From assembly GCA_017556805.1 (NCBI GenBank), contig JAFYMC010000022.1:1-64000 (forward strand): a DNA stretch of 64,000 nt. Direction: 5' to 3'. The notes beneath the pieces were generated by a model, which saw only the letters and a list, made by a program, of their open reading frames with translations, was not told the DNA's origin and ran no database searches. The position numbers were made by a program, and so were the translations under genes. The DNA is from Lachnospiraceae bacterium (lineage in GTDB: Bacteria > Bacillota > Clostridia > Lachnospirales > Lachnospiraceae). Shown one piece after another: positions 1-64,000 of this stretch (the first letter of the stretch is position 1; each line of letters starts with the position of its first letter).

Positions 1-173
1 CTTCCGGTTCCGGCGTTGTTGTCGGGTCTTCCGGCTTCGGCGTTGTCGTCGGGTCTTCCGGCGTCGGGGTTGTCGTCGGCTCTTCCGGTTCCGGCGTTGT
101 CGTCGGCTCTTCCGGTTCCGGCGTTGTCGTCGGCTCTTCCGGTTCCGGCGTTGTCGTCGGCTCTTCCGGGGTC
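1..173 (-). repeat. 27-bp tandem repeat coding PTTTPEPEE units
   Basis: About six direct copies of a 27-bp unit are visible (core GGTTCCGGCGTTGTCGTCGG on the plus strand). The leftmost copies diverge (PEDPTTTPK, PEDPTTTPT). The array continues past the window start. Such arrays vary in copy number by slippage without breaking the frame. Confidence 0.9.
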
Positions 174-3100
174 GGATCTTCCTCTTCCGGGAAGTTAATC
201 AAAATTGGTTTACCTTCCTCTGCCTGCACCATTTTCCAGATGCCGTCTTTGTATTCGGTATACTCGTTACCGTCTGCATCCTTGAAAACAGCACCGGTAA
301 TGGTACAACCATCCGCATTAATCGGACAATTATAAATTTCGCCCCATACTTTTACTTTTGCATTCGGAGTAAATGTTATGGAATTCTGCGGATTAGAACC
401 GCCGGCAACCTTCTGTACATTAATATCACTATCTACTATTACCGTACCCTGTTCAAATATAAGATTTCCATCGGATACATAAATACCCGTACTACAATTT
501 TCAATTTCTAAAGTTCCTGTACCCGTAATCTTTACATACAAAGACTCAGAAAGACCTTCACGTATATAAAAACCATGACTATAGCCGGAAATAACATTTC
601 TTGTTCCATCTGCCAACACAATGGTAGTTCCATAAGGAACTTGAATTGCATTATAACCATCTTCTGCTTCAATGTTCACACCATTTAATGTTAAAGTATG
701 TGTTTCTCCATCCCAGGTCCAGTTCGGTCCATGCTTATCCACGTTGGTCACGTACGTATTAAAATCAATGTAAATTTCTAAAATTTCCTGAGGTTCTGCC
801 TTAATCTCGATGGTTGCATCCTTTGTAAATCCATAGAGATCAATTCTCACATAACTGCTGTCAATATCTATGTAATCCAATCTTGCACCATCTAATTTTA
901 TGCTGTTCCTTATCTCTTCGTACATATCAGAAGTAAACTCATAACCTTCCGGTGCAGAAATATAAATAGAAACCAAACTTCCTGCTGTAAGACCCGTTTC
1001 TTTAGAGATATAAACAGCGCCTTCCGGATAATCTGCCTTATTTGTCATGGTAAGAGTAAAGCCTGCCGGTTCTTCCAGTGCAGCAGGTGCAATTGTAATT
1101 GTTACATTATCTTGAATAACTCCTACCTCACACATGAACAAACCAGCATCACCCAAAGGAGTAGCACTCATTGTAGAATCTGCTAATTTCAATGTAAAAT
1201 TAGTATCACTAACTACAATTAAAGTACTTCCTTTTTGTATTTCAATTTCTAGTCCTTCGAGTACTATAGGTTCAGTAGTGCCATCACTATATCCCAAAAT
1301 TCCTTCAAAGTTTGATTTGACAAATGTTACAGTAGCGGTTTCAGCTGGTTCTTCGTCATCATCTTCCGCTTCCCCATGTAACGGCAATACCGCTACTTCC
1401 TGTATATGCCCCTTTGCATTCAATTTTATGATTTCTATATAATCATAGTCATCGATTGGTCTACCATAAAATTCATCCTCAAGATAATACGGTTCCGGTG
1501 CATAATCGGCACCCCAAATCATAGCCAGCTCATGCTCATACTCATCTGTATCACATCTCAAATAATCATCGAGTCTTGCCTGAATCGCCTCTGTAACCGT
1601 CTGTCCTTCACTAGCCTGACCAAGGTAGAAGCCCCATCTGTATCCCGGTTCTTTTTCGATTCCGGATACCTTATATACATAATAATTGTTGTCGCTTTCT
1701 GCAAGAGATACCTGTGCTGAAATATTCTCAATCGGTCCTACCGGAGGAGCTTGGAATTCCGCCGTCTCTAACGGATAACATACCGTCAGAAACTCCGAAT
1801 AATTATCCATCACTGTAAAATTCTCGTCTCCGTTTACCGTTACATCTTCACTAAACAGGCAAAATCTATCAGCAAACAATCCGACTATCCATACATAGTT
1901 TTCGCCGTCCTGAATTACATAACCGCCATCATCAAGCATTCTAATGGTTCCGTCACTCTCCACTTTACCTACCATGCCCATATCAATCATATACTTGGCA
2001 TCTTCAGGTACAGTAAAGAATTCCCAATAAGCAGCCTCCGATGCCATGTCACCCGGTACAATACTCGGAATCACGGATGCAACATTGATTGTTACGCTGT
2101 CAATGGTCTCAACTTCTCTGTCCGCTATAGTTAACGGATAATACACATAAATGAAAGACTCTGAATAAGTATCTGTATACGTTTTCAGGCCTGCTCCGGT
2201 AACTGTTACATCATCAGCAAACGAAAGATTTCCGTTCTTTGATTGAATAACCATTACATAAGCATATAAATCATAAGTAGAAAATTCATGTCCATTTGAT
2301 AATGGATTACTATAAGGATTATAACTTCCGTCCGATTTTAGCTTAAGGAACGCAACATCTCCTATTTCATATTCCGCATCGTCAGCAACAGAAAAGTATC
2401 CTGAATAATCATTCTCACCTACCGTGGTTCCTTCCTGAACACTCGGAATATTTCCTGCCACATTTATTGTTACGTTCTCAATTTTCGGCATTGTATATTC
2501 AAATACAAGCGAATCGGTAGTCACACCATTGACATCCAGCTGTGCCACATACTCTCCGAGCTCCGTAGGCGCCGTGTCCGTCCAGTTATACGGATAATTT
2601 AAGCTATACTGCAACTTTGGCTCAACCAATCCGGCTTTATCCCAATTGTTCTTCTCGATTGTTGCTCCGCTGTATGGTGTTCCTTCACTTACTCTTCCTT
2701 GATTTTTCACACTAAAGGTACAGGAAATCGCGGAATATTGAGGATAATCCTGAAAATTTGCTTCATAATAAGGACAACAAGATACATTACAAGCAGCATA
2801 AATATTATAAAGGTCATTACTATAACTACTTCTCTTATAATCCCAGTTATGATTCGTATGACAAGCAAAAAATCCCGCACCGGTTATTGCATAGTATCTT
2901 TCGTCGTAACTATTTGTTTCATCATAAATAAAAATCGCAATTGATTCATTTTCCGACAAATACATGGTTGTTTCTTCTTGATAAAACGCATAACCATCTT
3001 GATTATCAAGCACAAGATTGCTATCCAAATTAGAACCACTCGTTACATCCTGAATAAGTTTACCAATTCGTCTGTTAACTACCAGATCGTAGTGATACTC

Positions 3101-3316
3101 AGGCATATCTGCATAACGGGAAAGCGCATACTCCTGTCCTCCCTGTGGCGTAATCGTAACATAATTTCCATTCACCTGAATCCAACTACTGATATCCGCA
3201 ACGACACCGGAGTCGGCCTTTGCTTCCTTTGCACTTCCCGCAAAGAGCGACAACACCATCGTCAAAACAAGAAGCAAACTCAGTATTCGTTTTTTGTTTC
3301 CGTTTCCTTTGTTCAT
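1..3316 (-). CDS. Large secreted surface protein with Pro/Thr/Glu-rich repeat stalk (3' end outside window)
   Basis: The frame is open from an ATG at 3316 to the window edge, giving at least 1,105 residues. GGAGG lies 8 nt upstream of this ATG; another ATG 6 nt further up is too close to it. The N-terminus is a clear signal peptide (MNKGNGNKKR, hydrophobic LLLVLTMVLSLFAG, then AKADSG). Residues about 280-400 and 405-525 look like two copies of one domain, each ending near a VTINVA motif. About 858-962 carries a W(T/S)WD...LTLNGV stretch common in Clostridia surface proteins. Codons near position 1-173 encode tandem PTTTPEPEE units, typical of a wall-spanning stalk. A sorting motif or wall-binding domain should lie beyond the edge. 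The gene follows the lone receiver gene by 70 bp and probably shares its promoter. The adhesin role is inferred; no binding domain is certain. Confidence 0.85.
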   Translation of the reverse strand, partial: MNKGNGNKKRILSLLLVLTMVLSLFAGSAKEAKADSGVVADISSWIQVNGNYVTITPQGGQEYALSRYADMPEYHYDLVVNRRIGKLIQDVTSGSNLDSNLVLDNQDGYAFYQEETTMYLSENESIAIFIYDETNSYDERYYAITGAGFFACHTNHNWDYKRSSYSNDLYNIYAACNVSCCPYYEANFQDYPQYSAISCTFSVKNQGRVSEGTPYSGATIEKNNWDKAGLVEPKLQYSLNYPYNWTDTAPTELGEYVAQLDVNGVTTDSLVFEYTMPKIENVTINVAGNIPSVQEGTTVGENDYSGYFSVADDAEYEIGDVAFLKLKSDGSYNPYSNPLSNGHEFSTYDLYAYVMVIQSKNGNLSFADDVTVTGAGLKTYTDTYSESFIYVYYPLTIADREVETIDSVTINVASVIPSIVPGDMASEAAYWEFFTVPEDAKYMIDMGMVGKVESDGTIRMLDDGGYVIQDGENYVWIVGLFADRFCLFSEDVTVNGDENFTVMDNYSEFLTVCYPLETAEFQAPPVGPIENISAQVSLAESDNNYYVYKVSGIEKEPGYRWGFYLGQASEGQTVTEAIQARLDDYLRCDTDEYEHELAMIWGADYAPEPYYLEDEFYGRPIDDYDYIEIIKLNAKGHIQEVAVLPLHGEAEDDDEEPAETATVTFVKSNFEGILGYSDGTTEPIVLEGLEIEIQKGSTLIVVSDTNFTLKLADSTMSATPLGDAGLFMCEVGVIQDNVTITIAPAALEEPAGFTLTMTNKADYPEGAVYISKETGLTAGSLVSIYISAPEGYEFTSDMYEEIRNSIKLDGARLDYIDIDSSYVRIDLYGFTKDATIEIKAEPQEILEIYIDFNTYVTNVDKHGPNWTWDGETHTLTLNGVNIEAEDGYNAIQVPYGTTIVLADGTRNVISGYSHGFYIREGLSESLYVKITGTGTLEIENCSTGIYVSDGNLIFEQGTVIVDSDINVQKVAGGSNPQNSITFTPNAKVKVWGEIYNCPINADGCTITGAVFKDADGNEYTEYKDGIWKMVQAEEGKPILINFPEEEDPTPEEPTTTPEPEEPTTTPEPEEPTTTPEPEEPTTTPTPEDPTTTPKPEDPTTTPEPE

Positions 3317-3386
3317 ACACATATCCTCCGTTTTTTTTATTTTTCTTTTTCACTTATCGTTTCCCAGCCATCCGGCCTTTCTGTCG

Positions 3387-3773
3387 CTATCCGCTGGCCA
3401 CCCCTTCCATCACCGGATACCGGAGATTCCGAAGTTCTTCTTCTACCCGGTGCCTTGTGACAGGCTTTGTAATATACCCGCTGGCTCTGACCTGTAATAC
3501 ATCCTTGGCAAATTCCTTTTCCGAACAAACGGTGGCAAATATAATATTTGCCCGTGGGAACTGCTCCCGGATACGTTCCGCCAGAGTCATGCCTCCGTTG
3601 GCGTACAGGGCAATTTCACAAAACAGTACGTCACAGCCGGACCGTTCCGCAAAGTCATAAGCCTCTGCTGCCTTTGTAAAGCCGGATACATTCGCCGTCG
3701 GCAATACGGATTGCACTTCTTTTACCAGGCCCTCCAAGAGTACCGGATGGTCATCCACACAGATTACCTGCAA
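3387..3773 (-). CDS. Stand-alone response-regulator receiver domain with Asp-to-Glu phospho-acceptor
   Basis: A 128-residue protein consisting only of a CheY-like receiver. It starts at TTG 3773, preceded by AAGGAGG at good spacing. Visible receiver features are the acidic pair (VDDHP, residues 7-8) and the conserved Lys in ITKPVT. The phospho-acceptor site reads DVLFCEIAL where the neighbouring regulator at 7544-8317 reads DVAFLDISM, so Asp is replaced by Glu (codon GAA). Glu at this place often mimics phosphorylation or blocks it. No output domain follows the receiver. The gene sits between a repeat-bearing promoter and the surface-protein gene, so it may act by protein-protein contact on that system. 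It could also be the remnant of a longer regulator, since its full-length homologue in this window has a DNA-binding half. Confidence 0.85.
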   Translation of the reverse strand: MQVICVDDHPVLLEGLVKEVQSVLPTANVSGFTKAAEAYDFAERSGCDVLFCEIALYANGGMTLAERIREQFPRANIIFATVCSEKEFAKDVLQVRASGYITKPVTRHRVEEELRNLRYPVMEGVASG

Positions 3774-3814
3774 CCGATATCCGCCTCCTTCCTACTATTC
3801 TTATCTTTGCATAC

Positions 3815-3849
3815 AGTATAACAAATCATATCTTACAAATTTCTTACAA
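3815..3849 (-). promoter_or_regulatory. Promoter with 19-bp direct-repeat operator for receiver/surface-protein unit
   Basis: On the minus strand a -10 box TATACT (3820-3815) lies 10 nt downstream of the direct repeat TTGTAAGAAATTTGTAAGA (3849-3831), whose TTGTAAGA half-sites are 11 bp apart. The -35 position falls inside the repeat and has no good consensus (GAAATT), as expected for an activator-dependent promoter. The identical 19 bp occurs at 10192-10210. Confidence 0.75.
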
Positions 3850-3894
3850 ATCCCCCTTCTGTTAAAAGTTTTTTATAAATTTTTTCTACAAATC

Positions 3895-3923
3895 AAAAAA
3901 AGGCCGCCTTTTTAGGCGACCTT
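3895..3923 (-). terminator. Rho-independent terminator after the lipoprotein gene
   Basis: The minus strand folds AGGTCGCC/GGCGGCCT (one G-T pair) followed by a run of seven T. It ends the kinase-regulator-cyclase-lipoprotein operon and separates it from the downstream receiver promoter. Confidence 0.85.
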
Positions 3924-3935
3924 TCCTATCGTTTA

Positions 3936-5870
3936 CTATTCGTTTCTTTCTACATAAGGGCCTTCCCAGCGGGTCTGTTCCGGCCATCCGGTGGTATCAA
4001 AGGAATCCCTGATACAGGCATTGTAATACTCCATTTTGTCTATCAGCTTCGGACGTATCTGAAAACTGATACGGTGGTCACTCATTGCCTCCTCCATGAG
4101 AGTTGCCCGATCCTCCGTCGGATAGCTCATTCCGTAATTGGATATAAAGTAGGCATAGTATTCCTCGTTCCGAAACTGCTCCGGTATATCTTCCACCAAA
4201 TAGGACTCTGCATAAGTGAAGTCCTCCGGACAGTACGATATCCAGGTTTCTTCCCCGAACAGTGCTCCCGTTCTGCGGCCGGCATCCCACAATAGCTTTT
4301 TGTCTATTATATGGGAAATCTCGTGGTAATAGGTGGAAACATCGGTCACCGGCACATCCGCCACAATCAGATAATAGGTTCCGCACTCCTGTGCAAATGC
4401 CGCCACACCGCCTTCCTTCGGCCTTGTTCCCGTGTAGCGCAGACAGTTTACCAATTCAATCTGCACCCGCTCGATTGTGCCGTAACAAAGCTGTTCAAAA
4501 AATCCGGCCGGATACCCCGTAAGCGCCGTTTCCAAACGATCCAACGCCTCCGTAAGCATTTCCGTATCCGTCATTTCTTCCGCTTCATAGGAAGTATAGG
4601 TCAGCTGACACTCATCCGCAATCCGGATATCCACACCGAACCGCTCCGACAGTTCTTTCGCCCGCCGGTATAGCGACGCATCCGCCGTCACTCCTCCCGG
4701 CCGTTCCTCTCTGTACTCTTCCGTAAAAAGCGGTGCTCCCTCACACGCTGCCGCCGTATCCCAAAACATAAGCCGGGAACCGCCATCCTCAAACACTACG
4801 GTAAAGAAGTATCCCTCCCACAGCGGGCTGTATACCGGTTCGGAACAAAAGTATCCTTCGGTCTCCGTCAGCTCACAAACCGACAAAAAACTTCCGTCAC
4901 TGCCGTACAAGGTCCGCATATTCGGACCCCCCACCAGAATAGCCCCATCTTCGGTCAGACTTGCCCCGTAGATTGCTTCAAAGGAATTTATTTTATAAGC
5001 ATCCTCTGCCTTTTGATACAGATAATAGGTGCCCCACCTATCGCTGCCATGAAACAACCATATCTCGTTTTCCCGGTATGCCTCCTCCACCGTTCTGTGC
5101 CGATACGGCAGTCCGGAAAACGCTCCGGTTTCCAAATCCAACATCACACTCTTTGTTTTCTGCGACGTCAAATCATCATATGTAAGTACCAGCTCATTCC
5201 CGGATTTCCCCTTGACAATCACCTCTGTCGCCCGCTCCAGTACCGCCTCTTTCTCCCCGGTGGCAAGCTCTACCCGGTACACTCCGTTCGCCCAACTGAC
5301 AACATACATGGCAGTAAAGTCCGGCGTAACGTACCAGTTCTCCCAATCCGCTTCGCAGGTATATTCCTTACAAAGCTCCAACGCCTCCGAAAGAATGAAA
5401 ACCTTCCCGGCTGCGGAATCACACACCGCAATTCGGTCCTGTTCCACCGCCACCGTAACATAACCCTCACATTCGATTTGCTCCGTTGCCAGAAGCGCCC
5501 CGTTTCTTAGGGAAAATACGTTCAGCGTCAGCATTGTTTCTTCCTCTTCCCACTGCGGGTCCGAAGTAACCAAAAGCTTCTCTCCCATCAAATAACACTT
5601 GGGGCGGTTCATCGTCTCCAGTTCCTTCATCGGAACCGAATACACATTACCGCTTACCCCTGCCGGGATACGGTTGTCAAACAACGTAAGTGCAGGAAGC
5701 GGTGTAGCCGTAATTTCCGGCTCCTGCGGTTTCTCCGCGACCGATTCCGACACCACCGGGGTCTTTGTCGGCAGGCCGCCCTCTTTGGTATCCTGCTTAC
5801 AACCGGCCCCAGCCAATAGTAATCCCATTAAAACCGCGATGCCGATTTTTCTGTACTTCTTGCTATACAT
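3936..5870 (-). CDS. Lipoprotein with repeat-rich N-terminal half and C-terminal HExxH (zincin-like) domain
   Basis: 644 residues. The N-terminus is a short charged stretch, a hydrophobic segment and a Cys in LLLAGAGC, fitting a lipoprotein signal although the -3 residue is atypical. A Thr/Pro linker follows. The next ~350 residues are beta-rich with repeated acidic/aromatic patterns, compatible with a beta-propeller (not proven). The C-terminal part contains HEISH at residues 516-520, the zinc-metallopeptidase signature, with more acidic residues downstream (EDFTYAESYLVEDIPEQF, EEAMSDH) that could supply the third ligand. The start overlaps the end of the cyclase gene by 8 bp, so the two are translationally coupled. 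Being anchored outside the membrane beside a repeat-stalk surface protein, it might process or release surface proteins; that is inference. Confidence 0.8.
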   Translation of the reverse strand: MYSKKYRKIGIAVLMGLLLAGAGCKQDTKEGGLPTKTPVVSESVAEKPQEPEITATPLPALTLFDNRIPAGVSGNVYSVPMKELETMNRPKCYLMGEKLLVTSDPQWEEEETMLTLNVFSLRNGALLATEQIECEGYVTVAVEQDRIAVCDSAAGKVFILSEALELCKEYTCEADWENWYVTPDFTAMYVVSWANGVYRVELATGEKEAVLERATEVIVKGKSGNELVLTYDDLTSQKTKSVMLDLETGAFSGLPYRHRTVEEAYRENEIWLFHGSDRWGTYYLYQKAEDAYKINSFEAIYGASLTEDGAILVGGPNMRTLYGSDGSFLSVCELTETEGYFCSEPVYSPLWEGYFFTVVFEDGGSRLMFWDTAAACEGAPLFTEEYREERPGGVTADASLYRRAKELSERFGVDIRIADECQLTYTSYEAEEMTDTEMLTEALDRLETALTGYPAGFFEQLCYGTIERVQIELVNCLRYTGTRPKEGGVAAFAQECGTYYLIVADVPVTDVSTYYHEISHIIDKKLLWDAGRRTGALFGEETWISYCPEDFTYAESYLVEDIPEQFRNEEYYAYFISNYGMSYPTEDRATLMEEAMSDHRISFQIRPKLIDKMEYYNACIRDSFDTTGWPEQTRWEGPYVERNE

Positions 5871-7512
5871 CCGTTTCTTTCCCGCTTTCCATATACTTCA
5901 TCCGTATTTTCTTCTCATACATCCGTGCGTCTGCATTACGGAACACATCCTCATAGCCGCTATCCTGCTCCGGATTGTATATTGCAAACCCGATTGCCGC
6001 AGACACCATCGAACCTTTGGATGAAATGCTCTCCATCTGTTCAAACATCCGTTGCAGTTCCATACATTCTTCGTATGACTTATCCTGCAACAATACCACA
6101 AATTCATCACCGCCGATGCGATATACATTCTCTCCGCCAAAGCATCTGATAATTTGTTTCGCTGCCGTTATAATTAACTCGTTTCCGTATTCATGACCGT
6201 ATGTATCATTTGCGATTTTCAGATTATTTACATCAATTACAAATACCGCCGGTACAGCCGTCCCGTTTTCCAAAAACTCCCTGATACGATATACCTCACT
6301 TAAATATGCCGTATTGTTCTTTACCCCGGTCAATTTATCGTAATACGCCAGGTTGTTAATATAATCGATACGTGCCTGTAATTGCTTCGCCGTAGACTTA
6401 ACGCTTTCCGTCAAGGTCCCGATTTCGTCCTTCGTTTTACATTCCAATACAATATCCAGGTTTCCTTCGGCAATTTCTTTTGCGGCAGTATTCAGTTCTC
6501 TCAGCGGACGCACTATGTTTCGTGTTACCACCAGAGTAATGCACAGCATCCCTATAATGCTTAACCCTACAATGGTCACCATCCGCCCCAGTAAATCATC
6601 CGCATTACGGAACACTTCCTCTACCGGTGCAGTTACCGCCAAATACATGCCGTTCGACAATTTCTGAAACATCACCTGGCAGTCCGCATCCCGATACCGA
6701 TAAGAATATAGCTTCTTATCCTTCGGTAAGGACGACGCATTTAATTCCTCTAGGTCTCCCCCCAATGAACTTACCTGTACCCCGCTTTCGTGATGCCTGC
6801 TGTAAAGTATTTCGCATGCATCATTTGTTATAAATGCATTTCCCGTCTCATAGGTTCTGATACTGTCAACTTCTTTGATGATGTATTCAAAGTCAATGTC
6901 CATTCCCACAACTCCCAGCAGATCTCCGTCTTTATATACCGGAATCACATAGGAAATCATGTAAATATCCAGATTTTTATTATAATACGGCTCCATCCAG
7001 ACCGATTTTCCCTCTTCTATGGGAATATAATACCATCCCACATGTTCGATATCATCCTTGTCATATAGTGACAAATCCGTCGGTTCCAGACTGTCAAACT
7101 CGCCGCTCTCCTTGTTGTAAAGCATCAAAAAGCCCGACTTCGGTAATGTATATTCACAATTAAAGCGAACATACACCGCCACCGCCCCCTGGGTTTCGTT
7201 TACTATGGTTTCGCCCAATGCTTTCGTCTCTCTCGTATAGGCCAGCAAGTAGTCTTCGTCTTCTGCCAGGCGCTTCACACTATCCACATTGTCCCTTGCG
7301 AATTCGGCCAATATCTCTACCGACTGTTCTACTCTTTCAAAGACCGTGTTTAGCTCTTCCGTGTTTTGTCCTGCGGTCAGTGTCATGATCGAAACGCACT
7401 CCTCATTCAATGCTTTTCGAAAGCTGACACCGCTGATTCCCAACACAAAGACAGACGGCACTATAATCCCGATTAAAATCAAACATAGAATTTTCGTCTG
7501 TATTGATTTCAT
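5863..7512 (-). CDS. Membrane diguanylate cyclase (Cache-HAMP-GGDEF)
   Basis: 549 residues. A first membrane segment (about 7-29) is followed by a large extracellular region resembling a double Cache sensor (WYYIPIEEGKSVWMEPYYNKNLDIYMISY and GVVGMDIDFEYI are typical). A second membrane segment (about 313-332) leads to a HAMP domain (about 333-385) and a GGDEF domain with intact GGDEF at 467-471 and the LTGVKNNTAY entry motif. No RxxD product-inhibition site is seen just before GGDEF. It makes cyclic di-GMP from two GTP in response to an unknown external ligand. The gene begins 32 bp after the response regulator gene and ends inside the lipoprotein gene, so cyclase output is tied to the same two-component operon. 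Confidence 0.92.
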   Translation of the reverse strand: MKSIQTKILCLILIGIIVPSVFVLGISGVSFRKALNEECVSIMTLTAGQNTEELNTVFERVEQSVEILAEFARDNVDSVKRLAEDEDYLLAYTRETKALGETIVNETQGAVAVYVRFNCEYTLPKSGFLMLYNKESGEFDSLEPTDLSLYDKDDIEHVGWYYIPIEEGKSVWMEPYYNKNLDIYMISYVIPVYKDGDLLGVVGMDIDFEYIIKEVDSIRTYETGNAFITNDACEILYSRHHESGVQVSSLGGDLEELNASSLPKDKKLYSYRYRDADCQVMFQKLSNGMYLAVTAPVEEVFRNADDLLGRMVTIVGLSIIGMLCITLVVTRNIVRPLRELNTAAKEIAEGNLDIVLECKTKDEIGTLTESVKSTAKQLQARIDYINNLAYYDKLTGVKNNTAYLSEVYRIREFLENGTAVPAVFVIDVNNLKIANDTYGHEYGNELIITAAKQIIRCFGGENVYRIGGDEFVVLLQDKSYEECMELQRMFEQMESISSKGSMVSAAIGFAIYNPEQDSGYEDVFRNADARMYEKKIRMKYMESGKETDV

Positions 7513-7543
7513 CCTATCATCCTCTCATTTCATCCTTCGTTTC

Positions 7544-8317
7544 CTAATGATTCTCCAACAATCCGCAGGTGCCCTCTGCCCAACTGTATTGTGTCATATA
7601 TTCCCCGAAAAACTCCGGCTTTCCGTTTTTTAGGAAGCTGTAATAATCACAATCAATACGTTCCGCATCCACACTGTAGGAAGTGCCTCGTTTTACCAGA
7701 ATACCTTCGGCGCCCACTTCTTTTAATGTGAATTTTAAATCATTCATCAGCTGATACAAATAGTTTCTGTTTTTCGCATCATCCGTATCATCCTCCCACA
7801 ACACAGCGCAGATTTCTTTCGTGGTTACGCCAGCACCGTTCCTGTCTATCAGATAGGCAAACAGTTCCTTCGTCTTCGGGCGCTTAAATGCAAGCGGTTC
7901 TCTGTTGCGAAAAACATCAAAGTTTCCGAAACATTTTACGGTTAACAACCGTTCCTTTGCCTTTTGCCCCTTAATATGGTCCAGTTCTTTTTGTACCGCC
8001 TCTGCCGTGATAGGCTTCATAAGATATCCTGCCACATGAATCCGAAAGGCATCCACCGCATATTCGGAATAGCCGGTGCAAAAAATCACCTTACAATCCG
8101 GTTGCAGCTCCTGAATCTTTTCCGCCAATACGATACCACCCATACCACGCATGCTGATATCAAGAAAGGCAACATCTACCGTATTTTCTTCTACCCACTG
8201 TAATGCTTCCGAACAAGAGCCGAACTCATACACCTGTTCAATATCCTCCGACTCCCGAACCGCCTTCTGCAACGCAGCCAACATCGGTCTTTCATCATCC
8301 ACCGCTATAGCTATCAT
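7544..8317 (-). CDS. Response regulator: receiver plus winged-helix (SARP/OmpR-like) DNA-binding domain
   Basis: 257 residues. The receiver (1-120) has DDE at 7-9, phospho-acceptor Asp in VAFLDISM and Lys in LMKPIT. Residues about 128-230 resemble the winged-helix of SARP/OmpR regulators (KCFGNFDVF...LAFKRPKTKELFAYLIDRNG...ICAVLW). No full bacterial transcriptional activation domain follows. AGGAGG lies 7 nt before ATG 8317, which overlaps the kinase stop (ATGA). Regulators of this fold bind direct repeats, and two identical repeats with 11-bp spacing lie at the promoters at 10192-10210 and 3831-3849. It is therefore the prime candidate to control its own operon and the surface-protein unit. 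Confidence 0.9.
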   Translation of the reverse strand: MIAIAVDDERPMLAALQKAVRESEDIEQVYEFGSCSEALQWVEENTVDVAFLDISMRGMGGIVLAEKIQELQPDCKVIFCTGYSEYAVDAFRIHVAGYLMKPITAEAVQKELDHIKGQKAKERLLTVKCFGNFDVFRNREPLAFKRPKTKELFAYLIDRNGAGVTTKEICAVLWEDDTDDAKNRNYLYQLMNDLKFTLKEVGAEGILVKRGTSYSVDAERIDCDYYSFLKNGKPEFFGEYMTQYSWAEGTCGLLENH

Positions 8318-10113
8318 TTCACTTCCTCCTTCGGTATGGTAATCACCGCTGTCGATCCTTTCCCCGGCGTACTAATAATGACAAGCGTACCGTTACACAT
8401 GGCATCTATACGTGCTCTGATATTCCGAATTCCCACATGAGGCTGTCCGTTCGCAAATACACTGTCTTCAAACCCAATGCCGTCATCCGTAACCTCCACA
8501 CAGTAAGCATCCTTCGTTTCGTAGGTGGAAATTCTTACCGTTCCTCCGGACTCCAGGCCCATCAGACCATGCTTTATGGCATTCTCTACCAGCGGCTGTA
8601 CCGACAGTGCCGGCACCAGAAAATCTTCTTCTCTGATATCATACTCGATTGTAATATCCGGAAATCTCACTTGTTCAATCCCCACATAATGCTTTACGTG
8701 TTCGAGTTCCTGTGTAATACGTATCGGTGCGCTGTTATCCAGCTCCGTAAAATTCCCTCGCAAATACAGCGAAAACTCATGTACCAGGTTGGCTGCCTTT
8801 TCCGGCTCCTCGTAACAGAATTGCTCAATGGTTCCCAACGTATTGTAAATAAAGTGCGGCTTAATCTGGCTCAGCATAGTCGCAATCCGCATTTCCGTCA
8901 ACTCTTCTTCCAGCCGCTTTGCATGTACCGACGCATGGTGGTTTAAGATAATCGCCTTTGCGCCTGTCACAAAATAAAAGAGAGAAAACAGAACAAATGT
9001 TATTTTGCTGCAAATCCCCTGATAATAGCCGGTGTTTCCGAGCCCCGTAAAATCAAGCAGAATCGAGCCAAGCAACAGAATATACGCAACCGACACAACA
9101 TTTCTTTTCTTTTTATCCGCTATCATGTCTTTTATGCAGTACACTGCCAAAACCGGACAAAGAAGCCACTGGGACACTCCCCAGAAAAATTGGGTATCAT
9201 ACAACAACAGCACATCGCACAGGGAAAGTACAAGTAATACCGCATTTACCCCGCAGGATATCCCTAAAAGCACCGAAACACGCTTTTTATAACGCTCGCT
9301 CAGCGCATCCTTTATAATAATTCCCAGATAATAGACCGCCAGCATCATAAAAATCTGACGTCCGTAAGTCCTTACTACTGCCTGCTCCGTCGTTGATATC
9401 AGGTAAACGGTATCCATCATAATATAGCCACCGGTAAGACCGCTCAACAATCCGAATTTTATCAACAGACCGCTGATATTGCTTTTTAACAACACCGATG
9501 CCAGTGCTGCACCCGCCAGCACAAAACCGATTAGCACAAATGCGTTTCCCAGCATCTGAAAGGGCCGCACATACGGCTTCAGAAAGCTCTCCATAATGTC
9601 CGAATCGTTTGCGGAAACATAAAGGGTATCCAAAAACTGCCGGTAAGCGTCCCGGTTTCCGAATCCGTGAGGATTGCTTAAACGAAACTCCACCAAATCC
9701 TCCGTTCCTATGCCGTCACAAAAGAAAAACATCCAGTCTTTTCCGCAAAAAGCAGAATGTAGCTCGGCTCCGTACTCCTTTAGCTCTTCCCGGATATCCA
9801 TTGCCAGCAATTCTCCGTTCACATACATTCTGGCCCCGATGTGATTACGAAAGAAATTCAATCGTGCCCCGGGATAAATTTCCTCGCGAAAATGTCCCCG
9901 TATCAAAAGGTCTCCGTCCATAGCAGATATTGTGTCCGCCTCCGTAAGCGGCTTCCAATGTTCTCCGTCCCAGCTGTATTCTCCGTCAAACGTTAGTTTT
10001 AACGGAAGTCCCATCATTGCCTGATGATTATCAAAAAAAGCCGGCAACATGCAAATCACAGCCAACACTAATGGCAACACAAATCCGATTATGGTCCATA
10101 CTCGTTTCTTCAT
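8314..10113 (-). CDS. LytS/YehU-type sensor histidine kinase with 7-TM sensor
   Basis: 599 residues from ATG 10113 (AAGGAG 8 nt upstream; an in-frame GTG at 10122 overlaps that site). After an N-terminal membrane segment comes an extracellular domain (about 30-180) with a jelly-roll look (FDGEYSWDGEHWKPLTE), as in 7TMR-DISM receptors. Seven membrane segments follow (about 190-390). The kinase core carries QIKPHFIYNTL, the His motif of the LytS family, and an ATPase domain with NAIKHGL and DDGIGF. It should phosphorylate the regulator encoded directly downstream (4-bp overlap). The ligand is unknown; the DISM-like extracellular domain suggests a small sugar or similar molecule, which is inference. 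Confidence 0.9.
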   Translation of the reverse strand: MKKRVWTIIGFVLPLVLAVICMLPAFFDNHQAMMGLPLKLTFDGEYSWDGEHWKPLTEADTISAMDGDLLIRGHFREEIYPGARLNFFRNHIGARMYVNGELLAMDIREELKEYGAELHSAFCGKDWMFFFCDGIGTEDLVEFRLSNPHGFGNRDAYRQFLDTLYVSANDSDIMESFLKPYVRPFQMLGNAFVLIGFVLAGAALASVLLKSNISGLLIKFGLLSGLTGGYIMMDTVYLISTTEQAVVRTYGRQIFMMLAVYYLGIIIKDALSERYKKRVSVLLGISCGVNAVLLVLSLCDVLLLYDTQFFWGVSQWLLCPVLAVYCIKDMIADKKKRNVVSVAYILLLGSILLDFTGLGNTGYYQGICSKITFVLFSLFYFVTGAKAIILNHHASVHAKRLEEELTEMRIATMLSQIKPHFIYNTLGTIEQFCYEEPEKAANLVHEFSLYLRGNFTELDNSAPIRITQELEHVKHYVGIEQVRFPDITIEYDIREEDFLVPALSVQPLVENAIKHGLMGLESGGTVRISTYETKDAYCVEVTDDGIGFEDSVFANGQPHVGIRNIRARIDAMCNGTLVIISTPGKGSTAVITIPKEEVK

Positions 10114-10176
10114 CTTTCGCACTCCTTATACTTTTCTAATACCATAGTACTTTTATTTTAGCCACTCTAACATTTC

Positions 10177-10210
10177 ATTATATCATAACGTTCTTACAAA
10201 TTTCTTACAA
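10177..10210 (-). promoter_or_regulatory. Promoter with 19-bp direct-repeat operator for the kinase operon
   Basis: On the minus strand TATAAT (10182-10177) lies 9 nt downstream of TTGTAAGAAATTTGTAAGA (10210-10192). The -35 position (AGAAAT, 17-bp spacer) is covered by the repeat. The repeat is identical to the one at 3831-3849, and the geometry differs by only 1 bp. Confidence 0.78.
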
Positions 10211-10260
10211 GCCTTTTGGAAATAGAGGATTTTTTTACTAAAAGCATCATGAAAAAACAC

Positions 10261-10289
10261 ATAAAAGAGGCCGTCTTTCGACGACCTCG
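10261..10289 (-). terminator. Rho-independent terminator after pheT
   Basis: The minus strand folds GAGGTCGTC/GACGGCCTC around a GAAA loop, followed by TTTTAT. It ends the pheST transcript before the divergent context of the kinase promoter. Confidence 0.85.
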
Positions 10290-10315
10290 ATTACACTTCT
10301 TATAAAACCGGTTTC

Positions 10316-12736
10316 TTAGCTTCTCAGCTCCACACCGTAGCTCTTACCAAGCTGCTTTAAAATCTTCTTTACGAAGCCATCCACGGACTCTGCGGTGAAT
10401 GCTTCCTCCTTCGGAGTGAACACAACGGAGAATGCCATGCTCTTCTTGTCTGCCGCAATCTGCTCGCCCTCATAAATATCGAAGAGGTTAATGCTGGTGA
10501 TATACTTACAGGACTCCTTCATTACCGCCTCGATTTCGCCGCAGGTGATGTTTCTGTCCACAACGAATGCCAGGTCTCTCTTTTCCTCCGGGAACTTGGA
10601 CAGCGGAGTGAACACTGCCTTCTTGCCGTACCACTGGGACACGGTCTTTAAATCCATCTCAAGGATGTAAGCCGGAGTACGCATATCACAAGCTTCCATC
10701 ACATCGTAAGCCAGCTTACCGAAGTATCCGATTTCGATACCGTCGCACAAAATCTTTGCGGTCTGGTACGGATGTAAGAAGGTGTTCTGCATCGGCTCAT
10801 AGGTGAAGGTAAGCTGCAAGGTGTCAGCCACCTTTTCTGCCATACCCTTCATGGTGTAGAAGCTTTCCTTCTCACCGAATACACCGATACAAAGTCTCGG
10901 CTTCTCGTCCGGATACCGGGTAAGCGGCAACTCATACGGAAGGAATACATTACCGATTTCATACAGTCTGCCCTCTAAGTTGCCCTTCTTCTGATTGTTT
11001 GCAATGGCATTAATCATGGAAGCCGCAAGGGTGGTTCTCATAAGAGAAAGCTCCTCACTGATCGGATTCATGATACGGATAGCCTTGCGCTCTACCGCAT
11101 CCTCCGGAAGCTTTAACATGTCCAAATCAGACGGAGAGAAGAAGGAGTAATGGATACACTCATAAGCACCGGTAGCGCAAAGTGCCTTCTTTAAACGAAG
11201 CTCGCTCTTCTGGGTCTGGTTAAGGCCGCCTAAGGTTACCTGTGCGGACGGCATGAATGCCGGTACCACGTGCTCGTAACCGTACAGACGGATCACTTCC
11301 TCTGCCACATCCTGATAGGTCTCCATATCCTCACGGAATGCCGGAACCTGAAGAGTTAAGGTATCGCCCTCAATCTTCGGAGCAAAGGTCAGGTTATTCA
11401 TAATTCTTAAAATATCATCGTTCGGAACCGTAATACCAAGCACCTTGTTTACCTTTTCAATGCTTACGGTAAGTGTCTTCGGCTCTACGCTGTTACCGGT
11501 GTTTACATCCACATGGGTACGTCCTACCTTACCGCAACCCAGCTCCTCGATTAAGTGAAGGGCTCTCTTCATTGCCATAACGGTAGCGTACTCGTCTACG
11601 CCCTTTTCATAGCGTGCACTGGAATCGGACCGCTTACCGAGAGCACGGGAAGTTCTTCTGATGTTGTCTCTTGCAAACTTAGCGGACTCGAACAATACTG
11701 CGCTTGTGGTCTCACGGATTTCGGAGTTCAGGCCGCCCATCACACCGGCTAATGCCACCGGCTTTACACCGTCGCAAATTAACATATTGGCATCGGTGAG
11801 AGTAAGCTCCTGCTCATCTAAGGTCACAATCTTCTCGCCGTTATTTGCACGTCTTACGTTGATTGCATTGCCCTCTAAAGTGGAGAGGTCAAATGCATGC
11901 ATCGGCTGACCAAGCTCCTTTAAAATGTAGTTGGTAATATCTACCACGTTGGAAATGGCATCGATACCGACAAGAGACAGTCTACGCTTCATCCAAGCCG
12001 GAGACTCTGCAATCTTTACGTCAGTAACATAGTGTGCACTGTAACGCGGACACAAATCCGGACAATCTACCTTTACGGAGAAACCGTCTAAGGAAGCATC
12101 GGTCTCGGTGTAATCAAGTGCCGGCATCTTAAGCTCCTTCTGAAGCACTGCGGCAACTTCTCTTGCGATACCGAAGATACTCTGGCAGTCCGGTCTGTTT
12201 GCGGTAATCGCGATATCGAAAATCCAATCATCAAGTCCAAGCATCGGCTTTACGTCGGCACCAATCTCAGCATCTTCCGGAAGCACTAAAAGTCCATTGT
12301 AGCCTGCACCCGGGTACATATTTTCGCTGACACCCAGCTCAACACCGGAGCAAAGCATACCGAAAGACTCGTAGCCACGAAGCTTGCCCTTACCGATGGT
12401 CATCACGCCCTCAATGGTCTTGTGATCCTTTGCGGTAGCGTAAACCGTAGCTCCAACCAAAGCTACCGGGAACTTGCCGCCGGCTGCCACATTGTCGGCA
12501 CCGCAGCAAATCTGGAAGGTACCGTGCGGTCCGCAATCCACCTGACATACATGAAGGTGGGTATCCGGAATTGCCTCACAGGTCAATACCTTACCTACCA
12601 CTACCTTGCTGATATCCTTACCTACTTCATATAACTCTTCTACTTCAAATCCACAGGAGAATAACTTATCCTGTAACTCCTGCGGGGTTACGTCTACGTC
12701 AACATAATCTTTGATCCAACTTAACGGTGCAATCAT
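10316..12736 (-). CDS. pheT: Phenylalanyl-tRNA synthetase beta subunit
   Basis: 806 residues, the normal length for bacterial PheT. The N-terminus MIAPLSWIKDYVDV is the usual start of the family. The tRNA-binding EMAP-like domain (VVGKVLTCEAIPDTHLHVCQVDCG) lies at about 45-150, the B3/B4 editing region in the middle (TANRPDCQSIFGIAREVAAVL), and the C-terminal anticodon-binding fold ends in KILKQLGKSYGVELRS. With PheS it forms the (alpha-beta)2 enzyme that charges tRNA-Phe. The gene follows pheS by 40 bp and shares its T-box controlled transcript. Confidence 0.98.
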   Translation of the reverse strand: MIAPLSWIKDYVDVDVTPQELQDKLFSCGFEVEELYEVGKDISKVVVGKVLTCEAIPDTHLHVCQVDCGPHGTFQICCGADNVAAGGKFPVALVGATVYATAKDHKTIEGVMTIGKGKLRGYESFGMLCSGVELGVSENMYPGAGYNGLLVLPEDAEIGADVKPMLGLDDWIFDIAITANRPDCQSIFGIAREVAAVLQKELKMPALDYTETDASLDGFSVKVDCPDLCPRYSAHYVTDVKIAESPAWMKRRLSLVGIDAISNVVDITNYILKELGQPMHAFDLSTLEGNAINVRRANNGEKIVTLDEQELTLTDANMLICDGVKPVALAGVMGGLNSEIRETTSAVLFESAKFARDNIRRTSRALGKRSDSSARYEKGVDEYATVMAMKRALHLIEELGCGKVGRTHVDVNTGNSVEPKTLTVSIEKVNKVLGITVPNDDILRIMNNLTFAPKIEGDTLTLQVPAFREDMETYQDVAEEVIRLYGYEHVVPAFMPSAQVTLGGLNQTQKSELRLKKALCATGAYECIHYSFFSPSDLDMLKLPEDAVERKAIRIMNPISEELSLMRTTLAASMINAIANNQKKGNLEGRLYEIGNVFLPYELPLTRYPDEKPRLCIGVFGEKESFYTMKGMAEKVADTLQLTFTYEPMQNTFLHPYQTAKILCDGIEIGYFGKLAYDVMEACDMRTPAYILEMDLKTVSQWYGKKAVFTPLSKFPEEKRDLAFVVDRNITCGEIEAVMKESCKYITSINLFDIYEGEQIAADKKSMAFSVVFTPKEEAFTAESVDGFVKKILKQLGKSYGVELRS

Positions 12737-12776
12737 TTTATTTCCCTTACCTTTCTGCTTATAAAGCTATTCCGTA

Positions 12777-13802
12777 TTAATCGTTCAACTGCTTAAGGAC
12801 ACGTAAATCGGACTCGAACAACAGCTTAATGTTGTTGATACCGTACTTTAACATTGCGGTACGCTCGATACCGATACCGAAAGCAAGACCGCTGTACTCG
12901 TTCGGGTCAATGCCGCAGTTTTCCAATACCTTGTTGTTTACAATACCTGCACCGAGGATTTCAATCCAGCCGGTACCCTTACAAAGCTTACAACCGGTAC
13001 CGCCGCATTCGAAGCAGCTGCAGTCAACCTCTACGGACGGCTCCGTGAACGGGAAGTAAGACGGACGAAGACGGGTCTTCGTACCCTCACCGTAAATCTT
13101 CTTAACAAATACATCCAGCATACCCTGCAAATCGCAAAGGGTAATGCCCTTATCCACTACAAGACCCTCCATCTGGGTGAACATCGGAGAATGGGTCGCA
13201 TCGTCATCAGAACGGAATACCTTACCCGGAGATAAAATCTTAATCGGCGGCTTCTTGTTCTCCATAACGTGAATCTGTCCCGCACTGGTCTGGGTTCTTA
13301 ATAAGAACTCCGGAGATAAATAGAAGGTATCCTGCATATCTCTTGCCGGATGATCCTGCGGCGTATTTAATGCAGTGAAGTTGTAATAATCGGTCTCAAT
13401 CTCGGTACCCTCGAAAATCTCGAAGCCCATACCTGCGAATACATCGATAAGCTGGTTACGGATTAAGGTAATCGGATGAAGATTTCCCTCTTCTACCTTC
13501 TCTGCCGGAAGGGTAATATCCAGCTTCTCTGCCTCATATCTTGCTTCCAGTTCCTTTGCTCTCATCTCTAAGTCAAGCTCGCCAAGGAAAGTCAGCGCCC
13601 ATTCCTTTAACTCGTTCACACCCTTACCATAGGCTGCTCTCTCCTCCGGCGCAATGTTCTTCATCTCCTTCATTAAGAGACCGATTTTACCGGTCTTACC
13701 GTCCAAGAAGGTCTTCTTGAACTCATACACTTCCTTGGAGGAGGTCAACGCCTCACTACCCGTCATGATTTCCTGCTTGATTTGTTCTAAATTTGCATTC
13801 AT
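12777..13802 (-). CDS. pheS: Phenylalanyl-tRNA synthetase alpha subunit
   Basis: 341 residues from ATG 13802 ([10 protein letters not shown]), preceded by AAAGGAC. A longer open frame reaching 14009 runs through a leader repeat and is not coding. Class II synthetase motifs are visible: motif 2 around [22 protein letters not shown] and motif 3 [18 protein letters not shown] near the C-terminus. It carries the catalytic site for Phe activation. The leader holds a Phe T-box and then two repeat elements before the start codon, giving an unusually long gap (about 320 nt) between terminator and gene. Confidence 0.98.
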
Positions 13803-13858
13803 CGTTTTTCGTCCTTTCATTAATTGTTTTCTTTCCCGCTCTTGTTTACGTGTAGTCG

Positions 13859-13979
13859 GTGCTTTGCACCTGCCCCCTTCTTCACTCCGTTTCGGTCGGT
13901 GCATTCCAAGGTCCACCGGACCTTGTGCACCTTCGCGGCACAGCCGCTCAGTCGTGGGCGCGTTCGCATTTCGGATTTT
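13859..13979 (-). repeat. Hairpin-rich partial repeat next to the 128-bp element in the pheS leader
   Basis: Directly beside the full element, CAGTCGTGGGCGCGTTCGCAT recurs (about 13950-13970), preceded by an inverted repeat GCGGCACAGCCGC. Further left lies AAGGTCCACCGGACCTT inside a GTGCA/TGCAC stem, and GGTGCTTTGCACC. It looks like a diverged or partial copy of the same element family, or a related one, in tandem. Confidence 0.6.
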
Positions 13980-14107
13980 CGTGCCGGCAGTGCTTCGCAC
14001 TTCCCCCACCTCGTGACTTCGTCACTCGGTCGTGGGCGCGTTCGCATAATCAGAAATTTTCGGAAGCAAACTTCCAAAATTTCTTCTATGCTCACTTTGC
14101 CTGCACG
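13980..14107 (-). repeat. 128-bp inverted-repeat-flanked element, copy 1 (pheS leader)
   Basis: The ends are CGTGCCGGCA and TGCCTGCACG, a 10-bp inverted repeat with one mismatch. Inside are a GTGCTTCGCAC hairpin, a CCCACC...CGTGGG hairpin around GTGACTTCGTCAC, and a TTTTCGGAAG...CTTCCAAAA hairpin. A copy of exactly the same length lies at 38643-38770 in the thrS leader. No transposase is encoded, so it is MITE-like or REP-like. No clear target-site duplication is seen. Confidence 0.8.
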
Positions 14108-14123
14108 GACATTGCCTGCACGC

Positions 14124-14426
14124 AAAAAAAGTCCCTCGCATGTTTCCATGCAAGGGACGAATATAATCCGCGGTACCACCCAACTTCCCGAGTCTATGAC
14201 TCGGACTCTCATTTGCTTAACGCGCACAACGTTTCGAACTACTCTTTGTCTCGTGTCGTAGTCTAAAGCGTCCTTCAAAACCACTGACAATAAACAAATT
14301 TAGCACGAACAGCTCCGGTGGGAAATTCGACATTTCGTTTGAACTTAAGGAAGCTTTCAGCCGGTGACTTCCTCTCTCTGGCAGAAAACGAAACGCTACT
14401 GTACACCTTCATTGCCTTTCAAATAT
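14124..14426 (-). promoter_or_regulatory. T-box riboswitch, tRNA-Phe specific, upstream of pheST
   Basis: On the minus strand the leader begins with an AGAGAGG stem I start and CACCGGCTGAAAG. A specifier region GAATTTCCCACCGGAGC offers a Phe codon (TTC). The T-box core GGGTGGTACCGCGG lies at 14181-14168. The terminator stem GTCCCTTGCATG...CATGCGAGGGAC ends in seven T (14130-14124). Uncharged tRNA-Phe would stabilise the antiterminator and allow pheST transcription. Confidence 0.95.
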
Positions 14427-14432
14427 GCACTC

Positions 14433-14461
14433 ATCATACCGAATTTTCGAGGAAAAGTCAA
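14433..14461 (-). promoter_or_regulatory. Sigma-A promoter of the pheST leader
   Basis: TTGACT (14461-14456) and TATGAT (14438-14433) are separated by 17 bp, just upstream of the T-box stem I. Confidence 0.8.
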
Positions 14462-14631
14462 GGAAAATTTTCGCAGAATGTCTTTTTGCTTCACTACAAT
14501 AATGTAACATAACCCGGAAAGAAAAACTTTTCCCAAATTGCAAATTTCCAAGAACTCAATGAATTCTGAATCTTTTTGATCATATCTTTTAATTTCGCTC
14601 GAATTCATGTTCTGTTTTTTAGCAAACCAAC

Positions 14632-14660
14632 TTGAACTTTTGTTCTGTTTGTTCTATAAT
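14632..14660 (+). promoter_or_regulatory. Sigma-A promoter of the holin-like toxin mRNA
   Basis: TTGAAC (14632-14637) and TATAAT (14655-14660) with a 17-bp spacer. Transcription would start near 14667, leaving a 60-nt leader containing GCCTCCC, which can pair with the toxin ribosome-binding site GGGAGG. Confidence 0.8.
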
Positions 14661-14726
14661 ATTTTTAAGCAACCGTGTACAAGGTGTTAGCCTCCCGGCC
14701 ATAATTACGGAAGGGAGGTGGTGCCA

Positions 14727-14825
14727 ATGATGACAATCTATGAAGCAATCTCTTTAATGATTGCATTCGCTATGATGCTCATTGCACTGCTTGCCTACAT
14801 AGATAGGAACAACAAGCGAAAATAA
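14727..14825 (+). CDS. Putative holin-like type I toxin, 32 residues
   Basis: The small frame reads MMTIYEAISLMIAFAMMLIALLAYIDRNNKRK: one membrane helix (about 6-24) and a basic tail. This closely fits the putative holin-like toxin family (M-x-YEA-S-LMI-AFA pattern). GGGAGG lies 8 nt before the first ATG. Such peptides insert into the membrane and depolarise it when translated. A hairpin leader that masks the ribosome-binding site and a convergent RNA from 14924 fit a type I toxin-antitoxin locus. It is too short for standard gene callers. Confidence 0.85.
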   Translation: MMTIYEAISLMIAFAMMLIALLAYIDRNNKRK

Positions 14826-14867
14826 ATAACCTCACCTATGTACTTAGCCCGTCGTAGGTGAGGTTAT
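14826..14867. terminator. Bidirectional terminator shared by toxin mRNA and antitoxin RNA
   Basis: A perfect 13-bp stem (ATAACCTCACCTA with TAGGTGAGGTTAT) begins one base after the toxin stop codon. T-rich sequence on both sides lets it end transcription from either direction. Confidence 0.85.
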
Positions 14868-14924
14868 CATTTAACCAAATCTTTTCGGAGGCTAACCACC
14901 TTGTGTGGCGGTTGCTCCCTTTAT
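14826..14924 (-). ncRNA. Predicted antitoxin RNA, convergent to the holin-like toxin
   Basis: A strong minus-strand promoter (14959-14931) would start an RNA near 14924 that runs into the shared terminator. The RNA would overlap the toxin mRNA 3' hairpin and contains GGTGGTTAGCCTCC. That segment resembles the toxin leader (GGTGTTAGCCTCC) and could cover the toxin ribosome-binding site through CCTCC/GGAGG pairing. The layout matches convergent type I systems such as Fst/RNA II. RNA ends are predicted, not observed. Confidence 0.65.
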
Positions 14925-14930
14925 GTCTTG

Positions 14931-14959
14931 ATTATAACACATATTTCATACTTTTTCAA
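14931..14959 (-). promoter_or_regulatory. Sigma-A promoter of the antitoxin RNA
   Basis: TTGAAA (14959-14954), a 17-bp spacer and TATAAT (14936-14931) on the minus strand. No reading frame follows, so the product should be a small RNA. Confidence 0.82.
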
Positions 14960-15016
14960 TGGCTTTTTTCCCTAACGGCGTGCTCATCCTTTCCTATCAA
15001 GGTCTCTTAGCATGTA

Positions 15017-15045
15017 TTGACACTTTTTGCGATTCATGTTATGAT
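15017..15045 (+). promoter_or_regulatory. Sigma-A promoter of the CNNM/CorC gene
   Basis: TTGACA (15017-15022), 17-bp spacer, TATGAT (15040-15045), followed by AAAGGAGG and a TTG start at 15079. Confidence 0.85.
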
Positions 15046-15078
15046 AAAAATACTATACATATAAAGGAGGAGATCTTT

Positions 15079-16359
15079 TTGGACCCCACAGCACAGATAA
15101 TCGTGCTCATTATTCTTTTAGTGCTTTCCGCACTATTCTCATCTGCGGAAACTGCCCTGACCACCGTAAACAAGATTCGTATCCGAAGTCTTGCGGAGGA
15201 AGGCAAACGCAGTGCTAAGACCGTTGCAAAATTAATCGAGGAGCCTTCCAGGATGATTAGTGCCATTTTGATCGGCAACAATATCGTCAACCTTTCGGCG
15301 TCCTCCCTTACAACTGCCCTTGTAATCGAACAATTTAAGTCGATTCCTGCAGGTGTTGCAACCGGTATTCTTACCGTTCTTATCTTAATTTTCGGCGAAA
15401 TCACCCCGAAAACACTGGCAACCGTGTACAACGAAAAGCTTTCCCTGATTTATGCCCCGGCGATTCTTCTTTTAACAAGAATTATGACTCCGGTTATTTT
15501 TCTGTTGAATTTTATTTCCCGCGGCTTATTATGGCTGTTCCGCATCGACCCGAACAAAAAAGTTGCTGCCATGACGGAAAATGAGCTTTTGACCATCGTT
15601 GATGTAAGCCATGAAGAAGGTGTCATCGAAAGCGAAGAACGGGAAATGATTAATAACGTAGTAGATTTCGGTGATTCTCTTGCGAGAGATATTATGGTTC
15701 CGCGTATCGATATGGACTTTGTGGAAGATTCTGTAACCTATGACGAACTGGTAGCCGCTTTTGAAGAAAACATGTATACCCGTCTTCCGGTATATCACGA
15801 GACCCGTGATAATGTAGTGGGTATCGTAAACTTAAAGGACGTTTTCTTCTACCGCGGCAACAAAGAAGACTTCTGTATCGAAGACTTCCTGCGGGAGCCG
15901 TATTTCACCTATGAATATAAAAAGACCTCGGAACTTCTCCGGGAAATGCGAAAAGAATCCATTGCACTGGCTATCGTCCTGGACGAGTACGGTGCTACCG
16001 CCGGTCTTGTGACCGTTGAAGACTTAATCGAGGAAATCGTCGGAGAAATCCGTGACGAATACGATGAAGACGAAGAAGACGCCGTTACCACTGTCGGTGA
16101 GAACGAATACCTGGCAGACGGTGCCGCAAAGCTGGACGAAATCAACGAAGCCCTGGGACTTTCCCTTGCTTCCGATGACTACGACTCCATTGCCGGACAC
16201 GTTATCTTCTTACTGGATCATCTGCCGACCAAGGGCGAGACCTTGACCGATAAGGGCGTTACCTACACAGTAGCCCAGGTGGATAAGAATCGTATTGATA
16301 AAGTGCATATTAAAGTTGACCCGGACTATGAGCCGGAGGAAACGGAAGAGGAAGAGTAA
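15079..16359 (+). CDS. CNNM/CorC family membrane transporter (DUF21, CBS pair, CorC_HlyC)
   Basis: 426 residues from TTG 15079, chosen because AAAGGAGG ends 8 nt before it; the upstream ATG at 14959 lies before the promoter. Order of domains: a DUF21 membrane domain with about four helices (residues 5-165; SSAETALTTVNKIR is the family hallmark), a CBS pair (about 180-310; MVPRIDMDFV, RLPVYHETRDNVVGIVNLKD), and a C-terminal transporter-associated domain (about 335-415; DSIAGHVIFLL) ending in an acidic tail. Members are linked to magnesium and cobalt efflux or sodium-coupled magnesium transport. No neighbouring ion genes refine the substrate. Confidence 0.92.
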   Translation: MDPTAQIIVLIILLVLSALFSSAETALTTVNKIRIRSLAEEGKRSAKTVAKLIEEPSRMISAILIGNNIVNLSASSLTTALVIEQFKSIPAGVATGILTVLILIFGEITPKTLATVYNEKLSLIYAPAILLLTRIMTPVIFLLNFISRGLLWLFRIDPNKKVAAMTENELLTIVDVSHEEGVIESEEREMINNVVDFGDSLARDIMVPRIDMDFVEDSVTYDELVAAFEENMYTRLPVYHETRDNVVGIVNLKDVFFYRGNKEDFCIEDFLREPYFTYEYKKTSELLREMRKESIALAIVLDEYGATAGLVTVEDLIEEIVGEIRDEYDEDEEDAVTTVGENEYLADGAAKLDEINEALGLSLASDDYDSIAGHVIFLLDHLPTKGETLTDKGVTYTVAQVDKNRIDKVHIKVDPDYEPEETEEEE

Positions 16360-16379
16360 CCGCGAACGCAATAAGCGAT

Positions 16380-16505
16380 GCAGATAAGAAAAGAGAGGCT
16401 CGATGTAAACTTGCTTACAATTGAGTCTCCCCTTTTCTTTATCTATAGCGCGCTTGCGCGCGTAGTAAGTGTCCGAAGGGAACTTACGGCAGAGCTTATA
16501 TCTGC
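16380..16505. repeat. 126-bp palindromic intergenic element
   Basis: GCAGATA at 16380-16386 is inverted as TATCTGC at 16499-16505. Between them are three hairpins: AAAAGAGAGGCTC...GAGTCTCCCCTTTT, GCGCGC-TT-GCGCGC, and GTAAGT...ACTTAC. It lies between convergent genes, and the first hairpin probably also ends transcription from both sides. It is unrelated in sequence to the 128-bp leader elements. Confidence 0.6.
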
Positions 16506-16518
16506 GCGGCCCCTGTTC

Positions 16519-17166
16519 TTATTCTTTCCACTTATGCCCTTCCGGATACAACATCTCCATGGCCTTTTCAAACCATGCTCTCTGCTCCCCGTTCAATCTG
16601 TCTACCGTCAATTCAAAGTCCTGCTGATATCCTTCGCGCTCGATATCGCTGGATTTGAACAACAAGCAAAGCTCCGGTGCCAAATACGGTATACCATCTT
16701 TTTCTAATATTACTTTCTCTAACTTACGCCTCACTCGATTGTCTCTGATATAGACAAACTCGTCTTCCGTTTTTTCATTAAACAAAAACTCGATATAATT
16801 GAGTTTAGACAGTCCGATATGCTGAAAATCAAGCCAGTACACATCCGGTTCTTCCGTATCATACAGCCGCACCAATTCACAATCTTCGGTACAACAGAAA
16901 ATATTCTTTCGCAATTTTTCCTGCATTCGGATATCCGTAATACGGTGTACTTTACCTCCGCCTAACATCTCATAAATCAGGAACCCTTTGGACTGCATAT
17001 AGGTAATAATCTCTTCTCTGTCCTCCCAAAAGGCCAGAATATCAATATCCCCGTGGGTTCTGGTTTCGTATCCAAGGAACAAATCCAAAGCAAAGCCTCC
17101 GCAAATCCCATAGGAAAAGCCTTGTCCTTGTAAAAGGGCATTTGCTTCTTCTATCAACTTATTCAT
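16519..17166 (-). CDS. Nucleotidyltransferase-fold protein (aminoglycoside adenylyltransferase-like)
   Basis: 215 residues. CGGFALDLFLG...RTHGDIDIL at about 21-43 matches the nucleotidyltransferase fold of the ANT(2'')/LinB-like group, with the two Asp of DIDI as likely metal ligands. The remainder has a small conserved APELCLLFKSSD segment typical of these proteins. It may adenylate a small molecule, but resistance should not be assumed, since many chromosomal homologues have no known substrate. The start lies 6 bp after the stop of the membrane-protein gene, with only a weak GAGAGA upstream, so translation is probably coupled. Confidence 0.75.
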   Translation of the reverse strand: MNKLIEEANALLQGQGFSYGICGGFALDLFLGYETRTHGDIDILAFWEDREEIITYMQSKGFLIYEMLGGGKVHRITDIRMQEKLRKNIFCCTEDCELVRLYDTEEPDVYWLDFQHIGLSKLNYIEFLFNEKTEDEFVYIRDNRVRRKLEKVILEKDGIPYLAPELCLLFKSSDIEREGYQQDFELTVDRLNGEQRAWFEKAMEMLYPEGHKWKE

Positions 17167-17172
17167 TTCTCT

Positions 17173-17565
17173 CTACTCGTCTTCGCTTTCTTCATCGGAA
17201 TTTTCTACAGCCTCAACACCTTGTTCCGCGTCATTGTCTTCCTCCGCTTCCTCACCCCCATACTTCTCTTCAATTTCCTTGGCTACCTTTTCCGGGTCCT
17301 CGCCGTTCTTGATGCGCTTATTGTACTGACGCAGTTCCTTTAAGGACATGCCCTCCGGTGCATTCTTTCTGGCGATTTTGTCCAATACAATAAAGATATA
17401 CAGCACAATCGGGATGATAACCGTTGCCACAAGGCTGGCCATAAACATGCCTTCTGCGCCCGGTTTTGCCAGACATGCAAATACAATACTTACCACATAC
17501 ATCCCAACCAACAATAACAATCCCACTGCCGCAACAATCTGCTTAAAGGTTATTTTCTTTTTCAT
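17173..17565 (-). CDS. Small two-helix membrane protein with acidic tail
   Basis: 130 residues, function not recognised. Two membrane helices (about 8-31 and 40-61) are followed by a basic loop and a C-terminal tail of about 30 mostly Glu/Asp residues. The start has AAGGAGAG 8 nt upstream. It sits between rarA and the nucleotidyltransferase gene on the same strand, 72 bp after rarA. Confidence 0.75.
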   Translation of the reverse strand: MKKKITFKQIVAAVGLLLLVGMYVVSIVFACLAKPGAEGMFMASLVATVIIPIVLYIFIVLDKIARKNAPEGMSLKELRQYNKRIKNGEDPEKVAKEIEEKYGGEEAEEDNDAEQGVEAVENSDEESEDE

Positions 17566-17637
17566 ACGTTATTCTCTCCTTTTCATACCATCGCTTCTTT
17601 CTGCGAAACTACGCCGGTTCTCGCCGAAATCAGCATA

Positions 17638-18969
17638 TTACTCTATATCCTGCCGCCCCTTTAGGAACGCCAGCCACTCCTTCTGGGTCTTTTCGTAGCC
17701 CTGCTCCGTCGGCTCGTAGAACTTCTCACCGACCACACCGTCCGGCAAGTACTGCTGCTCTACATAGTGATTCGGATAAGCGTGAGCATACTTGTAACCG
17801 ATGCCGTGGTTTAACTTTGCAGCTCCCTTATAGTGGGCATCCATCAAGTGTACCGGGACCGGTGCCGTCTTGTGATTTGCCACATAATTCATTGCCTTCT
17901 CGATGGCACATACCGCAGAATTGCTCTTCGGGGCACAAGCCACATAAGCCGCTGCCTGGGCCAGTACAATCTGTGCCTCCGGCATACCGAGACGCTCCGC
18001 TGCCAGGGATGCATTCACCGCTACTACCAAAGCCTGCGGATCCGCATTGGACACATCCTCTGCCGCACATATCATAATCCGTCGTGCGATAAAGGCCGGT
18101 TCCTCTCCGGCATACAACATTTTTGCCAGATAATACACCGCCGCATCCGGGTCCGAGCCTCGCATACTCTTAATAAAGGCGGAAATATTGTCGTAATGAT
18201 TGTCGCCGTCCTTGTCATACCGAAGCACACGCTTCTGGATGCAATCCGCCGCCACCTCTCTCGTAATATGTATCAGTCCGTCCGCGCTACGCTCCGTGGT
18301 CAGAACACCAAGCTCAATGGCATTCAGTGCTGTTCGTCCATCACCGTTTGCCACATCCGCCAGAAAGGAAATCGCATCCGGGTCAGCCACCGCTTTATAG
18401 GCACCGAGGCCCCGCTCCGTATCCTCAATAGCACGGTACAGAAGCTTCTCTACATTCTCCTTGGACAGCGGTTTTAATTCAAAAATCACAGACCGGGAAA
18501 TCAGAGCTCCGTTGACCTCAAAGTACGGATTCTCCGTGGTGGCACCGATTAAGGACACCGTGCCGTCCTCTACAAACGGGAGCAAATAATCCTGCTGACT
18601 CTTATTAAAACGATGAATCTCGTCTACAAACAATATCGTTTTCTTTCCGTACATACCAAGGGTCTCTTTCGCTTTCGCGATCACCTCTTCCATGTCCTTT
18701 TTCCCCGCCACCGTGGCATTAAGCTGGGTAAACTCGGAGCTGGTGGTATGAGCGATTACCTGGGCCAGCGTCGTCTTACCCGTTCCCGGCGGTCCGTAGA
18801 AAATCACGGAACCCAGCTTATCCGCTTTAATGGCTCTGGAAAGAAGCTTTCCTTCGCCCAAAATATGCTCCTGACCCACCACTTCCTCTAAGGTACGTGG
18901 TCTTAATCTCGCCGCCAGCGGGGACTCTTTCTTCGACGTCTCCGCCCGCATATATTCAAACAGGTCCAT
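17638..18969 (-). CDS. rarA: Replication-associated recombination protein A (AAA+ ATPase)
   Basis: 443 residues, the usual length. The N-terminus has the family opening PLAARLRPRTLEEVVGQEHILG. Walker A is FYGPPGTGKTTLA (about 56-68), Walker B is ILFVDEIHRFNKSQQD, and sensor 1 is IGATTENPYF. The C-terminal tetramerisation region includes RRIMICAAEDVSNADP and the typical ending GYKYAHAYPNHYVEQQYLP. RarA (MgsA/WRNIP1 family) acts at stalled replication forks. A good AGGAGG precedes the start. The gene lies 11 bp downstream of the yafQ-like toxin gene, so partial read-through from the toxin-antitoxin promoter is possible. Confidence 0.97.
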   Translation of the reverse strand: MDLFEYMRAETSKKESPLAARLRPRTLEEVVGQEHILGEGKLLSRAIKADKLGSVIFYGPPGTGKTTLAQVIAHTTSSEFTQLNATVAGKKDMEEVIAKAKETLGMYGKKTILFVDEIHRFNKSQQDYLLPFVEDGTVSLIGATTENPYFEVNGALISRSVIFELKPLSKENVEKLLYRAIEDTERGLGAYKAVADPDAISFLADVANGDGRTALNAIELGVLTTERSADGLIHITREVAADCIQKRVLRYDKDGDNHYDNISAFIKSMRGSDPDAAVYYLAKMLYAGEEPAFIARRIMICAAEDVSNADPQALVVAVNASLAAERLGMPEAQIVLAQAAAYVACAPKSNSAVCAIEKAMNYVANHKTAPVPVHLMDAHYKGAAKLNHGIGYKYAHAYPNHYVEQQYLPDGVVGEKFYEPTEQGYEKTQKEWLAFLKGRQDIE

Positions 18970-18980
18970 ACCCAGTCCTC

Positions 18981-19253
18981 CTAAAACAAATCGCTATGAC
19001 TCCCTGTTCTTGTCAAATACAAAATCAGTTCGCCATTGTCTATCTCATAAATCAAAAGCCAGTCCGGAGTAATATGACATTCTCTCTTACCAACATAATT
19101 TCCGACCAAAGCATGGTCTTTGTTTTTCTCCGGAAGTGTCTCACCATTCGAAAGCATTGTAACAACTTCGTCCATCAGTTTCATATTATAGCCGCGTTTA
19201 ATAACCGTTTTTAAATCCTTCTTAAATTTACCGGTGGCAACTATTCTATACAT
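18981..19253 (-). CDS. YafQ-family mRNA interferase toxin
   Basis: 90 residues of the RelE/YafQ fold: KFKKDLKTVIKRGY near the start, then KNKDHALVGNYVGKRECHITPDWLLIYEI and a C-terminal TRTGSHSDLF. His residues in DHAL, ECHI and GSHSDLF and the Asp of PDW match the YafQ catalytic set, so the toxin looks intact. It would cleave mRNA on the ribosome when free of antitoxin. The start overlaps the end of the antitoxin gene by 13 bp, the standard order (antitoxin first). Confidence 0.92.
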   Translation of the reverse strand: MYRIVATGKFKKDLKTVIKRGYNMKLMDEVVTMLSNGETLPEKNKDHALVGNYVGKRECHITPDWLLIYEIDNGELILYLTRTGSHSDLF

Positions 19254-19528
19254 TCATCCTCAATCTCCTTTAATAAATCTCCAAAACAACTATAAGATTT
19301 TACCATAGAAGGGTTCTTTTTCATTTCCTCTACTTCTCTAAAAGCCTCTAATGTTTCAGCATTGAAATGATCTCTTGAAATTTCAAAGGGAATTCTCTGT
19401 TCTCTAATCGCCTGCTTTGCCGCCATAGTAAAATAAGTAGTCAAATCTAAGCCCAAATCGGCCATTAATTCTTGTAATTGGGACTTTACTTTTGTGTCTA
19501 TTCTCATTGTTACATTTGTTGTCGCCAT
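19241..19528 (-). CDS. RelB/DinJ-family antitoxin
   Basis: 95 residues from ATG 19528 (MATTNVTMRID), with GGAG 8 nt upstream; an earlier ATG at 19546 contains that ribosome-binding site and is rejected. The N-terminus is a ribbon-helix-helix DNA-binding motif (VTMRIDTKVKSQLQELMADLGLDLTTYF). The C-terminal half, rich in Glu and Lys, should wrap the toxin. It neutralises the YafQ-like toxin and represses the shared promoter at 19551-19580. Confidence 0.92.
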   Translation of the reverse strand: MATTNVTMRIDTKVKSQLQELMADLGLDLTTYFTMAAKQAIREQRIPFEISRDHFNAETLEAFREVEEMKKNPSMVKSYSCFGDLLKEIEDECIE

Positions 19529-19550
19529 AAAATCATCTCCTTCCAACCAT

Positions 19551-19580
19551 ATTATAGTATAGCCAAGTTCGCTTTGTCAA
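19551..19580 (-). promoter_or_regulatory. Sigma-A promoter of the RelB/YafQ operon
   Basis: TTGACA (19580-19575) and TATAAT (19556-19551) on the minus strand with an 18-bp spacer. The region between -10 and the start codon is only 22 nt, so the antitoxin probably binds across the core promoter. Confidence 0.8.
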
Positions 19581-19689
19581 TACAACGCACATATAACGCA
19601 CTTTTCTGTTTACCCGCATCAAAATATGTCCATCAAACTAAATTTGAACCACAGGAAAATCTCTCTCCCTGCATTCTCCTACACCTCCA

Positions 19690-19736
19690 TAGACATTTCA
19701 ATTCTTCGGTTTTATAATAAGCTTGTACATGTACAA
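19690..19736 (+). promoter_or_regulatory. Promoter with 14-bp palindromic operator for the XRE-receiver gene
   Basis: TAGACA (19690-19695), 17-bp spacer, TATAAT (19713-19718), then the perfect palindrome TTGTACATGTACAA (19723-19736) at the expected transcription start. A repressor bound there would block initiation, so autorepression by the XRE domain is likely. Confidence 0.7.
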
Positions 19737-19776
19737 AATATTCGTTAATCAATCACACACCAAACGGAGGATTCTT

Positions 19777-20343
19777 ATGATAGAAAACTTAATGATTTTA
19801 GGAAAAAGAATACTAGAACTGAGAAAACGTCACTCCATGACTCAGGAAAAGCTTGCAGATGAGATGGGTGTTTCCATCGGTGCGGTATCCAAATGGGAAA
19901 CCGGTGCTTCCATTCCAGACCTCACCATGCTTTGTTCATTGGCCGATTTTTTCCATGTGTCCACAGACTATTTGCTGGGCCGCAACCTTCCGAACCATTT
20001 TCTGATTTGCGACGACTCTGCTTTTATGGGCGGTATGGTAACCGACATGATACACCATCTCGGTTACTCTGCAAAATCCGTAGAAAACAGCAGTCAGTTG
20101 TTTCAGGCACTGGAAGCAGCTCTGCCTTACGGTATCTTTTTGGACGTACACTTTCCGGATGAAAACGGGCTGGATATCCTGAAACGTCTCAAAACAGAAT
20201 ACCCAACCCTTCATGTAGTTATGTTGACCGCGGATACCAGTGAAGAAGTCCATTCTCTCGCCACAGAATACGGTGCGGAATACTTTGTCTACAAACCGTT
20301 TTCCTTTGAACATTTACAGGCAGCCATAAAGGCAATCCTTTAA
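19777..20343 (+). CDS. XRE helix-turn-helix protein fused to a receiver domain
   Basis: 188 residues from ATG 19777 (MIENLMILGKR); GGAGG lies 6 nt upstream, while the in-frame ATG at 19723 sits inside the palindrome. Residues 5-65 form an XRE domain (LRKRHSMTQEKLADEMGVSIGAVSKWETGASIPDL). Residues about 73-188 form a complete receiver: DD at the start (ICDDS), phospho-acceptor Asp in GIFLDVHFPDENG, Thr in MLTAD and Lys in YKPF. The order is reversed from ordinary response regulators, which place DNA binding last. No kinase gene is adjacent. Phosphorylation may tune dimerisation and hence binding to the palindrome at its own promoter. It ends 4 bp inside the convergent HAD gene. Confidence 0.9.
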   Translation: MIENLMILGKRILELRKRHSMTQEKLADEMGVSIGAVSKWETGASIPDLTMLCSLADFFHVSTDYLLGRNLPNHFLICDDSAFMGGMVTDMIHHLGYSAKSVENSSQLFQALEAALPYGIFLDVHFPDENGLDILKRLKTEYPTLHVVMLTADTSEEVHSLATEYGAEYFVYKPFSFEHLQAAIKAIL

Positions 20344-21092
20344 AGCAGATGCGCCTCAATCCACTTCGCCACACCGTCAGCATCGTTGCTGTCTACCACC
20401 TCATCCGCCACGGCCTTAACTTCCGGAATGGCATTGTCTACCGCCACGCCAATTCCGCAAAGCTGCATGGATTCCACATCATCAAAATCATCCCCGAAGT
20501 ACACCGCTTCTTCCGGAGCAATTCCAAAGGCGTCCAGCATCACCCGGACGCCTTCGCTTTTCTTCGCATCCTTACTCATAATCTGTACCAGATATCCGTT
20601 TGCCACGGTACAGTGTAATCCCTCAGTCAGATTGTCTTTGACAAAGTCCGCTGCACCTTCACCGCTGACCAATATCTTATACGCAGTCTCTCCTGTAGGG
20701 AGCCTCGGAAACTCTGTATGTAATGTATACTCAAACTCCGGAATATGATCTCTTGCATAAAGGATTTCTCCCGTCTCCACAGAGAATAAAAACTCCTTGC
20801 GCTCACATACCTTAGAAAGTATTTCCTCCGCAAGCCTATCCGGGATTCCGTAGGTCATCACCTGATTCCCCACCATCACTTTTGCCCCGTTCATCACTGT
20901 CATCGCATCAAAACCGATGACCTCATCGTACTCTTTGACCGTTCGCTCCGGTCTGGCGGTTGCCGCCATCACCTTGATTCCTTTGGCTTTACATTCTTTT
21001 AACACCGCTACGGTGTATTCGGACAAAGACTTGTCCGTACGAAGCAAGGTGCGGTCTAAGTCGGTGATGATTGCTTTCATAATTATCCCCAT
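20340..21092 (-). CDS. Cof-type HAD hydrolase
   Basis: 250 residues. HAD motif I is DLDRTLL (DxDxT, about 10-16), motif III is the Lys in KKSEGVRVML, and motif IV is YFGDDFDDVESM. The type IIB cap lies between. Enzymes of this group dephosphorylate sugar phosphates, FMN or similar small metabolites; the substrate cannot be told from sequence. ATG 21092 has AGGAGG 10 nt upstream; a later ATG at 21080 is a possible alternative. The gene starts 15 bp after the APH-like kinase gene ends and may be cotranscribed with it. Confidence 0.9.
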   Translation of the reverse strand: MGIIMKAIITDLDRTLLRTDKSLSEYTVAVLKECKAKGIKVMAATARPERTVKEYDEVIGFDAMTVMNGAKVMVGNQVMTYGIPDRLAEEILSKVCERKEFLFSVETGEILYARDHIPEFEYTLHTEFPRLPTGETAYKILVSGEGAADFVKDNLTEGLHCTVANGYLVQIMSKDAKKSEGVRVMLDAFGIAPEEAVYFGDDFDDVESMQLCGIGVAVDNAIPEVKAVADEVVDSNDADGVAKWIEAHLL

Positions 21093-21106
21093 CGTTTGGA
21101 TTCCTC

Positions 21107-22186
21107 CTATTTTAACATCGCACTACGAAAATCAATATCCGTTCTCGTCAATTCGTCCTCCAACGCATCAAATAACTGATTCATCATATTGTCATTTTCC
21201 GCATACTTTTCTATTGCACGATGAGGACCATAATCAAGCGTTCCTATATATCGGCTCAGCAACGTTGCCGCCTCTACTTCTGCTTCTGTAAAGTCATAAT
21301 ACTTTCGAAATACTTTAAAAGCTTCCAGAAGTCCCAAATGCCACGCATCTCTTGTTTCCTTACCATACTCCGGCAGAATATCCTCACCTTCCTCCGGTTT
21401 TTGTCTTCCTCGTCCGCCATACGCCTCAAACAGCAAATTTAACACGGTATCCTTACCTGACAAATTATAATCTAAGACGCCCCGAAAATGCCCTTCTTCA
21501 TCCAATAACAAATTGTCATCCCATGTATCCGCCTGAAATACAGAGGTCGGAAGCGCAAAATACACCTGCTCCAGTTTTTCCTTATTCTCCTGAAACAACT
21601 CCAACACCCGCTCCATACGCGGGATAAACCTAGGTGCTTTCTCCTTTATAAGGTATATAAAGGTTTCCACACATTCTGTGATTTCATCCGTCTTTTCTCC
21701 CGGCACCGGAATCAAACGCACGTACATAGAATCTCCCCAGGTATTGGTAAAGTGCTTCTGTCCTACCTTTGCCACAAACTCCCACAACTCTTCTTCATAC
21801 ACAAAGCGCTTCCCATCCGGAGTTTTCGGTTTATTCTCCACATTCTTCGGCAAGGAATATTTCGCAAACTCTTCCTCCCATACCACAAAGGACTTCCCTT
21901 GTACTTCCAGCATCTCTGCATAGTTTCCGTTCCGACTCTTCATAAGCATCGGGCAATAATAACCCATTTCCCTAAAATTGTTTATCATCTCTACCCAACC
22001 GGTAACCCTCTCCGGTGTAGTAAATCCATTGGCAGCCGCCTTTATGACATACTTCCCTTCCGGGTACTCCACGTAAATAATCGTACGAGAATCTTCCTCC
22101 TCCGTCCATGTGTCCTCCCACTTACAGGAAATCGGTTCTTCTGTATGAAAAAAGGCAATTATCTTATTTATCTCTTGTTGTTCCAT
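21107..22186 (-). CDS. APH-fold phosphotransferase of unknown substrate
   Basis: 359 residues with the aminoglycoside phosphotransferase/choline kinase fold. The catalytic loop reads VFQADTWDDNLLL, keeping the catalytic Asp and metal-binding Asn of the HGDxxxxN motif but with Gln-Ala in place of His-Gly. It is followed by GVLDYNLSG for the metal-binding Asp. The N-lobe Lys is in GKYVIKAAANG. The C-terminal helical region is longer than in drug-modifying enzymes. A role in small-molecule or sugar phosphorylation is more likely than resistance; this is inference. Confidence 0.8.
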   Translation of the reverse strand: MEQQEINKIIAFFHTEEPISCKWEDTWTEEEDSRTIIYVEYPEGKYVIKAAANGFTTPERVTGWVEMINNFREMGYYCPMLMKSRNGNYAEMLEVQGKSFVVWEEEFAKYSLPKNVENKPKTPDGKRFVYEEELWEFVAKVGQKHFTNTWGDSMYVRLIPVPGEKTDEITECVETFIYLIKEKAPRFIPRMERVLELFQENKEKLEQVYFALPTSVFQADTWDDNLLLDEEGHFRGVLDYNLSGKDTVLNLLFEAYGGRGRQKPEEGEDILPEYGKETRDAWHLGLLEAFKVFRKYYDFTEAEVEAATLLSRYIGTLDYGPHRAIEKYAENDNMMNQLFDALEDELTRTDIDFRSAMLK

Positions 22187-22304
22187 TCTTCTTCATCCCC
22201 CTATTGTATCACTGTTCCAAAGCCGACTTATCCCAGGTTCTTCTTCGAAAATTGTAGCATACCGTCTCCCGGAAGTCAAACCGCGCAAATTCCTTTGGCT
22301 ACAT

Positions 22305-23096
22305 TCACACCTTTTCCGCCGCAAAGCACCTGTTAAATCTTCTCCCCAATCTTCTCTTCCCGGCTCGCGCCTCCATATACTCCACAATCATCTCCACCGC
22401 CAAATCCACACACTTCCAATAAATCTTCTTTAACTCCCGGCAACTTTCCACGCACCGCACGCTGGGACGCTTCTTTATAACCAGTCCGTACAGCAACCGG
22501 TAAGTCCCTGTGGTCGCAAATAAAAGCTGTAAGGTTGCCCGCTTTAGTGCCCCTCTTGCGGAAAGAAAGTGGTGACACCGGAGCATATCTCTGAGTGTCC
22601 CCTTAATCTGCCGTACCGATAACCAAGGGAAGAACCGATGAATTACCTCCGCATTTTTTGTCGTCGGTACCACATGGCCCGCAAGCGGATACTCAAAAGG
22701 GTTCAGACCGTCCGTCACCATCAGACTCCGGTCCAGCTCCGCTTCGATTTCCAGATGCCGGACTCCGTACTTTTTCTCATATTCTGCAATATAATCATGA
22801 CACTGCCCATCCAACGCAAAATGACAGATAAAACCCAGCATATAAGAAAGTGCCCTCTCATCCGTAGTCAAAGAAAGACTTCTCCGAAAGAACCCATAGG
22901 CATTTCGTTTATGCATCCGAAACCCGGTGAGACTCACCGGATTCGCCACCGCCCCGTGGTAATAAAACAAAATATCCGGCCCGTAGAGCCCGATATCAAA
23001 CAAATCTTCATGTAAACCCACAAGCTTTCGCAAGCCCTTCGGCAGACGCTGCTTCACATCCTGCCCGAACCGAAAATGCGTATAAGTCGCCGGCAT
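22305..23096 (-). CDS. Zinc-dependent phospholipase C family protein
   Basis: 263 residues from ATG 23096 (MPATYTHFRFG), with GGAGG 7 nt upstream; the frame is open further but without a better start. MPATYTHFRFG, DIGLYGPDILFYYHG and LGFICHFALDGQCHDYI are the His/Asp clusters of the Zn_dep_PLPC fold, which could bind zinc. There is no signal peptide, so the protein is cytosolic, unlike secreted alpha-toxin-like phospholipases. Cytosolic members are frequent in Clostridia and have no established substrate. Confidence 0.82.
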   Translation of the reverse strand: MPATYTHFRFGQDVKQRLPKGLRKLVGLHEDLFDIGLYGPDILFYYHGAVANPVSLTGFRMHKRNAYGFFRRSLSLTTDERALSYMLGFICHFALDGQCHDYIAEYEKKYGVRHLEIEAELDRSLMVTDGLNPFEYPLAGHVVPTTKNAEVIHRFFPWLSVRQIKGTLRDMLRCHHFLSARGALKRATLQLLFATTGTYRLLYGLVIKKRPSVRCVESCRELKKIYWKCVDLAVEMIVEYMEARAGKRRLGRRFNRCFAAEKV

Positions 23097-23232
23097 ACCA
23101 AATCCTCCGTTTCTGCTTTCTCCGCAATCACCTGCGTTTAGTATGTCCACCATTTTCAAATAAACTCATTCTCCTTATGGCAAAATAAAACACCCTATTT
23201 CCTACGAATCATGTTCTTTTTTCAAACTCCCC

Positions 23233-23287
23233 TTGACAAATCATTCTACATAGCGTAGAATATAAATAATTCTACAAGACGTAGAAT
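23233..23287 (+). promoter_or_regulatory. Promoter with two palindromic operators for the BlaI/BlaR1-type pair
   Basis: TTGACA (23233-23238) and TAGAAT (23256-23261) with a 17-bp spacer. Two copies of ATTCTACnnnnnCGTAGAAT occur at 23243-23261 and 23269-23287; the first covers the spacer and -10, the second the transcription start. This is the double-operator layout of BlaI/MecI repressors with a different core sequence. Confidence 0.88.
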
Positions 23288-23311
23288 CACATTCGGAAAG
23301 GAGGTATTACC

Positions 23312-23677
23312 ATGGCAGATTTACAAATGGGCCCTATTGAATCCCGTTTTGCGGATATTATCTGGGAGAATGAACCGATTACCACATCAGAGCTTGTAAG
23401 CCGTAGCGAGAAGGCTTTTTCCTGGAAAAAGACCACCACCTATACGGTACTGAAGCGTCTTTGCGAGAAAGGAATTTTCCAGACCGTGAAGGGTACCGTG
23501 ACTTCACTGATGTCCCGCCGGGAGTTCTACTCCGTACAAAGTGAAAACTTCGTAAATGACACCTTTGACGGTTCTCTTCCGGCCTTTTTCGCGGCTTTTA
23601 CGGCACGAAAGGCTCTGACACCGGAGGAAATTGCGGAGCTGAAGCAGATGATTGATTCTTATGGGGAGGGAAAATAA
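23312..23677 (+). CDS. BlaI/MecI family repressor
   Basis: 121 residues. A winged helix covers the N-terminal 75 residues (ESRFADIIWENEPITTSELV...WKKTTTYTVLKRLCEKGIF), as in BlaI/CopY. The C-terminal half gives dimerisation and holds the loop normally cut by the sensor protease. AAAGGAGG precedes the ATG. It should bind the two ATTCTAC palindromes just upstream and repress itself and the following gene. The stop codon shares one base with the start of the sensor gene (TAATG). Confidence 0.93.
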   Translation: MADLQMGPIESRFADIIWENEPITTSELVSRSEKAFSWKKTTTYTVLKRLCEKGIFQTVKGTVTSLMSRREFYSVQSENFVNDTFDGSLPAFFAAFTARKALTPEEIAELKQMIDSYGEGK

Positions 23678-26433
23678 TGGAACGTATATTTTTTTATATT
23701 CTAACTATGAGCCTGACCGCAAGCCTTCTTACGATTGCGGTTCTGGCATTACGTCTTCTGCTGAAACGAACACCGAAAGCACTGTTTTGCATCTTATGGG
23801 GTTTTGTGGCTATCCGGTTGATTTTCCCTTTTTCGCCGGAAAGTCCTTTCAGTCTGATTCCCGCAAGTCTGACCGCTACAAATCCATCTCTTTCGGAACG
23901 GATTTCGTTCACAGATGAGCAAAACGTAACAGAAAACAAAACTTATGAAACACCTCAAACCGGAGAGAATGCTTCCGACGCGATTCCGTTTTTCCCTTTA
24001 GAGACGGACTTATCTACCACCGGCACCGCTTCCTCCGAGGAGGCACTTACACTACCGGAGGGGAGCATTGTCGCACCGCTTACTGCTACAGATACCGCTT
24101 TTACCGAATCTGATACCGTTTTTTTGCGTGGTGTGTCCCTTTTTGCAAATGTTCTCTGGCCGGTAGGTATTTTGGTGATGTTGACCTACGCCGGCATCAG
24201 TTACATCCGCATCCGCAGAAAGACAACTGAAACCATGCCGCTCTCAGACAATGTCTTTCTTTGTGACCACACGTGCACTCCGTTTATTCTGGGAATTTTC
24301 AAACCGCGTATCATTTTGCCGTCCTCTATCCGATCGGAAGAGGCGGATCATGTGATTGCCCACGAAAAGGCCCACCTAAAGCGTTTGGACCATATATGGA
24401 AGCCTTTGGGATTTGTACTGCTTTCCTTCTACTGGTTTAATCCGGTCTTATGGATTGCTTATATCTATTTGTGCAAGGATATCGAACTGGCCTGTGATGA
24501 GCGGGTGATTCAAAAGATGGATACGAATGAAATCAAGTCCTATTCTTCTACCTTGCTTCACTACAGCATTTCCCGGAAGACTGTTTCCTTTTGTCCGCTT
24601 GCTTTCGGAGAAGTTCATGTAAAGAAAAGAATCAAAAACGTCCTTCATTACAAACGTCCGGCCTTTTGGGTGATGCTCCTTGCGGTGGTTTCCTGTATTG
24701 CGGTAGCAGTCTGCTTTTTGACCAATCCGATGCATAAAAAGCCGGCAGAGACCGCAAAAGATCCGGGAGAGCTGCTCTTTCTCTCCTTTACCCTGAAGGA
24801 TACGGGTTCCGATCTTATCGGCTATGAAATTACTTCGGATCCGTATCTCTGTTTTACCAAGGACAATTTGGCTGCTCCTACGATTCCGGTGCAGTGGATC
24901 AATCACAACTACGTTGAGGATTTAACCTATGAAGAAAGCTTCGACGTACTACGTTACGAAAACGGCGCTTGGATCAGTTGTGCTACCAAGGACTTTGTAT
25001 TCCCGGAAATATCCCGTTTACTTCTGCGGAAAACCACACAAAATGTCACCTATTCCCTGACCGGATTCGACCTATCCAAAGACGGTCTCTATCGATTCCG
25101 TGTAGAACCGAAAGAAGGGCAATACTTATGGTTTGATTTTGAAACAGTCACCGCTTATGAGAACGCTACGGTATCTCTCTCGGATGCCTCTCTTCTTTCT
25201 ATCGCAGAGGCTGTTACCAAGGACAGAAGCAGCGCTACCGGTATTCGCGCCGAATATCCTGAATTATACGATATTCTGTTAGCCAACGGAGAGCGGACCG
25301 TTACCTGTTTTGTAGATGAACTCCTTGCCGCAAAGAAATACGGTATAAAAGAATTCTTTATGGCACAGATATGTTCCGAAATTACCGGCATTGGGCTGGA
25401 ACAGGGAGACTATAATCCGGAAACCTGGTGGGGCACTGCAGACCAGTGGCTTCGCATTTACGAAAAACATCTGGCTGCGGAAAAATATAACGAGCTGGCC
25501 ACAGGCGAAGGGAACCGACCGGCCGACACAGTGGCAGAATGGAAAAGCACTTCCCTGTTATCCGATTCCTACCATCCGAAGACACCAATGCCTCGTCCTC
25601 TTGTCTGGGTAAACTATTTCTACAACAGGGAAAAGAGCCCGGACGGCTCCCTTATCATGGAGTTTCCGGAATTTCCGGGCGTTACCATCTATGCGGATTC
25701 CCGGGAAATCCGTGCGGATTTTCCCGGAGGAACACAAACATTGATTACAGCAAGCACCATATGGACAACCTATCTGGCGGATTTAAACAAAGACAGTTAC
25801 CCGGAACTATGTGCTACCGTCAGCGCCGAAACAGCACCGGCAAACTTAGGTATTTTTGTTTACGATATTAAAAACAAAAAGTCCTACGAGCTTCGGGATT
25901 TCGACCGCTACAGCTATACTTTGTTCGGCGATTACGATTCAATGTTTGTACGTAAAATCGACCGGACCGGAGAAGAACAGGACTTTATGGGCAAATTGGT
26001 TTTGAACACCGACAATAGCGACTCTGCCGCCTTGTCCTTACTCGCAGTAGATGAAGCACTCTATAAGAGTGCTTGGGTGTTATCCTACACCCAAATTGAC
26101 CTGACAAGCTACAGCAAGCTGTACGCAGACTTAGCCCTGGGAGATAGCCGCTGGGGCGGATACGATTTCAAACCGATCTGTTATATCCTCACACAGGAGG
26201 ATTGGAATGCGTTTATCGCTGCATACCCGGATATAAAGGTATGGAAGAACCATCAGATTCTTACCCTTAAAGAAGCCTTTGATGCCGATATGGCAACCAC
26301 CATGGAGCACTATCAGGCCATGGACTATTCCATAACCTTCTTCCTATCGCCTTATGGCTTAACCCTGGGAGCCACAAACTATCCTCTTCCACAAGGCTTC
26401 TCTCAGACTTATAATCTGCACTCGGATGTCTGA
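23677..26433 (+). CDS. BlaR1/MecR1-type M56 membrane peptidase with large extracellular domain
   Basis: 918 residues, against about 585 for BlaR1. The N-terminal part has membrane helices (about 5-25, 36-52, 148-166) and the M56 zinc motif HEKAH at 229-233, with the downstream ELACDERVI supplying another ligand. A last helix lies at about 328-349. Some 570 residues then sit outside the cell. They do not show the SxxK/SxN/KTG set of a penicillin-binding sensor domain, so beta-lactams are not the obvious signal. Signal binding should trigger cleavage of the BlaI-type partner. A hairpin terminator follows directly. Confidence 0.9.
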   Translation: MERIFFYILTMSLTASLLTIAVLALRLLLKRTPKALFCILWGFVAIRLIFPFSPESPFSLIPASLTATNPSLSERISFTDEQNVTENKTYETPQTGENASDAIPFFPLETDLSTTGTASSEEALTLPEGSIVAPLTATDTAFTESDTVFLRGVSLFANVLWPVGILVMLTYAGISYIRIRRKTTETMPLSDNVFLCDHTCTPFILGIFKPRIILPSSIRSEEADHVIAHEKAHLKRLDHIWKPLGFVLLSFYWFNPVLWIAYIYLCKDIELACDERVIQKMDTNEIKSYSSTLLHYSISRKTVSFCPLAFGEVHVKKRIKNVLHYKRPAFWVMLLAVVSCIAVAVCFLTNPMHKKPAETAKDPGELLFLSFTLKDTGSDLIGYEITSDPYLCFTKDNLAAPTIPVQWINHNYVEDLTYEESFDVLRYENGAWISCATKDFVFPEISRLLLRKTTQNVTYSLTGFDLSKDGLYRFRVEPKEGQYLWFDFETVTAYENATVSLSDASLLSIAEAVTKDRSSATGIRAEYPELYDILLANGERTVTCFVDELLAAKKYGIKEFFMAQICSEITGIGLEQGDYNPETWWGTADQWLRIYEKHLAAEKYNELATGEGNRPADTVAEWKSTSLLSDSYHPKTPMPRPLVWVNYFYNREKSPDGSLIMEFPEFPGVTIYADSREIRADFPGGTQTLITASTIWTTYLADLNKDSYPELCATVSAETAPANLGIFVYDIKNKKSYELRDFDRYSYTLFGDYDSMFVRKIDRTGEEQDFMGKLVLNTDNSDSAALSLLAVDEALYKSAWVLSYTQIDLTSYSKLYADLALGDSRWGGYDFKPICYILTQEDWNAFIAAYPDIKVWKNHQILTLKEAFDADMATTMEHYQAMDYSITFFLSPYGLTLGATNYPLPQGFSQTYNLHSDV

Positions 26434-26451
26434 CTAATAATTGTCTCCTCT

Positions 26452-26506
26452 AAATCCGAGGAAATGCTATCGCACCTCCATACGAAAGCATTTTCTCGGA
26501 TTTCTT
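26452..26506 (+). terminator. Terminator after the M56 sensor gene
   Basis: AAATCCGAGgAAATGCT pairs with AGCATTTTCTCGGATTT, followed by CTTATTGATTTT. The stem is about 16 bp long with a single mismatch or bulge and an 18-nt loop. Confidence 0.75.
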
Positions 26507-26509
26507 ATT

Positions 26510-26647
26510 GATTTTGAACCCTTCGGGCACGTAGCCGTCACTACAGTCTGTACCCGATTTTTTAGAGTACTATAATCAAGAAGAACCCACAAAAGAAAAT
26601 CGGGCACAGACTTTTTTTACAAGTCCGTGCCCGAAGGATTCAAAATC
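26510..26647. repeat. 138-bp element with 22-bp terminal inverted repeats
   Basis: GATTTTGAACCCTTCGGGCACG (26510-26531) is inverted at 26626-26647 with a single mismatch. Each end also has an inner hairpin (CGGGCAC...GTACCCG on the left, CGGGCACAGACTT...AAGTCCGTGCCCG on the right). It lies between convergent genes and has no coding capacity. It may be a MITE or simply a duplicated terminator. Confidence 0.7.
26591..26633 (-). terminator. Rho-independent terminator of the PurF paralogue
   Basis: The minus strand folds CGGGCACGGACTT/AAGTCTGTGCCCG and ends in ATTTTCTTTT. It forms the right arm of the 138-bp element. Confidence 0.8.
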
Positions 26648-26655
26648 GATTAGCC

Positions 26656-28056
26656 CTATTCTCTTCCGCTCCAGCAATACGTACACAGCTTGCTCGGATC
26701 GATTCCCACGGACTCAATCATGTCATCCAGACGATGGAACCGCAAGGAAGTAAAGTTAAGCTTCTTTCTGATGTTCTCTACCATGTCATTGTACTTTACG
26801 GATTCCGGATCGATATACTGCTCCAAATCCACATCTGCTCTTCCCTCACGCTCCGCAATGATACGTCTCGTAATGAGGTCCATTTCGGAATTGGAACGGG
26901 AGAAATTCAGGTACTTACAACCGAACATTAACGGCGGACATGCGGTACGAATGTGTACTTCCTTTGCTCCGCTCTGGTATAAAAATTCGGTAGTCTCGCT
27001 AAGCTGCGTACCGCGCACAATAGAGTCATCAATCAAGAGCAGGCTCTTATCCTGAATCAAATCATGCACCGGAAGCATCTTCATCTTTGCAATCATGTTA
27101 CGCTGACTCTGAATGGTCGGCATAAAGGAACGCGGCCAAGTCGGCGTATACTTAATAAACGGTCTGGAAAACGGAACACCGGATGCATTTGCATAACCGA
27201 TGGCATGCGGCGTACCGGAGTCCGGAATACCTGCCACACTGTCCGGCTTTACATCGTCACGTTTTGCAAGCTTTGCACCGCACTCGTAACGCATCTTCTC
27301 TACACTGACACCTTCATAAGAAGAGGACGGATAGCCGTAATATACCCAAAGGAAAGTACAGATACGCATCTCACTGCCCGGCTTTGCAAGGGTAATCACG
27401 GCCTCCGGGGTCATCACAACGATTTCTCCCGGACCCAGTTCCTTATAATCCTGATATCCCAAATTCAAATAGGCAAAGCACTCAAAGGAAGCACAAAATG
27501 CGCCGTCCTTCTTACCGATGGCCACCGGGGTTCTGCCGTACTTATCACGAGCTGCATAGATTCCCTTCGGCGTCATTACTAAAATCGTCATGGAACCCTG
27601 AATCATATCCTGGGCATACTGAATACCGTCCACCAGATTTTCCTGCTGATTAATCAGCGCCGCCACAAGCTCCGTAGCATTGATATCGCCACCGCTCATC
27701 TCAAGGAAATGAGAACCGCCGTTGGCAAAAATCTTCTTCACCAATTCTTCGATATTATTAATCTTACCTACGGTAATAATGGAATAGGTACCGTGATGGG
27801 AACGCACCAAAAGCGGTTGCGGCTCAAAATCGGAAATACACCCGATACCGATATTTCCCTTCATCTCGTGAACATCTTTTTCAAACTTGGTACGAAACGG
27901 AGAATTCTCGATGTTATGAATGGAACGGTTAAACTCACCGTCACCGTATACTGCCATACCACCGCGTCTGGTACCTAAGTGAGAATGATAGTCTGTTCCG
28001 AAAAATAAATCAAATACACAATCCTCTTTTGAGGCTACCGCAAAAAATCCGCCCAT
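26656..28056 (-). CDS. PurF-like amidophosphoribosyltransferase paralogue lacking the glutaminase cysteine
   Basis: 466 residues from ATG 28056 (GGAGG 8 nt upstream; the ATG at 28062 is too close). The fold is that of PurF: an N-terminal class II glutamine amidotransferase domain (about 1-220) and a phosphoribosyltransferase domain with an intact PRPP loop LLLIDDSIVRGTQ. ACPPLMFGCKY and CTYCW at the C-terminus match the iron-sulfur cysteines of the Bacillus-type enzyme. The N-terminus reads MGGFFAVAS, where active enzymes have Cys as the nucleophile (CGxFG), so residue 2 is Gly. LQHRGQ is replaced by LGTRRGG. Glutamine hydrolysis should be impossible. It may use ammonia, pair with another amidotransferase or regulate purine synthesis. 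No other pur gene is adjacent. Confidence 0.85.
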   Translation of the reverse strand: MGGFFAVASKEDCVFDLFFGTDYHSHLGTRRGGMAVYGDGEFNRSIHNIENSPFRTKFEKDVHEMKGNIGIGCISDFEPQPLLVRSHHGTYSIITVGKINNIEELVKKIFANGGSHFLEMSGGDINATELVAALINQQENLVDGIQYAQDMIQGSMTILVMTPKGIYAARDKYGRTPVAIGKKDGAFCASFECFAYLNLGYQDYKELGPGEIVVMTPEAVITLAKPGSEMRICTFLWVYYGYPSSSYEGVSVEKMRYECGAKLAKRDDVKPDSVAGIPDSGTPHAIGYANASGVPFSRPFIKYTPTWPRSFMPTIQSQRNMIAKMKMLPVHDLIQDKSLLLIDDSIVRGTQLSETTEFLYQSGAKEVHIRTACPPLMFGCKYLNFSRSNSEMDLITRRIIAEREGRADVDLEQYIDPESVKYNDMVENIRKKLNFTSLRFHRLDDMIESVGIDPSKLCTYCWSGRE

Positions 28057-28169
28057 TTGCAAATCCTCCGTTTTCTATTCCGTCGTATTCTGCATTCTGC
28101 AACTCCCGAACCCGATTCTATAGAACCACGTCCTATATTGTAATATACTTTTCCCCGGAATGCAATACG

Positions 28170-28205
28170 CAAAATTGACGGATTTACAAAGAAATCCGCC
28201 AATTA
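28170..28205 (-). terminator. Terminator after the P-type ATPase gene
   Basis: The minus strand folds AATTGGCGGATTT/AAATCCGTCAATT with a short loop, followed by TTGCG. The stem is strong but the T tract is short. Confidence 0.65.
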
Positions 28206-28216
28206 TATTGGTTACT

Positions 28217-30100
28217 TTATTTCATTTTCAGTACCCGCATGGCATTTAAAATTGCAAGCACCGATACGCCCACATCCGCAAATACCGCTTCCCACATGGT
28301 AGCCATGCCGAAAGCACCCAAAAGAAGTACCAAAAGTTTTACGCCCAGGGCAAACACAATATTCTGCTTCACAACGGTCAGGGTCTTCCGTGAGATTTTC
28401 ACCACGGTAGCAATCTTTTTCACATCGTCATCCATCAGTACAATGTCCGCCGCCTCGATTGCCGCATCAGAACCGAACTTTCCCATCGCAATGCCGATAT
28501 CTGCTCTGGTAAGCACCGGTGCGTCATTGATACCGTCTCCCACAAAGGCCAGTTTCTCTTTTTCTTTCCGCTTATTGAGCAACTCCTCTACCTTGCTTAC
28601 TTTATCCCCCGGAAGCAGCTCCGCGCACACTTCCGTAAGGCCTAATTCCTTTGCTACTGCCTCTGCTACGGCCTGCCGGTCTCCGGTCAGCATCACAAAC
28701 TCCTTTACTCCGGCATGACGCATCAAATCGACAGTTTCCTTGGCACCCACCTTCAAGGAATCCGCAATGACAATGCTTCCGGCAAAGGCACCATCCGTCG
28801 CCACATATACCACGGTACCTGCCTGCTCACATATCGCATAAGACACACCTTCCCGCTTCATCAGCTTTTCATTGCCGAGCAACACACGTTTTCCATCCAC
28901 ACGAACACGAATTCCGTAGCCCGGAAGTTCTTCCGCTTTCGTCACCCGCTCTGTGGCAACCTGCTTCCCGTAAGCCTCCCGAAGCGCCTCTCCGATAGGA
29001 TGGTCGGAGTATACTTCTCCGTGAGCAGCAATTTCCAAAAGCTCTGCTTCGGAACAACCTTCCGGATAAATCCCCGCCACCTTAAACTCTCCCTTGGTCA
29101 GGGTTCCGGTCTTATCAAACACAAGGGCAGACACCTCCGCCATTGCTTCCAGATAATTACTCCCCTTTACCAGTACACCTCGTTTTGATGCCGCACCGAT
29201 TCCCCCGAAAAAACTAAGCGGTACGGATATCACCAACGCACACGGACAGGACACCACAAGAAAAACACATGCCTTATGAAGCCAGAGTCCGAAGGGTTCT
29301 CCTGCAACAAGGGGTGGCAGTACTGCCAGCAAAACCGCCCCAACGGTAACGAGAGGTGTATAGTATTTAGCAAACTTCGTAATGAAATTTTCCGTTTTGG
29401 CCTTCTTACTGCTTGCGTTTTCTACAAGCTCCAGTATTTTGGCCACGGTAGAATCCTCAAACTCCCTTGTCACCCGTACCCGCAGGGTTCCGCTACCATT
29501 CACGCAACCGCTGATAATCTCATCCCCCGCCGTCACGGTACGAGGCACCGATTCTCCTGTTAACGCCGTCGTATCCAAGAGAGAGCTTCCTTCCACTATG
29601 ATTCCGTCAAGAGGGACCCTTTCTCCCGGCTTGATTACAATAATACTGCCGATTTCTACCTCATCCGGATCTACCTCGGTCAGCACTCCGTCCGTTTCCA
29701 GATTCGCATATTCCGGACAAATATCCAACATATCGGAAATCGCCCGTCGCGATTTTCCTACCGCATAGCTTTGGAACAACTCTCCCGTCTGGTAAAACAA
29801 CATGACAGCTACCGCCTCCGGATATTCTCCTACAAAAAAGGCTCCGAAGGTGGCAATTACCATCAAAAAGTTTTCATCAAACACCTGACCGTGAGCTATG
29901 TTGCGAACAGCCTTCCATAAAATGTCATAGCCGATAATGAGATACGGTATCAAATGTACCGCAAGCAATATCCAACGCTTTCCCGGCGCATCCAAGCCAA
30001 CAGCCGCAAATCCATCGCCGTACTCTGCCGCAAGCAACGCAACAAATATCCCTGATACAATCAATATTCGAACCAAGACCTTCTTTTGCTTTGCATCCAT
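28217..30100 (-). CDS. Zn/Cd/Pb-type P1B ATPase without N-terminal metal-binding domain
   Basis: 627 residues. The membrane CPC motif (VSCPCALVISVPLSFFGGIGAASKRG) marks a soft-metal P1B pump. DKTGTLTKGEF holds the phosphorylated Asp, TGES is in TALTGESVPRT, and GDGINDAPVL completes the haloacid core. The N-terminus starts directly with membrane helices and lacks the usual HMA domain, which is instead encoded separately 60 bp upstream. CPC with an ArsR/CadC-type repressor in the operon points to Zn, Cd or Pb export rather than copper. Confidence 0.94.
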   Translation of the reverse strand: MDAKQKKVLVRILIVSGIFVALLAAEYGDGFAAVGLDAPGKRWILLAVHLIPYLIIGYDILWKAVRNIAHGQVFDENFLMVIATFGAFFVGEYPEAVAVMLFYQTGELFQSYAVGKSRRAISDMLDICPEYANLETDGVLTEVDPDEVEIGSIIVIKPGERVPLDGIIVEGSSLLDTTALTGESVPRTVTAGDEIISGCVNGSGTLRVRVTREFEDSTVAKILELVENASSKKAKTENFITKFAKYYTPLVTVGAVLLAVLPPLVAGEPFGLWLHKACVFLVVSCPCALVISVPLSFFGGIGAASKRGVLVKGSNYLEAMAEVSALVFDKTGTLTKGEFKVAGIYPEGCSEAELLEIAAHGEVYSDHPIGEALREAYGKQVATERVTKAEELPGYGIRVRVDGKRVLLGNEKLMKREGVSYAICEQAGTVVYVATDGAFAGSIVIADSLKVGAKETVDLMRHAGVKEFVMLTGDRQAVAEAVAKELGLTEVCAELLPGDKVSKVEELLNKRKEKEKLAFVGDGINDAPVLTRADIGIAMGKFGSDAAIEAADIVLMDDDVKKIATVVKISRKTLTVVKQNIVFALGVKLLVLLLGAFGMATMWEAVFADVGVSVLAILNAMRVLKMK

Positions 30101-30160
30101 CCTACTTCATCTCCTCTCACCTAGGATCTTCTGTCCGATACAACAACGGACACACTCCGG

Positions 30161-30379
30161 CTACAGCAAAATCTTACAGTCCGGCTCTACTTTCTTACAA
30201 ATCGCAACTACCTGCTCCATAATTTCATCCATCCGAGCGTCCTCTGCCTCAATGGTCAGCTTCTGCATCATAAAGCTGACCGTAGCATCCTGCACGCCCT
30301 CAATCTTCTTAATAGCCTCTTCCATCTTTGCCGCGCAGTTGGCACAATCCAAATCCTGCATCTTAAATTTTTTCTTCAT
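30161..30379 (-). CDS. Free-standing heavy-metal-associated (HMA) protein
   Basis: 72 residues forming one HMA domain: MKKKFKMQDLDCANCAAKMEEAIKKIEGVQDATVSF. The DCANC motif with a preceding Asp is typical of Zn/Cd-type HMA domains. AGGAGG lies upstream. It probably delivers metal to, or regulates, the ATPase encoded next, replacing the missing covalent domain. Confidence 0.92.
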   Translation of the reverse strand: MKKKFKMQDLDCANCAAKMEEAIKKIEGVQDATVSFMMQKLTIEAEDARMDEIMEQVVAICKKVEPDCKILL

Positions 30380-30429
30380 ACCTTTATCCTCCTGTCTTAT
30401 ACTTCCGGTACCGTGTCATTGACCGGGTC

Positions 30430-30789
30430 CTACTCCTCAATGTGCTCCAGTCCCTGGCCGATGATTGCTCTGACATGGTCATCAGCCAAAGAATAAAAGA
30501 TGGACTTCCCTGCTCTTCTGTTTTTTACCAACTTCGCCTGCTTCAAAATCTTTAGCTGGTGAGACACCGCCGACTGGGTCATCTGTAACGCCTCTGCCAA
30601 ATCGCAGACACACACCTCCGCTTCAAACAGAACAAACAATATTCTGATTCGAGTAGAATCACCGAACACCTTAAACAACTCCGCCAAATCGTATAACGCC
30701 TCTTCCTTCGGCATCTGTGCGGTTACCTTCTGTAGTAGCTCCTCATGCACACAAACACTTTCACAACATTCTACGCCGTTTTGATGCAT
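30430..30789 (-). CDS. ArsR/SmtB-family metal sensor repressor
   Basis: 119 residues. A winged helix (LFKVFGDSTRIRILFVLFEAEVCVCDLAEALQMTQSAVSHQLKILKQAKLVKNRR) is preceded by Cys and His residues (ECCESVCVHEE). CVCDL matches the alpha3N metal site of CadC-like sensors, and the C-terminal DDHVRAIIGQGLEHIEE matches the alpha5 zinc site. Metal binding would release it from the palindrome at 30868-30887 and switch on the HMA and ATPase genes. Confidence 0.93.
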   Translation of the reverse strand: MHQNGVECCESVCVHEELLQKVTAQMPKEEALYDLAELFKVFGDSTRIRILFVLFEAEVCVCDLAEALQMTQSAVSHQLKILKQAKLVKNRRAGKSIFYSLADDHVRAIIGQGLEHIEE

Positions 30790-30867
30790 TCTATCGTCTC
30801 CTTTCCGATGCGAACTTCCTTCTTTCCGTTAGAACTCACATCACGGTATCTACTTATTTCGTTTATC

Positions 30868-30926
30868 ATATGAACAGTCATTCATATGTTCATTTGTATA
30901 ATACTACTACTTTGACGTTTTGTCAA
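30868..30926 (-). promoter_or_regulatory. Promoter and operator of the metal-export operon
   Basis: On the minus strand TTGACA (30926-30921), 17-bp spacer, TATTAT (30903-30898), then ATATGAATGACTGTTCATAT (30887-30868), an ArsR/SmtB-type interrupted palindrome near the transcription start. Confidence 0.85.
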
Positions 30927-30933
30927 TCACTTT

Positions 30934-32700
30934 TTACACTTCCATTATCCGCAGACTTTCCTCCACACAGACAGTCCCCCACCCAATGTAAGGATTGGGA
31001 TTATTCAACAGTCCGGAAAGCGGCCTTGCTCCCCGTATCAAAAAGGACTTCAGCCGTTCCCCGTACAAATACGGATCATTCCCCTCTACGATTCCCCATT
31101 GCATAAGCAACGCGGCACACCCGGTCACAAAGGGAGTGGCCATAGAAGTCCCTGTTTTCGTCGTATATCCTCCTCCCGGCGCACAGGACACAATCTCCAC
31201 TCCCGGCGCTGCCAAATCCGGCTTAATCCCACTGCCGCCCTCAGTTCCTCTCGGATAACCTCTTCCGGAAAAATTCGTAATACTGCCGGTCCTGCCGTCG
31301 TAGGCCGCCACCGCAACAGGCCGGCTTGCCGTAGAAGGTACGGTCAATGTCCGCTCCGGCGTCGCCTGCAAAAACCGGGTCACCGTACTCTGTACTCCGC
31401 CTACAATCCAAATGTCATATTCACCGTCCAAAATCCGCACCGGTCGCAGCCGGATCCGCCAGGTTCCCTCTGCAAGAAAGCCTTCCGTCCCCCGTAATGT
31501 AATTCCGATTTCCCGTAGCAACCGATATGGCGTTGTCTCCCCCACAAATATCTCTGCCACCGCGTCCATAAACTCCAATACCGCTCCGGAGGCTGCCGGA
31601 TAGCCTTTGATTGCAGTTCCGTTTGCTTCCTCCCCCTCCGGTAACTGACGTACCGTTCCCGAAGGGGATATTACAGATATCTCAAACGTATCAAGAGAAT
31701 TGAGCCAGAGTCCCATGCGTATGTTGCGTTCCTTAGGCCCCACCGAAAGGAGTATTTCCCTCTCGGTTCCGTTTTCGAATTCCTCCTGCCTTTCGTTATC
31801 CCTTTGACTATTTTTCAAAAAGGCTCCTCCCACATGCCATCCCAAGGCTGCATTATTTCCCGTACCGATGCAAATACAGGTCTTTCCGTACAACGCCACC
31901 GTGTCCAGATAGGTTTCCAAAAGACTCTCTCCGTCATGGGCTCCCTCATTGTTCCCAAAGGAAAGGTTGATGCTTACAGGCATGCCCGCATCTGCCGCAT
32001 ATCGCACACAAAAATCTACCGCCGACATCAGATTCGTAGTTTGCGGAAAAGGGTCCGCCTGGGTTCCTCCCAGCTTTACCACCAGCAATTCACTTTCATA
32101 GGCAACGCCCCGGTAGCGCCCCCCCGAGGCTCTGCCGTTTCCTGCGGTAATTCCGGTCACATGGGTCCCGTGACCGGACAAATCGGTCTCCGGAACAAGG
32201 CTTCCCCCATCCATAGTCCGCTCTCCCTGTAACGCCGCATTCAAACGCTCTCTTGTATAAAGAACTCCATCCAGGTATCCTTCCGGCGGTGTATTGGGAT
32301 ATCCGATTCCATTCTCGGACTGCACATCTCCGGTATCATCCTCCGCTGTCTGATCCCAAAGGGCCGCAATCCGCGTCGTCCCGTCCTCGTTTCTGAAATC
32401 CGGATGGGTATAATCAATTCCGGAATCAATTACCGCCACCAATACCCCCTTACCGGTAAGTCCCGGCTCTCTCGCCTGCAGCGCTGTCACACAGGCTGCC
32501 CGCCGCCCGTTTACCGCCTCGGTATAAACTCTTGCCGGCACCTCCGTCCAAAGAATTTCTTCCGCAGAAAGCAAACTCGGAGCCAACTCCTGCCGGATAC
32601 GCACAACGGCATAGCCTCCCAGAAGCTCCTCCGCTAAAAAGCCGATTTTTTCCGCCAAACCTTTGATATCTCCCACATAACGTACAATTAAGTCAAGCAT
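30934..32700 (-). CDS. Subtilisin-family (S8) serine protease, Csp-like
   Basis: 588 residues from ATG 32700 (MLDLIVRYVG). The open frame extends to 32832 but that part overlaps the terminator of the upstream gene. No strong ribosome-binding site is seen. All three catalytic residues are present: Asp in VAVIDSGIDYTHPDF, His in SGHGTHVTGI and Ser in GTSMATPFVTG. An N-terminal pro-like region (about 1-85) and a long insert between His and Ser fit the clostridial CspA/B/C-like group. Without a signal peptide it may act inside the cell or spore; in Clostridium, Csp proteases process the germination lytic enzyme. That role here is inference. Confidence 0.88.
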   Translation of the reverse strand: MLDLIVRYVGDIKGLAEKIGFLAEELLGGYAVVRIRQELAPSLLSAEEILWTEVPARVYTEAVNGRRAACVTALQAREPGLTGKGVLVAVIDSGIDYTHPDFRNEDGTTRIAALWDQTAEDDTGDVQSENGIGYPNTPPEGYLDGVLYTRERLNAALQGERTMDGGSLVPETDLSGHGTHVTGITAGNGRASGGRYRGVAYESELLVVKLGGTQADPFPQTTNLMSAVDFCVRYAADAGMPVSINLSFGNNEGAHDGESLLETYLDTVALYGKTCICIGTGNNAALGWHVGGAFLKNSQRDNERQEEFENGTEREILLSVGPKERNIRMGLWLNSLDTFEISVISPSGTVRQLPEGEEANGTAIKGYPAASGAVLEFMDAVAEIFVGETTPYRLLREIGITLRGTEGFLAEGTWRIRLRPVRILDGEYDIWIVGGVQSTVTRFLQATPERTLTVPSTASRPVAVAAYDGRTGSITNFSGRGYPRGTEGGSGIKPDLAAPGVEIVSCAPGGGYTTKTGTSMATPFVTGCAALLMQWGIVEGNDPYLYGERLKSFLIRGARPLSGLLNNPNPYIGWGTVCVEESLRIMEV

Positions 32701-32760
32701 ATCGCAAAACTCTTTTCGGTTCCTCACAAGTACTATATGAGGGAATCCCCATGATAGACA

Positions 32761-32804
32761 TAAAACAGGCAGTCTCCCGGAATACGTTCCGAAAAACTGC
32801 CTGC
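32761..32804 (-). terminator. Rho-independent terminator after the threonine aldolase gene
   Basis: The minus strand folds CAGGCAGTTTTTCGGAA/TTCCGGGAGACTGCCTG with a short loop, ending in TTTTATG. Confidence 0.8.
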
Positions 32805-32842
32805 TTCTATCTGATGCCTTCCCGATTACCAAGGCCCTTTTT

Positions 32843-33868
32843 TTATAACAACGCCTCCAGCTGCTCCACCGATTCCTCTGTTGTTGCCCAACTGGTAGCG
32901 AACCGTACTACGGAATGTGTCTCGTCCAGTGCTTCCCAAAAGCTGATTTTGACCTGCTCCTGAAGCTTACGCATCTGCTCGTTTTCCAGTACCACAAAAA
33001 TCTGATTCGTCGGATTTTCCATGTACAGCTTGTACCCCTTTTTCTTTAAAATGCCACGTAACCGCTCCGCCAGCATAATGGCATTTTTGCTGATTTCCGT
33101 ATACATGTTGTCCGTAAACAGCGTATCAAACTGCACTCCCAGCAAACGTCCCTTTGCAAGCAACGCACCGTGTTGCTTAATCAGCGTCATAAACTGCTTC
33201 GGCATATTGCCCTTCGTAAACACCACTGCCTCGCCGCACAACGCTCCCACCTTGGTACCGCCGATATAAAACACATCACAAAGGCGAGCAATATCCGGCA
33301 AAGTCACATCGGTTCCCGGACTCACCAGACCGTAGCCCAGACGCGCTCCGTCCAGATAAAGCGGAAGGTTATACTCCTTACAAACCTCGGAAAGTTCGGT
33401 CAGCTCCGTCTTCGTATACAAGGTACCGTACTCCGTCGGATGGGATATATACACCATTCCCGGAAATACCATATGGTCTCTGCTATCGTCTCCGTAAAAC
33501 TTTACCAGATAATCCTTCACCGTCTTTGCGGAAAGCTTGCCGTCCTTTTGCGGCAATGCCAACACCTTATGCCCGGTAAACTCAATGGCTCCCGCCTCAT
33601 GCAGGCTCACGTGTCCCGTATCCGCCGCAATCACGCCCTCGTACGACTGCAACATAGAATCAATGACCGTCTGATTGGTCTGGGTCCCTCCTACCAAAAA
33701 GCGAATCTGTGCCTGCGGGCACTCACATGCCTTCTTTATCTTCCCGATTGCAGCCGCACAGTACGGGTCCTCCCCATAGCCGGAGGCCTGCTCCAAATTG
33801 GTTTCCAGTAATCTTTGCAAAATCCGCGGATGTGCTCCCTCGGAATAATCGTTTTCAAATGCTAACAT
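32843..33868 (-). CDS. Low-specificity L-threonine aldolase / beta-eliminating lyase
   Basis: 341 residues of the PLP-dependent fold type I aldolase group. MLAFENDYSEGAHPRIL at the start, LDGARLGYGL (Asp for PLP nitrogen, Arg) and FYIGGTKVGAL (Lys that binds PLP) are hallmarks. It splits L-threonine into glycine and acetaldehyde; other beta-hydroxy amino acids are possible. It stands alone, with its own promoter at 33901-33929 and its own terminator. Confidence 0.92.
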   Translation of the reverse strand: MLAFENDYSEGAHPRILQRLLETNLEQASGYGEDPYCAAAIGKIKKACECPQAQIRFLVGGTQTNQTVIDSMLQSYEGVIAADTGHVSLHEAGAIEFTGHKVLALPQKDGKLSAKTVKDYLVKFYGDDSRDHMVFPGMVYISHPTEYGTLYTKTELTELSEVCKEYNLPLYLDGARLGYGLVSPGTDVTLPDIARLCDVFYIGGTKVGALCGEAVVFTKGNMPKQFMTLIKQHGALLAKGRLLGVQFDTLFTDNMYTEISKNAIMLAERLRGILKKKGYKLYMENPTNQIFVVLENEQMRKLQEQVKISFWEALDETHSVVRFATSWATTEESVEQLEALL

Positions 33869-33900
33869 ACTCTATTCTCCGTTTCTGTCGTATTTCTTCC

Positions 33901-33929
33901 ATCATACCATGCCTTGTCCTTCTTTTCAA
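33901..33929 (-). promoter_or_regulatory. Sigma-A promoter of the threonine aldolase gene
   Basis: TTGAAA (33929-33924), 17-bp spacer, TATGAT (33906-33901) on the minus strand. Confidence 0.75.
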
Positions 33930-34064
33930 GACATACAACATTTTTCCATGTATGCACAACATCCTTCCATTGTTCTTTTCTATTAACTATGCTTAACTTA
34001 ATATAGAATCAAAGCAACTTATCTTTATTTCACTAAAACAACATTTACAATAGGAGGTATGATT

Positions 34065-35237
34065 ATGGCAAATTTCCCGACAACCACTCTCGGATGTCTT
34101 CCGGCGCTTGGCTGGAATTCCTGGAACACGTTCACCTGGGATATTAACGAATCTTTGATTAAGGATGTCGCTGACCTGTTTGTATCCGACGGATATAAGG
34201 ATGCCGGCTACGAATACATCGTAATCGATGACTGCTGGAGCTTGAAGGAACGCGATGAAAACGGCCGTCTGGTTCCGGACCCTAATAAGTTTCCGAACGG
34301 TATGAAGGCTGTAGCGGATTATATCCATGCTAAGGGCTTAAAGTTCGGTATGTACTCCTGTGCCGGTACGCACACCTGCGGCGGACATCCGGGCAGCTTT
34401 GAGCACGAATTTGAGGACGCAAAGCAGTTTGCGGAATGGGGCGTGGATTATTTAAAGTACGACTACTGCTTCAAGCCGCGCAACGTTTCCGGCGAGCTTT
34501 TGTACAAGCGTATGAGCCTTGCCTTAAAGAATTGCGGCCGGGACATTTTATTCTCCGCCTGCAACTGGGGTGAAGACAACGTCTACGACTGGATTCGTGA
34601 ATCCGGTGCCCACTCCTACCGTTCCACCGGCGACATTCAGGACAACTGGGAATCCATCAAGCGTCTGGCTCTTTCCCAGATGGATAAAAAGGCCTTTACC
34701 GGCTCCTTCTGCCACAACGACATGGATATGCTCGTAGTCGGCATGTACGGCGGCAGCAACAACGACTGGATCGGTCACGGCCTCGGCGGTTGCACCGACA
34801 TCCAGTACAAGACCCATTTCGCGCTTTGGGCCATGATGGGCTCTCCGCTTATGATCGGTTGTGACATCAGAAAAGCAACTCCTTTCACCAAGGAATTGCT
34901 TCAGAATAAAAATCTTCTTGCCATTAATCAGGACCCGGAATCCCGCGGTGCATACCGCATTGCGGTGGAGCCGAACTGGTTCGGTAAGGACGACGCTTTC
35001 GTCCTTGTAAAGACCTTGGCAGACGGCGACCTTGCCATCGGCTTATTTAACTTTACGGACAATACCCGGGAAATCACCTTACAATTCTGGGATATCGGCC
35101 TCCCGTATCAGTCGGGCTACGGTCTTTCCCTGTATGACTGCTTCACCAACGAGAATCTGGGTGTAGTCCGTGAACGCTTTGCAAAGCATGTGGATGCTCA
35201 CGACTGCGTTGTAGTACGTGCAAAATTAACGCGCTAA
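34065..35237 (+). CDS. GH27 alpha-galactosidase
   Basis: 390 residues from ATG 34065; AGGAGG lies 7 nt before it and only 1 nt before the other ATG at 34059. GH27 marks are LGWNSWNTF at the start, DDCWSLKERDENGRL, the nucleophile Asp in YLKYDYC, and the acid/base region HNDMDMLVVG. A small C-terminal beta domain follows. It removes terminal alpha-galactose from raffinose-type sugars or galactomannan. No signal peptide, so substrates must be imported. The convergent AraC gene overlaps its end by 4 bp and may regulate it. Codon use is more G/C-rich than in the neighbours, compatible with high expression. Confidence 0.95.
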   Translation: MANFPTTTLGCLPALGWNSWNTFTWDINESLIKDVADLFVSDGYKDAGYEYIVIDDCWSLKERDENGRLVPDPNKFPNGMKAVADYIHAKGLKFGMYSCAGTHTCGGHPGSFEHEFEDAKQFAEWGVDYLKYDYCFKPRNVSGELLYKRMSLALKNCGRDILFSACNWGEDNVYDWIRESGAHSYRSTGDIQDNWESIKRLALSQMDKKAFTGSFCHNDMDMLVVGMYGGSNNDWIGHGLGGCTDIQYKTHFALWAMMGSPLMIGCDIRKATPFTKELLQNKNLLAINQDPESRGAYRIAVEPNWFGKDDAFVLVKTLADGDLAIGLFNFTDNTREITLQFWDIGLPYQSGYGLSLYDCFTNENLGVVRERFAKHVDAHDCVVVRAKLTR

Positions 35238-36007
35238 GCCCTCTCGGTGCGTTTCTTACGATAATCACTCGGTGCGGTGCCCTTTCTTTTCCGAAACAAT
35301 TTGGAAAAGTAAAGGGCATCTTTATACCCTACGGAACAGGCCACCGCCTGTACGGAAAGCTCCGTCGTCAACAGCAGTTCACAGGCCCTCTCCATCCGTA
35401 CCTCCGTCAGATACTCCTGAGGCGACACCTCCGCATGCTCCATAAACAGCCGGTACAAATAGGAGCGTTCCACATTTAAACTCCCCGCCAGCATGCTTAC
35501 ATTCAGCTCCTGCTTCCAATAACTGTTCTGAATCACTTCCATTGCATCTTCAAAATAGGTCCGCTTTTCTCCCGGCTCCTTTGTCTCCTTCAAAAAATAC
35601 GTCAAAAGCAAATATACCTTTGCCGCATACCGTTCTTTGGCAAAATCGCCATGAAGTCCATCTTCATAAATGCAAAACAACGCTTCCGTCCCTTGCATTC
35701 CCCGTACCACCGGACATTTTTTAGAAAAGCCGGTACGCGCAACCAATGCTTTTGCATCTGCCCCTTTAAAGTCCACCCAGCGATATGCCCACGGGTCCGA
35801 CTCCTCCGGGTAATACAAAATCTCCTCCTCCGGAAATACAAGAAAGGTATCTCCCGCAGAAAGGGCATAGGTCTGCCCACGGAATACCACATAACCTTTT
35901 CCGGAAACAATATAATGCAAGGAGTAAATCTCTCTTGTTCCCGGCCCCCAGCGATGCTGATTCGGTTCCTTGTAATTGTTATCCGTGCAAACCAGTTGTA
36001 AGCGCAT
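35234..36007 (-). CDS. AraC-family transcriptional regulator
   Basis: 257 residues. The N-terminal cupin (SGKGYVVFRGQTYALSAGDTFLVFPEE, about 35-60) would bind a sugar-type ligand. The C-terminal double helix-turn-helix (MLAGSLNVERSYLYRLFMEH and VQAVACSVGYKDALYFSKLFRKRKGTAPSDYRK) binds DNA. It overlaps the alpha-galactosidase gene tail to tail by 4 bp, and control of that gene is plausible. Confidence 0.92.
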   Translation of the reverse strand: MRLQLVCTDNNYKEPNQHRWGPGTREIYSLHYIVSGKGYVVFRGQTYALSAGDTFLVFPEEEILYYPEESDPWAYRWVDFKGADAKALVARTGFSKKCPVVRGMQGTEALFCIYEDGLHGDFAKERYAAKVYLLLTYFLKETKEPGEKRTYFEDAMEVIQNSYWKQELNVSMLAGSLNVERSYLYRLFMEHAEVSPQEYLTEVRMERACELLLTTELSVQAVACSVGYKDALYFSKLFRKRKGTAPSDYRKKRTERA

Positions 36008-36075
36008 ACTCTGTCTTCCTTCCTTATCCGAATATCTTCTGGCTTCCTCTCAATTTCTACCGTCACATTACGTTC

Positions 36076-36567
36076 TTACTCCAAATAGGCATTTAACATC
36101 TCCCGATACACATACCGGTGCATCGTCCTCTCTGCCACCATGCGGTCCACCTTCTCAAGGGACATCCACTCTGCCGCTGCCACTTCGCATTCCTGCAAGT
36201 TTAACTCCTCTGCCGGAATCTCCTTTTGAAGCACATATACATAGCAATACGCGCTGGGTCTTCTCACCATCAGACAGTACTGCAACTCCTCAGCAGATAC
36301 GTTCATTCCAAGTTCCTCTGCAAGCTCCCGTACTGCCGTGGTAAGCGGGTCCTCTCCCGCCTGTACAGAACCTCCTGTGGTGGCCCACTCTCCCGGGCAG
36401 TTGTCCACCGTATCACTGCGTTTTTGCATCAGAAGCTCGCCCCTGCTGTTTTGAATCCAAATATGTACTACTTTATGAAAGCACCCTTCCGGAACCGCAG
36501 TCCCCCGAAGATGCTTTTCCCCTGTCTTTTGCCCCGCTCCATCATACAAATCCCAATATTCCGCCAT
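36076..36567 (-). CDS. Nudix hydrolase (YfcD/Idi-like)
   Basis: 163 residues from ATG 36567, which has AAAGGA 7 nt upstream; the ATG at 36573 is too close. The Nudix box GGSVQAGEDPLTTAVRELAEELG is complete. The opening EYWDLYDGAGQKTG and HKVVHIWIQNSRGELLMQKRS resemble the group that includes YfcD and isopentenyl-diphosphate isomerase. The substrate is unknown. Confidence 0.9.
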   Translation of the reverse strand: MAEYWDLYDGAGQKTGEKHLRGTAVPEGCFHKVVHIWIQNSRGELLMQKRSDTVDNCPGEWATTGGSVQAGEDPLTTAVRELAEELGMNVSAEELQYCLMVRRPSAYCYVYVLQKEIPAEELNLQECEVAAAEWMSLEKVDRMVAERTMHRYVYREMLNAYLE

Positions 36568-36587
36568 CTTCATTTCCTTTCATATAC

Positions 36588-36627
36588 CACATAAGGCTGT
36601 CTACCAATCACTCAGTAAGACAGCCTA
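36588..36627 (-). terminator. Probable terminator after thrS
   Basis: AGGCTGTCT and AGACAGCCT form a 9-bp perfect stem with a 15-nt loop on the minus strand. The following sequence (TATGTGG) lacks a T run, so its strength is uncertain. Confidence 0.55.
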
Positions 36628-36644
36628 TGCATTATTTTCTCGTA

Positions 36645-38609
36645 TTACTTATTCTCTTCCTTTACCTCAATCTTGCGGATTTCCTTGGTACGGATTTCCT
36701 CACAGATTGCGGAAATAAACTCCGCAAGCGGCTTCTGTCCCTCATCACCGAGATAACGGCTTCTTACGGAAACAACGCCCTCTTCCTCTTCCTTCTGACC
36801 TACAACAAGCATGTACGGAACGCGGTCAAGTCTGGTTTCACGAATCTTGTAACCGATTTTCTCCGCTCTGTCATCCATTTCTGCGGAAATACCGTTCTTA
36901 CGCAGCTCCTTTAATACCTTCTCCGCATAGTCGTTGTACTTCTCGGAAATCGGAAGCACACGTACCTGCTCCGGACACAGCCAGGTCGGGAATAAGCCTG
37001 CGTACTTCTCGATGAGCCATGCAAGGGTTCTCTCGTAGCAACCCATACTGGTTCTGTGGATGATATACGGGCGAACCTTGTCACCGTTCTGGTCGATATA
37101 GTACATATCAAACTGCTCAGCCAGGAGAGCATCCCACTGAATGGTAATCATGGTGTCTTCCTTACCGTATACGTTCTTTGCCTGAATATCAATCTTCGGG
37201 CCGTAGAAGGCAGCTTCACCGATACCTTCGATAAACTCGATGCCGAGCTCGTTCAATACGTCACGGATGTGCTGCTCGGTCTCATTCCAAACCTCAGCAG
37301 AACCTACATACTTCTCCGGATTCTCCGGGTCCCAACGGGACAGACGATAGGTAACATCCTCTTCTACACCGAGGGTCTTTAAGCAGTGCTGTGCAAGAGC
37401 AATACAATTCTTAAACTCTTCTACCATCTGGTCCGGACGTACAATCAAGTGGCCCTCGGAAATGGTAAACTGACGTACTCTTGTCAGACCGTGCATCTCA
37501 CCGGAATCCTCGTTACGGAACAAGGTAGAGGTCTCACCGTAGCGAAGCGGCAGGTCCTTATAGGACTTCTGGCTGTTCTTGTATACATAGTACTGGAACG
37601 GACAGGTCATCGGACGAAGGGCGAATACTTCCTTGTCCTTCTTCTCATCACCCATAACGAACATACCGTCCATGTAGTGATCCCAGTGACCGGAAATCTT
37701 GTACAAATCACTCTTTGCCATCAGCGGAGTCTTGGTACGAATGTAGCCCCACTCATTATCCTCCAAATCCTCAATCCAACGCTGTAATCTCTGAATCATC
37801 TTTGCGCCCTTCGGCATGAGAAGCGGCAAACCCTGACCGATTACGTCAACGGTGGTGAAGAGTTCCATCTCACGACCCAGCTTGTTGTGGTCGCGCTTCT
37901 TAATATCCTCTAAGTGAGCCAGATACTCATCCAAATCCGCGTTCTTCGTAAATGCGGTACCGTAAATACGGGTTAACATCTTATTTTTCTCACTGCCTCT
38001 CCAGTATGCACCGGAGGAAGAAATAAGCTTAATTGCCTTGATACCCTTGGTGCTCATTAAGTGCGGTCCCGCACAAAGGTCTACAAACTCACCCTGGGAA
38101 TAGAAAGAAATCTCCGCATCCTCCGGAAGGTCCTGAATCAGCTCAACCTTGTACGGCTCACCCTTCGCTTCCATAAACTTAATTGCTTCCGCACGCGGTA
38201 AAGTATAACGGGTCAGCTCCGCACCTTCCTTAATAATCTTCTTCATCTCAGCCTCTAACGCATCCAGAGCCTCACGATCAAACGGCGGGCAGTCAAAGTC
38301 ATAATAAAAACCGGTATCAATGGACGGTCCGATGGCACACTTCGCATCCGGATACAATCTCTTCACCGCCTCTGCAAGTACGTGGGACGCGGTATGACGA
38401 TAGGCAGCCTTACCTGCATCATCGTTAAAAGTCAAAATACTTAACTCGGAATCCTCTTCCACAACGGTACGAAGGTCCACAACCTTCCCGTTTAACTCAG
38501 CTGCACAAGCCATTCTTGCAAGACCCTCGCTGATATCCTTGGCAATGTCAATAATAGACATTGCAGATGCATACTCCTTCACGGAGCCGTCTTTCAGTGT
38601 AATTTTCAT
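36645..38609 (-). CDS. thrS: Threonyl-tRNA synthetase
   Basis: 654 residues. The order is TGS domain (1-60), editing domain with HTASHVLAEAVKRLYPDAKCAIGP, the class II core (RPMTCPFQYYVYKNSQKSYKDLPLRYGE, motif 2 region TRVRQFTISEGHLI), motif 3 IHRTSMGCYERTLAWLIE, and the anticodon-binding domain (PTWLCPEQVRVLPISEKY). It charges tRNA-Thr and edits Ser-tRNA. AAAGGAG lies upstream of the ATG. The leader holds a Thr T-box and, between that and the gene, a 128-bp inverted-repeat element. Confidence 0.98.
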   Translation of the reverse strand: MKITLKDGSVKEYASAMSIIDIAKDISEGLARMACAAELNGKVVDLRTVVEEDSELSILTFNDDAGKAAYRHTASHVLAEAVKRLYPDAKCAIGPSIDTGFYYDFDCPPFDREALDALEAEMKKIIKEGAELTRYTLPRAEAIKFMEAKGEPYKVELIQDLPEDAEISFYSQGEFVDLCAGPHLMSTKGIKAIKLISSSGAYWRGSEKNKMLTRIYGTAFTKNADLDEYLAHLEDIKKRDHNKLGREMELFTTVDVIGQGLPLLMPKGAKMIQRLQRWIEDLEDNEWGYIRTKTPLMAKSDLYKISGHWDHYMDGMFVMGDEKKDKEVFALRPMTCPFQYYVYKNSQKSYKDLPLRYGETSTLFRNEDSGEMHGLTRVRQFTISEGHLIVRPDQMVEEFKNCIALAQHCLKTLGVEEDVTYRLSRWDPENPEKYVGSAEVWNETEQHIRDVLNELGIEFIEGIGEAAFYGPKIDIQAKNVYGKEDTMITIQWDALLAEQFDMYYIDQNGDKVRPYIIHRTSMGCYERTLAWLIEKYAGLFPTWLCPEQVRVLPISEKYNDYAEKVLKELRKNGISAEMDDRAEKIGYKIRETRLDRVPYMLVVGQKEEEEGVVSVRSRYLGDEGQKPLAEFISAICEEIRTKEIRKIEVKEENK

Positions 38610-38642
38610 AACTCTTTTTCTCCTTTCTCTTTTTCATATCTC

Positions 38643-38770
38643 CGTGTTGGCAGTGCTACGCACCCCCACAACCTCGCGACAATGTCGCTCGGTCGTGGGC
38701 GCGTTCGCATGATCATAGATTTTCGGAAGCAAGCTTCCAAAATCTCTTCTATGCTCACTTTGCCAACACG
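38643..38770 (-). repeat. 128-bp inverted-repeat-flanked element, copy 2 (thrS leader)
   Basis: Perfect 10-bp inverted ends CGTGTTGGCA/TGCCAACACG. Internal hairpins match those of the pheS copy at 13980-14107, including CGGTCGTGGGCGCGTTCGCAT and TTTTCGGAAGC...GCTTCCAAAA. Both copies are 128 bp long and sit in the same orientation between T-box terminator and gene. Its right end touches the last bases of the terminator T tract. Confidence 0.85.
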
Positions 38771-39001
38771 AAAGAAAGTCCCTCTGCTACCAACGGTAAC
38801 AAAGGGACGATGTCTCGCGGTTCCACCCTTCTTGAAAAGGAATCTCCTTTTCCGGCTTCATTTCAGATGATAACGGAATCACCGTGGCGTATTAGGCCCG
38901 CTCCGAGGTGGTCTTCTTTTGCTTCCTGCCGGGCCGCTCTCAGCAAACGCAACCCTCTCTGTGACATTTCACAACGTACTGTCCTCATCAACGCTTTCAC
39001 T
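38771..39001 (-). promoter_or_regulatory. T-box riboswitch, tRNA-Thr specific, upstream of thrS
   Basis: On the minus strand: AGAGAGGGTTGCGTTTGCTGAGAG (stem I), specifier region GAAGACCACCTCGGAGC giving ACC (Thr), T-box core GGGTGGAACCGCG, and a terminator with GTCCCTTTGTTACC...GGTAGCAGAGGGAC followed by TTTCTTT. Low tRNA-Thr charging would let transcription continue. Confidence 0.95.
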
Positions 39002-39008
39002 GTGTTTC

Positions 39009-39036
39009 ATTATATCACTTTGCATTAAAAAGTCAA
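39009..39036 (-). promoter_or_regulatory. Sigma-A promoter of the thrS leader
   Basis: TTGACT (39036-39031), 16-bp spacer, TATAAT (39014-39009) on the minus strand, directly upstream of the T-box. Confidence 0.8.
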
Positions 39037-39048
39037 GCAGTTTTCCGG

Positions 39049-40491
39049 CTACTTTACCCTCGATTTATTAACTTCCGCAATGATGGCATCCCATTCTGCC
39101 GAAATCTTTTTTACCTGCTCCTCCGGAGTCGTATTTTCAAAAGGATACTGCCACAATAGCATCGGTCCGAGAATATCCTCCTTCCCTTCAACTGCAGTCC
39201 TCTTCAATTGGGATGCACAATTTCCGGTTACAAAATACTGTATGGTCTCGTCTACTGCCCGTTCATCCATAAACCAGGAATAATACTTTTCCTCCCAGCC
39301 TTCGCCGCCTTCATCTGCCTCAAGCATTTCCGTGTATAAATTGTATGCATAGGCAATGTTTCCCGCCGTCTCCTCATCGTAACAGGACGGGATAATTACA
39401 ATGTTATCGCAAAAATAACTGTGGTAGCCCTCCGTACCGTCCGGTTTTGGTGGCATTACAAAACCTATATCATCTTCCATGCAATCACCATAATTATTCC
39501 CCGGACTGCATCTATAGACTTCACTAAATTGCATTGCGGCATTTCCTTCCCGAAATGCAGGTATGAAATAATCCCATTCAGAACCCTCCGGTTGCGGCAT
39601 CTCATAGCCCTTTTGATACAAGTCTACCGCAAAATTCAATGCCTCTGTCACTTCCTCAGACTGCAAATTATTATAAAGTATTCCCTCTTCGTCTTTTCTC
39701 ACAAACTCCGAACCGGCGGATGCCACTAAAGTCTGAAGTGTTGTCGCCCCCCGGCTGACCGTGGCATACACATCCGTTTGTCCGTCTCCGTCCGTATCTC
39801 TGGTAAGGATTTCGCAAAGCTCCGCAAATTTGGACCAGGTCCATTCTCCCGCTGCCTGCAAATCATAGGGAAGATTCGGGTCAAGTCCCGCCTCTTCAAA
39901 CAGACGCTTATTAAAAATCACACCGCCTACAGGCTCCGACGCACCGGCCTTCATTCCGTAAACACTGTCCCCTACCGTCATAAACTCCCGTACACTATCA
40001 TTCCATTTCTCTTCGGAAAAGTCCAGTTCATCCAGTGTCGCCAAATCATAATAAAGTCCCTTTTTCATCGGCTCTGCTACAAACCGATAGTCCAGCTCAA
40101 CTATCTGTGCAATAGGCGTACCTTCTTCTACCGACTCTATATACGCTTCCACCATGTCTCCCCAGCCGGCCACCTCCTTTTTCTTAATATGAAAATTATA
40201 CTTTTCCATTATTTTTTCATGGTACACTTCCACTGAACTCTTGAATCCGATGTCCGCCGACTTTTCTGGTACAAAATGGTATCCGATCACAATCTCCATT
40301 CCGCCCAAATTCCGATACGGAATCTCTGTGGGAGTCGGCGGTGCCGGTGTTGAAGTGGCACATTGAGTCTCTTGTACCGGTATCGGTGTAGGCGTAGTCT
40401 CCGGCTCCGGATTTTTTTCCGTACATCCGGAAAGAGCTACACACAATATCGCCGCCAGTGACAGTTTTCCGAATTTTTTTCTCTTATGCAT
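39049..40491 (-). CDS. Extracellular solute-binding lipoprotein (family 1), orphan
   Basis: 480 residues. A lipoprotein signal ends at VALSGC, followed by a Pro/Thr linker (PEPETTPTPIPVQET). The rest has the family 1 solute-binding fold: GGVIFNKRLFEEAGLDP, GEWTWSKFAELCEILTRDTDGDGQTD (also a calcium-like DxDxDG loop) and FREGNAAMQF. Such proteins feed sugars to ABC importers, but no permease or ATPase gene is next to it. It may serve a shared importer or act in sensing. A good ribosome-binding site (GGGAGG) precedes the ATG. Confidence 0.88.
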   Translation of the reverse strand: MHKRKKFGKLSLAAILCVALSGCTEKNPEPETTPTPIPVQETQCATSTPAPPTPTEIPYRNLGGMEIVIGYHFVPEKSADIGFKSSVEVYHEKIMEKYNFHIKKKEVAGWGDMVEAYIESVEEGTPIAQIVELDYRFVAEPMKKGLYYDLATLDELDFSEEKWNDSVREFMTVGDSVYGMKAGASEPVGGVIFNKRLFEEAGLDPNLPYDLQAAGEWTWSKFAELCEILTRDTDGDGQTDVYATVSRGATTLQTLVASAGSEFVRKDEEGILYNNLQSEEVTEALNFAVDLYQKGYEMPQPEGSEWDYFIPAFREGNAAMQFSEVYRCSPGNNYGDCMEDDIGFVMPPKPDGTEGYHSYFCDNIVIIPSCYDEETAGNIAYAYNLYTEMLEADEGGEGWEEKYYSWFMDERAVDETIQYFVTGNCASQLKRTAVEGKEDILGPMLLWQYPFENTTPEEQVKKISAEWDAIIAEVNKSRVK

Positions 40492-40544
40492 CTTACGACC
40501 TCCCTCCGAACAAAGCGTCTTCTCCTGCTTTCGTTTTCCTCTTC

Positions 40545-41501
40545 CTACATACTTCCGTCTCCCGGCGTATATCCCAACGAATATCCACCGTCTTTTTTCA
40601 GATAGGCTATCCTTGCGTACTTCGAGTTGTAAAACTCCACATACTCTTCTTCGTTTTCTACCGCCTCTATCAGCGCCTTCGTGAATTCAAGCTCCGTCCA
40701 TATCGTTTTCGGATATATCTTCTTTAACAGTCCGCAATAGAGACCGATATCCGCCGAGCCCCCTTCCACTTCTATGTACACGCTATGCAGCTGCTCCGTT
40801 GCCGTATCAAACTCTACTCGTATGGAAAGCTCGCTGCCATTTCCGTAATCCCGATAGGTAGCAAACCGGTAGCGTACATTCTCCCCGGACACAGAGCACA
40901 GATTACTGTAAACGGAACTGTCCTCTACCATCTCATATTCCTCCGTCCATTGCTCCGTTAACCACTGTTCAAACTCCGGAAGTCGCAACTCAAAATGCTT
41001 TTCATCGCAAGGATACCCCATCTCTTTGATATCCTCCGGATTGTAATAACGCACATCGGAATCTTTATCCAGAATACGCTCTGCCGGCTCGATTCCGGGC
41101 ATGACGGCATTTCTCGTCATCCGGTCCCCATAAAACTTCAGTTCTTCCTCTGAAAACTCTATTCCTTCAAGAAACTCTTTGTTTGCCTCCGCCCGTTCGG
41201 CAGAAGCCTGAAATAGTCCTATGATATCCGGCATCATAGGAAGGGCACAGGTCAACGCAACAGACAGTCCGATTCCGCAAACGGCAGCCTTCTTTGCCAC
41301 TCGCTTCGTTCCACCTGTCGCACTGTTTCCCATAGCCTCCGTCCGGGCTTTCGCAGACTCCGGTACAGCCGCTGTCACATTCTGCTCCCTGCCTTCATGG
41401 CCGTATATGGAACTATTACTCTCGTAGCTCTTTACAAACCGATGACAATTTTTACACCATTTTCCCTTTATTTCATGATCACAAACCGAACAAAGTCTCA
41501 T
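40545..41501 (-). CDS. Zinc-ribbon, single-helix membrane protein (paralogue A), unknown function
   Basis: 318 residues. MRLCSVCDHEIKGKWCKNCHRF at the N-terminus is a four-Cys zinc ribbon. A Ser/Ala linker leads to one membrane helix (about 72-90, AAVCGIGLSVALTCALPMM). The rest should lie outside the cell and contains a domain (about 140-318) shared with paralogue B: YYNPEDIKEMGYPCDEKHFELRLPEFEQWL matches YYDPRDIVTLGFACDDAHFDVTVPEFDEWL. The function is not recognised. It follows paralogue B by 61 bp. Confidence 0.8.
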   Translation of the reverse strand: MRLCSVCDHEIKGKWCKNCHRFVKSYESNSSIYGHEGREQNVTAAVPESAKARTEAMGNSATGGTKRVAKKAAVCGIGLSVALTCALPMMPDIIGLFQASAERAEANKEFLEGIEFSEEELKFYGDRMTRNAVMPGIEPAERILDKDSDVRYYNPEDIKEMGYPCDEKHFELRLPEFEQWLTEQWTEEYEMVEDSSVYSNLCSVSGENVRYRFATYRDYGNGSELSIRVEFDTATEQLHSVYIEVEGGSADIGLYCGLLKKIYPKTIWTELEFTKALIEAVENEEEYVEFYNSKYARIAYLKKDGGYSLGYTPGDGSM

Positions 41502-41562
41502 ATACCCTCCAAATTACAGAAGAGGCACCTTCCATGCCTCTTCGTATTGTCTTTCATTCAAT

Positions 41563-42618
41563 TTAGTACTCATATGCCGGATAGAAGGCAACGGAATAGT
41601 AGCCCTCATTTATCTGCGCATCAATCTGTAACTTATCGGAGGCATAAAACGTAATCGCTTCATCCGTTTCTCCGTTTAATGCATCCTTCATATTACGCTT
41701 AAAAAAGCTCTGGGTCCAGTCCGTCTCCGGATCAAACTCCTTCAGCGCCTCATAACAAAGCGGTATAATATCTTCCTTGTCCAGAGCCGCAAAACCGAAC
41801 CTGTGAAGCTCTTGGGTAGCGGTATCATAGTCAACCCTTACGGAAACCTCTCCGGTGACATAGTAGTCCCGGAACAATCCAAAATACAACCAGGTACCGG
41901 TCTCATCCTCATAATAAAAATTCGAATACTCGGAAATCCCCTCTTCCAACTCATACTCATCCGTCCAGTTTTTCTCAAGCCACTCATCAAACTCCGGCAC
42001 CGTCACGTCAAAGTGAGCATCGTCGCAGGCAAAGCCCAAGGTAACAATATCCCTGGGATCGTAATACCGGTATTCATACTCCGCTTCTTTCATTGTCTCC
42101 ACCGGCACCAACTTTTCCATCGCCGCCAGCTTCTCCTCGTAATCTAAGTCCTTCTGCGACGGTGTCTCTGCAAACGGATTATCTGCCTCTTCTTCCTCAC
42201 GGAAGCCTTCCTTTAACTCATCCGACAACGCTCCGACACAATTGGAAATCGTAGGAATCAAAGCTCCGATCAGATTGAAAATAACATACAAAATAATCAA
42301 TACAACTGCAAGCTTGCCTTTTCCCTTTTTCTTCCCTGCGGAAGGGCTTGTAGTCCCCGAGGCACCTCCCGTACTCGTTACGGTCCGGGTATAGGTCTGT
42401 TGCGGTCTTGTCGTCCCTGTGCTACGGGTAACCGTCGTATTTGCCGACATTCCACTCATCCCTGCGTTCGTATGGTAGGTGCAGTTCGCATCATTTCCCG
42501 GATCATGGGATGCGTTAAAGTGAATATCATCGGACAAATGATAAACCTTTACAAAGCGATGGCAATTTTTACACCAAGTACCCTCTATTTTTTTATCACA
42601 AATCGTACAAAGTTTCAT
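41563..42618 (-). CDS. Zinc-ribbon, single-helix membrane protein (paralogue B), unknown function
   Basis: 351 residues from ATG 42618 (MKLCTICDKKIEGTWCKNCHRF), after a GTG codon at 42621. The four-Cys ribbon is followed by a Thr/Ser-rich linker, a basic stretch (GKKKGKGK), a membrane helix (about 103-125) and an acidic juxtamembrane segment. The C-terminal ~190 residues align with paralogue A throughout. Linker and helix differ between the two, while ribbon and outer domain are conserved. They arose by tandem duplication. With the ribbon inside and the domain outside, signal transfer or tethering is possible, but no family function is known to me. Confidence 0.8.
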   Translation of the reverse strand: MKLCTICDKKIEGTWCKNCHRFVKVYHLSDDIHFNASHDPGNDANCTYHTNAGMSGMSANTTVTRSTGTTRPQQTYTRTVTSTGGASGTTSPSAGKKKGKGKLAVVLIILYVIFNLIGALIPTISNCVGALSDELKEGFREEEEADNPFAETPSQKDLDYEEKLAAMEKLVPVETMKEAEYEYRYYDPRDIVTLGFACDDAHFDVTVPEFDEWLEKNWTDEYELEEGISEYSNFYYEDETGTWLYFGLFRDYYVTGEVSVRVDYDTATQELHRFGFAALDKEDIIPLCYEALKEFDPETDWTQSFFKRNMKDALNGETDEAITFYASDKLQIDAQINEGYYSVAFYPAYEY

Positions 42619-42691
42619 CACGTTCCCCCGTTCCGGTATACTGCATACACGGCATTACCACCCGTATTGTACCATACTCCGCATATCCTGT

Positions 42692-44101
42692 CTACAACAA
42701 CATACTCAAACGTTCCTCAAACTCCTCCACCGGAAGCGGCTTGTCAAACAGATATCCTTGTGCATGATAACAATTGTTCTCTTTTAAAATCGTTACCTGC
42801 TCCGTCGTCTCTACGCCCTCTGCAATACACTCAAGTCCCAGATTCTGTGCCATGCCGATGATATGCTTCAGCATAACCTTTTTCTGGGTATCCTCGTCCG
42901 CCTCTTCACTTCCGTCCGGCAGGAAACTCTTATCGATTTTCAATACCTTCCACGGCATCTCACGAATCAGATTTAAGGAGGAATAGCCCACACCGAAATC
43001 ATCCACCGCAACACTGAAGCCCAGCGTGCGGAATGCAATAACAATTTGCTTCAATTCCCGGAAATCCACATCGGTAGTTGTCTCTGTCAGCTCCAGCTCG
43101 ATATACTCATGAGGCACATGATACTTATCTACAATCTCTACCACATGTTCCACCAAATCCATATCTCCCAGATGTACACGGGAAAGATTGACGGAAACCT
43201 TAACCAGTGACCTTCCCTCTGCCTGCCACCGGGCCAAATCACGGCATACACGCTCCAACACATAAAAGTCCAAATCACAAATCAGATGGCTCTGCTCCAG
43301 TACCGGAATAAAACGATAGGGCAAAATCATCTGTCCGTCATGCTTCCAACGGCAAAGTGCCTCCGCACCGTTTAACTTATAGTTCTTTAACATTACTTTC
43401 GGCTGATAATACACCAAAAACTCTTCGTTTTTCAGCGATTCGTCAAAAACACTCTCTACCCACTTTTCGTTCTCTACCGACTGCATCAGCCGTTCGTCAA
43501 AAAACACATACGGAACCCTCTGTATATGCTTCGCCATATTCCAGGCCATACCGATACAGTCCATAATCTCTTCCGCAGACTTCGGTTTCGTAATCTCGTA
43601 ATAGCCGGCGTACGCACTGAGTATCGCCTTCTTTTTGTCCTTCAGCCCCATTTCAATCTGGGTTCCGGAAAGATACTTCGTTACATAAGACAATCGTTCC
43701 TTTCGAAAGATCATCGTAAACGTGTCTCCCTGGACACGACATACACAGCCGTCTTCTCCCAGGTCCTTTTGAAGCTTCACGATAAATTTATTTAAAATCT
43801 TTGTTCCGGTCTCTCTGCCGAACTGGTGATTTACCACAGAAAAACGCTTCATGTCGAACCGGCAAGCGGCATACTTCTCCAAGGTTCCGTCCGCAAGCCT
43901 GTCGTCAATGAACTTAAAAAAGTAATTGAGACTGAACACGTCAACCGAATCCGCGCGAAAGCTCAGTTTATCCGCCATATTCCGCAGTTCAAGCAAATTA
44001 TTCAGTACATCCGTATCTTCCGGTGAAACAAGCGTTTTCGTTTCATCCAGCTTAGCCAGAAACTCATTCACCAGTTTAGCATAAGAATCATTGTGTTTCA
44101 T
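42692..44101 (-). CDS. EAL-domain cyclic di-GMP phosphodiesterase with degenerate GGDEF domain
   Basis: 469 residues, no membrane segment. The first part is a GGDEF fold whose signature reads VQGDTF, so it cannot be an active cyclase. The EAL domain (about 215-465) looks complete: EAL in NGAEALCRW, Asn in VSVNLSR, Glu in ELTETTTD, DDFGVGYSSL, Lys in KIDKSF, Glu in AEGVETTEQ and Gln in QGYLFDKPLP. It should hydrolyse cyclic di-GMP to pGpG. The start lies 13 bp after the PocR-kinase-like gene (AAGGAG upstream), so the two form an operon and the sensor may control this enzyme directly. Confidence 0.93.
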   Translation of the reverse strand: MKHNDSYAKLVNEFLAKLDETKTLVSPEDTDVLNNLLELRNMADKLSFRADSVDVFSLNYFFKFIDDRLADGTLEKYAACRFDMKRFSVVNHQFGRETGTKILNKFIVKLQKDLGEDGCVCRVQGDTFTMIFRKERLSYVTKYLSGTQIEMGLKDKKKAILSAYAGYYEITKPKSAEEIMDCIGMAWNMAKHIQRVPYVFFDERLMQSVENEKWVESVFDESLKNEEFLVYYQPKVMLKNYKLNGAEALCRWKHDGQMILPYRFIPVLEQSHLICDLDFYVLERVCRDLARWQAEGRSLVKVSVNLSRVHLGDMDLVEHVVEIVDKYHVPHEYIELELTETTTDVDFRELKQIVIAFRTLGFSVAVDDFGVGYSSLNLIREMPWKVLKIDKSFLPDGSEEADEDTQKKVMLKHIIGMAQNLGLECIAEGVETTEQVTILKENNCYHAQGYLFDKPLPVEEFEERLSMLL

Positions 44102-44114
44102 ACTGTCGTTCTCC

Positions 44115-45389
44115 TTAACCTTCCGTCACCTTCAACTGCGGCAACTCGATGAAAAATACGGTTCCTTCCGTCTCGTCACTGGTAACCGATACCTTACCCT
44201 GCATCTGACGTACAAATAAATCTACAATAGACAGTGAAAAATCTCGGTTATCCTCCCGCTCGCTCAATTGCAGGATTCCTCTGGAAAAATAATCCCGGAA
44301 CAACTTTAACGCAAAATCCGGCATTACCTTTCCCCTGTCACACATCCGTAACTCCAGGATATGTGCATAGGAATCTCTTCTGACATCCACTAAAATTTCA
44401 AGTTTTGTATCTTTCGTACTGTCCTTTTTAAATGTGATGGCATTGGACACCAGCTTTGCTAACACCTGTCCGATACGGCCGCCGTCTCCCAGCAATTGTT
44501 CCGGAACATTCTCCGCCACCCGGTAAGAAAGTGTCATATTCTTTGCTGCCGCATCCTCACGTTCCAGTTCGATTACAGCCTGCACCACATCGGAAATCGA
44601 ATACGCAGTCTCATACAAAGCCACATTTCCGTCAGAAAACTTCATGTAATCCACAATATCTCCGATAATGGAATAGGTGGTAGTGCCTTTAGTCAACATC
44701 GTATCCACTACGTCCATTACCTTCTCTACATTACCGCTCTTTGCGCCTTCCTGTAACGCAGCAATCCATTCGCTCATATTCTCTTGCAAATCGGAACTTA
44801 AATCCATCAGGAAATGGGACTGGGAACGTGCCGCCCGCTCCAGATTACGGTACTTGTCAATAGCCACATAATTCTGATATGCCATCTCCGACAATACGCT
44901 TGCAACAACCCCTAAAAACTTCGCAGACTTTTTCAGTTCTTCCTCATCGACAACGCTGATTTCCGATAGTGCTTTATGATAGCTTTCGTATGTAATCCCC
45001 AGCTCTGCTGCCGTCTTTTTCAGCGCCTCTTCATCGATTTCCGAGGACATCCGGACCTGTCCGCCCAAAAAGCACCCCAGCAACTTATCTCCAAGCATAA
45101 TCGGTGATGCAAAATCCGCCAACCCGGCATGACACTCGTATACTACCGGTTCCCCCTTCTCCAGTGCCATCACCGCTGCATTTCGGTCACATTCCATACA
45201 ACGCTGAAACCCCAATTCCGAGCCTCGTGTATACTTCATACAAAAGTCCGTTGACTCACTCCCCTTCGTAAGCGGGTTACCGTCCGCATCCGTTGTTAAG
45301 GCTGCTCTTCCTGTATATTTTGAAAACTCATCCTGAATTTTCTGCAGTAATTCCACATCTATTAAATCTGTAAGTAATAATTCTGCCAT
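44115..45389 (-). CDS. PocR-domain histidine-kinase-like protein lacking the phospho-acceptor His
   Basis: 424 residues from ATG 45389 (MAELLLTDL); GGAGG lies 8 nt upstream. The N-terminal 160 residues form a PocR sensor: LLQKIQDEFSKYTGRAALTTDADG, then Cys-rich FCMKYTRGSELGFQRCMECD and YECHAGLADFASPIM. The H-box region reads HFLMDLSSDLQENMSEW, with Ser where kinases have the phosphorylated His (SHE). An ATPase-like domain follows with LVSNAITFK as N box but MCDRGKVMP in place of the DxGxG box. Signalling by phosphotransfer is therefore unlikely. It probably senses a small hydrocarbon-like or other ligand and acts through protein contact, perhaps on the EAL enzyme encoded next. Confidence 0.85.
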   Translation of the reverse strand: MAELLLTDLIDVELLQKIQDEFSKYTGRAALTTDADGNPLTKGSESTDFCMKYTRGSELGFQRCMECDRNAAVMALEKGEPVVYECHAGLADFASPIMLGDKLLGCFLGGQVRMSSEIDEEALKKTAAELGITYESYHKALSEISVVDEEELKKSAKFLGVVASVLSEMAYQNYVAIDKYRNLERAARSQSHFLMDLSSDLQENMSEWIAALQEGAKSGNVEKVMDVVDTMLTKGTTTYSIIGDIVDYMKFSDGNVALYETAYSISDVVQAVIELEREDAAAKNMTLSYRVAENVPEQLLGDGGRIGQVLAKLVSNAITFKKDSTKDTKLEILVDVRRDSYAHILELRMCDRGKVMPDFALKLFRDYFSRGILQLSEREDNRDFSLSIVDLFVRQMQGKVSVTSDETEGTVFFIELPQLKVTEG

Positions 45390-45544
45390 ACCTTTCCCCT
45401 CCGGTGAGCACAATTTCCTTTATACCATTATATATCATAGCATATCGCACCGAATTTGTCCACTTTTTTCATGATATTTTCCTTTTTTCTTCTCAAAAAT
45501 TATTCATTTTTACAAAGTTTGCAGATATTTGCAACTCTATTGCA

Positions 45545-45590
45545 TAAAAAAACGCACTGTTGCAAGCGCTTTCATTGCAACAGCGCGTTA
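45545..45590 (-). terminator. Rho-independent terminator after the second Nudix gene
   Basis: The minus strand folds AACGCGCTGTTGCAA/TTGCAACAGTGCGTT and ends in seven T. It isolates the Nudix gene from the PocR-EAL operon. Confidence 0.9.
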
Positions 45591-45612
45591 CTACACATTC
45601 TTCCTCTTTCTT

Positions 45613-46134
45613 CTACACTTCCATCACGTTCCCATTCAGTTCCGCCTGCATCAGTCTACTTCCATGATAACAAAGCTTCAGCGAAAAGAACGGCTCTCCT
45701 TCCGCCAGTAACCGAAAGAATACCATATCCCCTTCCCAAAGATTCAACTCCCCAATCCGGTCCTTTTTCACCCATTCCAAGTCACCCTCGTAGCACTCGG
45801 AAAGTTCTTCATCCTCCACCGTCGCGGTAAACAGACACATATACTCCCAGTCATCCCATTTTACGCCGTCATAGGCATTCTCCGGTTTCCGGAAACAAAA
45901 GGTCACAATACTACGGAAACGCAGATCCTTAAGCGTCAGCCCCGTTTCCTCAAGCGCCTCCCTGCGGATACACTCCTCCGGGCTTTCTCCGACCTCAAAA
46001 TGCCCACCGATCCCGATCCACTTATCCTTATTCACGTCATTCACTTTCTTCACCCGGTGAAGCATCAAATAGGCATCCTCTTTTTCCGCATAACACAGGG
46101 TGGTCAGACGCGGCGCTGTATGTAAATTCTCCAT
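45613..46134 (-). CDS. Nudix hydrolase (8-oxo-dGTP diphosphatase-like)
   Basis: 173 residues. The Nudix box GGHFEVGESPEECIRREALEETG is complete, and the start LTTLCYAEKEDAYLMLHRVKK with KWIGIGGHFE is typical of the MutT/MTH1-like group that cleans oxidised nucleotides. The exact substrate is not provable from sequence. AAAGGAG precedes the ATG. Confidence 0.9.
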   Translation of the reverse strand: MENLHTAPRLTTLCYAEKEDAYLMLHRVKKVNDVNKDKWIGIGGHFEVGESPEECIRREALEETGLTLKDLRFRSIVTFCFRKPENAYDGVKWDDWEYMCLFTATVEDEELSECYEGDLEWVKKDRIGELNLWEGDMVFFRLLAEGEPFFSLKLCYHGSRLMQAELNGNVMEV

Positions 46135-46225
46135 GGTTGTGTACTCCTTTCCTACTAATTTTACTCATAAATCATACCATAAATTAACATAACATTCAAT
46201 CAAAAGGATACTATCATTTCCCGTA

Positions 46226-46266
46226 AAGTACCAAGGGCCGTCCCATTTTCCAATGTGACGGCCCTG
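46226..46266 (-). terminator. Rho-independent terminator after tyrS
   Basis: The minus strand folds AGGGCCGTC-CATT/AATG-GACGGCCCT with a GGAA loop, followed by TGGTACTTT. Confidence 0.8.
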
Positions 46267-46279
46267 CCTCTTCCACTAT

Positions 46280-47503
46280 TTACTTTACAACAACCTTCTT
46301 GTAGTTCTTCTTACCGCGGCGTACAATCATGCCTTCGCCGAAGTCCTCTGCGGTAAACTCCTTCTTGATGTCTGTGATCTTCTCATCATTTACGGTAACA
46401 CCGCCCTGCTCGATGGCACGTCTTGCTTCGGAACGGCTCGGATTGAGTCCTGCTTTTACAAGTACACCGATTAAGTCAATCTTACCATCGGTAAAATCCT
46501 CAGCGGTCAACTCTGCCGTCGGCATATTCTCTAAGCTTCCGCCGCCAGCAAACAGTGCCTTTGCGCTCTCCTGAGCCTTGGTAGCCTCTTCCTCACCGTG
46601 AACCAGCTTGGTAAGCTCGAAAGCAAGGATTTCCTTTGCGGTATTTAACTGGCTGCCTTCCCAACCTTCCATCTTCTCGATTTCCTCCAGCGGAAGGAAA
46701 GTGAGCATCTTAATGCACTTTAATACGTCTGCATCCGCAACATTTCTCCAGTACTGGTAGAACTCGAACGGAGAAGTCTTCTCGGCATCAAGCCATACCG
46801 CACCCTTCTGGGTTTTACCCATCTTCTTACCTTCGGAATTGAGGAGAAGGGTAATGGTCATTGCGTATGCATCCTTACCTAACTTTCTGCGGATAAGTTC
46901 CGTACCGCCAAGCATGTTGGACCACTGGTCGTCACCGCCGAACTGCATATTACAGCCGTACTTCTGGTATAATGCAAGGAAGTCGTAGCTCTGCATAATC
47001 ATGTAGTTAAACTCAAGGAAACTAAGTCCCTTTTCCATACGCTGCTTGTAGCACTCTGCAGTCAGCATACGGTTTACGGAAAAGTGCGGTCCGATGTCAC
47101 GAAGCACTTCCACATAGTTCAAATCAAGAAGCCAGTCGGCGTTGTTTACAAGGAGTGCCTTGCCTTCGGAGAAATCCACGAAACGGCTCATCTGCTTCTT
47201 GAAGCATTCTACGTTGTGGTTAATGGTCTCCTTCGTCATCATCTGACGCATGTCGGAACGACCGGACGGGTCACCGATCATGGCGGTACCTCCACCGATT
47301 AAGGCAATCGGCTTGTTACCTGCCATCTGTAAACGCTTCATTAAGCAAAGCGCCATAAAGTGGCCTACATGAAGACTGTCTGCGGTCGGGTCAAAACCGA
47401 TATAAAAGGTTGCCTTACCATTGTTAATCAGTTCCTTAATCTCTTCTTCGTCGGTTAACTGTGCCAGTAAGCCTCTGGCTTTCAGTTCGTCAAAAATTGT
47501 CAT
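46280..47503 (-). CDS. tyrS: Tyrosyl-tRNA synthetase
   Basis: 407 residues. Class I motifs are visible: the HIGH equivalent in [16 protein letters not shown] and the KMSKS equivalent in [16 protein letters not shown]. The C-terminal S4 RNA-binding domain is present ([26 protein letters not shown]). AGGAGG lies upstream of the ATG. Expression depends on a Tyr T-box leader. Confidence 0.98.
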
Positions 47504-47537
47504 TGTTGCATCCTCCTTTTTCTTTTAAACATAACGA

Positions 47538-47830
47538 AACCCCCGCCCTTTATGCAAAGGACGAGGGTATAATCTCTCGTGTTACCACCTTTTTTCACAT
47601 CCGGCTCACACCGGCTGCCTCATCAAGTACAAAGAACAAACCATGTTCTACTATACTCCCGCACGATAACGTGTGCCGAGGCCCAAGCCTCACCTCCGTC
47701 GCAGCCTACTCGAATACTTTCGGTACGAAGCTCCAAGACGTATTCGTTACAAGCTTCCCCTGCGCCTCTCATCCACCGGCAACTTTCTGTAGGTTTCCCT
47801 TCTAACTACTTGTTCTTTTCATAGCTTATG
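47538..47830 (-). promoter_or_regulatory. T-box riboswitch, tRNA-Tyr specific, upstream of tyrS
   Basis: On the minus strand: AGAAAGTTGCCGGTGGATGAGAG (stem I), specifier region GAATACGTCTTGGAGC giving TAC (Tyr), T-box core GGTGGTAACACGAGAG (47589-47574, a variant of GGTGGTACCGCG), and a terminator around CGTCCTTTGCATAAAGGGCGGGGGTTTCG. No repeat element separates it from the gene. Confidence 0.94.
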
Positions 47831-47836
47831 CCCCGA

Positions 47837-47865
47837 TTATAACGAGTTCGGGAAAATTTGTCAAG
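47837..47865 (-). promoter_or_regulatory. Sigma-A promoter of the tyrS leader
   Basis: TTGACA (47865-47860), 17-bp spacer, TATAAT (47842-47837) on the minus strand. Confidence 0.85.
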
Positions 47866-47910
47866 TAGAACTTTATATACACAGCCTCTTATCAACAAAA
47901 ATATGGGGAG

Positions 47911-48327
47911 CTACATCACTTCTTCCTCAAAGAACGGATGTCCATTTTGTATTCCGCACCTTATTTTCATATCGGCGTCCATGCAATACCCTTCATAGAC
48001 ATAATCCTTCGGTGTTGTCTCCGTTAACAAACGCTTCAGTTCTTCTACAGAAGACACCAGCAGTTCACTCATGGCACTGCCCCCGACTGCACATCCGCTG
48101 CTTCCTTGATAAACCTCAAAGCAAATCTCTTTTCCATCTTCGTTCTTAGCCACAAGACTATAACTATAGACATCCTCAAAGTTTTCGGTTGTATAGACAG
48201 GTTCTCCGAACAAGGCTTGCAGGGCACCGTAAATCAAGACATCATTATGCTCTGGGAACAACCACAAATTCATGAGTTTACTGCTTCCGGAACAGTTCTT
48301 ATCTCTCAGCGCTTCAAATTTCCACAT
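47911..48327 (-). CDS. Small acidic cytosolic protein, unknown
   Basis: 138 residues from ATG 48327 (MWKFEALRDKNCSG), with GGGAGG 4 nt upstream; an in-frame extension to 48375 overlaps the upstream gene. No signal peptide or membrane helix. EDVYSYSLVAKNEDGKEICFEVYQGSSGCAVGG is the most distinctive segment. The family is not recognised; small acidic proteins of this look are sometimes immunity proteins, but nothing here proves that. It follows the 191-residue unknown gene by 10 bp. Confidence 0.7.
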   Translation of the reverse strand: MWKFEALRDKNCSGSSKLMNLWLFPEHNDVLIYGALQALFGEPVYTTENFEDVYSYSLVAKNEDGKEICFEVYQGSSGCAVGGSAMSELLVSSVEELKRLLTETTPKDYVYEGYCMDADMKIRCGIQNGHPFFEEEVM

Positions 48328-48337
48328 AAGTCCTCCC

Positions 48338-48913
48338 TTATTCCGAAATGTCATTGCAAGTGATATGGCTGACATCCACCGTCAACTCCGAAACATCCGG
48401 CCGTCTTTTAAAACCAGCATATTCGATACACGCTACGATATAGCGATAGGTCTCTTCCGGCATCCACCACAGTTCTGTCCCGTTCTCCTTCAAGAAACGT
48501 GCATTGATTTCCTCAAAAAACTTCCACATATCCATTTGTTTCTTTCCAGTCATTCCATTACTGATTCCGCATACCGCATCAATCAAGCCGAAACACAGGC
48601 TTGTTACATCTTTCTGCACTTTAACATCTACCTCTGCATATTGTCCGCAAAGCACCTTACTTATCCACGCCAGTACAATCGGAGGCAACACAGGTCCCCA
48701 GCCTTCATGATATGGGAATTGTATTTTCTGCATATATTCCTGCTTGATTGTATTTGTCAAATCCTGACGGATAAGCACACGTCCCGTGGCTTCCTCTCCC
48801 AGCATATCGAAGGCAATCATTCCCAACAAGACCTGAAAAGAGCCTTCTTCCTGTGACAGTTTCATCCGGCTTAATTCCGATTTTTCTTCCGGTGTAAGTT
48901 CTCTTAGAATCAT
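48338..48913 (-). CDS. Cytosolic helical protein, unknown
   Basis: 191 residues, no signal peptide. It opens with LTPEEKSELSRMKLSQEEGSFQVLLGMIAFDML and contains WGPVLPPIVLAWISKVLCGQYAEVDVKVQKDV. The pattern is mostly helical. No family is recognised. It lies between the HtrA-like gene (48 bp upstream) and the 138-residue unknown gene (10 bp downstream), all on the same strand and without an obvious terminator between, so the three may be cotranscribed. Confidence 0.7.
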   Translation of the reverse strand: MILRELTPEEKSELSRMKLSQEEGSFQVLLGMIAFDMLGEEATGRVLIRQDLTNTIKQEYMQKIQFPYHEGWGPVLPPIVLAWISKVLCGQYAEVDVKVQKDVTSLCFGLIDAVCGISNGMTGKKQMDMWKFFEEINARFLKENGTELWWMPEETYRYIVACIEYAGFKRRPDVSELTVDVSHITCNDISE

Positions 48914-48961
48914 GTCTTTTCTGCACTCCTTTGTCTTCCCTAAGACACCTAAATCCGCTAC

Positions 48962-50371
48962 TTAATACTCCGAAATATGCTCCTTTGTCATTGTTACCTT
49001 CACATAGACTTCTTCCCCGTCTCTGAGCACACCTACGGTAATCTCATCCCCTTCTCTTGCTTGTAGCATTGCGTCCACAATATGATATTGGCGGGTAATT
49101 TCCTGATTCAGAATTCCTCTTTCATCCTCAAAGGAAATGGATTTTAAGATATCGCCGGCCTGAAGCTTTCCCTTCACCAGACTGTTATCGGATACCTCTA
49201 CCACTTTTACCGTTTCGTACAAATGCACGTGACCGGTATCCGGCTCCGCCCGCATATACGACTCAATGGTCTGTACCGTTACTCCCAGCATTCCTCTTTG
49301 CACACTTTCACAGGCCGTACCGAAGCAATGGTCAATCAGATTGTCCGCCACGTAGACGGCCACCTTGGACGGAATGGCATAGGCAATATTTTCCACCGTA
49401 GAATCGATGATTTTCGCATTGACGATTCCCATCAGTTCTCCGGACTCATTGTAAAGACCGCCGCCGGAATTTCCCGGATTGACCGGAGTATCCACACGAA
49501 TGACACGGAAGGATTGTGCCTGCCCCGTAGCAGTATCACTGAGCGAAATATGCTCCGAATCCACGCTGACCACACCGTAAGATGCGGAGGTACCGCCGCC
49601 TTTTGCGTTACCGATGGCTATGGCTGCTTCGCCTACCACTACCCGGTCGGAATCCGTCACAGTTACCGCCGTAGCCGCCGATTTGCGCAAAAGCTCACTG
49701 TCTTTAATATGTAACACCGCAATATCGTAATAAGCAGAACCTCCCACGTACTCTGCTGTCATTTTCTGCTCGGCAATCTCGCTTCCGTATAAATACACCC
49801 CGATATCCCGACTGATTCCGTTATAGGAGTCACTGTCCGCATCGTATACCACATGGTGATTGGTAATAATAAACGCATCTCCCTTTCCCTTATCCAGCCG
49901 GTAAATCACACCGGAACCAGAGGAGGTATAGTCCTCATTTACTTTTCCGGTATACCATCCGGACTGCTTCGGCGTAAAATTACAAACAATGCTCACTGCG
50001 CTCTGTAGTCCCTTAGAGGTAGCATACGCAATATTACTTCCTTTATTCACAATGGTAATACTACCGTCCTGTCCGTCTACACCGTCGGCACCGTCCGCTC
50101 CGTCTTTTCCGTCGGCACCGTCTTTTCCGTCGGCACCATCCGCACCGTCAACACCATCGACACCGTCCTTACCGTCGGCACCCACTACAGTACCCAAATT
50201 CTGCTCCGTACCGTCGGTGTAGGAAAGCACCAATTCCCCCATATCGTTAATATAGGCCTCCTCTATGCCAACCGGCTCCGTCTTGGCGCAGGCTGTCGTA
50301 GAAGACAGTAGCAAGGCCGTCGCCATAAACACCGTCAGTTTTTTTATCCTTAATCCTACTCTCTTTTTCAT
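48962..50371 (-). CDS. HtrA/DegP-like serine protease lipoprotein with collagen-like segment
   Basis: 469 residues from ATG 50371 (MKKRVGLRIKK; GGAG 8 nt upstream, other ATG too close). A signal peptide ends at SSTTAC, a possible lipobox. After a short beta segment come about 13 Gly-X-Y triplets, nearly all G-x-D (about 68-106). The trypsin-like domain (about 110-330) has His in ITNHHVVYDAD, Asp in YYDIAVLHI and Ser in NPGNSGGGLY. A PDZ-like domain follows (LVKGKLQAGDILKSISFEDERG). HtrA proteases clear misfolded proteins outside the membrane. A collagen-like spacer in an HtrA is unusual and could form a triple-helical stalk, which would fit the trimeric state of HtrA enzymes. Confidence 0.9.
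   Translation of the reverse strand: MKKRVGLRIKKLTVFMATALLLSSTTACAKTEPVGIEEAYINDMGELVLSYTDGTEQNLGTVVGADGKDGVDGVDGADGADGKDGADGKDGADGADGVDGQDGSITIVNKGSNIAYATSKGLQSAVSIVCNFTPKQSGWYTGKVNEDYTSSGSGVIYRLDKGKGDAFIITNHHVVYDADSDSYNGISRDIGVYLYGSEIAEQKMTAEYVGGSAYYDIAVLHIKDSELLRKSAATAVTVTDSDRVVVGEAAIAIGNAKGGGTSASYGVVSVDSEHISLSDTATGQAQSFRVIRVDTPVNPGNSGGGLYNESGELMGIVNAKIIDSTVENIAYAIPSKVAVYVADNLIDHCFGTACESVQRGMLGVTVQTIESYMRAEPDTGHVHLYETVKVVEVSDNSLVKGKLQAGDILKSISFEDERGILNQEITRQYHIVDAMLQAREGDEITVGVLRDGEEVYVKVTMTKEHISEY
50065..50191 (-). repeat. 9-bp repeat coding Gly-X-Asp collagen-like triplets
   Basis: Plus-strand ACCGTCGGC/TCCGTCTTT type units repeat about 13 times in frame with the protease gene. The low complexity makes length variation by slippage likely. 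Confidence 0.85.
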
Positions 50372-50427
50372 CCGCATCTCTCCTTCCCTTTTTCTCTATT
50401 TTAACACAGGATTATGTCCATTTTATG

Positions 50428-50465
50428 AATTTTCAGGGCCGCTCACTCTCGTGTAACGACCCTGT
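50428..50465 (-). terminator. Rho-independent terminator after the hybrid kinase gene
   Basis: The minus strand folds CAGGGTCGTT/AGCGGCCCTG and is followed by AAAATTCATAAAA rather than a pure T run. The position directly after the stop codon supports a terminator. Confidence 0.55.
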
Positions 50466-50468
50466 TCT

Positions 50469-52682
50469 TTACTGTTCCCCTTCCGGAAACAATTGCTTTT
50501 TCATTTCCACATAGACCGACTCATCATTGAGCGGCTTTAATAAATATCCGTTCATTCCGGCATTAAATATGGCAATCCGGTCATCCTCGAAAGCACTGGC
50601 GGTGGCTGCCACGATCGGTATCGTTGCCGCATCCGGCCGTTCTAACTTACGAATCACTTCCGTTGCTTCCAGTCCGTCCATCTCCGGCATCATTACATCC
50701 ATCAGTATCGCTGCATACTCACCCTCTTTGGAACGTTTAAATGCCTCCACTGCCTCGATTCCGTTTAATGCCGTATCCACGGTAAAGCCCATATGCTCCA
50801 GTAAAAACACAGTAATCTTCAGATTAATCGGTACATCCTCTACCGCAAGAATTTTCATTCCGGTAAATGCTTCCGTAACCGTGATTCCCGTCTCTTCCTT
50901 CTTCGGAAGCGCCTCCGCAATCACAAACGGAATCCGCACGATAAACCGGCTACCTTTTCCCAACTCGCTCTCTACCTGTATCGTTCCGCTCATAGCGTCA
51001 ATATATCGTTTTGCTATGGTCATACCGAGACCGGTCCCATGATAACGCTTTCCCTCATCTTCATCAGCCTTTGAATACGGCTGGTAAATACGTTTTAAAA
51101 ACTCAGTGTCCATACCGATACCGGTATCCTGCACGGTAAAGCAAAACTCTACCTTCCCGTCTTCCGTCAACTGTTCCGTTACAAAAAAAGATACCTGACC
51201 ACCCGCGGGAGTATATTTCATAGCATTTCCTAAAATATTCATCAATATCTGCTTTACATGCAAACGGTCACCGAACACTGCCGGATGTGCAAACGGTGGA
51301 AATTTCTTATAAAACCAAATCTTATTTTCCTTAATTTGGTCTTCCATCATTTCTACACATTCCTTCAATAAATCCGCAATAGAAAACGGCTCTTCCACCA
51401 ATTTAAACTCACCGCTTTCGATTTTCGAAAGATCCAGTACCTTATTTACCAAGGAAAGCAAATATGTCAAGGACTCATCAATTTTGTCCAGACAATCCTC
51501 TACCTTCTCTCTATCATCCATGCTTCTGCGGGCAATATTAGTCATTCCCATAACACCGCCAATCGGCGTACGAATATCATGAGAAATATGTGCCATCAGT
51601 TCGGTCTTTGCGCGATTCGCACGGTTTGCTTCCTTTGCCGCAAGCTCCAACAACCGTGTGCTCTCCTTTTGCTCCTCGGACAATCGTTCCTTCCCCTTTA
51701 AATACACAAGTAAAAGCACAGTTGCCGACACGAAACTTACCAAAATAATAATCAAAACCCACATCAGCAGATTCGCATAGTCATCCGGATTCTTCTCGGA
51801 ACCGACCAGTACCTCTCGATCTACCACTACCATAAGGTTCCAGTTCGGTATATTCGCCACTGGGCAGGTAGCAAGATAATATTCGACTCCCTGATAAGAA
51901 ATCTCCATACAATACTGCAGGCTGTCGGAAGAAATTGCTTCCTTTAACTTACTCCACTCACCATCCAGCAGTTCAACATTCTTTTCCAGTTCATCCAAAT
52001 AATTATTGGATAACGGAATATCGAATATCTTACTTTGCCGATACAATCTGGTTCCGTCGTTTCCCAAAATGTACACACTACTTTTTTCCGCGTAAGAATT
52101 GGAAACCAAGGCATACTCCAAATGAGACGTTTCAATAATCACGGTATAATACTCAAACCATCTTTGCTCCGACTCCAGAAAGACCGGTTCGTTTAATTCG
52201 ATCCAACAAAACAAATGCTTCTCATCTTCTCCCGGCACCGAACGAATCCACATACGCTCTTCGGCAATATGCTCGATTAAATAGTCCTTATTCTCCCACA
52301 TTCCGGTTGTTCCGTCGGATTTATAATAGGTCCCGTCCTCGCTTACGACGTAAACTTCACTTTCCTCCATACGGAAGAACAAATTCTGCTCCTCCAAAAA
52401 AGTCGTCATCTCCTCTACGTTTCGAAACGACTTTCCGTCGATGTAAGAACCGGTAAGCATTATCATTTCTCTTCTGGATGATGCGTATAACTCTGCCAGC
52501 TCCGCCAAGGTTCCCGTAACCTCGGTTACGTGATTTCCCCTCTCTTCCCGCATCCTTTCATTATAAACGGAATAAAGCCGGTATCCCGCACAACAAAAAA
52601 CAAACAGAAGCACTGCATAGATTGCCACTGCCAGTTTGTTAAAACGTCTCAACACCGACTTTCTTTTCTCTCTTTCTTTCAT
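50469..52682 (-). CDS. Hybrid sensor histidine kinase with receiver domain
   Basis: 737 residues from ATG 52682 (MKEREKRKS), since the upstream ATG at 52697 contains the GGAGG site. Membrane helices at about 15-36 and 300-322 enclose an extracellular region that looks like a Cache sensor (EDGTYYKSDGTTGMWENKDYL, NWNLMVVVDREVLV). The kinase core is complete: HISHDIRTPIGG, NILGNAMKYTP, QDTGIGM and GTGLGMTIAKR. The C-terminal receiver has phospho-acceptor Asp in AILMDVMMPEMDG and Lys in LLKPL. No output gene or regulator is adjacent; the receiver may pass phosphate to a distant protein or feed back on the kinase. Confidence 0.93.
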   Translation of the reverse strand: MKEREKRKSVLRRFNKLAVAIYAVLLFVFCCAGYRLYSVYNERMREERGNHVTEVTGTLAELAELYASSRREMIMLTGSYIDGKSFRNVEEMTTFLEEQNLFFRMEESEVYVVSEDGTYYKSDGTTGMWENKDYLIEHIAEERMWIRSVPGEDEKHLFCWIELNEPVFLESEQRWFEYYTVIIETSHLEYALVSNSYAEKSSVYILGNDGTRLYRQSKIFDIPLSNNYLDELEKNVELLDGEWSKLKEAISSDSLQYCMEISYQGVEYYLATCPVANIPNWNLMVVVDREVLVGSEKNPDDYANLLMWVLIIILVSFVSATVLLLVYLKGKERLSEEQKESTRLLELAAKEANRANRAKTELMAHISHDIRTPIGGVMGMTNIARRSMDDREKVEDCLDKIDESLTYLLSLVNKVLDLSKIESGEFKLVEEPFSIADLLKECVEMMEDQIKENKIWFYKKFPPFAHPAVFGDRLHVKQILMNILGNAMKYTPAGGQVSFFVTEQLTEDGKVEFCFTVQDTGIGMDTEFLKRIYQPYSKADEDEGKRYHGTGLGMTIAKRYIDAMSGTIQVESELGKGSRFIVRIPFVIAEALPKKEETGITVTEAFTGMKILAVEDVPINLKITVFLLEHMGFTVDTALNGIEAVEAFKRSKEGEYAAILMDVMMPEMDGLEATEVIRKLERPDAATIPIVAATASAFEDDRIAIFNAGMNGYLLKPLNDESVYVEMKKQLFPEGEQ

Positions 52683-52929
52683 GGTTCCTCCGGGCATTTA
52701 ACCTGTAAACATTTTACAAAATCACTTTCTTATTTTACCACATCTCTGCAAAAAAGCAAGAAGATTTTAATCATTTAAACTATCTTCCCGACGCAATTAT
52801 GCCCCTTGTTTTCTTCCTCGAAATAACATATGGAAACTCATTTTCGAATATGGTATAATCATCTTATACAAAGTGTTATTCACAACATTCACTTTTTTGC
52901 TGTATACTTAATTTCAGGAGGTATCTTCT

Positions 52930-54576
52930 ATGGCATGGTACGATGAAGCCATATTTTATCATATTTACCCGCTGGGACTGACCGGTGCGCCGAAGGAGAA
53001 TGCATACAGTTCCCCCGAGCATCGATTAAACACGTTACTACCCTGGATTCCCCATATCAAATCCCTGGGCTGTAACGCCCTCTACATCGGTCCGCTGTTT
53101 GAGTCCGTAGGCCACGGCTATGAGACTACGGATTATAAAAAGCTGGACTCTCGTCTCGGCACCAATGAGGATTTAACAAACTTTGTAAAAGAATGTCATG
53201 TCCAAGACATCCGCGTCATTTTGGACGGTGTCTTTAATCACACCGGACGAGATTTCTTTGCTTTTCAGGATATCAAGAAAAACCGCGAAAATTCCCCATA
53301 CAAGGACTGGTACTGCAATGTAAACTTTTGGGGAAATAACGAATATAACGATGGATTTTCTTACGAAAACTGGGGCGGCTACAATCTTTTAGCGAAACTG
53401 AATCAGAACCATCCGGCGGTAAAAGATTATATTTGTGACGTTATCCGGTTCTGGGTGTCGGAATTTGATATTGACGGTATCCGCCTGGACGCTGCGGATG
53501 TGTTGAATTTTGAGTATATGCAGACTCTGCGCCGGGTAGCAAATGAAGTAAAGCCGGACTTTTGGCTTATGGGCGAGGTTATTCACGGCGATTACAACCG
53601 CTGGGTAAATGAGGGGACACTTCATTCCGTCACCAATTACCATCTGCACAAGGCGCTGTATTCCGGCCACAACGACCATAACTACTTTGAAATTGCCCAC
53701 ACAGTAAAGCGCTTGTATGAGATGGGCGGCAGTCGTCCGGGAGGCTTAAAGCTCTATAATTTCGTGGACAACCATGATGTAGAGCGTATTTACACGAAGC
53801 TTTCCAATAAGGCACATTACACCCCGGTCCACATTTTGCTGTATACCTTACCGGGAGTCCCGTCCGTTTATTACGGCTCTGAGTTCGGTATCGAAGGAAA
53901 GAAGGAACGTTTCTCCGATGATTCCTTACGTCCGTCACTGTCTCTTTCCGAATTCGGCAATGCAATGACCGACCACCCGTGTACCCGCCTACTGGCTGCA
54001 CTGGGGCGCACCCGTCAAACCACGCCTGCTCTTTCTTACGGCGATTACAAGGAATTGCTTTTGACCAACCGGCAGTACGCCTTTTCCAGAACCCATAACG
54101 GCACCACAGTTCTTGTTGCCGTCAACAATGACGACAGCGACTTTATGATGACACTTCCTTGCGGTTCCTGTGCTCAATATAAAGGCGTTTTGTCCGGCGA
54201 GATAATAAATGTAACAAACGGCCAAATCACTGTGAATGTAAAAGCAAACAGCGGAGATATCTGGATACCGGTGAATTCCTCAACCGATGCCCCGGAAGAA
54301 GACGATTATTTTTTTGACTCTGCTTTTATTACAAATCCGGAACCGATACCGGAAGTCATCGTCTCCGATACAATATCAAACGAGGATGAAACCGCTTCCG
54401 CCGATACTCCTGCCGTTAATACCGATGCGTTCGCGCAAGGCAAAATCGCCGGTCTCCAAGAAGCCATCCTGGCCATCATGGAAAAGAAAGGACCGGTAAC
54501 GGAGCAAATGCGGAATGATGTAATCAACAATACCCACCATGACTCCTTGGTAAACTGGGTGAAGAGTTTTTATTAG
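52930..54576 (+). CDS. GH13 alpha-amylase-family enzyme with C-terminal extension
   Basis: 548 residues, no signal peptide, AGGAGG upstream. GH13 conserved regions are visible: ILDGVFNHTG (region I), DIDGIRLDAAD with nucleophile Asp (region II), WLMGEVIHGD with Glu (region III) and NFVDNHDVERI with Asp (region IV). The opening WYDEAIFYHIYPLGL is typical of neopullulanase, cyclomaltodextrinase and maltogenic enzymes acting inside the cell. Beyond a normal C-terminal beta domain lies an extra ~95 residues: an acidic Pro/Thr linker and a helical end (FAQGKIAGLQEAILAIMEKKGPVTEQMRND). The function of that tail is unknown. Confidence 0.93.
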   Translation: MAWYDEAIFYHIYPLGLTGAPKENAYSSPEHRLNTLLPWIPHIKSLGCNALYIGPLFESVGHGYETTDYKKLDSRLGTNEDLTNFVKECHVQDIRVILDGVFNHTGRDFFAFQDIKKNRENSPYKDWYCNVNFWGNNEYNDGFSYENWGGYNLLAKLNQNHPAVKDYICDVIRFWVSEFDIDGIRLDAADVLNFEYMQTLRRVANEVKPDFWLMGEVIHGDYNRWVNEGTLHSVTNYHLHKALYSGHNDHNYFEIAHTVKRLYEMGGSRPGGLKLYNFVDNHDVERIYTKLSNKAHYTPVHILLYTLPGVPSVYYGSEFGIEGKKERFSDDSLRPSLSLSEFGNAMTDHPCTRLLAALGRTRQTTPALSYGDYKELLLTNRQYAFSRTHNGTTVLVAVNNDDSDFMMTLPCGSCAQYKGVLSGEIINVTNGQITVNVKANSGDIWIPVNSSTDAPEEDDYFFDSAFITNPEPIPEVIVSDTISNEDETASADTPAVNTDAFAQGKIAGLQEAILAIMEKKGPVTEQMRNDVINNTHHDSLVNWVKSFY

Positions 54577-54600
54577 ATTCCTCTTTTACTACCCAAAAGC

Positions 54601-54648
54601 AAAAACAAAAAGGCGAAGAGCTTTCCTATTCGGAAACTCCTCGCCTTA
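54601..54648. terminator. Bidirectional terminator between GH13 and GNAT genes
   Basis: AAGGCGAAGAGCTTTCC pairs with GGAAACTCCTCGCCTT with two mismatches and a five-base loop. The minus-strand side is followed by TTTTGTTTTT, the plus side only by ACCATTTT. Confidence 0.8.
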
Positions 54649-54679
54649 CCATTTTAATGTACCTTTGCTCTCTTCTTTT

Positions 54680-55213
54680 CTATTTTATTTCCTCCAAAAA
54701 ACGACTTGCATAGCTCCCGTAGATATCATCGTACAAGGAGAAATACTCCGGAAAGCTTACTTCACAGTCATACCCAAGAAGTTCAAACTCCACCCCAAAT
54801 AACCTTGCATTTACCCCCAATTCCGTCATTCCGTTGTTTAAGTAAAACTGCTTTCTTCTGCGACGTTCTTCTATATTGTCTGCCGGAACAGACAGGCTCT
54901 CCACTTCTAAAAAGAAACGCTTCTCACGATACATCTCAAATAATATCTTCAGGCTCTCCCCGCCAAGGCCGTTGCCGCGTTTTTCTTTGCTAATGGCAAA
55001 ATAGTCTAGCAACACCAAATCCCCACTATTCATAGTAATGGCTAAGCCTGAAAACTCGTCATTCTGTTCAATCATCCAGACATCCGTCCGCTTCTCCCGG
55101 TGCTTTTCCCGTATCATTGCAAACGGCTTCCGTTCATTTTCCGGAAATGCCTCGGTATAAAGCGTTTCCAACAGTCCCCATTCCATGTCGGAAGTTACCT
55201 CTCTAAGTCTCAT
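54680..55213 (-). CDS. GNAT-family N-acetyltransferase
   Basis: 177 residues. The acetyl-CoA binding motif A reads LVLLDYFAISKEKRGNGLGGESLKIL (R-x-x-G-x-G/A pattern as RGNGLGG). The N-terminus LYTEAFPENERKPF is common in clostridial GNAT proteins. It transfers an acetyl group to an unknown amine. It starts 9 bp after the stop of the first sugar-binding/GGDEF gene, with a weak AAAGAG site, so coupled translation is likely. Confidence 0.88.
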   Translation of the reverse strand: MRLREVTSDMEWGLLETLYTEAFPENERKPFAMIREKHREKRTDVWMIEQNDEFSGLAITMNSGDLVLLDYFAISKEKRGNGLGGESLKILFEMYREKRFFLEVESLSVPADNIEERRRRKQFYLNNGMTELGVNARLFGVEFELLGYDCEVSFPEYFSLYDDIYGSYASRFLEEIK

Positions 55214-55222
55214 GTTATCTCT

Positions 55223-57121
55223 TTACCGTTCTTCCTCCATAATCTTATGATGCCTGTCCTTCATACGATACATGGACTCATCTGCCATCTGTAAGTATTT
55301 CTCAATGTCAAATTCATCCTCCGGGCGAATCGGCACACCGCCGACACTCACCGTCAGATGAAAATCGATTCCACGTTTTTCTACTTCCTTTGCCAAACGA
55401 TCCTGGACTGCCTGACAAATGCCTTCGATATCCACTTCGCCTTCTACCACACGACCGCCTACCAGGAATTCATCACCGCCGAATCGGGACACCACCCAGT
55501 CTCTCGGCATTTCCGCACGTAATACGGACGCCACGGTACGTAAGGCCAAATCGCCGTTCGCATGACCGCTTTGGTCATTGATGCTCTTCATTTTATCAAT
55601 ATCCACAAGGAAAATGACACCGAGTCCGCCTTTTTCTTTCCAATCCGCGAGCATCGGATAGGTCATACGCTCACAACCGGCACGATTGTACACGCCGGTC
55701 AGGGTATCCACAACCGATAAATTTGTCAAACGTTCCGTCAGGTTGACAATCATTATATTACGTCTCACCTGCTCTAAGTACTGATTCATATGTCTGGTCC
55801 AAATATACAGACCATTATTATGAATAATCTCTAAATCTCCCGTTAATACAGCAAACCCATAAGACTTCTCATCGCTATAAACCGGCACGTACATATAAAC
55901 ACCCGGAACTTCCCTGTTCTTTGCCAAATAAAAGATTGCATCGTTTTTCTTCACCATTTTATAAGGCTTCTTCTTTCCGTCCTTTATCGTACCGACCACG
56001 GCCACGTCCTCATTGTAGCCCATTGTCCGTAGATTTGCGTCTCCTTCTTCAATGTGGAAAAACTCCGAATCCAGACAAAGCATAAAGTTTTCACCCTCAA
56101 TGTCGTGTTCGCGCTCAAATAAAGTAGAAAGACTATCGGATAACTCCTCTATATTTTCATTTTTACGAATATACAGATAAATACTTCTGAAATGAGAATC
56201 CAATGCGATACTGTCCTTGAGCTTAAAGAAATACTCACTCTGGTGTGCATTGCTCTTCCTCTCTGCGCAGCCGCAACTCTCATTCGGAACAAACCGTGTG
56301 CCCAGTAAAGCATTTTCTATCTTCTTTCCTTGCATACTGTCCAGTAACATACGAATTGCCTTGTCACCCATGCTTCCCCACTCATGACTCACCGAAGCAA
56401 GAATCGGGTGAAACTCCCTGGTCTGTGTCAGGCAATCATATCCGGTGACAATTACATCACCCGGCACATGATATCCCAACTCTCTCAAATGGTTTGCGAC
56501 ACCGAACGCCATAACATCGTTGGCGCATACAACAGCATCCGGAAGTCTGTTATTATTCTCTCCCATCCATGCCAGTACCTGGTCCATCGCACTTGCCATT
56601 CCCCAGTCACCGTATTTAATATTTCCCTCCGGCACGGAAAATCCGTTCTCCTGCGCCTCATCTATCACTGCACGCAACCGTTCCGCACTGTCTGCATGGT
56701 CCTGCGGTCCACCGATATACAAAATTTCACGAACCCCATGTTCCGTTACAATATGTTTCACCAGTTCCCTCATTCCGGCATAATTGTCGGTAAAAACAGA
56801 CGGAACCCCCTCAAACTCGGACTCAAGGCTGACCACCGGACACTTCACACTTTTCAGCTTTTCTTTGAAATACTCTGTTTCCTTGGTTAGATTAAAGGAA
56901 TTTCCCAAAATGATAATTCCGTCAAAATCATCCAAATCCGGAAGTGTAAATATATTAAATTCCGCATCGCACTGGGCAGAGCTCTCCCATCGCAAAGAAT
57001 AATTCACAAATGCAAACACATCAATATTCTCGTTCTTTGCTACCTCTTTCACTCCGCTCAGAACATCTTGTACATATTCAAAACTCCATCCGCCGGCAAA
57101 CACTGCTATTCTTTTTCTCAT
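55223..57121 (-). CDS. Cytosolic periplasmic-binding-like sensor fused to GGDEF (copy 1)
   Basis: 632 residues with neither signal peptide nor membrane helix. Residues 1-275 form a LacI/periplasmic-binding-protein-type domain (RKRIAVFAGGWSFEYVQDVLSGV, DNYAGMRELVKHIVTEHGVREILYIGGPQDH, DVMAFGVANHLRELGYHVPGDVIVTGYD) but lack the helix-turn-helix that LacI regulators carry in front. A linker domain (about 290-450) precedes a GGDEF domain with an intact signature at 548-552 and no clear RxxD inhibitory site. It should make cyclic di-GMP in response to a soluble, probably sugar-like, ligand. The neighbouring gene is a paralogue of the same layout. Confidence 0.92.
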   Translation of the reverse strand: MRKRIAVFAGGWSFEYVQDVLSGVKEVAKNENIDVFAFVNYSLRWESSAQCDAEFNIFTLPDLDDFDGIIILGNSFNLTKETEYFKEKLKSVKCPVVSLESEFEGVPSVFTDNYAGMRELVKHIVTEHGVREILYIGGPQDHADSAERLRAVIDEAQENGFSVPEGNIKYGDWGMASAMDQVLAWMGENNNRLPDAVVCANDVMAFGVANHLRELGYHVPGDVIVTGYDCLTQTREFHPILASVSHEWGSMGDKAIRMLLDSMQGKKIENALLGTRFVPNESCGCAERKSNAHQSEYFFKLKDSIALDSHFRSIYLYIRKNENIEELSDSLSTLFEREHDIEGENFMLCLDSEFFHIEEGDANLRTMGYNEDVAVVGTIKDGKKKPYKMVKKNDAIFYLAKNREVPGVYMYVPVYSDEKSYGFAVLTGDLEIIHNNGLYIWTRHMNQYLEQVRRNIMIVNLTERLTNLSVVDTLTGVYNRAGCERMTYPMLADWKEKGGLGVIFLVDIDKMKSINDQSGHANGDLALRTVASVLRAEMPRDWVVSRFGGDEFLVGGRVVEGEVDIEGICQAVQDRLAKEVEKRGIDFHLTVSVGGVPIRPEDEFDIEKYLQMADESMYRMKDRHHKIMEEER

Positions 57122-57218
57122 AACATCCCCCTTAGATAAAAGTCTGACATTTCACAAATAATACAACCATTTAATACATTATATCAAATTATACAAGAAA
57201 ATACAAGTCAAAAAGCAA

Positions 57219-59126
57219 TTACATCCGACGTTCCCACTCCAAATGATGTGCTTGTTTTATATCGTACATATCATCATCGGCGATTTGCATATACTCGCTA
57301 ATCGCCACCGTATCCTCCGGCAACATTTTTGCGATTCCGATACTGATGGTAAGCGGGATATCGATATTTCTTTTCTTTACTTCCTTTCCCAAACGTACTT
57401 CCAAGGAACGTCGTAACGCTTCCGTATCTATTTCCTCTCCGCTTACCCGGCCACCGACGAAAAATTCGTCGCCGCCGTATCTGGATACAATCCAATCCTC
57501 CGGCAATCCGGACTTTAAAACGCTGGAAACCGTACGCAGTGCCAAATCACCGTTTGCATGACCGTATCTGTCGTTGATCACCTTCATTTTATCGATATCT
57601 ACCAACATAATGATACCGCTTCCGCCACGGCTTCTCCACTCCTCCAGCATAGGAAACGCTATTTGCTCGCAACCGGCACGATTATAGACACCGGTAAGCA
57701 CATCCGTTACCGAAAGCTTCGTCAGCATTCGCGTCAAATCCGAAATGGTAAGATTTCTTCTGACCAGTTCCAGATACTGACTGGTATGCCTGGTCCAAAT
57801 ATAAAACTGATTCGCACAGGCGATCCGCAAAGAACCGGTCAATACGGCAAATCCGTACGTCTTTAAATCTCCCGACAAAGGAGCCACAATATAAAGCATC
57901 GGGTTCTTTATCTTTTTCGACAACCAGTACAAGGCTTCGTTCCGTTTCATTGTCATACGGGGAACCGGTTTCCCTCCTACCAATGCACCGATTATCTCCG
58001 CCCTGTCATTGTATCCTGTTAAAGATAAGTTAAAGTCTCCCTCCTCTATCCGGAAAAACTCCGGGTCCAGGCACATAACAAAATTTTCGCCTTCCATCTG
58101 ATGCTCCCGTACAAATAAATCCGAAAGCGCCTCCGACAAATCCTCGGCATTATCAATTTTGTCTACAGCGCGGTAAATATGGCGGAAATGCGCATCCGCA
58201 TCCAAACCGTTGATTACATTCACCTGCTTCCGTCTCGTTCCGAAGGTCTTGCTCTTTTGTAAATCTTCATAAGAACATCCGCAGCTCTGTGCCGGAACGA
58301 AACAAGTCGGAAGTATCACGTTTTGTTGCTCTTCTCCGTTCATTTTGCAAAACAGCATGGAAAAGGCCCTTTCGCCCATAGCCTCCCACTCGTGTCCTAC
58401 GGAAGCAATGGTCGGAAGGAACTCCTGTCCTGCACGTAAACAGTCAAATCCGGTAACCGCCACATCCTCCGGGACTTTGAAGTTCAACTGTTCCAGTTGG
58501 TCACATGCTCCCATGGCCATAATATCATTTGCACACAATATAGCATCCGGAAGGGCACCGAATTCTTCTACCCATTCGGAAACAATTCTCATTCCGGACT
58601 CTCTGGACCAATCTCCGTACCGGACATTTCGCTCCGGAATATATAATCCGTTTTTTTCCGCCACATCACACAAGGCCTTTAACCGATCAAGATTCTCCAA
58701 ATGATCCTGCGGCCCGCCGATATATAAAATATTCCTTGCCCCGTGGTCTTCCACCATATGCCGTGCCAAGTCATACATACCGGCATAGTTATCGGAAACC
58801 AAAGATACCGCCGGTTCCAGTTCATACTCTACCGCCACCGCCGGTACATTAATATGCTTTAATTTCTCGGAAAAATAATCCACTTCTTTCTCCTGATTAA
58901 AAGAATTGGCCAACAGAATAATTCCGTCAAACTCTTCCAACTCAGGCAATGTAAAGAGATTATATTCGCCTTCGTTCGACAAGGCATTCAGCCCTTGTAT
59001 CGAAAAATTTACAAACGTAAAGACATCTACATTTTCCTTCTTTGCAGCTTCCGATATCCCGCAAACAACTTCCCTAAAATATTCATCGCCCCAACCACCG
59101 GCAAATACAGCAATTTTCTTTTTCAT
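57219..59126 (-). CDS. Cytosolic periplasmic-binding-like sensor fused to GGDEF (copy 2)
   Basis: 635 residues from ATG 59126 (MKKKIAVFAGGWGDEY), with GGAGG 8 nt upstream; the frame begins earlier at 59165 without support. The layout is the same as in copy 1: ligand-binding domain (DNYAGMYDLARHMVEDHGARNILYIGGPQDH), middle domain and GGDEF at 551-555 with LTGVYNRAGCEQ. The intergenic gap to copy 1 is 97 bp and holds no obvious terminator. Sequence differences are spread over the ligand-binding half, so the two copies may sense different ligands while feeding the same cyclic di-GMP pool. Confidence 0.92.
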   Translation of the reverse strand: MKKKIAVFAGGWGDEYFREVVCGISEAAKKENVDVFTFVNFSIQGLNALSNEGEYNLFTLPELEEFDGIILLANSFNQEKEVDYFSEKLKHINVPAVAVEYELEPAVSLVSDNYAGMYDLARHMVEDHGARNILYIGGPQDHLENLDRLKALCDVAEKNGLYIPERNVRYGDWSRESGMRIVSEWVEEFGALPDAILCANDIMAMGACDQLEQLNFKVPEDVAVTGFDCLRAGQEFLPTIASVGHEWEAMGERAFSMLFCKMNGEEQQNVILPTCFVPAQSCGCSYEDLQKSKTFGTRRKQVNVINGLDADAHFRHIYRAVDKIDNAEDLSEALSDLFVREHQMEGENFVMCLDPEFFRIEEGDFNLSLTGYNDRAEIIGALVGGKPVPRMTMKRNEALYWLSKKIKNPMLYIVAPLSGDLKTYGFAVLTGSLRIACANQFYIWTRHTSQYLELVRRNLTISDLTRMLTKLSVTDVLTGVYNRAGCEQIAFPMLEEWRSRGGSGIIMLVDIDKMKVINDRYGHANGDLALRTVSSVLKSGLPEDWIVSRYGGDEFFVGGRVSGEEIDTEALRRSLEVRLGKEVKKRNIDIPLTISIGIAKMLPEDTVAISEYMQIADDDMYDIKQAHHLEWERRM

Positions 59127-59219
59127 AGACTCGCCCTCCGGTAAAAAAACGCTGTCACTATGCACAATACTATTAACAATAATTATACCGCAAAAAGAGG
59201 CGAATTACAACAAATTTTT

Positions 59220-59816
59220 CTAAAATTTTCTATTTTCCTGCTTTTTTTCTTTCTTTTTCTTTTGTACGGAATAGCCGAACTTGCCCAGCTTCTCTCCCAG
59301 TAAAAAGTACTCTCCGTGGGAATAGGTTACCAGCCCGGTATGATTTAATTCGAACTTACCGGTATCATCCATGTAAGCATCCTCCACTGTCACATTTACC
59401 ACTTCTCCCACAAACATCGTATGACTTCCGAGGGCCAGTTCCTGTACTACCTTACACTCAATATTCACCGGACTTTCCGCAATTCCCGGTGCCTGTACCT
59501 TCTGCGACGGAAGAGGGGTCAGCTTCATTTCCCCAAACTTATCCACGTCTCTTCCGGACTTTACCCCACAATAATCCGTAGCATACACCAAGTCCTTCGT
59601 TACAAGATTCACCACAAACTCTCCGGTTTCTTTGATGATATCATAGGAATACCGCTCCGGACGCACCGATATAGACAACATGGCAGGGGAGGAGCACACA
59701 GTGCCCGCCCATGCCACGGTAATAATGTTCGGTCTTTGATTTTCGCGTCCGCAGCTTACCATTACTGCCGGTACCGGATACAACATGTTTCCCGGCCTCC
59801 AATGCTGCTTTGCCAT
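59220..59816 (-). CDS. Flavin reductase family protein (FMN-binding split barrel)
   Basis: 198 residues from ATG 59816 (MAKQHWRPGNM), AAGGAG 5 nt upstream. WRPGNMLYPVPAVMVSCG, NIITVAWAGTVCSSPAMLSISVRPERYSYD and FVVNLVTKDLVYATDYCG are characteristic of the flavin reductase-like fold that binds FMN. The C-terminus is a short Lys-rich tail (KKKKEKKQENRK). It is the last gene of the wall-glycan operon but its role there is not clear. Confidence 0.88.
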   Translation of the reverse strand: MAKQHWRPGNMLYPVPAVMVSCGRENQRPNIITVAWAGTVCSSPAMLSISVRPERYSYDIIKETGEFVVNLVTKDLVYATDYCGVKSGRDVDKFGEMKLTPLPSQKVQAPGIAESPVNIECKVVQELALGSHTMFVGEVVNVTVEDAYMDDTGKFELNHTGLVTYSHGEYFLLGEKLGKFGYSVQKKKKEKKQENRKF

Positions 59817-59853
59817 AGTTTCTCCTTCTTGCGGATATCCGCCCATAAAATAG

Positions 59854-61080
59854 TTACAGTTCCACTCCGTTTAACTTTAACAATTCTCTGGCACTTTCCA
59901 CAGAATCCACACCGGTTGCATTCTTAATCGGTGCGAACTCCTTCTCACGTACCACCTCAAATACAAGGCAACTGTCTAACATATGAATCATATCCAATAC
60001 CAGGCTCTCGTACTTATAACCGTTTACTGCCTCCGGCTTTACGGTTTCTCCAGCCTCGTTCATATACGGAATCTTCTTTTCCACGATATGAAGCGGCATC
60101 TCCTTGCTGACGATTTCCTCCAAATCCTTTACACGAAACAAATAATTTAAAATGACACCGTAGTTATAGGCCGGTTCTCCGGTAGCATCCTTCGCCTCCA
60201 TCATTTCGGTGGTCAGCTCATAATATTCCACGATGGACGGTCTGCCGTCCTCCAAGCACATAACGCCTACCTTCTCATCCGGTGCTGCTTTCTTGATTAC
60301 CTTTGCACCTACGGCACAGTTATTCAGTGCAGTAGCACCTACAAAGCACGGATCCGCGATACGCTGCAATACGTTATCCACCGCAAAAATATTCAGCCAC
60401 TCAATGCCGGCCTTATGTACAATATCCAGCACCCCGGCACGTTTCATGGAAGAGAACCATCCGCCGTTTCCGTTCGGAGATGCTGACATCAGACCTTTTT
60501 CCTCCATATATACCTTTCCGGTATAATCGGAAGCCGGTGCCATATCCTGCATAAAGAAGGTTACATACTCTTCCTTATACCCGAAGAAGTTCATCTCCTT
60601 TAAGAAAGAAACCGTCTTCTCATGATTTTTTTCACTGGTCATGACAAACAAATGAATATAGCTGCCTGCCTGCTCCACCACATCCAGCAAATTGCGAATC
60701 AGACGTTCGAAAATGTATACCTCCTTCGTCAGACCGATATTGTACATTCCCTTCGGATTGTCGGAGCCGAGACGGGTTCCCATACCGCCGGCCAACAAAA
60801 CGGCACCCACTTTACCGGCCCGAATCATCTCCAGACCCTTCTCGGTATATTCTCCCTTTCGCTCTTCAATCTCGGAAAGCTTCATGGCAGGAATCGGTGT
60901 AATCACACCTCTTACCTGTTCCTTATCGGCCTGTGCGGCCTGAGCAAGTACGGAAAAATCCGTCTGCTCAATCTGTGCCAAAAGTGCGTTCTTGCCTGCT
61001 TCGGACAATTCCTCGAAATACTGCAAAACATGCTCCTGACCGTATTCGCTTACCTTCTTTAATGCCTCACTATAATTCAT
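59854..61080 (-). CDS. UDP-sugar pyrophosphorylase of the UDPGP/UAP1 type
   Basis: 408 residues from ATG 61080 (MNYSEALKK); AGGAGG is 9 nt upstream, while the ATG at 61089 directly abuts it. The nucleotide-binding motif LLAGGMGTRLGSDNPKGMYNIGL and FAVDNVLQRIADPCFVG identify the eukaryote-type UDPGP superfamily, which makes UDP-GlcNAc, UDP-GalNAc or UDP-glucose from UTP and the sugar 1-phosphate. It differs from bacterial GlmU and GalU. The start overlaps the LicD gene by 11 bp. It probably supplies a nucleotide sugar for the wall polymer assembled by this operon. Confidence 0.9.
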   Translation of the reverse strand: MNYSEALKKVSEYGQEHVLQYFEELSEAGKNALLAQIEQTDFSVLAQAAQADKEQVRGVITPIPAMKLSEIEERKGEYTEKGLEMIRAGKVGAVLLAGGMGTRLGSDNPKGMYNIGLTKEVYIFERLIRNLLDVVEQAGSYIHLFVMTSEKNHEKTVSFLKEMNFFGYKEEYVTFFMQDMAPASDYTGKVYMEEKGLMSASPNGNGGWFSSMKRAGVLDIVHKAGIEWLNIFAVDNVLQRIADPCFVGATALNNCAVGAKVIKKAAPDEKVGVMCLEDGRPSIVEYYELTTEMMEAKDATGEPAYNYGVILNYLFRVKDLEEIVSKEMPLHIVEKKIPYMNEAGETVKPEAVNGYKYESLVLDMIHMLDSCLVFEVVREKEFAPIKNATGVDSVESARELLKLNGVEL

Positions 61081-62008
61081 TTGTTTCATCCTCCTGATTT
61101 TCTTTCTCTATCTCATGATACGACCGTTCCAGTTCGATTACCGTTGCCGGATGTCCTCCCCGGGCATCATTCGCCGGCGGTATCATATAATCCGAACCGT
61201 ATAACGCCGTAAGATATGCTGCATTGTCCACCGGGCCGAAAAAGCGATATCCTTCGAACTCGTACTCGCTGCTTCTTCCTTCCGGCGATGCCTCTATTTT
61301 CTCTCCCCGCCTAAAATCAAAGGCAAGGTACTTTCTCTGGCGGATTTCTCCGTCAAATACGCTCCTTGGTACGGACTCTCTCCTCCCCCAATGCCCAAGA
61401 TAATTGGAATACCGGGCGTCTCCCCACTGAGGAAGCTTCTCTTTACGTTCTCCGTAGTTCCTTACCAATGTATCCAGATTGCGCACCAATACATCGCTTT
61501 CGGTATATCCGGTAATTCTCTTCATCACAAAACGCTTGACCGGATTTCTTACCGCACCTTTTTCCGCAATATGTGCATACAAAAGCTTCTTTTTAAACTT
61601 TACACGCAATTCCTTCCATATGCGAAGCGGCAAAACATTCGCATCCCCATCCAACGGAAAAATGTCAATATAGACACCTCCCACGTATCCGGTCCCGCTT
61701 CTGCGGGTTTCCACATAGGTGGTGCGCTCATCCTCCAACCGGATAAACGCATAAGGCACTCCCGCTTCCTTGGAGAAATGCCGTAGCTTATAGCCCTCCG
61801 GGAAAGCCTCTTCCGGCAACCGCAGGAGTTGTTCGTATTCCTTCCGCGGCAATCCGAAATCCGCATCATCATCCCACGGGATGAATCCCTTATGCCGGAC
61901 CGCCCCCAACATCGTTCCGCCTAACATATAATAGCGCAAATGATGCTCCCGGCAGACCGAATCAAAGGCTTTCATAATTTCTAAAATCTTTTCCTGTAAT
62001 TCCGTCAT
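61070..62008 (-). CDS. LicD-family phosphotransferase
   Basis: 312 residues, start chosen at ATG 62008 (MTELQEKILEIMKAFD) with AAAGGA upstream; a longer frame to 62089 overlaps the previous gene. The LicD signature YMLGGTMLGAVRHKGFIPWDDDADFGLPRKEYEQLL carries the nucleotidyltransferase-fold metal ligands (DDDAD). LicD enzymes move phosphocholine, or in other members glycerol or ribitol phosphate, onto surface sugars. It is related to the LicD half of the fused protein encoded upstream. Confidence 0.92.
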   Translation of the reverse strand: MTELQEKILEIMKAFDSVCREHHLRYYMLGGTMLGAVRHKGFIPWDDDADFGLPRKEYEQLLRLPEEAFPEGYKLRHFSKEAGVPYAFIRLEDERTTYVETRRSGTGYVGGVYIDIFPLDGDANVLPLRIWKELRVKFKKKLLYAHIAEKGAVRNPVKRFVMKRITGYTESDVLVRNLDTLVRNYGERKEKLPQWGDARYSNYLGHWGRRESVPRSVFDGEIRQRKYLAFDFRRGEKIEASPEGRSSEYEFEGYRFFGPVDNAAYLTALYGSDYMIPPANDARGGHPATVIELERSYHEIEKENQEDETNEL

Positions 62009-62052
62009 GGAACCGTTCCTTTCTATCTTCTCCGGCACACCACCGGACATCA

Positions 62053-63954
62053 TCACCTTGATTCCTCCGGCGTCATATGCTTCATGCAAGGCTTGTAATG
62101 CGCCTTACGTTCTTCCACAGGAGGAAGCTTATGATAGTCCCCAAACATATGGGTTAGATACTCCTCGCAGTGCTTCGGCCCTTTAAGAAGCATCCCCTCA
62201 AACTCCCATAACGTATATTCGTCGTAAGTATCTCCGAAATAACTTCTCGGTACAATTTCCTTTAACTTATAGGCTCCGGTTAACGTTCCCGCATAGTCCG
62301 CATGTTCCGCGTCCTGCCTTTGAAACAGCCGGTCCATTCTCTGATATACCTTGCGTACATCAATCCACTTATACAACCGCAATGCTCTCACTACCCGTAA
62401 TACCGTCTGCTCCCATTTGGAACGGCTGGTACGGATGCCGGTATGCACATTGGCAGTGCCGCAAAGGAACCGAAGACCCATTGCCTTTGCATAATATATC
62501 TTTCGGGCAAGTTCATCATCCGGTGTACCGTCAAGAGGAAGGATATCGATTAAGTATCCCTTCCGTGTCGTGGTATCCTCAAGCAGCTGTTCTTCAATCA
62601 CTACCTTTGTGGAGCAAACCTTGGCAAAATAACTCTTGAACTCCCGGTCCGTCTGCCAGCTTTCAATCCGGTAATCCTCCCCCAGGCTCTTCTGCGCTTC
62701 TCCGGACATTACCAATTCGATAAGACGGTCATAGTCCGTTCTAGGCATAGCCACATCCACGTCATCATCCCACGGAATAAAGCCCTTATGACGGACCGCA
62801 CCGAGCAAAGTCCCCCCGATGGCATAATACCGAAGTCCGTAAGTATTACAAAGCTTCACAAAGGCCTTTAATGCACCGAGTTCAATCTCATGAAGTTCCC
62901 CCAGTATATCCTCGTAGCTTCCTTCCGATAATTGTTCTTCTATTTCTGTTTGAACAGAACATTCCGTCTTTTCCGTTTTTTGAGAAAGTTTCTTCTTTTC
63001 CCAATATGCCGGCTGAAGGGTACATCCCAAAATCACCTTTTCCGGCAAGCTCTTATAATGTTTCCCAAGGAAAAATCCCACATAACGTGCCGCAGACTCC
63101 ATCAAAAATACAAACAATTCACCGTACCGGCGCTGGGCGATACAGTACTCTGCAGCACTCTTTACAAAGCGAATCCCCTCCTTTTCGGAACTGACCCGAC
63201 CGAACACCGATCGATAGTCCCTCTGGGATACCGCCATATCAAAACTACGCTTAAACTGGGCAGTGAGACCGTAATTGTGGGTGTGGTATACTCTCGCCTT
63301 CGCACAATAGCATATGGCATCTCCTGCCTCGATTAAGGCCGCACCGTAAATCATATCTTCATTAAAAATTGTGTCGGTGACAAAGCCTCCCAGTTCATCA
63401 TACCGGTTTCTGCGATACATGGCACAGGCATTGGAAATCATATAGGTCTTGATTCCGAGTCGTTCTTTGTCCGCCTTCGTCTTCCTACATGACTCCGCCG
63501 GATAATTATGCAGACGCAAAAAGCTCTCGGTAAAATCCGCATGCTCCGCTGCCAACTGTCTGGCATACGCCGCACCTACCTCATCATCCTTAAAACAATG
63601 CATCAGTTTCTCAATCAAAAACACATCCGCCGGCACCGCATCCTGGGTCATGCAAAGGAAAAAGTCCGCATCGGAGTACTTTTCCACCGCCAGATTTCTG
63701 GTGCCGCCGTGATCGTAGTCCTTCTTCTCCACACGAACAAGCTTAATCTCTACGGAAGGTAACACCTTATTATCGTTTTTCGCAGCAACCTTTGCCACAC
63801 GGGTACGCAAGTCCTCCACCGTGTGCCCCTCCGCTTCCGTATTCATCAATATAATCTTTGCCGGTCGCACCGTTTGTTGCAATAACATCGTAAGCAAACG
63901 TTCCAGCTTTTTATCGGCCTTATATACCGGAATAATCACATCAGGTCGTCTCAT
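62053..63954 (-). CDS. Fusion of GT2 glycosyltransferase and LicD phosphotransferase
   Basis: 633 residues from ATG 63954; AGGAG lies 6 nt upstream. Residues 1-285 are a family 2 glycosyltransferase of the rhamnosyltransferase type (PDVIIPVYKADKKLERLLTMLLQQTVRPAKIILMNTEAEG, DYDHGGTRNLAVEKYSDADFFLCMTQDAVPAD, FNEDMIYGAALIEAG). A linker (about 320-345) follows. The C-terminal half is LicD (YYAIGGTLLGAVRHKGFIPWDDDVDVAMPRTDYDRLI). One protein would thus add a sugar and decorate it with a phospho-group. A -10-like TATGAT at 63985-63980 suggests the operon starts here; its -35 is beyond the window. Confidence 0.92.
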   Translation of the reverse strand: MRRPDVIIPVYKADKKLERLLTMLLQQTVRPAKIILMNTEAEGHTVEDLRTRVAKVAAKNDNKVLPSVEIKLVRVEKKDYDHGGTRNLAVEKYSDADFFLCMTQDAVPADVFLIEKLMHCFKDDEVGAAYARQLAAEHADFTESFLRLHNYPAESCRKTKADKERLGIKTYMISNACAMYRRNRYDELGGFVTDTIFNEDMIYGAALIEAGDAICYCAKARVYHTHNYGLTAQFKRSFDMAVSQRDYRSVFGRVSSEKEGIRFVKSAAEYCIAQRRYGELFVFLMESAARYVGFFLGKHYKSLPEKVILGCTLQPAYWEKKKLSQKTEKTECSVQTEIEEQLSEGSYEDILGELHEIELGALKAFVKLCNTYGLRYYAIGGTLLGAVRHKGFIPWDDDVDVAMPRTDYDRLIELVMSGEAQKSLGEDYRIESWQTDREFKSYFAKVCSTKVVIEEQLLEDTTTRKGYLIDILPLDGTPDDELARKIYYAKAMGLRFLCGTANVHTGIRTSRSKWEQTVLRVVRALRLYKWIDVRKVYQRMDRLFQRQDAEHADYAGTLTGAYKLKEIVPRSYFGDTYDEYTLWEFEGMLLKGPKHCEEYLTHMFGDYHKLPPVEERKAHYKPCMKHMTPEESR

Positions 63955-64000
63955 AGGCACCTCCTATTTACTCTATTCTATCATACCGCACTCTGTACGG

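Follow-up and report, generated by a model that had tools for sequence, protein, structure and literature searches.

A 19-bp direct-repeat operator at two promoters of a Lachnospiraceae bacterium and its recurrence beside predicted REC-SARP-like response regulators

The window analysed here is a stretch of 64,000 nucleotides from a Lachnospiraceae bacterium (contig JAFYMC010000022.1) in which two gene units are read from the minus strand, each behind a copy of the same 19-mer. The larger unit consists of genes for a sensor histidine kinase of 602 aa (8314–10122; His_kinase and HATPase_c by Pfam), a response regulator of 257 aa (7544–8317) with a receiver (Asp53), a predicted SARP-type winged helix and a short C-terminal helical tail, a Cache-HAMP-GGDEF diguanylate cyclase of 549 aa (5863–7512; Pfam), and a lipoprotein-like protein of 644 aa with an HExxH motif in its translation (3936–5870). 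Because these four genes overlap or have short gaps, they are likely to form one operon. The kinase has an N-terminal hydrophobic segment, a region of about 160 residues and six further hydrophobic segments (seven in total); its frame opens at GTG, and an ATG at 10113 has, by eye, the better ribosome site. The GGDEF domain scores 85.4 bits (cut-off 23.8) with the signature RIGGDEF intact in the translation, and the product is a predicted diguanylate cyclase.

The smaller unit begins with a lone receiver of 128 aa (3387–3773, TTG start), followed 70 nt beyond by the gene for a secreted or surface protein (2–3316, start codon at 3316) that is truncated by the contig end at position 1. Since the window starts at the contig end, the C-terminus of this protein is outside view. 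The visible part has an N-terminal hydrophobic, signal-like segment and E/P/T repeats, and its similarity to Cthe_2159 is marginal (26.0 bits, cut-off 25.8). Terminator-like hairpins on the minus strand lie 3' of the lipoprotein gene, ahead of the first 19-mer (3896–3927), and at the end of the unit preceding the second (10267–10288); the scanned region has nine such hairpins versus 5.5 (sd 2.3) in shuffles. The gene order behind both copies is as the original prediction described.

The 19-mer TCTTACAAATTTCTTACAA occurs exactly at 3831–3849 (copy 1, upstream of the receiver/surface-protein unit) and at 10192–10210 (copy 2, before the kinase operon). On the minus strand, where each reads TTGTAAGAAATTTGTAAGA, both are predicted operators made of a direct repeat with 11-bp spacing. 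As had been claimed, these are the sole copies: nothing else in the window matches at up to three mismatches, at which shuffles of the window gave a mean of 0.04 matches and 0/100 shuffles gave two. In the source genome (2,897,592 bases in 37 contigs, completeness given as 86%) no further 19-mer was found at up to two mismatches, and three mismatches added three sites versus two for a reversed-pattern control. The pattern TTGTNA-N5-TTGTNA-N10..13-TANNNT found exactly the two window sites in this genome, with a control of 0. The 19-mer is absent at up to one mismatch from nine genus mates (72–97% complete), which suggests that the system is not a core feature of the genus.

As short, AT-rich words lying 6 kb from each other, the two identical copies could stem from recent duplication or chance, without shared regulation. 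We consider this highly improbable, given the low window expectation, the empty genome control of the functional pattern and flanks that are unlike each other on sequence comparison; the conservation of the operator at relatives, described below, contradicts it. Chance or assembly duplication as the source of the two copies was ruled out by the window and genome counts and the differing flanks.

Both copies lie where the original prediction placed them, 9–10 nt upstream of a good minus-strand –10 box and over a poor –35. Copy 1 is followed after 10 nt by TATACT (3815–3820, preceded by TGT), which lies 8 nt beyond the second 11-bp repeat, and copy 2 after 9 nt by TATAAT (10177–10182, preceded by TGA), for which a good –35 is absent; TGn thus precedes the –10 at both sites. 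We compared 43 promoter sites, namely the window's two and 41 from relatives of the regulator among the best 80 of at least 587 stretches. The distance from repeat to –10 is 29 nt in 41 of them, which places the –10 box 8 nt after the second 11-mer, and 28 nt in two, the window copy at 10192–10210 and L055, where it is 7 nt after the second 11-mer. The best –35 at 16–18 nt from the –10 matches 0–2 of six bases in 41/43 sites and three of six in two, and TGn stands ahead of the –10 in 32/43. This fixed –10 distance and the poor –35 support the proposed activator-like layout with half-sites spaced by 11 bp. SARP promoters carry 11-bp direct repeats with the 3' repeat 8 bp from the –10 and overlapping a poor –35 (PMC10936776, PMC5930380, PMC10972967), and the window promoters share this layout.

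A site that overlaps the –35 region could also serve a repressor, and a plain consensus scan at copy 2 reports a weak promoter, TTGTAA-17-TATGAT (9/12), that uses the first half-site as its –35, although consensus-promoter matches are common in that region (16 versus 11.0, sd 3.0, in shuffles). That the regulator acts at these sites as a repressor or dual switch instead of an activator nevertheless appears quite unlikely, considering the almost uniformly poor –35, the constant spacing and the frequent TGn; such promoters would need help, as SARP promoters do (PMC10936776).

We scanned 84,980 species genomes with an alignment of the regulator by way of one peptide pattern from its C-terminal tail, which confirmed at least 587 stretches, and kept the best 80 of these (L041–L120). 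As the best matches of a scan with one peptide pattern, the 80 loci are related and not independent. They come mostly from metagenome bins, some with odd organism names, and their gene calls are crude (longest open frames). In L041–L092, whose regulators are 51–67% identical to the one in the window, the pattern TGTNA-N6-TGTNA-N10..13-TANNNT occurs on the same strand within 350 nt past the regulator stop in 41 of 51 loci from this best 80 of at least 587; L046 was left out because its contig ends, so that 51 of 52 were counted. The reverse strand gave 0/51, and 50 shuffles a mean of 0.02 and a maximum of 1. L083, from the cultured Ruminococcus bromii ATCC 27255, holds such a regulator together with the operator. 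By the pattern used, ten of the 51 loci have no operator downstream. The pattern has few matches in the remainder of these loci (16, or 0.012 per kb and strand), and it accompanies only 1/28 of the more distant regulators (L093–L120).

In most relatives the site thus follows the regulator gene. Stretches upstream of a kinase gene hold the pattern in 3/43 cases; a site directed toward the kinase, as in our window, occurs only in L048 and L062, and that of L054 is divergent. L054 and L062 belong to the ten loci lacking a downstream site.

The recurring architecture bears out the proposed linkage of the operator to the regulator at 7544–8317, and judged from sequence the 19-mer is a conserved, predicted operator. 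A search for the motif next to homologues of the kinase in related genomes had been suggested; the pattern recurs beside 41/51 regulator relatives, and the 19-mer itself is absent at up to one mismatch from the nine genus mates. Nor is the repeat frequent genome-wide without relation to these genes, which had been named as an outcome that would speak against the proposal: the genome has two copies, and the operator recurs beside regulator relatives. A search of open-licence literature with the half-site letters returned best-ranked matches that were unrelated by title, and neither this operator nor any clostridial REC-SARP regulon was found described in that literature, in part among best-ranked matches, which agrees with the original suggestion of a possibly undescribed system.

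The regulator contains a clear Response_reg domain (80.6 bits, cut-off 30.2), while Trans_reg_C reaches 20.3 bits, under its gathering cut-off of 26.2; of the 43 regulators in the family alignment, 36 match it at E ≤0.1. A LytTR domain is absent, and at E 0.05 only Response_reg and the sub-threshold Trans_reg_C appear. In a fold search with a predicted structure, the DNA-binding domain was closer to SARP activators (EmbR, AfsR) than to OmpR/PhoB proteins; the DNA-binding part was modelled alone because the receiver dominated the structure-aligned list of the full-length model. The model has an OmpR-like winged helix of the SARP subtype, and this winged helix and the first helical part align over the whole modelled domain with the SARP activators AfsR, DnrI and ActII-ORF4 of Streptomyces and EmbR of M. 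tuberculosis. The last helix spans residues 245–255 and the protein stops at residue 257. A complete BTAD was not found after the winged helix, and the 43 scanned members match 16 Pfam families, BTAD not among them. Because the BTAD is incomplete, the regulator would function as SARPs do without being classed as a full SARP, and by its modelled fold it is a REC-SARP-like protein.

Several features set it apart from known SARPs. Its DNA-binding domain is C-terminal to a receiver and a membrane kinase gene adjoins it, the BTA domain is shrunk to a short tail, the hosts are mostly Clostridia, and the predicted targets are surface and signalling genes instead of antibiotic clusters. Response regulators of REC-wHTH-BTAD type, filed as COG3947, likewise have a receiver and a SARP-type winged helix; no operator or regulon for COG3947 regulators was found in open-licence literature, where the number appears in two papers, by title on Deinococcus and on E. 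coli.

The recognition helix of the regulator co-varies with the operator in 43 regulators with a readable site (41 of L041–L092, L096 and the window). Residue 188 is Tyr in six, and all six have G at the eighth base of the second half-site, where G never occurs otherwise. Where residue 188 is Arg (31 regulators) the base is C in 26 and T in five, and where it is His (six) the base is C in two and T in four. The sister loci are unlike in residue and base alike, L042 having His with C and L043 Tyr with G. On a tree made without the recognition-helix columns each trait changes three times, and the two independent supported pairs are both concordant, a number too small for significance. By eye, residue 188 aligns with R87 of AfsR, which makes a backbone contact there and adjoins the base-contacting T88.

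A generic rule that accepts 11-bp-spaced direct repeats of any letters before a –10 found downstream repeats in 32/51 of L041–L092 (reverse strand 1, shuffles 0.12), in 5/28 of L093–L120 (reverse strand 2/28, shuffles 0.07) and in 6/21 Lachnospiraceae relatives (reverse 0, shuffles 0.05). Upstream, the corresponding counts were 0/52, 2/28 and 2/22, with shuffles at 0.03, 0.07 and 0.00. Half-sites outside L041–L092 are mostly unlike those of the window. TTTGTCCAATAATTGTTA before TATAAT is, by eye, common to a paralogue in the window's own genome (contig C30) and 7/9 genus mates. These differences argue that each regulator may read its adjoining site, with weak numbers for the distant regulators.

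OmpR/PhoB regulators also bind 11-bp direct repeats. C. difficile RR_1586 recognizes the 11-bp head-to-tail box DRTTAAGNWWW, present twice (PMC6222199), and it has in common with the window system a response regulator, a winged helix and an 11-bp direct repeat. Another member of that family (VanR-, PhoP- or CovR-like) might therefore bind the repeats, the kinase/regulator pair being merely one of its targets, and the sub-threshold Trans_reg_C score of the own regulator leaves room for such a binder. However, the operator adjoins the regulator gene in the 41 of 51 relatives even though the downstream genes differ, it co-varies with that regulator's recognition helix, and the genome has only two sites, which together make a separate binder unlikely. 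It is instead probable that the REC-SARP response regulator (7544–8317) activates both its own operon and the receiver/surface-protein unit through the 19-mer operator. In C. difficile, two OmpR-family regulators of the CmrRST system affect chaining, colony form and motility (PMC12548384). That system resembles the one described here in being clostridial with surface-related outputs, but its regulators are of the OmpR family, unlike the window's, and the portion of the source available to us mentions neither a Glu-substituted receiver nor this operator.

A lone receiver had been predicted behind copy 1. The receiver is present but is not an ordinary one, since a Glu aligns with the phospho-acceptor Asp of CheY/Spo0F-type proteins. 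An operator immediately precedes nine lone receivers (window, L042, L043, L056, L057, L061, L089, L179 and L005, with L179 and L056 from the same genome), and all nine have Glu at the position of the regulator's phospho-acceptor Asp. The next gene is readable in eight, the contig of L043 ending too early. In six (window, L005, L057, L061, L089 and L179) it starts with a signal- or lipoprotein-like segment, in L056 it encodes a SipW-like signal peptidase, and in L042 it encodes an unrelated-looking enzyme 500 nt away. A tenth receiver, from a Diplocloster agilis contig (L116), also has Glu, and an eleventh (L004) has Ala; both adjoin a regulator without this operator pattern. In total, 20 lone-receiver frames, seven of them duplicate views of the same gene, reduced to 13: ten with Glu, one with Ala and two with Asp (L099 and L101), the last two not being in operator position because they are encoded on the other strand from the regulator. 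In some receivers Glu acts as a mimic of phospho-Asp, and by this analogy the Glu receiver could plausibly partner the regulator independently of phosphorylation.

The HExxH lipoprotein had been put forward as a processing enzyme for the surface protein. The genes called at the 80 regulator loci (flanks up to 10 kb, many shorter) include no relative of the lipoprotein (E 1e-6), and those called at the other regulator loci include none of the surface protein at the same threshold, which leaves this reading unsupported. The lipoprotein was accordingly rejected as a member of the conserved system. Its homologues occur in 20/200 genomes of the family, including the window's own. From 19 loci fetched, 18 relatives were aligned, with HExxH in 18/18 and EDRA in 16/18, so the protein looks like a member of a real metalloprotein family, but one that showed no link to the processing of surface proteins.

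Genes behind the operators of other loci, a chosen part of which was run against Pfam or NCBIfam, include GGDEF proteins in L060, L087 and L092 (by likeness to the window's) and in L067 and L090 (Pfam), and STAS proteins in L048 (Pfam) and in L052 and L060 (clustering). Surface proteins with SLH/5'-nucleotidase or List_Bact repeat domains also occur, two operator-driven proteins (L070, L076) have LPXTG-like ends, and further early genes encode a signal peptidase, an acyltransferase and a pilin-like protein. The operator of L056 is followed by the Glu receiver, then by a SipW-like signal peptidase and a SipW-dependent-type protein.

Across 25 whole genomes chosen for carrying regulator loci, the operator pattern gave 77 matches versus 27 for a reversed control, and some of the sites remote from the regulator are hence due to chance. 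We read eight stretches around the strongest-looking sites, and the distant targets are thus a chosen sample. Three genomes (G244, G253 and G237) have an NHLP-type bacteriocin export system behind an operator that is remote from the regulator. In one of these stretches (L173) NCBIfam cut-offs are passed by both ABC proteins but not by an HlyD-like protein or small leader-like peptides, and the export systems of L174 and L177 were recognized by their likeness to L173. Elsewhere an operator lies ahead of an ICE conjugation gene scoring above cut-off (L178), and giant surface proteins stand behind operators in L179 and L180. The predicted operator-driven genes centre on envelope, matrix and signalling functions, though as targets they form a diverse set.

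Taken with the sites, their spacing, their conservation beside regulator relatives, the predicted fold and the residue-base co-variation, these data lead us to propose a mechanism. The neighbouring membrane kinase would sense a signal and phosphorylate the regulator, two monomers of which would sit side by side on the two 11-bp repeats, standing in for the poor –35 and bringing RNA polymerase to the TGn/–10. We infer that the regulator binds both operators and activates from each: from copy 2 it would switch on the kinase-regulator-cyclase-lipoprotein operon, a positive autoregulation, and from copy 1 the Glu-substituted receiver and the surface protein. One operator type occurs at both promoters, and the proposed co-control of the GGDEF cyclase with the receiver/surface-protein unit is supported; the cyclic di-GMP output may serve surface attachment or matrix.

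SARP activation is known mainly from the control of antibiotics in Streptomyces. Here two-component systems of gut and rumen Clostridia would employ its promoter logic, and what is unexpected in this REC-SARP two-component system is the Glu-substituted receiver and the range of targets. As a tentative and rather speculative extension, insulated kinase/REC-SARP switches might form a large family in Clostridia, in which each reads its adjoining 11-bp repeat through a changing recognition helix. The Glu-locked pseudo-receiver, which would descend from the receiver of the regulator itself and be made as an early product, might then feed back on the regulator, for instance through mixed dimers, and render a programme of surface, matrix, cyclic di-GMP and bacteriocin export self-limiting or self-sustaining. 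The recurrence of this receiver raises the question of how such switches are tuned.

A simple, readable operator would make the regulons of these systems predictable from sequence, and the naturally diverged pairs of regulator and operator are material for studies of specificity. The findings point to a common control layer for surface and matrix proteins, cyclic di-GMP and peptide export. A repeated tag at two promoters of this gut-type bacterium, with its like beside the same two-gene sensor system in related bacteria, suggests one little-studied switch for surface proteins and a signalling enzyme.

Besides the window's regulator, its genome encodes another member of that regulator family (locus L033, positions 80262-81026 of a different contig, C30), which is followed by TTTGTCCAATAATTGTTA and then TATAAT. 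This stretch of TTTGTCCAATAATTGTTA and TATAAT is nearly unchanged in seven of nine genomes of the same genus (loci L011, L013-L016, L018, and L037). Together with L033, these apparently represent a distinct switch, conserved in its own right and served by a putative operator of its own.

The protein encoded at 3936-5870 (minus strand) belongs to a lipoprotein-like family (with L122-L140 from other genomes) that carries HExxH and, downstream of it, an EDRA motif. This family is scarcely described so far, and is sporadic within the bacterial family (20 of 200 genomes, including the window's own). At positions 1-180, the coding sequence of the surface gene consists of tandem repeats of the proline/glutamate/threonine type, which lie exactly at the contig end; the assembly probably broke there, within a repeat.

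Putative operators of the same type as those in the window precede NHLP-type bacteriocin export genes in loci L173, L174, and L177, on different contigs from the regulator. Small peptides resembling leaders are also encoded at L173 and L174, as is a radical-SAM-like enzyme, with scores below family cut-offs. L101 encodes a more distant regulator of the family, and the remaining genes of that locus have matches in the NHLP export systems at L173 and L174. Another such putative operator (L178:6099-6468) lies upstream of a pilin-like gene of the Mbov_0395 family, which belongs to ICE conjugation, an arrangement that looks as if transfer shared the same switch.
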